Shown here: piece by piece, positions 1-32,648 of the stretch | Layout of the letters: every line of letters starts with the position of its first letter | Position numbering within the stretch: position 1 is the stretch's first letter | Assembly: GCA_024640225.1 (NCBI GenBank) | Contig: JAHEFK010000003.1 | Span: 1 to 32,648 of the forward strand | Direction: 5' to 3' | Source of the DNA: Bacteroidota bacterium | GTDB taxonomy: Bacteria > Bacteroidota > Bacteroidia > Chitinophagales > Chitinophagaceae | DNA length: 32,648 nt | Notes under the pieces: model-generated | What the model was told of the DNA's origin: nothing | The model's database searches: none | The model's input: only the letters and a program-made list of their open reading frames with translations | Made by a program: the position numbers and the translations under genes

Positions 1-2
1 CT

Positions 3-35
3 CTAGATGATATGTTTGGCATGGCGCAAAAATAA
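3..35 (+). CDS. Possible C-terminal tail of a rightward gene cut by the window edge
   Basis: From position 3 the frame reads LDDMFGMAQK and stops at TAA 33-35. It is followed by a symmetric hairpin at 61-90 that would suit two converging genes, the other being the DUF1573 gene that stops at 107. The residues look like a normal protein tail but are too few to name a family. The call rests on context only; chance is a real alternative. Confidence 0.35.
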   Translation, partial: LDDMFGMAQK

Positions 36-60
36 TTTAAAAATTGCTTTAATTAAAATA

Positions 61-91
61 AAAAAGTCAGCAATTGCTTGCTGACTTTTAT
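61..91. terminator. Bidirectional Rho-independent terminator
   Basis: An 8-bp perfect stem (AGTCAGCA / TGCTGACT, 65-72 with 79-86) is flanked by an A run on the left and a T run on the right, so it can end transcription in both directions. It lies just beyond the stop of the leftward DUF1573 gene. Confidence 0.85.
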
Positions 92-106
92 ATAAGTAGT
101 TATACC

Positions 107-553
107 TTATTTTGCTGGAGCTGCTGCTGGAGCTGCTTGCGTTACTGTACCTCTGATAAAAATCTCATAACGATCTTTACCTTCTGGTAATTGCGCATTA
201 GATTGGATAAATACAGATTTAAAAATTGGACCAGGGCGACCTTGTGTATTGTAATGAACCGTGATTTTAGCTGATTTACCAGGTAAAATTGGTTCTTTTG
301 GCCATTCTGGCGTAGTGCAACCGCAAGAACCAGTTGCATTTTGAATTACCAATGGCTCTTTACCAACATTTTTAAATTCAAATACATGCTCAGCTACAGG
401 TCCTTCTGGAATAGTACCAAAGTCGTATGTATCTCCTTTATCCTTAAATTGAAATTTAGGAGCATTAGGATTTGCTGCAGGCTTAGCAGCATCTTGAGCG
501 AATGTTACAACAGAAGCTATTGCAAGACCGAAAGTTAAAATCAATTGTTTCAT
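107..553 (-). CDS. DUF1573 secreted protein (copy 1)
   Basis: This is a 148-residue exported protein. Residues 1-19 form a signal peptide ending in TFA before Gln20. The mature part is one DUF1573 domain, an immunoglobulin-like fold common in Bacteroidota, with the family hallmarks DFGTIPEGP (about 44-52) and the cysteine pair in GSCGCTTP (Cys77, Cys79). The tail is rich in Ala and Pro. No enzymatic function is established for the family; a periplasmic or surface binding role is inference. The gene follows its paralogue with a 20-base gap and no promoter box between them, so the two are probably cotranscribed and end at the hairpin 61-91. Confidence 0.9.
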   Translation of the reverse strand: MKQLILTFGLAIASVVTFAQDAAKPAANPNAPKFQFKDKGDTYDFGTIPEGPVAEHVFEFKNVGKEPLVIQNATGSCGCTTPEWPKEPILPGKSAKITVHYNTQGRPGPIFKSVFIQSNAQLPEGKDRYEIFIRGTVTQAAPAAAPAK

Positions 554-573
554 AGTGGTTTTATTTTTAAGTA

Positions 574-1041
574 TTAATTTGTTTTAATCATTGAATTATT
601 TTGTGGCACTGAAGACTCTGGCGCTTTTTCAACTTCCCCTTTAATAAATAGTACTTTAGAACCAGCATTAGATAAGACGGTCAAATTTTTATTGAATGGA
701 CCCGGTCTGCCTTGCGTACCATAAGACGCTTTAATAACGCCTGTTTTACCAGGTAAAATCGGATCCTTTGTGTAAGTAGGTGTAGTGCAACCACATGAAG
801 GCTGTACACGTTGAATAATAATAGGCTCTTTACCCGTGTTTTTAAAACTGAATTCAAATTCAGCAGCAGGACCTTCTGGTATCGTACCAAAATCATGCGT
901 ATCTACTTTAAAAGCCATATTTTCTGACACTAAAGTAGTTACTGGTGCACCAGGATTAGCGGCTACTTCTTTTTTCTCTTGCGCTAAGCCTTGAGTAGCC
1001 AAAGCGACTAAACAACTTAAAGAAAGAATTAATTTTTTCAT
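574..1041 (-). CDS. DUF1573 secreted protein (copy 2)
   Basis: This is a 155-residue paralogue of the next gene, with the same order of features: signal peptide (MKKLILSLSC to GLA|Q), DFGTIPEGP, GKEPIIIQ, PSCGCTTP with two cysteines, and ILPGKTG. The frame is open up to an ATG at 1077, but the promoter box TATATTTG lies at 1068-1061 on this strand, inside that longer version, and the signal peptide begins at the ATG at 1041. I therefore choose 1041. It is the first gene of a two-gene unit. Its role is unknown beyond being an exported DUF1573 domain. It diverges from the glycosyltransferase at 1144. Confidence 0.9.
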   Translation of the reverse strand: MKKLILSLSCLVALATQGLAQEKKEVAANPGAPVTTLVSENMAFKVDTHDFGTIPEGPAAEFEFSFKNTGKEPIIIQRVQPSCGCTTPTYTKDPILPGKTGVIKASYGTQGRPGPFNKNLTVLSNAGSKVLFIKGEVEKAPESSVPQNNSMIKTN

Positions 1042-1060
1042 ATACCTATAATTTAGACTA

Positions 1061-1068
1061 CAAATATA
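1061..1068 (-). promoter_or_regulatory. -7 promoter element for the DUF1573 pair
   Basis: TATATTTG on the minus strand matches TAnnTTTG exactly. It sits 19 bases before the ATG at 1041 and excludes the longer start at 1077. No convincing -33 element is visible. Confidence 0.6.
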
Positions 1069-1131
1069 TATTTTCATAGCAAATAATCATACATTTTCCT
1101 TGTTAATCCATAGTTAATCATAAACAATCGA

Positions 1132-1139
1132 TATTTTTG
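1132..1139 (+). promoter_or_regulatory. -7 promoter element for the GT9 operon
   Basis: TATTTTTG matches TAnnTTTG. Only four bases separate it from the ATG at 1144, so the transcript would start at or next to the start codon, that is, nearly leaderless. Confidence 0.55.
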
Positions 1140-1143
1140 CAAA

Positions 1144-2145
1144 ATGTTTAAATTCCTAGTTATACAAACTGCTTTTATAGGCGATGCTATTTTAGCAAGT
1201 GCTTGTATAGAGGAATTGCATAAAAGCCATCCTAAGGCAACTATTGATTTTTTAGTTCGAAAGGGCAATGAACAATTATTTGAAAAGCATCCTTTTCTCA
1301 ACAAAGTACTAATCTGGAATAAACAGCAGCATAAATTGCAACATTTTTTCAAAACCCTACAAAGCATCCGTAAAGAAGAATATACCCATGTAATTAACTT
1401 ACATCGCTATACCAGCTCTGGGCTTTTTACTGTTTTTTCTGGTGCAAAGGAAACAATCGGGTTTGACAAAAATCCACTATCCTTTTTATTTACTAAAAAA
1501 ATAAAACATCGTATAAGTGACTATGGCGATACGCATTGGGTGCATGAAACGGAGCGAAACCATGAACTTATAGCAGCTATTACATCCCTAAATGTACAAT
1601 TGCCAAAACTATACCCTAGCGAACATGATTTTGCAAAAGTAGCTGCTTTGAAAAAACAAGCTTACATAACTATAGCACCAAGTTCGGTATGGTTTACCAA
1701 ACAATTTCCTATAGCAAAATGGATTGCTTTTGTAAAAACAGTACCTAAACACTATGCTATTTATTTATTGGGTGGCAAAGGCGATCATGCCATGGCAGCA
1801 TTAATAGCTGAATATGCTAAGGACAATTGTGTTAATTTGTGTGGCAATTTAAGTCTATTAGAATCTGCCGCACTCATGCAAGATGCGTTTATGAATTATG
1901 TAAATGATTCGGGGCCCTTACATATATGCTCAGCAATGAATGCTCCAACAAGAGCTATCTTTTGCTCTACGCAAGCAAATTTTGGGTTTGGACCCTTAAG
2001 TACCAATAGTAAAATTATAACGTACAAAGAAAATTTAGCCTGTAAACCTTGTGGCTTGCATGGCAAAAAAGAATGTCCTGAAGGACATTTTACATGTGCA
2101 CTAGGAATTGATATTAACGAACTAAGCGAATGCTTAACAGCATAG
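1144..2145 (+). CDS. Glycosyltransferase family 9 (heptosyltransferase-like)
   Basis: This is a 333-residue GT-B enzyme of family GT9, which transfers sugars onto the lipopolysaccharide core at the cytoplasmic face of the inner membrane. The N-terminus FLVIQTAFIGDAILAS is the typical first strand and loop (usual form GDxxxxxP). The C-terminal half has LLGGKGD, the segment NLCGNLSLLESAALM, and the nucleotide-sugar motif NDSGPLH followed by HICSAMNAPTRAIF. A cysteine-bearing tail, CKPCGLHGKKECPEGHFTC, is common in the family. The substrate cannot be fixed from sequence; heptose is the family default. It leads a five-gene run, with 19 bases to cca. Confidence 0.9.
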   Translation: MFKFLVIQTAFIGDAILASACIEELHKSHPKATIDFLVRKGNEQLFEKHPFLNKVLIWNKQQHKLQHFFKTLQSIRKEEYTHVINLHRYTSSGLFTVFSGAKETIGFDKNPLSFLFTKKIKHRISDYGDTHWVHETERNHELIAAITSLNVQLPKLYPSEHDFAKVAALKKQAYITIAPSSVWFTKQFPIAKWIAFVKTVPKHYAIYLLGGKGDHAMAALIAEYAKDNCVNLCGNLSLLESAALMQDAFMNYVNDSGPLHICSAMNAPTRAIFCSTQANFGFGPLSTNSKIITYKENLACKPCGLHGKKECPEGHFTCALGIDINELSECLTA

Positions 2146-2164
2146 TAAAAAAGAAGAAAAAAGA

Positions 2165-3580
2165 ATGGATATTCAATGTTCAGAATGGGAATTAGACTTG
2201 TTTAAGAAAATAGGTGCTGCAGCGGATAAGCTGCAAATGCCCTGTTTCTTAATAGGAGGATTTGTGCGCGACAAACTTATAAATAGGGCTACTAAAGATG
2301 CCGATATAGTTTGTGTAGGTGATGGCATACAATTAGCTCAAGAAGTAGCCAATTTATTTCAACCAAAACCCAATGTGCATTTTTTCAAAACCTTTGGAAC
2401 CGCTCAAATCAAAGTAAACGACTTTGATATAGAATTTGTTGGAGCAAGGAAAGAATCTTACCATGAACATTCAAGAAAACCCATGGTAGAAAACGGCACC
2501 ATTGAAGACGATCAAAACAGAAGAGATTTTACAATTAATGCCCTAGCTATTGGCTTGAACAAAACTAATTTTGGAACCTTAGTTGACCCTTTTGATGGGC
2601 TATTAGATCTTGAAAATAAAATTCTACGAACCCCACTCAATCCAGATATAACCTTTAGCGACGATCCTTTGCGTATGATGCGCTGCATTCGCTTTGCAAG
2701 TCAACTAGGGTTTTATATTGAAGAGCAAACATTCTTAGCCATTGAACGTAATAAAGATCGAATTGCCATTGTTTCTCAAGAGCGTATTACCGATGAATTA
2801 AATAAAATCATTGCATCGCCAAAACCTTCTGTTGGTTTCGACTTGCTATTCAAAAGCAAACTATTGAGTGTTATATTCCCATCTATGCAAGCACTATCCG
2901 GTGCTGAATATGTAGATGGCCTTGGACATAAAGACAATTTCTATCATACGCTAGAAGTGTTGGATAATACCGCTAAACAAAGTACAAATTTATGGCTTCG
3001 ATGGGCTGCCATCTTACATGATATAGGCAAACCAGCAACTAAACGCTTCGAAGAAGGCCACGGATGGACCTTTCATGGACATGAAGTGGTGGGTATGCGT
3101 ATGGTTTCTAAAATTTTCAAGCAATTGAAACTGCCCTTAAACGAGCACATGAAATATGTTGAAAAATTAGTTTTGCTTCATTTAAGACCTATTAGTTTAA
3201 GTAGGGATGAAATAACAGACGCCGCAATGCGTCGCTTATTGTTTGACGCGGGCGAAGATTTGGAAGATTTAATGATCTTGTGCAAAAGTGATATCACCTC
3301 TAAAAATCAAGCTAAAGTAAAACGCTTTTTAGCCAACTTTGATTTAGTAATAGAACGATTAAAGATCGTTGAAGAAAAAGATAAGATTCGAAATTGGCAG
3401 CCACCAATTGATGGAGCAATCATAATGCAAACCTTTCAATTAGGTCCTTCTAGAGAAGTAGGTATTATTAAAACTGCTGTTAGAGAAGCAATTTTAGATG
3501 GTCTTATTGAAAATAATTATGATGCTGCTTTCGAATATATGCTTCAACAAGCCGCTGAACTCGGCCTCAAAAAACCTTAG
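2165..3580 (+). CDS. cca: CCA-adding tRNA nucleotidyltransferase with HD domain
   Basis: This 471-residue class II enzyme adds or repairs the 3' CCA end of tRNA in the cytoplasm. The nucleotidyltransferase head has GG (31-32), VRD (34-36) and the metal-binding DAD (45-47). RRDFTINAL (119-127) and DPLRMMRCIRFA (167-178) mark the head and neck. A C-terminal HD phosphohydrolase domain starts near 255 with His260 and carries HDIGKP at 285-290. The HD form is the normal Bacteroidota version and could supply 2',3'-cyclic phosphatase activity, by analogy with the E. coli enzyme. A pure poly(A) polymerase role cannot be excluded, but the architecture favours Cca. Five bases separate it from the next gene. 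Confidence 0.92.
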   Translation: MDIQCSEWELDLFKKIGAAADKLQMPCFLIGGFVRDKLINRATKDADIVCVGDGIQLAQEVANLFQPKPNVHFFKTFGTAQIKVNDFDIEFVGARKESYHEHSRKPMVENGTIEDDQNRRDFTINALAIGLNKTNFGTLVDPFDGLLDLENKILRTPLNPDITFSDDPLRMMRCIRFASQLGFYIEEQTFLAIERNKDRIAIVSQERITDELNKIIASPKPSVGFDLLFKSKLLSVIFPSMQALSGAEYVDGLGHKDNFYHTLEVLDNTAKQSTNLWLRWAAILHDIGKPATKRFEEGHGWTFHGHEVVGMRMVSKIFKQLKLPLNEHMKYVEKLVLLHLRPISLSRDEITDAAMRRLLFDAGEDLEDLMILCKSDITSKNQAKVKRFLANFDLVIERLKIVEEKDKIRNWQPPIDGAIIMQTFQLGPSREVGIIKTAVREAILDGLIENNYDAAFEYMLQQAAELGLKKP

Positions 3581-3585
3581 AAAAA

Positions 3586-3939
3586 ATGTCCATTAAACTA
3601 CCTACCATACAAACACTGCCTTTCTTATTTAAAGCCATTGCCGTTTTTCACTTATTATTATTTTGCTATAGCCTCTATAATGCCATTGGTTTTTCATTGA
3701 ATACTTTTGTATGGCTTTTCCCCTTAAACTATGGAATATATACTGCCATTTGGATTTGGGTAAGTTATTTTAAAAAGAAAGCAGCCATAGCTTATATTGT
3801 ATATACCTGTCTCAATCTTATCTTATGGATAAAGCCTAGTCAAGTAGCCAGCTTTAATGATTTCCGGAGCATAACGCTTTTTCCTATTGATTGCATTTTA
3901 GTATTTTTATTATTATTTATTTACAAGCAATTAAAATAA
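3586..3939 (+). CDS. Small polytopic membrane protein of unknown function
   Basis: I do not recognise this 117-residue protein. It has about four hydrophobic segments, roughly residues 11-33, 38-60, 66-82 and 96-114, with a basic loop YFKKKAA after the second and a KQLK tail, which suggests the ends face the cytoplasm. It has no signal peptide, catalytic motif or cysteine pair. It sits 5 bases after cca and 1 base before the BtuF-like gene, so it is translated from the same message. Its reality is supported by this packing and by the absence of a competing frame; its function is not. Confidence 0.75.
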   Translation: MSIKLPTIQTLPFLFKAIAVFHLLLFCYSLYNAIGFSLNTFVWLFPLNYGIYTAIWIWVSYFKKKAAIAYIVYTCLNLILWIKPSQVASFNDFRSITLFPIDCILVFLLLFIYKQLK

Positions 3940-3940
3940 A

Positions 3941-4738
3941 ATGCAGACAAGCACGTATAAAGACATGATGGGCCGATGGGTAGCTATATCCCATTCACCA
4001 AAACGCATCATTTCTTTAGTGCCTTCTCAAACAGAATTATTATTTGATTTAGGATTAGATGAAGAAGTGGTTGGCATTACCAAATTTTGTGAACATCCAA
4101 ATGCTTGGCGCAAACAAAAAACCATTGTTGGTGGCACTAAAAAAGTAGACTATAACATCATTGACCAATTAGCACCTGATTTAATCATTGCTAACAAAGA
4201 GGAAAACACCAAAGAGATGATTGCTGCTTTAGAGGCAAAATATCCTGTATGGATAAGTGATGTAACTACAAAAATTGAAAATGAATTAATGATTGAGCAA
4301 ATTGGTGCCCTTGTTCAAAGGCCTCAACAAGCGTTATTAATCATTTCAAAAATTCAACAGGCTTTCTCAAAATTAAAATGCTTATCTAGCGATCTTAAAG
4401 TAGCCTATTTTATCTGGAAAGATCCTTGGATGGTAGCAGCATCTAATACGTTTATACAGGAGATGCTATTAGAAAATGAATGGAGTAATGTTTTTGAGCA
4501 TAAAGAACGCTATCCTATAATTTCTATAGATGAACTAATAGAAGCAAATCCAGAAGTGATTTTTCTTTCTTCCGAACCCTACCCTTTCAAAGATAAACAT
4601 ATAGAAGAACTAGCATTGCAATTGCCCAACACCAAAATCATATTGGTAGATGGCACCTATTTTAGTTGGTATGGTAGTCGAATGCAAAATGCAACTGCAT
4701 ATTTTGAAGAACTCCATCAACAATTATATTATGGATAA
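3941..4738 (+). CDS. BtuF-like helical-backbone metal/cobalamin-binding protein
   Basis: This is a 265-residue member of the ABC-transporter substrate-binding superfamily that handles cobalamin, haem and siderophores. RIISLVPSQTELLFDLGL and VGITKFCEHP near the N-terminus, VGGTKKVDYNIIDQLAPDLIIA, and WKDPWMVAASNTFIQEML are the recurring family blocks. Oddly, it has no signal peptide or lipobox: the protein starts directly with MQTSTYKDMMGRWVAI. It may stay in the cytoplasm, and no BtuC or BtuD partner lies nearby. The stop overlaps the start of the following gene by eight bases. Family placement is firm; the ligand is not known. Confidence 0.85.
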   Translation: MQTSTYKDMMGRWVAISHSPKRIISLVPSQTELLFDLGLDEEVVGITKFCEHPNAWRKQKTIVGGTKKVDYNIIDQLAPDLIIANKEENTKEMIAALEAKYPVWISDVTTKIENELMIEQIGALVQRPQQALLIISKIQQAFSKLKCLSSDLKVAYFIWKDPWMVAASNTFIQEMLLENEWSNVFEHKERYPIISIDELIEANPEVIFLSSEPYPFKDKHIEELALQLPNTKIILVDGTYFSWYGSRMQNATAYFEELHQQLYYG

Positions 4739-6266
4739 CAAAAATATATTTAGTTCTTTTTTCCCGCTGTTCTTGTTTGTTCTTTTATGGGTGTGTTTTC
4801 ATTCTTTATATCAGTACCATATTGACCCAGACACAGCAGCTTGTTTGCAAATATCGGACGCTTATGTGCAAGGGCATTTTTGGGATGCTATTAACGGGTT
4901 GTGGAGCCCCTTGCAATGTTGGCTAGTTGCAATAATTCACTATACAACACCCCTTAGTACATTAAATGCTACGCATACTTTCAACTTTATACTATGTCTA
5001 TTATTGCTATGGCGACTAGGATACATAATAACACAATGGCAACTTTCTAATTTCAACCAACTATTACTAAAAAGCAGTTTTGCTATTTTTTTGTTTTACG
5101 CTTGTCATGCGCAACTATTTGGAGATATACTCCTGAGTTATTGCATATTAGAATATTTAAACTTAACACAAAAGCAAGATTTTTTATCTTCTACTAAAAC
5201 CGTATTAATAGCTGGTTTGCTCATTGGAATTGGCACCTTAAGCAAATCCTATGCATTTTATTTTGGCGGATTACATTTTTTGTGTTTATTGATATATACC
5301 TATAAATTCAATTTCAAAAAATATACATCACTTGCTATTTTTCTATTAGGTATTGCTATCTGTATTATTCCTTGGGTATTTTGCATACATGAAAAATACG
5401 GTGTATGGAATTTTAGTTTAGCTGGCATGCTCAATAGATCTTGGTTGCTAAACGGTACGTATCAATTAAAAAAGAGCATCCAGTATTTTATTATTCCTTT
5501 TAGCCACACAATAGCCCATTGGCAAGATCCTTTCTGGACAGAAGATCATTTTTCTACTGTCTTTGATTCCTCTTTTCTAATAAAAAAACAACTAGCGCGT
5601 TTAGTTTTTGCCTTTTGGGAATTTATTCAAAGTGCAACCATAGTAAGCTGGGCTTATCTGCTCCTGTTTTTTCAACTAGTTAAACAGCTAATCAAAAAAA
5701 ATAGCATTCAATACATTCCAATCAATACATGGTCTATAGCAATATTATGTTTGCCAATCGGCTATCTTACCATTCATGTAGAAAGCAGGTACTTATGGCC
5801 TTCACTAATACCATGCATGCTTTTTTGTTTTTCCTATTTAGATCAAGAAAGCAAAGAAAAAGATGCATTTACGTTGAAGACAAGCGCAATACTTTTAGCT
5901 TTATCATTTATAATCTTCCCTATAATTTATTTGAAGGAACATAAAAACGCAGGCAAAGAAATAGCTGTAATCGCTCAGCATCTTCCTGAAAATTTGAAAG
6001 GGGAGTACATCGTTAGCAACATAGATCCAAATCAAGGCATTATTTTAGCGTATTGGTCGAAGAGCCTTTATTGCAGTCCGATAGGAAATGTATATACGGA
6101 TGCTCAATGGCCACGTTTTGCTTATAATATGCATATATCCTACTACATTGAATTTCATGAAAACAGCGGAATCAATCACACAAAACCATTAAATTCACTG
6201 AATTATAGCGCATTACACCCTATCTATCAAACAGAAAATCTTACTATTTATCAAATTGCGCATTGA
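4731..6266 (+). CDS. Polytopic membrane glycosyltransferase (GT39/ArnT-like, GT-C fold)
   Basis: This is a 511-residue membrane protein with about ten to eleven hydrophobic segments. After the first segment it has HIDPDTAACLQISDAYVQG, the acidic first periplasmic loop expected of GT-C transferases that use lipid-linked sugars; this is followed by GLWSPL. The last roughly 100 residues form a soluble tail. The frame is open from 4650, but MDNKNIFSSFFPLF at 4731 begins right before the first membrane helix and overlaps the previous gene by eight bases, so I start there. It shares the operon with a GT9 enzyme, consistent with modification of envelope glycans. The exact donor and acceptor are unknown. 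Confidence 0.8.
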   Translation: MDNKNIFSSFFPLFLFVLLWVCFHSLYQYHIDPDTAACLQISDAYVQGHFWDAINGLWSPLQCWLVAIIHYTTPLSTLNATHTFNFILCLLLLWRLGYIITQWQLSNFNQLLLKSSFAIFLFYACHAQLFGDILLSYCILEYLNLTQKQDFLSSTKTVLIAGLLIGIGTLSKSYAFYFGGLHFLCLLIYTYKFNFKKYTSLAIFLLGIAICIIPWVFCIHEKYGVWNFSLAGMLNRSWLLNGTYQLKKSIQYFIIPFSHTIAHWQDPFWTEDHFSTVFDSSFLIKKQLARLVFAFWEFIQSATIVSWAYLLLFFQLVKQLIKKNSIQYIPINTWSIAILCLPIGYLTIHVESRYLWPSLIPCMLFCFSYLDQESKEKDAFTLKTSAILLALSFIIFPIIYLKEHKNAGKEIAVIAQHLPENLKGEYIVSNIDPNQGIILAYWSKSLYCSPIGNVYTDAQWPRFAYNMHISYYIEFHENSGINHTKPLNSLNYSALHPIYQTENLTIYQIAH

Positions 6267-6292
6267 GATTTATAGTATATTTTGTAAATTTG
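6262..6292 (+). promoter_or_regulatory. Promoter of fbaB
   Basis: ATTG at 6262-6265, a 19-base spacer, then TAAATTTG at 6285-6292 fits the two-part Bacteroidota promoter. It implies a leader of about 25-30 bases before the ATG at 6325. Confidence 0.65.
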
Positions 6293-6324
6293 AAAATCGA
6301 TAATTAATTCTTAAACATATAATC

Positions 6325-7383
6325 ATGGCATCAAAGAAAATTCAAGAGTTGTTGGGAGATCAAGCGTCTTTCCTTTTAGATCACAAATGCACAACCATCG
6401 ACAAATCGCAAATTCATTTGCCTTCACCAAATCACGTACAAGATATTTGGTTGCATTCGAATAGAAATAATACAACCCTTAGAAATATTCAACAAATTTT
6501 AGATAATGGTCGTTTAGGAGGAACGGGCTATGTAAGTATCCTTCCGGTTGACCAAGGCATTGAACACAGTGCTGGTGCATCTTTTGCTCCAAATCCAATT
6601 TATTTTGATCCTGAAAATATTGTAAAATTAGCTATCGAAGGTGGTTGCAATGCTGTTTGTTCTACATTTGGTGTTTTAGGCAATATCTCCAGAAAATACG
6701 CGCACAAAATTCCAATGATGGTTAAGATCAACCACAATGAGTTTTTATCGTACCCTAACAAATTTGATCAAGTTATGTATGGCACCATTAAAGAAGCTTG
6801 GAATATGGGTGCTATTGCAGTGGGCGCTACTGTCTATTTTGGTTCAGAAGAAAGCACCCGACAAATTCAAGAAGTGGCGAGAGCATTCGAAATGGCACAC
6901 GAATTAGGTATGGCTACTGTATTATGGTGCTATACGCGTAATAATGGCTTTAAAGTAAACGGAATTGACTACCATGCATCTGCAGATTTGACGGGACAAG
7001 CTAATCACTTAGGCGTTACCATTCAAGCAGATATTATCAAACAAAAATTACCTACCAATAACGGTGGTTATTTAGCTACAGGACATGGTAAAACAAGCAA
7101 ATTGGTGTATGACAAATTAACTACCGATCACCCTATTGATTTAGCACGCTATCAAGTTGCTAATTGCTACATGGGCCGCGTAGGTCTTATTAATTCTGGA
7201 GGCGAATCAAAAGGTGCTACTGACTTATCAGAAGCAGTTGCAACAGCCGTTGTCAACAAACGTGCTGGTGGTATGGGATTGATTAGCGGAAGAAAAGCTT
7301 TCCAAAAAGACATGAAGGTAGGTATCGAATTATTAAATACCATTCAAGATGTATATTTAGACGAAAGCATCACAATTGCATAA
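6325..7383 (+). CDS. fbaB: Class I fructose-bisphosphate aldolase (DhnA/FbaB type)
   Basis: This 352-residue cytoplasmic enzyme interconverts fructose 1,6-bisphosphate with dihydroxyacetone phosphate and glyceraldehyde 3-phosphate. [20 protein letters not shown] is the DhnA-family signature, followed by ALEGG-like [21 protein letters not shown] and [12 protein letters not shown]. The Schiff-base lysine probably lies in [26 protein letters not shown] and GLISGRKAF near the C-terminus form the phosphate-binding end of the barrel. It has its own promoter and a terminator directly behind it, so it is a single-gene unit. The class I archaeal-type enzyme is usual in this phylum. Assignment is secure. 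Confidence 0.95.
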
Positions 7384-7397
7384 TTAAAACCTTGCAT

Positions 7398-7434
7398 AAA
7401 AAAAAGCTCCTTCGTTTGAAGGAGCTTTTTTTTA
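7398..7434. terminator. Bidirectional terminator between fbaB and murF-alr
   Basis: GCTCCTTC / GAAGGAGC (7406-7413 with 7418-7425) forms an 8-bp stem with a GTTT loop, flanked by an A run and a T run. The right flank touches the murF-alr stop at 7432-7434. Confidence 0.9.
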
Positions 7435-9897
7435 TGCTTCCATATAAACGCGTTTTACGCGTTGCGAAATGCCAGTCATAATTTCATAGGGAATCGTATT
7501 TGCCCATTTAGCCAATTGCTGAATCCTAAGTTCCTGATTGAATAGTATGACCTCGTCTCCTTCTTGCACGCTTTCAATGGAACTTAAATCAATCATACAT
7601 AAATCCATACAAATATTTCCAATGATTTTAGCGGCTTGATTATGAACCAATACATGTGCCACACCATTACCTAAATTACGCGGATAACCATCTGCATAAC
7701 CAATATTGATAACGCCTATTTTCATAGGATTCGTTGCCACAAAATTTCTACTATATCCAACACTTTCGCCTGCAGCAATATGCTTAATCTGTGCAATACG
7801 TGTTTTTAATAGTGCCACTTCTTGTAATTGCTTCTGCATTACCTCATCATCAGCAATGCCATACAAACCCAATCCTAAACGCACCATATTATAATGCAAA
7901 TTGGGATGCCTTGTTATGGCTGCAGAATTGGCCAAATGTAATAATGGAGTATAGCCTATCGTTTTGATAAGTAGCGCACTCATCTTATCAAAAAAATGCT
8001 GTTGCACTTTAGTAAAATTATCAAATTGTGTATTTTCACTAGCTGCTAAATGACTGAAAATAGAAAGTACTTTTAACGCTTTATGCTCTTGGAGTAATTT
8101 TAATAAACTTGGTAGCTCTTCTTCTGTAAATCCTAATCGATGCATACCCGTATCTAGTTTAATATGGATACCAACGATTTTATCTGCACTTCGCTGCAAT
8201 GCTTGAATAAATAATTGTAACGAATTAATATTATAAATTTCCGGTTCTAAATTCCATAAGATCATACGATCAAAAGAAGTGTTATCAGGACTCATTACCA
8301 TAATTGGCAAGGAGATGCCTGCTGTTCTTAATGCGATTCCTTCATCTGTATAAGCAACGGCTAAATAGTCTACGCCTACATGTTGTAGAGCATTAGCAAC
8401 TTCAAAACTACCACTCCCATAGGAGAATGCTTTTACCATTGCCATGGTTTTAACCCCCGGCTGTAGGTGCGACCTATAGACAGCCCAGTTATTTTTTAAC
8501 GCACTCAAATTGATTTGCATTTCCGTTTGATGCACATATTCTTCTAATTCAGCTACTATTTTTTCAAACTCAAAATTCCTAGATCCTTTTAATAAGATCG
8601 TTTCATTTTGAAATCTAAAAGTTTGTAATTGTTTTAAAAACGCACTAGTATTTTCAAAAAAGTAACACGGTATCGCTAATTGCGCTCTAATTTGTTGTTG
8701 ATACTGGAAGAGCTGTTGGCCAATTCCTACAAAACGATGCAAAGAGCATTGTTGAAGTTGCTTAATCAAAGTTGCAACAGCAGCTTGATCTTGAATAGTA
8801 GGAATATCAGACAAAATAAGGCTCTTTAATGCATGTTGTTTTTGCTGTTGCAAAACTTGCAACGCATTATGTAAAGAAACTGAATCGGCATTGTAAACAT
8901 CGCTAAGTAAACTACAATTATTGAGTCCTTTTTTTAGCTCTAAACGCATGGCAATTGTTGGCAATGTATTAAACTTATGGACGCATGCAGCATCCCATAA
9001 TTTTAACGCATATATACTTACCAAACAAGTAATGGCATTTTCTATGGAGGCCTCATCTGTAAATGGAATTACGACTGTATTAACGCCCTCCTTAGTGTTG
9101 CATTGGATTGCTGTTGAGGTAGTCTTTTTATGAATTGAAACCTGTGCAAAAGCATTCGCATTATGTAACGTCCAATTAAATAATTCTCTATTAGGGTATC
9201 TTTCCTTAATTAAATGATCCACTTGTTCATCATCGCAATTATAAATGATAGTATTGCAATCTGAAAATAATTGTAATTTTTCTTCAATTTTTATTGCTTG
9301 GTTTTCGAAACCTTCTTGATGCGCTACGCCCATATGCGTAAGCACTCCAATAGTTGGTTTTAATATCGACTGCAGTCTGTGCATTTCGTTTTTCTTGGAA
9401 ATACCTGCTTCAAAAATACCGAGATCAATTTGCTGGGGCATTTTCCAAACCGACAAGGGAACACCAATTTGTGAATTATAACTCAATGGACTTTTATAAA
9501 GGTTGCATTTATCTTCTAGCAAATAGGCCAACCATTCTTTTACGATGGTCTTGCCATTACTACCTGTAATACCTACAATAGCACATTTATGCCTTGCGCG
9601 AATGGCAGCAGCAATTGATTGCAGCGCCGATAAGGTATCATGAACTTGTATAAAATTTGCATTAGGAAATGCGTCAGTAGCAATAAAATCGCTAACTAGA
9701 AAACAACGCACCCCTTTATCATAGGCAGCCTTAATAAAATCATGTCCATTCCTATGCGATGCCTTAATGGCAACAAACAAAGTATGAGTAGCTTGCAAAA
9801 TAGTCCTGGAATCAATGGCAATTTCATCAATTTCTTGATCTTGAAAAGATTTACTTTCAAGACCCAATATGTGTTGTATATAGGATAATTTGTACAT
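7432..9897 (-). CDS. murF-alr: Bifunctional MurF ligase / alanine racemase
   Basis: This 821-residue fusion joins two consecutive steps of peptidoglycan synthesis. Residues 1 to about 450 are MurF, which adds D-Ala-D-Ala to UDP-MurNAc-tripeptide: ATP loop GITGSNGKT (109-117), KSPLSYNSQIGVPLS, THMGVAHQEGFEN, and DVYNADSVSLHNAL. From about 457 follows a PLP-dependent alanine racemase: QINLSALKNN, the PLP lysine in MVKAFSYGSG (about residue 487), KLDTGMHRLGF, VRLGLGLYG, the second catalytic base in GYSRNF, and IGYADGYPR. The fusion is a common Bacteroidota arrangement. It starts two bases after the exonuclease stop, so both are one operon. Confidence 0.95.
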   Translation of the reverse strand: MYKLSYIQHILGLESKSFQDQEIDEIAIDSRTILQATHTLFVAIKASHRNGHDFIKAAYDKGVRCFLVSDFIATDAFPNANFIQVHDTLSALQSIAAAIRARHKCAIVGITGSNGKTIVKEWLAYLLEDKCNLYKSPLSYNSQIGVPLSVWKMPQQIDLGIFEAGISKKNEMHRLQSILKPTIGVLTHMGVAHQEGFENQAIKIEEKLQLFSDCNTIIYNCDDEQVDHLIKERYPNRELFNWTLHNANAFAQVSIHKKTTSTAIQCNTKEGVNTVVIPFTDEASIENAITCLVSIYALKLWDAACVHKFNTLPTIAMRLELKKGLNNCSLLSDVYNADSVSLHNALQVLQQQKQHALKSLILSDIPTIQDQAAVATLIKQLQQCSLHRFVGIGQQLFQYQQQIRAQLAIPCYFFENTSAFLKQLQTFRFQNETILLKGSRNFEFEKIVAELEEYVHQTEMQINLSALKNNWAVYRSHLQPGVKTMAMVKAFSYGSGSFEVANALQHVGVDYLAVAYTDEGIALRTAGISLPIMVMSPDNTSFDRMILWNLEPEIYNINSLQLFIQALQRSADKIVGIHIKLDTGMHRLGFTEEELPSLLKLLQEHKALKVLSIFSHLAASENTQFDNFTKVQQHFFDKMSALLIKTIGYTPLLHLANSAAITRHPNLHYNMVRLGLGLYGIADDEVMQKQLQEVALLKTRIAQIKHIAAGESVGYSRNFVATNPMKIGVINIGYADGYPRNLGNGVAHVLVHNQAAKIIGNICMDLCMIDLSSIESVQEGDEVILFNQELRIQQLAKWANTIPYEIMTGISQRVKRVYMEA

Positions 9898-9899
9898 AA

Positions 9900-10424
9900 T
9901 TATCGAGCAAAAAAATCGGTATAATTCGCTTTTTCAAAGAGCATAGAAAATAGTTGAGCTGTCGCTTGTACATCACCACCCGCTCTATGCCTAGCCGTAT
10001 GATTAATTCCTATTTCAGTACATAATTTACCCAGACTATAACTATTCATGCCAGGCATTAATTTTCTTGATAATTTTACGGTACACAATTTAGGCACATT
10101 TAATTTGTAGCCATGCACTTGCAAATGTGCATTAACAAATGAATAATCGAAGCCTACGTTGTGTGCAACAAATACTTTATCCTTTAATAAATGATAAATG
10201 ATTTCGGCTACTTCGTTAAATGTAGGAGCTGTTGCAACCATTTCATTAGTTATACCTGTAAGTTGCTGAATAAAATAAGGTATATACTGATTAGGACGAA
10301 CGAGCGTTTCATAAAACTCAATTACTTCTTTTCCATTATGAATGGCAACAGCTATCTCAGTAATACTACCACTGCTAGCATTACCGCCTGTTGTTTCTAT
10401 ATCCACAATTGCATACAATTTCAT
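9900..10424 (-). CDS. DnaQ-like 3'-5' exonuclease
   Basis: This 174-residue protein is a single DEDDh exonuclease domain of the DNA polymerase III epsilon type. All expected catalytic residues are visible: Asp8 and Glu10 in VDIETTGG, Asp93 in HNVGFDYSF, His146 and Asp151 in HRAGGDVQATAQ. It lacks the UvrC/GIY-YIG half that is fused to a similar domain in some bacterial relatives, and no polymerase-binding tail is obvious, so either a proofreading subunit or a stand-alone nuclease is possible. It is the first gene of a pair with murF-alr, 2 bases apart; the pairing has no obvious biochemical logic. Confidence 0.88.
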   Translation of the reverse strand: MKLYAIVDIETTGGNASSGSITEIAVAIHNGKEVIEFYETLVRPNQYIPYFIQQLTGITNEMVATAPTFNEVAEIIYHLLKDKVFVAHNVGFDYSFVNAHLQVHGYKLNVPKLCTVKLSRKLMPGMNSYSLGKLCTEIGINHTARHRAGGDVQATAQLFSMLFEKANYTDFFAR

Positions 10425-10432
10425 AATCTAAC

Positions 10433-10440
10433 CAAAGTTA
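10433..10440 (-). promoter_or_regulatory. -7 promoter element for the exonuclease/murF-alr unit
   Basis: TAACTTTG on the minus strand matches TAnnTTTG. Only eight bases separate it from the ATG at 10424, implying a very short or absent leader. No clear -33 element. Confidence 0.5.
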
Positions 10441-10509
10441 ATCCTTTACAATGATTTTTTATTTTATGTTAGACACTAATTTTCAAGTAGTTGTTGGAAA
10501 GGGGGTAAA

Positions 10510-10517
10510 TAAATTTG
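10510..10517 (+). promoter_or_regulatory. -7 promoter element for the DUF1800/DUF1501 pair
   Basis: TAAATTTG matches TAnnTTTG, with a TTG at 10491-10493 upstream (16-base spacer, shorter than usual). Leader of about 40 bases. Confidence 0.5.
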
Positions 10518-10561
10518 TTTAAAATGAGAAAAAAACATAACTTAAATAAAATTATATCTGT

Positions 10562-12280
10562 ATGAGTACTATAAACCGCACAGAGCTTTCTTCTAAACCA
10601 ATGGAAAAAAGCATGGATAGCAACCAAGATCCCATCTTTAAAAAGTATGCTAATAAGACGTTACCAACGGGTTTAATGAAAACTACCGCTGGTCTGAATC
10701 TATATACTGGCGCTTGGACAGAAACAGAAGTATTACATCTCCTAAGACGTTGTACATTCAGTCCCAACGCAACAATGGTGCAAACCTTGCTTACATTGAA
10801 TCCATCACAAGCCGTGGATCTTTTATTCACCAACGCTACAAATACGATCACTACCCCACCCATCAATGATTATAATACGGCTACTTACACCGACCCAACT
10901 GGCATCGCTCTCGGAGCCCCATGGGTAAATGCAGCGTATGGAGACAGTACGGTAAACTATAAACGAGGTATCTCCATGAAAGCCTGGTGGCTAAAACAAA
11001 TGATTAACAACAATAATTCCATTCTAGAAAAAATGGTCTTGTTTTGGCACAATCATTTTTCTACAGAATTAGGTACCGTGCCAGATGCACGCGTATACTA
11101 CAAACATCTTGAACTTATTAGAACTTACGCGTTAGGTAATTTCAAAACCTTTACCAGACAGATGACCACTGATGTTTGCATGCTCTATTATTTGAATGGT
11201 TATTTAAATACCAATACATCTCCCGATGAAAATTATGCTCGTGAATTGCAAGAGCTTTTTACCATTGGAAAAGAAAATACACCTAACTATATAGAGGATG
11301 ATGTAAAAGCAGCGGCTAAAGTACTTACCGGGTGGAGAATAAATACCACCACTACTATCCCTACTGCTTATTTTGATAGCACGAAACATCATACGTCCAA
11401 CAAACAATTTTCATCTTTCTACGGTAATGCCGTAATACCTTACCAATCGGGTGCCAATGGTGCTCTAGAAACCGATGTGCTGATAGACATGTTATTTTCT
11501 AAACAACAAGAAGTAGCAAAATTTATTTGCAGAAAACTCTATCGCTTTTTTATTTACTATACCATAGATAGTACCGTTGAAACGAACGTAATAGCACCCT
11601 TAGCGCAAATTTTTATTAATAACAATTGGGATATTGTACCCGTATTAAAAACACTCTTTAAAAGCGAGCATTTCTTCGAACTCAACTCAAAAGGTTGCAT
11701 TATTAAATCACCTATCGACTTTTTAGTAGGCATTTTTAACACCTTTAAAGTAGATGTGCCTGCTACAATGACCGATTATAATAAATCGTTGATATATAAT
11801 TATGTAAGAAGTTACGGTTCTTTAATAGCACAAGACATTGGCGATCCACCAAATGTTTCTGGTTGGCCTTCTTATTATCAGGTACCAGAATTTCATGAAT
11901 TATGGATTAATTCCAATACACTACCTAAGCGCATGGTGTTCTCCGACATGATGTTGAATAGCGGCTTCACCGCTGGCTCTGGTACAACCATCAAAATTGA
12001 TTATTTAAATTTTGTATCGCAAATACCCAATGCAGACGATCCCGTACTATTAGTAGACTATTTATGTAATCTTTTGCTGGGCATTTCAATTTCGCAAACT
12101 AAAAAAGATGCCCTGCGGGTAAATAATTTATTATCGGGTCAAACCAGTAATTATTATTGGACCAATGCATGGACAGCCTATGTAGCTAACCCAAATACAG
12201 CCAATACCAACATTGTTAAACCTAGACTTTTAGGACTTTTATTGGAACTCACCCGCTTACCAGAATTTCAATTAAGCTAA
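10562..12280 (+). CDS. DUF1800 family protein
   Basis: This 572-residue protein matches DUF1800, a helical family of unknown activity found next to DUF1501 genes in many Bacteroidota and other environmental bacteria. Visible blocks are EVLHLLRRCTFSPN (about 58-71), KAWWLKQMINN, EKMVLFWHNHFSTE, PDENYARELQELFTIG, AAKVLTGWRI, FICRKLYRFFIYY and DPPNVSGWPSY. The first 45 residues are hydrophilic with no signal peptide or Tat motif, so export is not evident from the sequence. DUF1501 starts 13 bases downstream and the two are certainly one unit. The function is unknown; physical partnership with DUF1501 is a family-level inference. Confidence 0.9.
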   Translation: MSTINRTELSSKPMEKSMDSNQDPIFKKYANKTLPTGLMKTTAGLNLYTGAWTETEVLHLLRRCTFSPNATMVQTLLTLNPSQAVDLLFTNATNTITTPPINDYNTATYTDPTGIALGAPWVNAAYGDSTVNYKRGISMKAWWLKQMINNNNSILEKMVLFWHNHFSTELGTVPDARVYYKHLELIRTYALGNFKTFTRQMTTDVCMLYYLNGYLNTNTSPDENYARELQELFTIGKENTPNYIEDDVKAAAKVLTGWRINTTTTIPTAYFDSTKHHTSNKQFSSFYGNAVIPYQSGANGALETDVLIDMLFSKQQEVAKFICRKLYRFFIYYTIDSTVETNVIAPLAQIFINNNWDIVPVLKTLFKSEHFFELNSKGCIIKSPIDFLVGIFNTFKVDVPATMTDYNKSLIYNYVRSYGSLIAQDIGDPPNVSGWPSYYQVPEFHELWINSNTLPKRMVFSDMMLNSGFTAGSGTTIKIDYLNFVSQIPNADDPVLLVDYLCNLLLGISISQTKKDALRVNNLLSGQTSNYYWTNAWTAYVANPNTANTNIVKPRLLGLLLELTRLPEFQLS

Positions 12281-12293
12281 ACCAATATCGCTT

Positions 12294-13874
12294 ATGCAAC
12301 GTAGAGACTTTTTAAAAATGGCACCGGTAGCTGCAGCAAGCACCGCTATGATGATTAATGGCTTACCCATTCAATCATTTGCAGAACATCCATTACTACA
12401 CTTGCTTGCCAAACAAACACAAGCAAATGGTCGTGTTATGGTTTTTGTACAAATGAATGGTGGCAACGATGGTTTGAATACCCTTATCCCACTAGATCAA
12501 TATAGCGCACTTTCGGTAGCGAGAGGTAATATCTTAATTCCACAAAACCAAGTGCTCCCACTTGCTGGTTTCCCTAATACAGGCTTACACCCAGCCATGA
12601 ACAAAATACGTGATATGTATGTGAATGGCATGGTGAATTTGGTGCAAAGCGTAAGTTATCCAAGCCCCAATTATTCGCATTTTAGAGCAACTGATATTTG
12701 GTTGACAGCGTCTGATTCCAATCAATATTTAGATACCGGTTGGCTTGGTCGATATTTAGACGCCGAATATCCCGGATTCCCAGTGGGTTACCCTAACGCT
12801 ACAATGCCTGATCCTTTAGCTATTCAAATTGGATCAAGTGTTTCCACTGTATTTACAGGTAATAGTGTAAATATGGGTATGGCCATTTCAGATATCAATA
12901 GCTTCTACAATATTGTCAACAACTCTGTAGATCCGGCACCGAATACGCCAGCAGGTCATGAACTTACTTTCTTACGCTATATCTCCCAACAAACACAACA
13001 ATACAATGCTGTATTACAAACAGCTGCCAATAACGCTAGCAACCTTTCTACGCAATATCCTACAGGCAATAGCTTATCAGATCAATTAAAAATTGTAGCG
13101 CGTTTAATTGCTGGTGGACTCAAAACGCCTTTATACATTGTAAACATTGGAAGCTTTGATACGCACTCCGTTCAAGTAGATGCCACCGATCACACGATTG
13201 GTGCGCATGCTACCTTACTGAAAAAATTATCAGATGCTATTTATGCTTTTTATGATGATTTAAAACTGCATGGGAAAGATGACAAAGTAGCTACCGCTAC
13301 CTTTTCAGAATTTGGACGAAGAATAAATTCTAACTCCAGTGGTGGTACCGACCATGGAACAGCTGCTCCCGTAATGGTTTTCGGAAAATCTGTTAATCCT
13401 GGCATCATTGGCTTTAACCCAATTATTCCAAGTACCGTTACTACGAGCGATAACTTACCTATGCAACACGACTTCCGCTCGGTGTATGCAGCTATTTTAG
13501 CCGATTGGTTTGATTTGCCTACCAGCGAAGTGAATAGCATCCTCTTAAGATCGTTCCCGATTCCTCCAATTTTCAAAAAAATAAATGGTGTTGCTAATAC
13601 ACTAGAAGGTGGTGATAATGAAGCGTTGGGACAAAATGCACCAAACCCAATGACAAACAATACACATATTCCATTTTATTCAGACGGATCGCATGTATTG
13701 ATTGAATTGTACAATATGGAAGGTCGTGTAGTACAAACATTAATGAATCAAGTTGTAGAGCGCGGAGCACATGAATTGATTCTTTATAGAAATGACTTAC
13801 CTGCTGGCACGTATGTTTACAAATTAATTAATGGTAAAATTACCAGCAGTAGAAAACTACTCATTATTGATTAA
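12294..13874 (+). CDS. DUF1501 protein with Tat-like leader and T9SS C-terminal domain
   Basis: This 526-residue protein starts MQRRDFLKMAPVAAASTAMM, a twin-arginine (Tat) type leader with Arg3-Arg4. The body is DUF1501, related to the alkaline phosphatase/sulfatase fold: VFVQMNGGNDGLNTLIP, GLHPAMNKI, IGSFDTHSVQ, ATFSEFGRRINSNSSGGTDHGTAAPVMVFG. From about residue 444 there is a type A type IX secretion sorting domain: GQNAPNPMTNNTHIPF, ELYNMEGRVVQ, DLPAGTYVYKL, SRKLLIID. The predicted route is Tat across the inner membrane, then T9SS to the surface. Its enzymatic activity is unproven. It follows DUF1800 directly and ends at a strong terminator. Confidence 0.92.
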   Translation: MQRRDFLKMAPVAAASTAMMINGLPIQSFAEHPLLHLLAKQTQANGRVMVFVQMNGGNDGLNTLIPLDQYSALSVARGNILIPQNQVLPLAGFPNTGLHPAMNKIRDMYVNGMVNLVQSVSYPSPNYSHFRATDIWLTASDSNQYLDTGWLGRYLDAEYPGFPVGYPNATMPDPLAIQIGSSVSTVFTGNSVNMGMAISDINSFYNIVNNSVDPAPNTPAGHELTFLRYISQQTQQYNAVLQTAANNASNLSTQYPTGNSLSDQLKIVARLIAGGLKTPLYIVNIGSFDTHSVQVDATDHTIGAHATLLKKLSDAIYAFYDDLKLHGKDDKVATATFSEFGRRINSNSSGGTDHGTAAPVMVFGKSVNPGIIGFNPIIPSTVTTSDNLPMQHDFRSVYAAILADWFDLPTSEVNSILLRSFPIPPIFKKINGVANTLEGGDNEALGQNAPNPMTNNTHIPFYSDGSHVLIELYNMEGRVVQTLMNQVVERGAHELILYRNDLPAGTYVYKLINGKITSSRKLLIID

Positions 13875-13894
13875 TACCAGCTGTTAATACAATT

Positions 13895-13925
13895 AAAAAA
13901 GGCACTCAAAAGAGTGCCTTTTTTA
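13895..13925. terminator. Bidirectional terminator between DUF1501 and metK
   Basis: GGCACTC / GAGTGCC (13901-13907 with 13912-13918), AAAA loop, A run before and T run after. It serves both converging genes. Confidence 0.9.
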
Positions 13926-15209
13926 TTATTTAAGTTTAAACGCTTTTTTAACAGCATCAACATAATCTAATTTTTCCCAAGTAAATAAATCAACTTTTAC
14001 TTTCTTCTCGTTGTCTTTTCCTTTGTTAAAAATTTTAGTTACCGTTTCTGCTTTTCTACCCATATGGCCATATGCAGCTGTCTCGCTATATATTGGATTT
14101 CTCAATTTTAATCGTTGCTCAATAGCGTAAGGTCGCATATCGAAAACCTTTTCAACGATTTTAGCGATAGCACCATCATTCATATTTACTTTAGAAGTGC
14201 CATACGTATCAATAAAGATACCACATGGTTTTGCTACACCAATAGCATAAGAAACCTGCACCAACACTTCATCACATACGCCTGCTGCTACTAAATTTTT
14301 TGCTACGTGACGTGTAGCATACGCTGCACTTCTATCCACTTTAGAAGGATCTTTACCAGAGAATGCACCACCACCGTGTGCACCTTTACCACCGTACGTA
14401 TCCACAATAATTTTTCTACCTGTCAAACCAGTATCACCGTGCGGACCACCAATTACAAATTTACCCGTAGGGTTGATATGGAACGTGATTTTATCGTTGA
14501 ATAATTTTTGTAACGCTGGTTTCAATTGTTTTTTAACTCTTGGAATAATAATGTTGATCACATCTTTTTTGATTTGATCTAACATTTTTTTATCCGATTT
14601 ATCAAAATCATCATGTTGAGTTGACACTACGATCGTATCAATACGAACAGGTGTATTATCATCGTTATACTCAATAGTCACTTGACTTTTAGCATCTGGA
14701 CGTAAATACTTCATTTCTTTTCCTGCACGACGAGTACGCGATAATTCTTGAAGAATTTTATGTGCTAAATCTAATGCTAAAGGCATGTAATTGTCTGTTT
14801 CACGCGTTGCATATCCAAACATCATACCTTGGTCGCCCGCACCTTGAGCATTCGCCAACGTTTCAAAATCTTTTTTCTTAGCATCACGATCAACACCACG
14901 GTTAATGTCCGCAGATTGTTCATGAATAGCTGAAAGAATACCGCATGAATTCGCTTCAAACATATATTCCGATTTCGTATAACCTATCTCACGAATGACA
15001 CCACGAGCAATTTCTTGCACATCTAAATACGCTTTTGATTTTACTTCCCCTGCTAATACCACTTGACCTGTAGTCACTAATGTTTCGCAAGCAACTTTTG
15101 ATTGTGCGTCATACGCTAAAAAATTATCAATTAAGGCGTCCGAAATTTGATCGGCTACTTTATCTGGATGTCCTTCTGAAACTGATTCTGATGTAAATAA
15201 ATAAGGCAT
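13926..15209 (-). CDS. metK: S-adenosylmethionine synthetase
   Basis: This 427-residue cytoplasmic enzyme makes S-adenosylmethionine from methionine and [23 protein letters not shown] carries His14, Asp16 and Lys17 of the ATP site; [12 protein letters not shown] (123-134) and [19 protein letters not shown] are the two classic family signatures. It is about 40 residues longer than the E. coli enzyme, with a Lys-rich insertion around residues 200-235 and an extended C-terminus, as is usual for Bacteroidota. It lies 45 bases after glmS, a gap holding a weak promoter-like box, so it may be either the operon tail or partly independent. No SAM riboswitch fits in that gap. Confidence 0.97.
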
Positions 15210-15233
15210 TTTTGATTGTTTATTGTTAAGGTT

Positions 15234-15241
15234 TAAAGATA
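15234..15241 (-). promoter_or_regulatory. Weak -7-like box ahead of metK
   Basis: TATCTTTA on the minus strand differs from TAnnTTTG at the last base. It lies in the 45-base glmS-metK gap and could give metK extra transcription. Low support. Confidence 0.25.
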
Positions 15242-15254
15242 GTTATTTATTTTA

Positions 15255-17093
15255 TTACTCCACCGTTACCGATTTAGCTAAATTTCTCGGTTGGTCTACA
15301 TTGCAACCTCGCAAAATAGCAATATGATATGATAACAATTGAAGTGGCACAATAGTTAATAAAGGGGATAAAATTTCTTCTGTTGCAGGAATTTCGATAA
15401 CATGATCCGCTAATGCTTTAATTTGCGTATCACCCTCATTAACTACAGCAATAATTTTACCCTTACGCGCTTTCACCTCTTGCACATTAGAAACTATTTT
15501 CTCATACGCACTTTGGTTGGTAGCTAAAAATACGACCGGCATATTTTCATCGATAAGCGCAATAGGACCATGCTTCATTTCTGCAGCCGGATATCCTTCT
15601 GCATGGATATAAGAGATCTCTTTTAATTTCAAGGCACCTTCTAAAGCCACTGGGAAATTATATCCTCTTCCGAGATATAAGAAGTTGCTAGCATCTTTAT
15701 AAATAGCTGCAATGTCTTGAATTTGTTTATCAAGCAATAAGGTTTTTTCAATTTTAGATGGAATTTGTTCCATCTCATATAAAATAGTTCTTAGCGCAGA
15801 TTTTGTAATTGTTCCTTTCTCTGCTGCTAATTGTAAGGCTATTAAAGTAAGAATCGTTACTTGTGCTGTAAAAGCTTTGGTTGATGCTACTCCAATTTCT
15901 GGACCGGCATGTGTATACGAACCTGCATGTGAGAGCCGCGCAATAGATGAACCAATAACATTACAAATGCCATAAATCATTGCTTTGCGTTCTTTAGCTA
16001 GTTCTATAGCCGCTAACGTATCGGCTGTTTCACCAGATTGAGATACGGCAAATACCACATCTTTTTCTGTAATGATAGGATTACGATATCTAAACTCCGA
16101 TGCATATTCTACTTCAACAGGCACACGAGCCAAATCTTCAATCAAGTATTCTGCAATCAAACTACTATGCCACGATGTACCACAAGATGTAAATATAAAA
16201 CGATCTGCTTTATTTAATCGATTAGCATATTCATCTACACCGCCCAATTTAATCCAACCACCCGCTGCACTCATTCTTCCTCGCATAGCATCAGCAACTA
16301 CTTTCGGTTGCTCATGAATTTCTTTTAGCATGAAATGTTCGTACCCACCTTTTTCAATCATCTCCAAATTCAATTCTAATTTTTGGATCTTCGGAGATTT
16401 TTCAACATTACCTAATGTTTTGATGGTGAAATTACCATTTCTATGCACCACAGCATATTCTTGATCATTGAGGTAAATAACATTTTTTGTATACTCAATA
16501 ATAGGAGAAGCATCGGAGGCAATAAAAAATTCTTTATTGCCAACACCCAATACCATAGGTGAACCCTTGCGTGCAGCAATCATGCGATCGGGATTCGATT
16601 GTTCTAGTAAAACAATAGCATAAGCCCCAATTACTTGATTAAGTGCAATACGCACAGCTTCTTCTAAATCTACTTGTTCTTCTCTTTGTATTTCTTCAAT
16701 AAAGTTGACCAATACTTCGGTATCGGTATCTGACTTGAAAGTATATCCTCTTGCTAAAAGTTCTTTTTTTAACGCATCATAGTTTTCAATGATTCCGTTA
16801 TGAATGATGGCTAAGTTTCCAGAATTGGATAAATGTGGATGTGCATTTCTATCATTGGGTTCGCCATGGGTGGCCCATCTTGTATGGCCAATACCAATAG
16901 AACCGGTGGTATCACTATTGCCTACAAAATGCTCTAAATCTGATACCTTTCCTGCTTTTTTAAAAACTTTTAATCCCTCTTTTATAACTGCCACTCCGGC
17001 ACTATCATAGCCTCTATACTCCAGTCTTTTAAGACCTTTTATCAAAATTGGATAGGCATCTTGATGCCCAATGTATGCTACGATTCCACACAT
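15255..17093 (-). CDS. glmS: Glucosamine-6-phosphate synthase (isomerizing)
   Basis: This 612-residue enzyme makes glucosamine 6-phosphate from fructose 6-phosphate and glutamine, the entry step to UDP-GlcNAc for peptidoglycan and lipid A. The N-terminal amidotransferase domain starts MCGIVAYIG with catalytic Cys2, then GIGHTRWATHG and HNGIIENY. Two SIS sugar-isomerase domains follow, with CGTSWHSSLIAEY, SQSGETADTLAA and GRGYNFPVALEGALKLKEISY. The C-terminal DQPRNLAKSVTVE is the canonical end. Length is normal. It starts six bases after the DUF4270 stop, which leaves no room for a glmS ribozyme and indicates cotranscription. Confidence 0.97.
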   Translation of the reverse strand: MCGIVAYIGHQDAYPILIKGLKRLEYRGYDSAGVAVIKEGLKVFKKAGKVSDLEHFVGNSDTTGSIGIGHTRWATHGEPNDRNAHPHLSNSGNLAIIHNGIIENYDALKKELLARGYTFKSDTDTEVLVNFIEEIQREEQVDLEEAVRIALNQVIGAYAIVLLEQSNPDRMIAARKGSPMVLGVGNKEFFIASDASPIIEYTKNVIYLNDQEYAVVHRNGNFTIKTLGNVEKSPKIQKLELNLEMIEKGGYEHFMLKEIHEQPKVVADAMRGRMSAAGGWIKLGGVDEYANRLNKADRFIFTSCGTSWHSSLIAEYLIEDLARVPVEVEYASEFRYRNPIITEKDVVFAVSQSGETADTLAAIELAKERKAMIYGICNVIGSSIARLSHAGSYTHAGPEIGVASTKAFTAQVTILTLIALQLAAEKGTITKSALRTILYEMEQIPSKIEKTLLLDKQIQDIAAIYKDASNFLYLGRGYNFPVALEGALKLKEISYIHAEGYPAAEMKHGPIALIDENMPVVFLATNQSAYEKIVSNVQEVKARKGKIIAVVNEGDTQIKALADHVIEIPATEEILSPLLTIVPLQLLSYHIAILRGCNVDQPRNLAKSVTVE

Positions 17094-17099
17094 ATTTAA

Positions 17100-18497
17100 T
17101 TACTGAATTTTAGTATAGATGATATTCAATTTGATTTTACTGTTACTATGTTTGTTTCCTCCTGCCTTTAATCGGTATGCACCAGGGAAACTTACCGTAC
17201 CATTTAATCTCAAATGTACAAATTTTCTATTCTTTAATATAGCACTTTGTAGTTCTCTCGGGATATTAATGATATACTGATATACTTTCTGATTATTTAC
17301 ATATGCTACCCTTCTAGTACCGTCTATAAAATTTAAAGGTTCGTTGCTTGAAGTTGGATAACGATCTGCAATCGTATAAACAGCCCCTAAGCTATCGATG
17401 CCCGATGGAAACAAACGCACTGGCGCTTCAAACAAAGTGTCTTCTGCAGCTGCAGGAGCTATTTGCGTGATCACTAATTCTGCTTTATTAATGACAGTTT
17501 TGGTAAGTTGTGTGAATACTTTATCTAATCGAATAGTGATATCTCCTGCAGCACCTGGTTCGTTTTGGATCATGAATATAGAATCAGATACTTTACCACT
17601 TGCTGGGAAATAATTGGCAATAGGATAGTTTGAAAAGGTTCTTTTTATCCAATTTGTATGTGCACAATAGCTAGCAACAAAGCCAAATGAAGTACTTAAA
17701 GAATCGTCGGTATTGTTGTGATAATAGAAAATTATATTGGCTCTTGAATTTTGATCCAAGCCATCTAATTTAAAATACGGAATAGCTCTACCTGTTGCTG
17801 ATGCAGTGGTATCGGGCTCTACATAAATTCCTTTGAACCAAGTTAAAAAAGTTGGATAATCGGCAAATTTAGTACCTCCTGCATTGGCAAGTATACTATC
17901 GGCTACCCAAGAATTTAATTTGATGCGCAATTGCGGCGCTACTTTCACTCCCCATACGGTATTACTATCCAACAATTTTCTAATGTTCATAGTTGCCGAA
18001 CCCATAGGTTTTAACCTATTAACACCTAATTTTTGATTGGAGTAATACAGGCTATCTCTACTAAAAGCATCTTCTATTTGATAGACATTTAATTGCTGAT
18101 TGACGGTAGCATTAGAATCACCATAGATAACGCCACTATAGGGTAAAACTAAAATTGCGGAATCGATAACTGGATTGGTACCGGCAAATGTAAAAGAAGT
18201 TGTTGGCGGCACTATTTGAAAAAATGCACCGGCATAGGTTTTCCCAAAAAATGGATCGGCATTGATAACGCCGATTCCTTTGAAAATATCAGAATTGTAG
18301 TAATTATAACCCGTTAATACCGAATCATCATTTACGGTTACGGTAAGAATAGAATCAACCTCTACCGCAAAGGTATTGATGTTATCTACTGGTGGTATTA
18401 CTGTAGAATTGATTAAGGTATCTTCTTTACATGACTGCAAGGAGCTAACTAATAAAATAACAGCAGATAGCTGAACAAAAAATGATGATGCCTTCAA
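17100..18497 (-). CDS. DUF4270 lipoprotein
   Basis: This 465-residue protein has a lipoprotein signal peptide: a hydrophobic stretch, then LQSCKED with the lipidation cysteine at about residue 23. The rest is DUF4270, a Bacteroidota family with the typical opening NTFAVEVDSILTVTVNDDSVLTGYNYY and GVINADPFFGKTYAGAFFQI, and beta-rich repeats to the C-terminus. It is probably anchored in the outer membrane; the function is unknown. It sits between the glycogen-synthase-like gene (36 bases upstream) and glmS (6 bases downstream). I recall the same DUF4270 / glycogen synthase / panC neighbourhood in Bacteroides, so the order appears conserved. Confidence 0.9.
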   Translation of the reverse strand: MKASSFFVQLSAVILLVSSLQSCKEDTLINSTVIPPVDNINTFAVEVDSILTVTVNDDSVLTGYNYYNSDIFKGIGVINADPFFGKTYAGAFFQIVPPTTSFTFAGTNPVIDSAILVLPYSGVIYGDSNATVNQQLNVYQIEDAFSRDSLYYSNQKLGVNRLKPMGSATMNIRKLLDSNTVWGVKVAPQLRIKLNSWVADSILANAGGTKFADYPTFLTWFKGIYVEPDTTASATGRAIPYFKLDGLDQNSRANIIFYYHNNTDDSLSTSFGFVASYCAHTNWIKRTFSNYPIANYFPASGKVSDSIFMIQNEPGAAGDITIRLDKVFTQLTKTVINKAELVITQIAPAAAEDTLFEAPVRLFPSGIDSLGAVYTIADRYPTSSNEPLNFIDGTRRVAYVNNQKVYQYIINIPRELQSAILKNRKFVHLRLNGTVSFPGAYRLKAGGNKHSNSKIKLNIIYTKIQ

Positions 18498-18533
18498 TGG
18501 AAATAATTTTATACGAAGATGGTAAAAGTAACT

Positions 18534-19358
18534 TTAAGACTCTGTTAAGGTTTTGTACAATTCAAGCAAATCAGTAATATCGTTTGTCCAATTTTCATCA
18601 TGTTGAATGATTTTTTTGTAACGACTAGGCTTTAACTCCGCTTTAAATGTTGGATTTAAATCTGCTTGTCCGGCTACTAATACATCTGCATATTTCATTG
18701 CACCCAAGGTCAACGCTTCGTTAGTACCTGGAGCAAACAATTCAAAATCTTTTTCTTTCATATCAGTATTAACCAATGCCTTTTTGTTAAAAGAAGCATT
18801 TAAAGATTCTGGGAACTGATCGTTTTGTACCGTAAAAATAGACTTGGTATAACCAAAAACAGGGTCTTTTTTATAGGCTGTTTTAAGATAAAGAGGGATA
18901 AGCGAGGTCATCCAGCCATGGCAATGAATAACATGAGGCGGCCATCCAAATTTCTTAACGGTTTCTAACGCGCTTTTTGCAAAGAAAATCATACGCTCTG
19001 CATTGTCGTCGTAAAACTTTTCCTTTTCGTCTCTAAACTCAAATTTGCGTTTGAAGTAATCTTCATTATCCATGAAATAAACCTGCAAACGAGCATTAGG
19101 CAAAGAAGCCACTTTAATAATTAAAGGATAGTCATCTTTGTCAATAATAACATTAATACCCGACAAGCGAACCACTTCATGTAGTTTGTGTCTGCGTTCA
19201 TTGATGGTGCCGAAACGTGGCATGATTACACGTATTTCAATACCTGCATCAAATGTTTTAATGGCTAACTTATTGAGAATATGAGCAAAGTCGGTAAGCT
19301 CTAAATAGGGTGATAATTCATTCGCTACAATAAGCACTCTTTTTTTGTCTAAAGACAT
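18534..19358 (-). CDS. Glycogen/starch synthase N-terminal-domain-only protein
   Basis: This 274-residue protein matches only the N-terminal GT5 half of glycogen synthase: KKRVLIVANELSPYLELTDFAHILNKL, IRVIMPRFGTINERRHKL, NARLQVYFMDNEDYFKR, DDNAERMIFFAKSALE, PPHVIHCHGWMTSLIPLYLK. The whole C-terminal Rossmann domain, needed in classical synthases, is absent, and the usual KxGGLxDV substrate loop near the N-terminus is replaced by LELTDF. It is therefore unlikely to be an ordinary glycogen synthase. Proteins of this short form are usual in Bacteroidota, so this is a family trait rather than a local truncation. It begins a four-gene leftward unit and diverges from panC. Confidence 0.85.
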   Translation of the reverse strand: MSLDKKRVLIVANELSPYLELTDFAHILNKLAIKTFDAGIEIRVIMPRFGTINERRHKLHEVVRLSGINVIIDKDDYPLIIKVASLPNARLQVYFMDNEDYFKRKFEFRDEKEKFYDDNAERMIFFAKSALETVKKFGWPPHVIHCHGWMTSLIPLYLKTAYKKDPVFGYTKSIFTVQNDQFPESLNASFNKKALVNTDMKEKDFELFAPGTNEALTLGAMKYADVLVAGQADLNPTFKAELKPSRYKKIIQHDENWTNDITDLLELYKTLTES

Positions 19359-19388
19359 TTGAATCGAATTATATGGTAAAAATATTAC

Positions 19389-19407
19389 TTACATGGATCA
19401 CATGTAA
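19389..19407. promoter_or_regulatory. Inverted repeat, possible operator in the glgA-like leader
   Basis: TTACATG-GATCA-CATGTAA is a perfect 7-bp inverted repeat with a 5-base centre. It lies between the -7 box at 19421-19428 and the ATG at 19358, where a bound protein would block transcription. Size and symmetry suit a dimeric helix-turn-helix regulator. Confidence 0.4.
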
Positions 19408-19420
19408 TAGAAATAGGTTG

Positions 19421-19428
19421 CAAATTTA
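19421..19428 (-). promoter_or_regulatory. -7 promoter element for the glgA-like/DUF4270/glmS unit
   Basis: TAAATTTG on the minus strand matches TAnnTTTG, with TTG at 19446-19444 upstream (15-base spacer, short). The leader would be about 55-60 bases and contain the inverted repeat at 19389-19407. Confidence 0.5.
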
Positions 19429-19480
19429 CGAAATAATTGATTTCAATGCGTTATTTTGTGCCATTACTTAGCCTCTCCAT

Positions 19481-20332
19481 ATGGTAATTTTTAAAAAAGC
19501 AGCTGATTTACAACATTTTATAGATACCAAGCGCGCTGAGCAGTCGGTAAAATTAGGCTTTGTTCCCACCATGGGAGCGCTTCATGAAGGCCATTTATCC
19601 TTAATTGAAGCCTCCAAGAAGCAAAAATGCTTAACGGTTTGCAGCATTTTTGTGAATCCGACACAATTCAATGACCCAGAAGATTTTAAAAAATATCCCA
19701 GCACGCTTTCTGCCGACACAGAGGCGCTGCTTGGTGCCGGATGTGACATTTTATTTATTCCCGACATTTTAGAAATCTACCCGAATGGATTTGATGCCGT
19801 AAAAAGTTATTCTTTTGCTTATTTAGAAACCATTTTTGAAGGGGCACAAAGACCCGGCCATTTCCAAGGGGTTGGTAAAGTAGTCGCTCGTTTGTTGGAA
19901 CTTGTACAACCACAATTATTATTTCTAGGCCAAAAAGATGCACAACAATGCTTAGTGATAAAAGAGCTTATTAAACAAATGGGTTGGGAACATAAAACAT
20001 CCGTTTTTATAGTGCCCACCATACGAAACGAGCATGGCCTTGCCTTAAGTTCCCGCAATCTTCGATTGAGCGAATCGGAACAAAAACAAGCACTTGCACT
20101 TTATCAATCGTTACAAATAATAAAAGCCGCTAAAACTAGCAACAACTTTGAGCGTGCCAAACAAGAATGCATAGCACTCCTTCAGCAAAACAATTGTGCG
20201 CTAGAATATTTAGCCCTTGCAGATGCTGCAAGCTTACAACCGCTTTCTGATTTTGATACGCACAAAGACATGATGGTATTAATAGCAGCAAGAGTTGGCA
20301 ATGTTCGCCTCATCGATAATCTGTTTATTTAA
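19481..20332 (+). CDS. panC: Pantoate--beta-alanine ligase
   Basis: This 283-residue cytoplasmic enzyme joins pantoate and beta-alanine with ATP to give pantothenate, the precursor of coenzyme A. PTMGALHEGHLSLI (29-42) contains the HxGH nucleotide-binding motif (HEGH 35-38); SIFVNPTQF, GQKDAQQCLVI and RNEHGLALSSRN are further family blocks. Length is standard. It stands alone: no panB or panD lies beside it, and a terminator follows immediately. A weak promoter-like TTATTTTG (19451-19458) precedes it. It diverges from the glycogen-synthase-like gene. Confidence 0.96.
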   Translation: MVIFKKAADLQHFIDTKRAEQSVKLGFVPTMGALHEGHLSLIEASKKQKCLTVCSIFVNPTQFNDPEDFKKYPSTLSADTEALLGAGCDILFIPDILEIYPNGFDAVKSYSFAYLETIFEGAQRPGHFQGVGKVVARLLELVQPQLLFLGQKDAQQCLVIKELIKQMGWEHKTSVFIVPTIRNEHGLALSSRNLRLSESEQKQALALYQSLQIIKAAKTSNNFERAKQECIALLQQNNCALEYLALADAASLQPLSDFDTHKDMMVLIAARVGNVRLIDNLFI

Positions 20333-20346
20333 AAATACTTGCCATT

Positions 20347-20377
20347 AAAAAAGCCCTGAAACATCAGGGCTTTTTAA
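20347..20377. terminator. Bidirectional terminator between panC and pyk
   Basis: AAAGCCCTGA / TCAGGGCTTT (20350-20359 with 20364-20373), loop AACA-type, followed by T run. Converging panC and pyk both end here. Confidence 0.9.
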
Positions 20378-20378
20378 T

Positions 20379-21800
20379 TTATTTCACTCTAGAGATTTTC
20401 AGCATGTTTGTTGGCAAATGCTCCTGAATAGGCGTACTACCGGTATGCACCACAACATCATCTGTTGTAAGTAAATGTTTTTCTTTAAGTATTTCCACTT
20501 GATCATTGAACATCGTATCTAAGCTTTCTTCCTTGTCATAGTAAAAGGCTTGTACACCCCAACTCAAACTTAATTGATTGATTAAAGATTGTGTTTTTGT
20601 AAAGATGTATAATGGCGATTGCGGACGATAACTAGATAACATAAATCCAGTATAGCCCGATTGGGTCATACCTATTAATGCATTGGCTTTTACTTCTTGC
20701 GAAATATTGCAGGCGTTATAGCATAGAGCATCGCTTAAGAAAGAAGGAGAATGTGGTTGAGGTGTCAAATTTCTATTATACACCGTTTCTTCTTTTTCTA
20801 CTTCTCTAATAATATCTACCATGGTTTTAATGACCAACTCTGGATATTGACCCATAGCCGTTTCTCCACTCAACATTACCGCATCGGCACCTTCTAAAAC
20901 GGCATTGGCAACGTCGGTAATTTCACTTCTATTTGGTCGAGTACGATCAATCATACTTTCCATCATTTGGGTAGCAATAATAACCGGCTTAGCTCTATGA
21001 ATACATTTTCTTACAATCGTTTTTTGGATCATTGGAATTTGCTCTAAAGGCAATTCCACACCCAAATCGCCACGTGCTACCATCACAGCATCAGACGCTA
21101 ATATAATTTCTCTTAAATGCACTAAGGCTTCTGGCTTTTCTATTTTTGCAATGATCTTTGCTGTGCTGCCTTTTTCTTTTAATTTAACACGCAACTCGTG
21201 AATATCCTCTGGTCTTCTAACGAAGGAAAGTGCCACCCAGTCTATTTCTTGAGTAATAATAAAATCTACATCTGCTAAGTCTTTTTCTGTTAAAGAAGGC
21301 AATGAAATTTTAGTATCGGGTAAATTAATTCCTTTTTTGGATGATAAAACACCTTCCGTAAGAGCTACTACTTTTACGCGATTGTCTTGCGTAATTTCTT
21401 CTACACGCACTTCAATTTTACCATCGTCAATCAATATTTTTTCACCTATGCGTACATCTTTATAAAAACCAGGATAAGAGATATAAACTTGCTCTTTGGT
21501 ACCTATGCATTTTTCGTTAGTTAAATAAAAAGAATCGCCCACTTGAAGCGGCAATGCATTATTTTCTATTTCACCTACGCGCAATTTAGGCCCTTGCAAG
21601 TCGGCCAAGATGGCAATATTAAAAGGAAAACCTTCATTAATTTTTTTGATATGGTCAATAACTTCTTTGTGTTGCTCATGTGAACCATGCGAAAAATTAA
21701 GTCTAAAAACATTGACGCCTTCCTGCACGAGTGCTAATAATTTTTCATAAGAATTACATGCTGGTCCGACAGTAGCAATGATTTTGGTTTTGTGTAACAT
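20379..21800 (-). CDS. pyk: Pyruvate kinase
   Basis: This 473-residue cytoplasmic enzyme makes pyruvate and ATP from phosphoenolpyruvate and ADP. KIIATVGPACNSYEKL and FRLNFSHGSHEQH open the barrel; ADLQGPKLRVGEI begins the B domain; IIAKIEKPEAL contains the catalytic lysine region; ARGDLGVELPLEQIPMIQK and ATQMMESMI are strongly conserved. The C-terminal allosteric domain begins near residue 350. It is a single-gene unit with its own -7 box and diverges from atpG. Confidence 0.97.
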   Translation of the reverse strand: MLHKTKIIATVGPACNSYEKLLALVQEGVNVFRLNFSHGSHEQHKEVIDHIKKINEGFPFNIAILADLQGPKLRVGEIENNALPLQVGDSFYLTNEKCIGTKEQVYISYPGFYKDVRIGEKILIDDGKIEVRVEEITQDNRVKVVALTEGVLSSKKGINLPDTKISLPSLTEKDLADVDFIITQEIDWVALSFVRRPEDIHELRVKLKEKGSTAKIIAKIEKPEALVHLREIILASDAVMVARGDLGVELPLEQIPMIQKTIVRKCIHRAKPVIIATQMMESMIDRTRPNRSEITDVANAVLEGADAVMLSGETAMGQYPELVIKTMVDIIREVEKEETVYNRNLTPQPHSPSFLSDALCYNACNISQEVKANALIGMTQSGYTGFMLSSYRPQSPLYIFTKTQSLINQLSLSWGVQAFYYDKEESLDTMFNDQVEILKEKHLLTTDDVVVHTGSTPIQEHLPTNMLKISRVK

Positions 21801-21864
21801 AGATAGTAGTATTATAAATAGTAAGAATAAACGATAAAAGAGCTGATATTTATCAAGATATGCT

Positions 21865-21872
21865 CAAAAATA
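21865..21872 (-). promoter_or_regulatory. -7 promoter element for pyk
   Basis: TATTTTTG on the minus strand matches TAnnTTTG; the leader to the ATG at 21800 would be about 60 bases. No clear -33 element. Confidence 0.5.
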
Positions 21873-21902
21873 CGGTTTTTTACGTTTTTATAGAATTACT
21901 TT

Positions 21903-21934
21903 TTTGTTATTGTTATTATAAACATGTATTTTTG
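21903..21934 (+). promoter_or_regulatory. Promoter of atpG
   Basis: TTTG (21903-21906), 20-base spacer, TATTTTTG (21927-21934): both elements of the Bacteroidota consensus. The -7 box overlaps the first upstream ATG (21924), so that ATG cannot be the start and the ATG at 21963 is used. Confidence 0.75.
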
Positions 21935-21962
21935 CGCTCGAAAAAATGACAATTTTCCAACT

Positions 21963-22847
21963 ATGTCAGGTCAATTAAAAGAAGTTCGTTTAAGAATTAA
22001 ATCGGTTAGCTCTACGCAGCAAATTACGAAAGCTATGAAAATGGTGAGTGCTGCAAAGCTTCGTAAAGCACAAGATGCCGTAACTCAAATGCGCCCGTAT
22101 GCTCAGAAATTACAAGAGATGCTTAGCAATATTGTGAGCAATTCTTCTTCTGATTCAGAATTAAAATTAGCTATAGAGCGCCCAATAGAAAAAGTATTAT
22201 TAATTGCCATAACCTCTGATAGAGGTTTATGTGGTGCTTATAACGCTAACGTTGTAAAATTAGCACGCCAACGTGTAAAAGAAGCCTATGCCTCTCAACA
22301 CGCAAAAGGACAAGTAAGCATTTTACCGATTGGTAAAAAAGCATATGAAAACTTTACGCGTTTAGGATTTCCAGTGGTAGATCGTTTTTGGGATATGTTT
22401 TCCAATTTAAGTTTTGAAAATGTGCGTGCAGCAGCTAATTATGCACAAGAAGAATTTATAAAAGGTACTTACGATAAAATTGAAATTGTATACAGCCAAT
22501 TTAAAAATGCTGCTACACAAGAATTTATATGCGAGCCTTACTTACCTATTCCAAAAGTAAGCAATGCTAATACAGCTGCTAAGTCCGACTTTATTTTCGA
22601 ACCATCAGAAGAAGTATTAGTAACAGAATTGATGCCGAAAATATTGAATACACAAGTATTTAAAGCCGTATTAGATGCCCACGCCTCTGAGCACGGTGCT
22701 CGTATGACGGCTATGGACAAAGCTAGTGAGAATGCAAATGAATTATTACGCGGATTGAAAATTAGCTATAACCGTGCACGTCAGGCAGCCATTACTACAG
22801 AACTTACAGAGATTGTAAGTGGTGCTGCTGCGCTACAAGGAGCATAA
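21963..22847 (+). CDS. atpG: ATP synthase F1 gamma subunit
   Basis: This 294-residue protein is the central rotating stalk of F1Fo ATP synthase. MSGQLKEVRLRIKSVSSTQQITKAMKMVSAAKLRKAQ forms the N-terminal coiled-coil helix and ASENANELLRGLKISYNRARQAAITTELTEIVSGAAAL the C-terminal one; ITSDRGLCGAYNANV is the conserved start of the Rossmann-like middle. The frame is open from 21924, but the promoter and the universal MSG/MA-type start favour 21963. No other ATP synthase gene is near: it has its own promoter and its own terminator, whereas atpG commonly follows atpA. Confidence 0.97.
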   Translation: MSGQLKEVRLRIKSVSSTQQITKAMKMVSAAKLRKAQDAVTQMRPYAQKLQEMLSNIVSNSSSDSELKLAIERPIEKVLLIAITSDRGLCGAYNANVVKLARQRVKEAYASQHAKGQVSILPIGKKAYENFTRLGFPVVDRFWDMFSNLSFENVRAAANYAQEEFIKGTYDKIEIVYSQFKNAATQEFICEPYLPIPKVSNANTAAKSDFIFEPSEEVLVTELMPKILNTQVFKAVLDAHASEHGARMTAMDKASENANELLRGLKISYNRARQAAITTELTEIVSGAAALQGA

Positions 22848-22877
22848 CGACAAAGAACATTATACTCATTAAATATT

Positions 22878-22907
22878 AAAAGCCCCTTAACTGGGGCTTT
22901 TTTATTT
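22878..22907 (+). terminator. Terminator of atpG
   Basis: AAAGCCCC / GGGGCTTT stem (22879-22886 with 22893-22900) with a TTAACT loop followed by T6. It supports atpG as a single-gene unit. Confidence 0.85.
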
Positions 22908-22977
22908 CAAAAAACAGTAGAATTACATACATCAAAGTAAGATATTGACTAAATTTATTCCTTGAAAGAACAACCCT

Positions 22978-24843
22978 ATGAGAAAACCTATTCTTAGCTT
23001 TATAGCATGCTTGTTATGCACGTATGTGCTGCATGCACAAGTACAATATACCACAACAAGTTTGCAATGTCCTTTATCAGGCACGGTGCGCTTACAAAAT
23101 TGTAATGATACTTTTCTTGCACAAGTACGAAACTTGGAAATTCACGAACCTGATGAAAGTGCAGAATACGAAGCGTTGATGCGCATTAAAGTAGCTCAAC
23201 AAAAAAAATACCCATACAAAACTACTGCTCATAAAGTATTAAAAACAACAGCACCTTTAGCAGCGCCAACTGTTTCTATGAGTTTTGTTGCCGATTCTAA
23301 TTCCGGCACTCCGCCCGATAATTATTTATGTGTTTCAAAAAATAATACTTGCGTATCAGTCATGAATAGTTTTATTTCTGTACTCGATGGCAATACCGGC
23401 ATCATGACTAAAAGAACAGGGCTCAAAACCATGTCATTACCTGTTGGATTAAACAATATCATGAATGATTATCGCTATGATCCAAAAATTATTTATGATC
23501 CAATTGAAGATAAATTTATTTGCATAATGCTAAATGGCGTTAACGCAGCCAACTATATTGTTATTGGGTTTTCTCAAACGAATGATCCTAAAGGCAATTG
23601 GAATTTTTATAAATTCTATGGCGACTACAAAGGAGATACTACTTGGTTTGACTACCCGGCTATTACCATTTCAAAAAGTGAATTTTATTTCACCGGTAAT
23701 AAATTAGGATTTAATACTTCGTGGCAAGCTGGTTTTAAAAACTCTGTAATTTATCAAATTAAAAAAGCAGAAGGTTATGCAGGACAACCTTTAAATTATA
23801 AAATTTGGGATAGCATTTATTACCAAGGCAAACCAATTAGAAATTTGCACCCCGTAAAAAATGGTAGTGCGATTGCCGCTGAAACACCATACTTTCTATC
23901 CAACAGAAATTTTGCTACGCAAAACGATACGGTATTTTTAATTCGCCTAACTGACACCTTAAATAGTGCCAATGCGAATATTCAAATAAATCCACTAAAA
24001 AGTAATTTAGCTTATGGTGTTGCCGCAGATGGCAGACAAAAAGATACAGCATACACATTAGCTACCAATGACGCTCGTATATTGGGTGCATTTAAAGAAG
24101 GCGATGAAATTCAATTTGTAAATACTTCCATCAATCCAAGTAATGGGGCTGCTAGCATATATCATGGCACTATACAACAAGTGAGCAGTAATCCAAGCTT
24201 ACAAGCTCAATTATTATCCATCGATAGTTTAGATATGGCTTATCCTAACATATCTTATTTTGGGGTAAACAATGGTACTATTGTTTCGGTAATTAATTGC
24301 AATTATTCAGGTCCAAGAACGTTTGCTGGCATGCACGCAATAATTTCCAAAGCTGGACAATATTCCGATTGGACAAACATAAAGAAAGGCGACAGCAATA
24401 TCGTTGTACTATCTGCTAAACAACAACGATGGGGCGATTATACCGGCTCGCAAATGGATTGGAATTTCCCTGGCAATGCCTGGGTTATTGGCATCTTTGG
24501 TAATGCTAAAAGAGGTTATGGAAATTATATGGCTCGCTTGTCTTCACCCTACAATGTTGGCATTCCCTCATTAACAGAAAATAAAATTAAATCCATAAGC
24601 TATCCAAATCCGTGTTATCAATTTACCGCTATAGATTTTACATTAAAAACAGCAGCCGTTTTAAATTTTGATTTATATAATGCTACTGGTCAATATATCG
24701 GCCATTTACTTACTCAGTTTTGTGAAGAAGGCGAAAATCGCTTACAATTTAATATTGGTTATCTTAGCACGGGTGTTTATCGTTTAATTGCGACGGATGT
24801 ACATGGTGCTCCATTGATTCAAGAATCTATTATAAAACAATAA
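22978..24843 (+). CDS. Large secreted protein with T9SS sorting domain, function unknown
   Basis: This 621-residue protein has a Sec signal peptide ([21 protein letters not shown]) and a C-terminal type IX secretion domain from about residue 540 ([41 protein letters not shown]). In between, [57 protein letters not shown] and [13 protein letters not shown] suggest a beta-propeller-like extracellular module, but I do not recognise a named family or active site. It should be exported and anchored on or released from the surface. It leads a run with a permease (16 bases), RsgA and DUF4286. Confidence 0.85.
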
Positions 24844-24859
24844 GCTGAGGAAGCCTTAC

Positions 24860-26101
24860 ATGCAAGAACTGCGCTTTAATATTAGTTTAGCTTTCAAAGC
24901 TATCATTACCAATCGACTTCGATCTATATTAACTATTGTTATTATTGGCATCGGCATCATGTCGGTAGTGGGCATCCTAACGGCTATTGAAGTGATTAAA
25001 GAAAGTATGTATTCTAACTTTAGTAGCATGGGCGCTAACTCCTTTCAAATAACGAGCGATATAATAAAAACATCACGAAAAAAAAGAGGTGTGCAATTTC
25101 GAGTTGATGATGGAGCCAATATTTCATTTAAAGAAGCTACACAATTTAAAAGAGCATTTAAAGCACCTGCTACAATCGGTATTACGGCCATTGCTTCGTA
25201 TGCAGCAACGGTGAAGTATGAAACAATTAAAACCAATCCGAATATTAAAGTAATGGGCATAGACGAAGCCTATATTAGTATATCAGCAACAACTTTAACT
25301 GCTGGAAGAAATTTTAATGAAAATGAATTAGCTAGCAATACACCTGTTTGTATTCTTGGTAACGATATTGCCGAAAAATTTTTTAAATCCAAAAAAAACA
25401 AAGCGATTGGTAAAGCTATTTGGGTGGGCAAGAAACAATACCATATTGTAGGTATTGCTGCACCAAAAGGTGGCAGCATGATTAGCAATGCCGATAATAC
25501 CGTATTCATTCCTTTGCAAACAGCAAGATGTTTATATGGCAATATGCGTTTTGTCATTCAAGTGATGGTGCATAAAGGCATTAATAAAAAACTAATTGCC
25601 GAAGAAGCCACAGGGCTATTCCGCAACATTAGAAAATTACCTATTGGCTCGGCAGATAATTTTAGTGTCAATCAAAACGACAATTTAGTAAATACCCTTT
25701 TAGATAGTATCAAGTATGTGCGATGGGCAGCCATTATTATTGGCATCATCACCTTGCTCGGTTCCGTTATTGGATTAATGAATATCATGTTAGTATCGGT
25801 AGCAGAGCGTACGCGTGAAATTGGTTTAAGCAAAGCAATTGGTGCAAAGGCAAGTACTATCAAACAACAATTTTTAACCGAATCTATTTTAATAAGCTTG
25901 CTAGGTGGAAGCCTAGGTGTAGTGTTAGGCATTAGCGTAGGTAACGCTATTGGCTTAGCCTTTCATGTTGGATTCATCATGCCATGGTTATGGATATTTG
26001 TTGGTTTAAGTTTATGTACCTTAGTGGGTATTTTATCTGGTATTTACCCAGCACAAAAAGCATCTAAATTAGATCCAATAGTAGCCCTTCGATATGAGTA
26101 A
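24860..26101 (+). CDS. MacB/FtsX-type ABC transporter permease
   Basis: This 413-residue membrane protein has the MacB layout: an N-terminal helix (about 19-42, [22 protein letters not shown]), a large periplasmic MacB_PCD domain (about 45-270), and three C-terminal FtsX helices with the signature [23 protein letters not shown], ending [10 protein letters not shown]. Such permeases move lipoproteins, peptides or toxins with a separate ATPase, or act mechanically. No ATPase gene is adjacent, so its partner must be elsewhere. The stop overlaps the rsgA start by eight bases, showing translational coupling. Confidence 0.92.
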
Positions 26102-27038
26102 TCAAAAAGTAAATCATCAACTTAAAGCACGGGTCTATAGATCTACTGGCAGCTGGTATATCATAAAAAATGCTGCTGGTGCGTTTTTACAAGCTCGCTT
26201 TAAAGGAAAGTTCAAAATAGATGCGGCGATTAAATCATCAAATCCAATAGCGGTTGGCGATTGGGTCATCTATGAAGAGTTACCCGATGAAGAAGGTATT
26301 GTAACAATTACGGATATTGAAAAAAGAAATAATTATATAGTTAGGGTATCCCCTCAAAACAGACATCACAAACATATCATTAGTGCCAACTTAGATGCTG
26401 CTATAGTGATTGCCACAATAGATTCACCCAAAACATCGATGGGATTTATAGATCGTTTTTTAATTACTGCTGCGGCTTATCATATTCCGGCTATCCTTAT
26501 CATCAATAAAATAGATCTCCTTAAAGACAAACATCAGCATACATTAGCTTCTTGGATTAAAACCTATACCGATGCTGGCTACCCGGTAATTCCTATGCAT
26601 GTTGAAGATGCTGAAAAAATAAAAGAATTGAATGCCCTACTAGCCAATAAGACTACCTTGTTTTCTGGTCATTCTGGTGTAGGTAAAAGTACCTTGATCA
26701 ATAAAATTTTACCCAACATTCAACAACGTACTAAAATAGTTTCAGATTGGTCGGGCAAAGGTCAGCATACCACAACCTTTGCAGAGCTATTTGATTTGCC
26801 TATGGGCGGACAAATCATTGACACGCCGGGCGTGAAAGAATTTGGATTGATAGCCATTGAAAAAAATGAATTGGGTCATTATTATCCAGAGATAAAACAA
26901 TATATGAGTGCCTGCAAATTCAACAATTGCATTCATATTAACGAGCCACAATGCGCCGTTAAAAATGCGGTGCAAGAAGGACGCATTAATGTAGATCGTT
27001 ATAAAAGCTATTTACAAATTTTACAAACACTAGATTAA
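26094..27038 (+). CDS. rsgA: Small-subunit ribosome biogenesis GTPase RsgA
   Basis: This 314-residue circularly permuted GTPase acts late in 30S subunit maturation. An OB fold (about 8-75, with [12 protein letters not shown]) precedes the GTPase domain, where the motifs appear in permuted order: G4 NKID (138-141), G1 GHSGVGKST (192-200), G3 DTPG (243-246). A C-terminal zinc knuckle has Cys274, Cys279, His281 and Cys287. Length and layout are standard. It overlaps the permease gene and is followed 13 bases later by a DUF4286 gene. Confidence 0.96.
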
Positions 27039-27051
27039 ACTCTTTTCTATT

Positions 27052-27357
27052 ATGATAACCTACAACGTAACCGTAAAACTAAATCCAAGTATAGAACACG
27101 CTTGGAAACAATGGATGCTAGAAAAACATATGCCTGCAATTCTTGCAACCCAATGTTTTGATGCCTATGCCTTACACAAATTAATAGATCATCCAGATGA
27201 TGAAGGCATCACTTATGTTGCTCAGTATTTTGCTCCAGACTTTGCCCATTATAATAATTATATCGAACACCATGCTCCCGGCATGCGTGCGGAAGGTTTG
27301 GAATTATTTGGAGATCAATTTATAGCATTTAGAACAGTCATGGAAAAACAAGCCTAA
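27052..27357 (+). CDS. DUF4286 family small protein
   Basis: This 101-residue soluble protein matches DUF4286, a Bacteroidota family of unknown function. Typical features are MITYNVTVKLNPSIEHAWKQWMLEKHMPAIL, then DDEGITYVAQYF, a His-rich NNYIEHHAPGMRAEG, and FGDQFIAFRTVM at the end. The size and alternating pattern suggest a ferredoxin-like alpha/beta barrel (ABM-like). It has no signal peptide or membrane helix. It is the last gene of the 22978-27357 run. No obvious terminator follows; the next gene, HU, has its own promoter. Confidence 0.85.
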   Translation: MITYNVTVKLNPSIEHAWKQWMLEKHMPAILATQCFDAYALHKLIDHPDDEGITYVAQYFAPDFAHYNNYIEHHAPGMRAEGLELFGDQFIAFRTVMEKQA

Positions 27358-27402
27358 AGCCTTATTTATAAAGGTTTTTAGCAGGTTTTAGTCGCCCTAA
27401 TT

Positions 27403-27486
27403 TTGGGATAAATCATTCAAAATCAGTATTTAAAGCACTCTCCAAGTATATAGCACAAACCCAATATGTGAATAACTTGTGGAAAG
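27403..27486 (+). other. Cluster of three DnaA-box-like nonamers upstream of HU
   Basis: Written as the complement of TTATCCACA, the sites are TTGGGATAA (27403-27411, two mismatches), TGTGAATAA (27467-27475, one mismatch) and TGTGGAAAG (27478-27486, two mismatches). The last two start 11 bases apart, about one helical turn. An A-rich stretch follows at 27508-27535. This is the longest intergenic gap in the window (27358-27595). It may be a DnaA-binding site or chance. Confidence 0.25.
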
Positions 27487-27532
27487 CCCTATGAATAAAG
27501 GGTTTCAAAGAAAAAAAATTAACTGAAAAAAA

Positions 27533-27563
27533 TTTGGAACTGTGCTAAACCTAAGTATATTTG
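27533..27563 (+). promoter_or_regulatory. Promoter of the HU gene
   Basis: TTTG (27533-27536), 19-base spacer, TATATTTG (27556-27563): an excellent match to the two-part Bacteroidota promoter, giving a leader of about 25-28 bases. It is the best promoter in the window, fitting an abundant protein. Confidence 0.8.
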
Positions 27564-27595
27564 TATTAAATCACTAACTCTTAAAAAAAACAATT

Positions 27596-27874
27596 ATGAA
27601 CAAAGCAGAATTGATTGAAAAAATCGCGAAAGAAGCAACTTTAACTAAAGTACAAGCTGGTGCAGCTTTAGATGCTTTCACTGACTCAGTAATCGGCGCA
27701 TTGAAAAAAGGCGACAAAGTTACTTTAGTTGGTTTTGGTACTTTCTCTGTAACTGAGCGTGCTGCTCGTAATGGTCGTAACCCACAAACTGGTGCTACTA
27801 TTAAAATTAAAGCTCGTAAAGCTCCTAAATTTAAAGCTGGTAAAGAATTCTCTACTAAAATTGCTAAAAAATAA
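27596..27874 (+). CDS. hup: HU family DNA-binding protein
   Basis: This 92-residue nucleoid protein binds and bends DNA as a dimer. [28 protein letters not shown] is the N-terminal helix pair; [28 protein letters not shown] holds the beta saddle and the start of the DNA-binding arm; [17 protein letters not shown] completes it. Length is canonical. It is a single-gene unit with a strong promoter and a strong hairpin terminator. The codons are strongly biased to A/T-ending forms such as GCT, AAA and GGT, as expected of a highly expressed gene. Confidence 0.97.
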
Positions 27875-27891
27875 GCTTCTTTTAGTTTAAG

Positions 27892-27925
27892 AAAAAAAAG
27901 CAAGAGTTTTCTCTTGCTTTTTTTT
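27892..27925 (+). terminator. Terminator of the HU gene
   Basis: GCAAGAG / CTCTTGC with a TTTT loop (27900-27906 with 27911-27917), extended by A and T runs. Its T run merges into the -7 box of the next gene at 27925. Confidence 0.9.
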
Positions 27926-27932
27926 ATATTTG
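27925..27932 (+). promoter_or_regulatory. -7 promoter element for the THX gene
   Basis: TATATTTG matches TAnnTTTG, 27 bases before the ATG at 27960. It directly abuts the T run of the HU terminator, so the -33 region lies within that hairpin. Confidence 0.6.
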
Positions 27933-27959
27933 CAGTCTAACAATTAAAAATATTAAATC

Positions 27960-28073
27960 ATGGGAAGAGGTGATAATCGTACAAAACGCGGCAAAATTGC
28001 AAATGGTTCATTTGGCAAAGTTCGTATTGCACGCAGAACAAAAAGATTAGGCGCTAAAGCTAAGAAAGCTTAA
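27960..28073 (+). CDS. 30S ribosomal protein THX
   Basis: This 37-residue basic protein reads MGRGDNRTKRGKIANGSFGK, then VRIARRTKRLGAKAKKA, matching the bTHX family first seen in Thermus 30S subunits and widespread in Bacteroidota. MGRGDxRTKRGKI and GxFGxxR are the family hallmarks. It is thought to stabilise the head of the small ribosomal subunit. It has its own -7 box and ends before a bidirectional hairpin at 28086-28120. Short genes of this kind are easily missed by length cut-offs. Confidence 0.93.
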   Translation: MGRGDNRTKRGKIANGSFGKVRIARRTKRLGAKAKKA

Positions 28074-28085
28074 GATGTCATTAAA

Positions 28086-28120
28086 TAAAAAAGCCTTGCA
28101 TATGCAAGGGCTTTTTTATT
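28086..28120. terminator. Bidirectional terminator between THX and pdxH
   Basis: AAGCC-TTGCA pairs with TGCAAGGGCTT with one bulged base, flanked by A6 and T6. The two converging genes end on either side. Confidence 0.85.
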
Positions 28121-28123
28121 TAA

Positions 28124-28768
28124 CTAAGGAGCTACTCTATATCTACTCCAAGATTCATTTTCTTGTTTTTCAAAAACAATTCTATCGTGCATGCGACTAC
28201 TTCTGCCATGCCAAAATTCTATTTTAATCGGAACGATTCTATACCCACCCCAATGAGCTGGACGCGGAACGACATCTGTAAACTGTTGTTCGAATTGCGC
28301 GTAACGCTCCTCTAAAAGTTCTCGCTTTTCAATTTTTTGACTTTGAGGAGATGCCCATGCGCCCAATTGACTTGCTCTTGGTCGAGAGGCAAAATACGCA
28401 TCGTTTTCAGCAGCTGTTAATTGCTCAGCAACACCCATAACTCTTACTTGTCGTTCTAGCTCTTTCCAATGAAAAACTAATGATGCTTTGGAATGCTTTG
28501 ATAATTGAACACCCTTTTCACTTTCATAATTGGTAAAGAAAGTGAAACCACGTTCATCTAAGCCTTTCAGCAATACAATGCGCGCATCTGGAAATCCATC
28601 TTCTTGAAGTGTGCTCAAGGTCATAGCATTGACATCATCTATCGATGCGCTAACGGCTTCTTCAAACCAAGTATGAAAAAAAGAAAAAGGATCATCTCCT
28701 ACCACCTCTTCTGACAAAGATGCTAAGATATAATCCTTTCTAATATCCGCAATTGAAATTCGGGACAT
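28124..28768 (-). CDS. pdxH: Pyridoxamine 5'-phosphate oxidase
   Basis: This 214-residue FMN enzyme oxidises pyridoxine or pyridoxamine 5'-phosphate to pyridoxal 5'-phosphate. Family blocks run in order: DPFSFFHTWFEEAV, AMTLSTLQEDGFPDARIVLLKGLDERGFTFFTNYES, KASLVFHWKELERQVRVMG, YFASRPRASQLGAWASPQSQ, PAHWGGYRIVPIKIEFWHGRSSRMHDRI, and RYRVAP at the end. The substrate-binding Arg-His of GRSSRMHDR is intact. It starts one base after the stop of a 41-residue membrane ORF on the same strand, so the two are probably on one message. The product is also the cofactor of the alanine racemase in this window. Confidence 0.96.
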   Translation of the reverse strand: MSRISIADIRKDYILASLSEEVVGDDPFSFFHTWFEEAVSASIDDVNAMTLSTLQEDGFPDARIVLLKGLDERGFTFFTNYESEKGVQLSKHSKASLVFHWKELERQVRVMGVAEQLTAAENDAYFASRPRASQLGAWASPQSQKIEKRELLEERYAQFEQQFTDVVPRPAHWGGYRIVPIKIEFWHGRSSRMHDRIVFEKQENESWSRYRVAP

Positions 28769-28769
28769 C

Positions 28770-28895
28770 CTAATCTTTAGTAAAAAGATATTTAGCCATT
28801 ACAAATATTAACTCAACCGTCATTGCAAGAATGAAAAACCAAGTTAATAATGGACCAATTTTATTTCCGAAATCGTAAAAAGCGTTTAATAACAT
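28770..28895 (-). CDS. Putative 41-residue single-pass membrane peptide upstream of pdxH
   Basis: On the minus strand from ATG at 28895 the frame reads MLLNAFYDFGNKIGPLLTWF, then FILAMTVELIFVMAKYLFTKD, stop TAG at 28772-28770. It has one hydrophobic helix (about 15-36) followed by a basic-acidic tail (KYLFTKD). The stop lies one base before the pdxH ATG, which argues for translational coupling. I do not recognise the family. Only a weak promoter-like sequence lies upstream. Support is the clean membrane-protein pattern plus gene packing; chance remains possible. Confidence 0.55.
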   Translation of the reverse strand: MLLNAFYDFGNKIGPLLTWFFILAMTVELIFVMAKYLFTKD

Positions 28896-28997
28896 AATAG
28901 TTAGTTTAGATAATTATAGGCTGCAATTTACAAAACATGCTGTATATATTTTTAGAAATCGCTTCTTTTTTATTAAATTTATAAAAATTACTACGTT

Positions 28998-30206
28998 ATT
29001 AAACTTCATAGACACATACCTTTTTTAAAAGCTGTTTTGCGCTACGCACTAACCGCTTTTGGTGGCCCACAAAGCCATATAGGCATGATGTTGAAAACAT
29101 TTGCTCAGGAGCGAAAAGATGTAACGGAAGAAGAATTGCTTGAATACAATTCGTTTTGCCAAATGCTACCGGGCCCCTCTTCCACACAAACCATTGCCCT
29201 TGTAGCACTTAAACGTGGTGGCATTGGTTTGGCCATTATCACCTTACTTATCTGGATTTTCCCTGCCGTATTTATAATGGGCTTGGTTTCCTTTTTTGTA
29301 TATAAATTTCAATTGCAAAACACAAACAGCAATTTATTTAAGTTCCTGCAACCTATGACAGTAGGCTTTATTCTCTATGCAGCCGTAAAATTCACACAAA
29401 AAAGTGTTCGTCATTTGGCCACTTGGGCTATTATGATTGGTAGCATTACAGTAATGCTACTGTTTAAAAGCCCTTGGACCTTTCCTCTTTTATTAATCGC
29501 AGCGGGCAGTGTAAGTAATTTTAGTGACCGTAGGATACCTGAAAAAACAAAAAAACCAATGCCCATACCATGGGTGAACTTATGGATTTTTGCAATTGTA
29601 TTTTTAGTGGCGGGTATATTGTCCGAGTTAGCACGTTTGCAAAATTGGAAACACCAAGATGTCTTTCATATTTTTGAAAACTTCTATCGTTTTGGGAGTT
29701 TTGTATTTGGTGGCGGACAAGTATTATTGCCTTTAATGATTGTGCAGTTTGTAAACTTACCTGTACTCAGAAATGAATCACCCCTTATTAGCGCTAGCGC
29801 AATTACTACCGGTTATGGCATTGTACAAGCAGTACCTGGACCTGTATTTTCAATATGCGCTTATATAGGCGGTATGATTATGAGCGGCTATGGATGGGAG
29901 TGGCAATTGATTGGAATCTTAGTAGCCACTATCGCTATTTTTCTACCAAGTTCTCTAATTCTCTTTTTCCTATTCCCCGTTTATCAACAGTTGAAACAAC
30001 ATGTTATTATATTCAGAGCGCTAGAGGGCATTTCAGCAGCTATAGTTGGGGTAATTTGGGCTTCGGGAATATTAGTATTCAAAGACATCGAGCTCCAATG
30101 GGTGAGTATGGCCGTAATAGTATCTACTTTTATTTTGCTCTATAGCAATAAAATACCCGCTCCTATAATTGTGATCGCTTGTTTGCTCGGTGGCTGGTTG
30201 TGGTAA
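28998..30206 (+). CDS. chrA: Chromate transporter ChrA (two-domain), probable ATT start
   Basis: This CHR-family membrane protein (402 residues from 28998) has two homologous halves: YALTAFGGPQSHIG with MLPGPSSTQT in the first, and FGSFVFGGGQVLLPLM with IVQAVPGPVFSICAYIGG in the second, plus about ten membrane segments. Such proteins export chromate or related oxyanions by proton exchange, though many homologues have other or unknown substrates. The first conventional start is TTG at 29037, but the same frame upstream reads IKLHRHIPFLKAVLRYALTA, the usual ChrA N-terminus, beginning at ATT 28998; no ATG exists before the in-frame stop at 28974. I therefore start at ATT. The gene ends directly against the SCO1 stop. 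Confidence 0.85.
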   Translation: MKLHRHIPFLKAVLRYALTAFGGPQSHIGMMLKTFAQERKDVTEEELLEYNSFCQMLPGPSSTQTIALVALKRGGIGLAIITLLIWIFPAVFIMGLVSFFVYKFQLQNTNSNLFKFLQPMTVGFILYAAVKFTQKSVRHLATWAIMIGSITVMLLFKSPWTFPLLLIAAGSVSNFSDRRIPEKTKKPMPIPWVNLWIFAIVFLVAGILSELARLQNWKHQDVFHIFENFYRFGSFVFGGGQVLLPLMIVQFVNLPVLRNESPLISASAITTGYGIVQAVPGPVFSICAYIGGMIMSGYGWEWQLIGILVATIAIFLPSSLILFFLFPVYQQLKQHVIIFRALEGISAAIVGVIWASGILVFKDIELQWVSMAVIVSTFILLYSNKIPAPIIVIACLLGGWLW

Positions 30207-30863
30207 TTAATTTTCGTTTTTAAGCAATTCAATATCCTTTATAAGTTGATTGACTTTCAAACTATCGGTGCCACTATATTGGCCTCTTACCAAGCCTTTC
30301 TTATCTATCAATACGAAACGATCGGTATGTATAAAATCGTCTTCAATATCAACCACCGCTGTATCTTCTGCAGCTGTTACTAAATAGCTATAACGCGCAG
30401 CATCGTACAGGGCTTTTTTATCACCCGTTAAAAAGATCCATTGTTTCGGATCTGCTTCAAAACGAAGGCTATATTGCTTCATAGCCTGCACCGTATCTTT
30501 ATAAGGATCTACCGTATGCGATAAAATCAAAATACTGGCATCACCTTTATAGGCCTGATAAACACGGCTCATTTGCTCGTTCATTTTTGGACAAATACCT
30601 TTACATGTAGTGAAAAAATACTCTACTACTCTAATTTTACCCTCAACGTCTTTTTCAGTGATGGTTTGTCCCTCTTGATTAATAAAAGAAAACGGACGCG
30701 TATGATGACCAGGGTTTCCTAAAATCGGCAAGGGATTAGATTTATGATGAATCGCGTTGTAAATATTCGTACCTGGTGTATTATACAAATAATACGACAT
30801 GAAAATCAAGGTAAATACAATAAAAAACAACAATAGAATACGGGAAGCAGGTATCGATTTCAT
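30207..30863 (-). CDS. SCO1/SenC family copper protein
   Basis: This 218-residue protein has an N-terminal membrane anchor (about 9-27) and a thioredoxin-like domain facing the periplasm. The copper-binding residues are visible: Cys87 and Cys91 in FFTTCKGICPKM, and His179 in DFIHTDRFVLID. SCO proteins deliver copper to the CuA centre of cytochrome oxidase or maintain thiols; no oxidase gene is in the window. The frame is open from 30944, but a -7 box at 30876-30869 lies inside that extension and MKSIPASRILLLFF starts at 30863, so I choose that start. It diverges from mdh. Confidence 0.9.
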   Translation of the reverse strand: MKSIPASRILLLFFIVFTLIFMSYYLYNTPGTNIYNAIHHKSNPLPILGNPGHHTRPFSFINQEGQTITEKDVEGKIRVVEYFFTTCKGICPKMNEQMSRVYQAYKGDASILILSHTVDPYKDTVQAMKQYSLRFEADPKQWIFLTGDKKALYDAARYSYLVTAAEDTAVVDIEDDFIHTDRFVLIDKKGLVRGQYSGTDSLKVNQLIKDIELLKNEN

Positions 30864-30868
30864 AGCAA

Positions 30869-30876
30869 CAAATTTA
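30869..30876 (-). promoter_or_regulatory. -7 promoter element for the SCO1 gene
   Basis: TAAATTTG on the minus strand matches TAnnTTTG, five bases before the ATG at 30863. It implies a leaderless or nearly leaderless message and rules out the longer start. Confidence 0.55.
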
Positions 30877-30966
30877 TAGGTTATAGTAGGTTTTAAAAAA
30901 TGAGAATAATCATATGCAAAGCTGCAAAATTTAGGCTTAAACAAAATGATAGTTTTGTAAAAATTG

Positions 30967-30974
30967 TATCTTTG
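30967..30974 (+). promoter_or_regulatory. -7 promoter element for mdh
   Basis: TATCTTTG matches TAnnTTTG, with a leader of about 35-40 bases to the ATG at 31016. No -33 element at the usual distance. Confidence 0.55.
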
Positions 30975-31015
30975 CCATGCAAAATTAATTAATTAACTCC
31001 AAAATAAAATTTCAA

Positions 31016-31945
31016 ATGAAAGTAACCGTAGTAGGTGCTGGCGCCGTAGGTGCTACCTGTGCCGACAATATTGCTCGCAAAGAGTTGGTAAAAGAACTCG
31101 TTTTAGTAGATATCAAAGAAGGTTTTGCTGAAGGTAAAGCACTAGACATGATGCAAACTGCTGCCTTATTAGGTTTTGACACACAAATCATTGGTAGTAC
31201 GAATGATTATAGGAAAACAGCTAATTCGGATGTATGCGTTATTACTTCAGGCATCCCTAGAAAACCAGGCATGACCCGTGAAGAATTGATTGGTACGAAT
31301 GCAAAAATTGTAGAAGAAGTAAGCAAAAACTTATTAAAATATTCTCCAAATACCATCATCGTAGTTATTTCTAACCCAATGGATACGATGACTTATTTAA
31401 CATTAAAAGCAACCGGCTTACCAAAAAATAGAGTAATTGGTATGGGTGGTATTTTAGATAGCGCACGTTTCAAATGCTATTTGCAACAAGCGTTAAACTG
31501 CTCTGCAAATGATTTACATGGTGTAGTAGTTGGTGGACATGGCGATACCACTATGATTCCATTAACGCGTTTGGCTACTTTGAACGGATTGCCTGTATCT
31601 AACTTCTTAAATGAAGAACAATTACAAAAAATTGCTGCTGATACTATGGTGGGTGGTGCTACACTTACTAAATTATTAGGCACTTCTGCTTGGTATGCAC
31701 CAGGTGCAGCAGGAGCTGCTTTAGTAGAAGCTATCTTACGCGACGAGCGTAAAGTATTCCCTTGTTGCGTTTCTTTAGAAGGTGAATATGGTCAAAACGA
31801 TATTTGCTTAGGTGTGCCAGTAGTAATTGGTAAAAACGGATGGGAATCTATTATTGATTACAAATTGACAGATACGGAACAAGCTGCATTCAATAAATCT
31901 GCAGATGCTGTAAGAAGCATGAACGAAGTATTGAAAACGCTATAA
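31016..31945 (+). CDS. mdh: Malate dehydrogenase
   Basis: This 309-residue NAD-dependent enzyme interconverts malate and oxaloacetate in the citric acid cycle. GAGAVGATCAD (7-17) is the dinucleotide loop and Asp32 selects NAD. Arg82 and Arg88 in PRKPGMTREEL are the substrate-binding pair; the Arg at position 82, in place of Gln, distinguishes malate from lactate dehydrogenase. Arg151 and catalytic His175 in GGHGDTTMIP are present. It is of the LDH-like tetrameric type usual in Bacteroidota. It has its own promoter box and ends at a 17-bp perfect hairpin. Confidence 0.96.
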   Translation: MKVTVVGAGAVGATCADNIARKELVKELVLVDIKEGFAEGKALDMMQTAALLGFDTQIIGSTNDYRKTANSDVCVITSGIPRKPGMTREELIGTNAKIVEEVSKNLLKYSPNTIIVVISNPMDTMTYLTLKATGLPKNRVIGMGGILDSARFKCYLQQALNCSANDLHGVVVGGHGDTTMIPLTRLATLNGLPVSNFLNEEQLQKIAADTMVGGATLTKLLGTSAWYAPGAAGAALVEAILRDERKVFPCCVSLEGEYGQNDICLGVPVVIGKNGWESIIDYKLTDTEQAAFNKSADAVRSMNEVLKTL

Positions 31946-31961
31946 GTTTTGCTACTCAAAT

Positions 31962-31999
31962 AAAAAATAAAGGAGGTCGAATGACCTCCTTTATTTTTT
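31962..31999. terminator. Bidirectional terminator between mdh and DUF5777 gene
   Basis: A perfect 17-bp inverted repeat (31962-31978 with 31983-31999) with a GAAT loop; A-rich left arm and T-rich right arm. It is the strongest hairpin in the window and serves both converging genes. Confidence 0.93.
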
Positions 32000-32014
32000 T
32001 ATACTTTATGGTTA

Positions 32015-32648
32015 TTAGTACGTGCTATTTCTGCTACCTTCAAAACCTTTCGGCTGTTTTACGGTAAATACTCTACCAAGATTGAAGCCTAAATGAATAT
32101 CACCTTTACCCCACTGTCCCGTTGTTTGTCCAATAAAATTACGCTCTGTCATGGCTTGGGTATTGGTCAGCATAAACTGAAATACGTGCCCCCCCGTTTC
32201 TATATCCATACCTAAGGAAAAATTATTGGTATAAGGGGTTTGCGCATTGTCCCATTTATTGAGTACATAATAATATTCTGCATTAATGGTTGAACGATTC
32301 GACACTTTCATGCGTGCTCCAAAACCCATTGCGATTAAATTATTATTGTACGAACTATAATCTACTAAATTATAATGCACTAAAGTTGGCGTCAACTGCA
32401 CCGACAAAGCTTTATTTACTTTTTTAGCAAATAAAACTTGGTGGGTATAGCAAATACGATCAGCCAACACAAATGTTTCACCAACTGGGGTTCTAAATGC
32501 TTTTAAAGACATTGCAGCCACATAAGAAATGGCGATTGGTGAACCACCGTGGTCTTTTTGTTTTAGTAATTTTACTTTTGCATAGCCATCATATTCTTTA
32601 TCTACACTACTTCTGCCCATACCGATGGTGATATTATCTGTCAATCCG
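32015..32648 (-). CDS. DUF5777 beta-barrel protein, 5' end outside the window
   Basis: At least 211 residues of a DUF5777 family protein are present and the frame runs open off the right edge (GLTDNITIGMGRSSVDKEYD at the visible start), so the N-terminus and signal peptide are missing. Alternating hydrophobic and polar strands with aromatic girdles, YAKVKLLKQ, INAEYYYVLNKW, NNFSLGMDIETGGHVFQFML and MTERNFIGQTTGQWGKGDIHLGFNLGRVF, indicate an outer-membrane beta-barrel. The function of the family is unknown. The apparent TTG start near 32644 is an artefact of the window edge. Confidence 0.85.
   Translation of the reverse strand, partial: GLTDNITIGMGRSSVDKEYDGYAKVKLLKQKDHGGSPIAISYVAAMSLKAFRTPVGETFVLADRICYTHQVLFAKKVNKALSVQLTPTLVHYNLVDYSSYNNNLIAMGFGARMKVSNRSTINAEYYYVLNKWDNAQTPYTNNFSLGMDIETGGHVFQFMLTNTQAMTERNFIGQTTGQWGKGDIHLGFNLGRVFTVKQPKGFEGSRNSTY

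Follow-up and report, generated by a model that had tools for sequence, protein, structure and literature searches.

How might a protein with a Tat-type leader at its N-terminus and a T9SS sorting domain at its C-terminus leave the cell? We considered this question for a DUF1501 protein that is encoded in a genome of 1.85 Mb (43 contigs, 96.5% complete). We use "the window" for the whole stretch of DNA that was analysed, which is positions 1-32648 (32,648 nucleotides) of one contig. According to excerpts of two papers on T9SS (PMC10202324; PMC12618676), the signal peptide of every T9SS effector is Sec-dependent, and an excerpt of one of these papers adds that the effectors are exported unfolded. 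This agrees with the original prediction for this locus, which stated that T9SS clients normally use Sec. In an excerpt of a review, T9SS is described as moving folded proteins, and Sec is described as recognising the N-terminal signal (PMC9251779). The only secretion system that is named as being fed by Tat, in the excerpt of another paper, is T2SS (PMC5449463). A Tat-dependent client of T9SS was not described in the passages found by our search of the open-access literature.

Two predicted export signals on one protein

The features of the locus are:

12294..13874, + strand: DUF1501 protein, 526 amino acids (open reading frame including the stop), from its translation and Pfam
12294..12383, + strand: Tat-type leader, residues 1-30, from the sequence, a match to TIGR01409 at 12300-12383 (18.8 bits), and the invariance of R3 and F6 in 88 aligned rows
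12420..13583, + strand: predicted alkaline-phosphatase-superfamily core, about residues 43-430, from the fold match (Z 18.1), Foldseek, and the alignment
13641..13865, + strand: type A T9SS C-terminal sorting domain, residues 450-524 of 526, from Pfam and NCBIfam
10562..12280, + strand: DUF1800 partner, 572 amino acids, 294.6 bits (Pfam), with neither a signal peptide nor a T9SS tail seen

The DUF1501 protein begins with MQRRDFLKMAPVAAASTAMMINGLPIQSFA. Its leader is MQRRDFLK followed by 22 uncharged residues with SFA at the end, and the signal is likely cleaved after A30. This fits the consensus for Tat: RRDFLK, and then a moderately hydrophobic, uncharged stretch. The DUF1501 domain itself (PF07394) scores 58.3 bits, as compared to Pfam's cut-off of 27, and this is the only match to PF07394 in the source genome. 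At the other end of the protein, residues 450-524 match Por_Secre_tail (PF18962) with 30.8 bits (cut-off 27), and NCBIfam's model for the type A tail of T9SS (TIGR04183) scores 35.6 bits (cut-off 23). At the level of sequence, the original observation of an RRDFLK leader and a type A T9SS tail on one DUF1501 protein is confirmed.

The DUF1800 gene ends 13 bases before the DUF1501 gene starts. Elsewhere in the window, a single open reading frame (7432-9897) joins Mur ligase and alanine racemase domains, and a DUF4270 protein (17100-18497) has a neighbour with SIS and glutamine-amidotransferase domains. Another open reading frame (4650-6266, 538 amino acids) overlaps the preceding one and has no match in Pfam at E 0.001.

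Is the twin-arginine leader real?

The curated models for Tat leaders gave an equivocal verdict on the DUF1501 leader. PF10518 scored 13.9 bits, which is below its cut-off of 22.7. TIGR01409 scored 14.5 bits when run on the protein, which is below its cut-off of 16.7, and 18.8 bits in a scan of the whole genome, which is above it. In the whole-genome scan, this cut-off was reached at three places, including the DUF1501 leader. We take the other two to be a 5'-nucleotidase-like protein and an ActB-like respiratory subunit. Among 88 relatives of the DUF1501 protein, TIGR01409 matched only 3 at E 0.05.

We hold the leader to be real because of its conservation across relatives, more than because of the curated models. 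We considered two sets of relatives: 101 rows of DUF1501 proteins, and a "named" set of 80 loci whose record titles are mostly Bacteroidota, with a few Ignavibacteria or Kapaibacterium. (The Bacteroidota in the named set include Chitinophagaceae, Saprospiraceae, Hymenobacter, Spirosoma, Flavobacterium, and Polaribacter; four proteins are common to both sets.) In the 88-row alignment, which extends down to 30% identity, R3 and F6 do not vary, and at least 90% of the rows have R4. RR-x-(FLIVMY)-(LIVMF) is found near the start of 92 of the 101 rows, and the nine rows without the strict motif are mostly of RK or KRK types. If we pool both sets, 169 leaders (163 distinct) have the motif. In all 169, position +3 is F, even though the pattern permitted six residues there.

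We rejected the idea that the twin arginine arose by chance: besides the invariance of R3 and F6, the motif is found near the start in just 5 of 506 other open reading frames of the loci.

The composition of the leaders also bears on the choice between Tat and Sec. The peak hydrophobicity of the 169 DUF1501 leaders averages 1.38, versus 2.17 for 39 Sec leaders from the source genome's own T9SS clients. The two ranges overlap: no more than 80 of the 169 are less hydrophobic than every Sec leader, and the leader in the window (peak 1.40) is not among these 80. A lysine or arginine in the c-region disfavours Sec, and 132 of the 169 leaders have one there.

As a control, we examined 44 of the 47 other T9SS clients in the genome, of which 43 have a complete N-terminus. 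(The three that were left out and the one incomplete protein are at contig edges.) None of the 43 has the strict RR motif, and 4 have a looser KR/RK pattern. The DUF1501 leader is of the RR-x-F-L-K type instead of being the Sec-type signal peptide that those papers state for T9SS effectors. The DUF1501 protein shares the C-terminal type A domain with the type A T9SS clients in excerpts of PMC10202324 and PMC12618676, and SprA is encoded in its genome, but those clients are said to use Sec, and the DUF1501 leader is Tat-type. Judging from its sequence, the protein would work like a T9SS client with another route across the inner membrane, rather than as a standard member of the group.

Leaders and tails across relatives

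To find tails in the 101 rows, we used a model derived from 28 of the source genome's other sorting domains. A T9SS tail was found in 64 of the rows (E < 0.01), and 63 of these 64 also have the RR leader; the sole exception is L114. With TIGR04183, the tail was found in 63 of 88 relatives. In the named set, 73 of the 77 proteins with a complete C-terminal end have the tail, and 71 of those 73 have the RR leader. (For L269 of this set, the first ATG comes after the RR.) As far as can be judged from these proteins, the pairing of Tat leader with T9SS tail is conserved, and it is more widespread than was first noted.

On a tree of the DUF1501 cores, at least 11 changes between having and lacking the tail are required, and 8 of them are forced by well-supported branches. 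RR leaders are found in members with the tail and in members without it. Because the leader is kept either way, Tat targeting seems to be the ancestral state, with T9SS tails gained or lost by a protein that was already of the Tat type. The twin-arginine motif is also present in all 17 of the plasmid-borne relatives that we opened. Of these, 16 are from outside the Bacteroidota; Actinomycetota, Pseudomonadota, and Thermus are represented. In our phylum sample, 173 of the 395 genomes have a PF07394 protein of some kind. A scan of viral contigs, with a single protein as the query, found no relative.

Export machinery in the source genome

The original prediction named a genome that lacks tatABC or T9SS genes as evidence against it. 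T9SS genes are not lacking: the genome encodes SprA (2551 bits) and has 48 T9SS sorting domains. It also encodes TatC (221.7 bits). TatC is nearly universal (391 of the 395 genomes in the phylum sample), so its presence gives no special support. For TatA, which counts in part against the prediction, neither PF02416 nor TIGR01411 had a match in the 96.5% complete source assembly, yet TatA is present in a congener (G396) and in 7 other relatives. That is, TatA was found in 8 of 10 genomes that were searched together, and it was not found in the source genome or in G395, which is 60% complete. The 3.1-kb region around tatA in G396 has no match at all in the source genome. The simplest reading is that tatA fell into a gap in the assembly. 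Contamination of G396 or a real loss of tatA are possible as well.

The core of the DUF1501 protein

The original prediction likened the core to phosphatases or sulfatases, and the predicted structure points the same way. The AlphaFold2 model of the DUF1501 protein has a mean pLDDT of 87. When we searched with this model using Foldseek, LtaS, sulfatases, and other chains from the alkaline-phosphatase superfamily were at the top (E 2.4e-6). In VIA-align, the model matched snake venom phosphodiesterase with Z 18.1 and an rmsd of 3.4 over 253 residues, and the values for NPP enzymes were similar. In terms of the model, then, the core has an alkaline-phosphatase-superfamily fold: NPP/phosphodiesterases and other enzymes of the superfamily share it, with Z up to 18.1, but have only about 10% sequence identity to DUF1501. 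In a profile search against PDB sequences, the T9SS tail of a glycoside hydrolase was matched at E 0.0014, and an esterase was matched weakly (E 1.1).

Eight residues are invariant in the 88-row alignment: D59, S128, H129, D289, H291, E339, D353, and H354. They lie in motifs that presumably correspond to those with the metal ligands and the serine nucleophile in the alkaline-phosphatase superfamily. The candidates for a metal site and nucleophile are D59, S128, D289, H291, D353, and H354. The DUF1501 protein is likely to be a working hydrolase.

The DUF1800 partner

The DUF1501 protein was originally described as having a DUF1800 partner, and their genes are closely linked across relatives. 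DUF1800 is found in 98 of the 100 relatives' loci. In 94 of these, it directly precedes DUF1501 on the same strand, and in the other 4 it is a few hundred bases away. In the named set, 75 of the 80 loci have DUF1800; it is immediately upstream in 74, and there is a larger overlap in L281. For the remaining five, the beginning of the contig is no more than 450 bases from DUF1501. All nine annotated plasmid records have the gene order DUF1800 and then DUF1501.

Most DUF1800 proteins in these sets do not have a hydrophobic leader, a point that the original prediction did not raise. Where the N-terminus is complete, it is less hydrophobic than the weakest Sec leader in 96 of 98 proteins of the first Bacteroidota set and in 71 of 71 of the second. 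The two exceptions are L161 and, owing to an upstream ATG, L108. Nor did Pfam match a T9SS tail in any of 84 DUF1800 proteins.

Some DUF1800 proteins do have what looks like part of a Tat leader. In one set 38 of 98 DUF1800 proteins, and in the other 31 of 71, have a twin-arginine pattern within 8 residues of an ATG, versus 5 of 506 other open reading frames of the loci. An example of such an N-terminus is MDRRDFLTARRK. In 65 of these 69 proteins, the hydrophobicity of the next 30 residues is lower than that of any of the DUF1501 leaders. This half-leader may be a relic of a Tat leader or a docking peptide that is still in use. The RR-bearing DUF1800 proteins that do reach the range of the DUF1501 leaders are limited to L108, L163, L269, and L273; judging from their sequences, these few may each carry their own Tat leader. 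The DUF1800 protein in the window (10562-12280) does not have the twin-arginine motif.

At L163 (2574-5450), the DUF1800 protein begins with MDRRDFLISAAVSSFLYHESC, which resembles a Tat or lipoprotein leader, and the DUF1501 leader there lacks the RR. It looks from the sequences as if the two proteins had swapped leader roles at this locus.

We also inspected 16 DUF1800 records from outside the Bacteroidota and judged their leaders by eye. One of these is in pieces (L342). Of the 15 intact proteins, 8 have a Sec or lipoprotein leader and 7 do not. All 8 are from Pseudomonadota, and two of them are from Cupriavidus. Because 8 of 15 have these leaders, DUF1800 acts outside the cytoplasm in at least some lineages. 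Where DUF1800 has no leader, the neighbouring DUF1501 has a Tat-type leader.

L342 is on a plasmid of Thermus thermophilus. Its DUF1800 is annotated as two pieces with an intervening IS982 transposase gene, which overlaps the first piece, and this DUF1800 adjoins a DUF1501 gene.

The predicted structure of DUF1800 is mostly helical (pLDDT 92). Among solved structures, Foldseek found no match at E ≤ 0.001. The best Z from VIA was 4.1, for the C-terminal helical part, and this does not show that the fold is new. A profile search of PDB sequences found only a designed protein (E 0.47).

Known systems with similar parts

DUF1501-DUF1800 pairs that adjoin bacterial chitin synthases have been described, and a Tat motif was noted on the DUF1501 protein (PMC5122149). 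These pairs have the same two families in one operon and the same kind of motif. The pairs in the excerpt of that paper are from Proteobacteria, however, and it mentions neither a T9SS tail nor hitchhiking by DUF1800.

Tat hitchhiking is established for PaoABC, according to an excerpt of PMC4273604, and the Ni-Fe hydrogenase is given as a Tat hitchhiker enzyme in the excerpt of PMC9251779. As described there, these enzymes likewise have a Tat leader on one subunit and one or more partners without a signal. DUF1800 resembles such hitchhikers in being a leaderless partner that is encoded with a Tat-bearing carrier. Relative to those two systems, the DUF1501 carrier adds a T9SS tail, by which a second membrane would be crossed, and the partner would be DUF1800.

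How might the two proteins be exported?

We propose that DUF1800 hitchhikes on DUF1501 because DUF1800 is leaderless and its DUF1501 neighbour has a Tat-type leader. The DUF1501 hydrolase would fold in the cytoplasm, and its metals would probably be loaded there. DUF1800, which has no signal of its own, would bind DUF1501 in the cytoplasm. DUF1501 would then cross the inner membrane via Tat and would carry DUF1800 along, and the C-terminal domain of DUF1501 would lead it through T9SS to the cell surface. The most likely reason for using Tat would be the DUF1800 partner. We consider this route to be reasonably probable. It is more doubtful whether the DUF1501 tail also takes the folded DUF1800 through T9SS, in which case a single protein would provide both signals for a relay across two membranes. 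In our analysis, hitchhiking would be an economical account of a leaderless DUF1800 beside a Tat-type DUF1501, and DUF1800 might instead have a role in the cytoplasm.

If so, DUF1501 would be exported via Tat and T9SS, and DUF1800 would stay behind as a factor for folding or metal loading, like the dedicated chaperones of some Tat substrates. This would explain the near-constant pairing of the two genes and the lack of both a Sec-like leader and a tail on DUF1800 in Bacteroidota, and 7 of 15 intact DUF1800 proteins from outside the Bacteroidota are leaderless as well. But the other 8 of those 15 have a Sec or lipoprotein leader, and DUF1800 is larger than the core of its client. We think that a purely cytoplasmic DUF1800 is rather unlikely. 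It is also conceivable that DUF1501 is an ordinary Sec-T9SS client whose RR is incidental. The curated Tat models fell below their cut-offs on the protein, the hydrophobicity of its leader overlaps with that of Sec leaders, tatA was not found in the source assembly, and excerpts of the T9SS papers name only Sec (PMC10202324, PMC12618676). Against this stand the invariance of R3 and F6 down to 30% identity and the F that all 169 leaders with the motif have at +3. The twin arginine in 17 of 17 plasmid-borne relatives and the motif's absence from 43 other T9SS clients argue against Sec as well, and we regard this explanation as improbable.

The remaining alternative concerns the tail. DUF1501 might be exported by Tat and remain in the periplasm, with the tail as a relic. 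The tree calls for 11 or more changes in the tail, with the leader mostly kept throughout, and if the two proteins travelled as a folded complex, the cargo for T9SS would be large. On the other hand, the tail of this DUF1501 protein scores above the curated cut-offs, TIGR04183 matches 63 of 88 relatives, and, in an excerpt of the review, T9SS moves folded proteins (PMC9251779). We give a relic tail little chance of being correct. Overall, the interpretation that was originally offered is partly supported, and our preferred reading remains export of DUF1501 by Tat and then T9SS, with DUF1800 as the probable hitchhiker.

Implications

What is new here is a probable T9SS client with a Tat-type leader, which probably carries a partner that has no signal. 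A widespread family with Tat leaders and T9SS tails would be a direct and testable exception to statements that T9SS clients use only Sec. If our reading is correct, then T9SS takes cargo that was already folded in the cytoplasm, and the DUF1501 protein would be a natural substrate for studies of the translocon. Enzymes that mature in the cytoplasm might then become displayable on Bacteroidota. More broadly, this reading provides a concrete hypothesis for DUF1501 and DUF1800, which are both families of unknown function.
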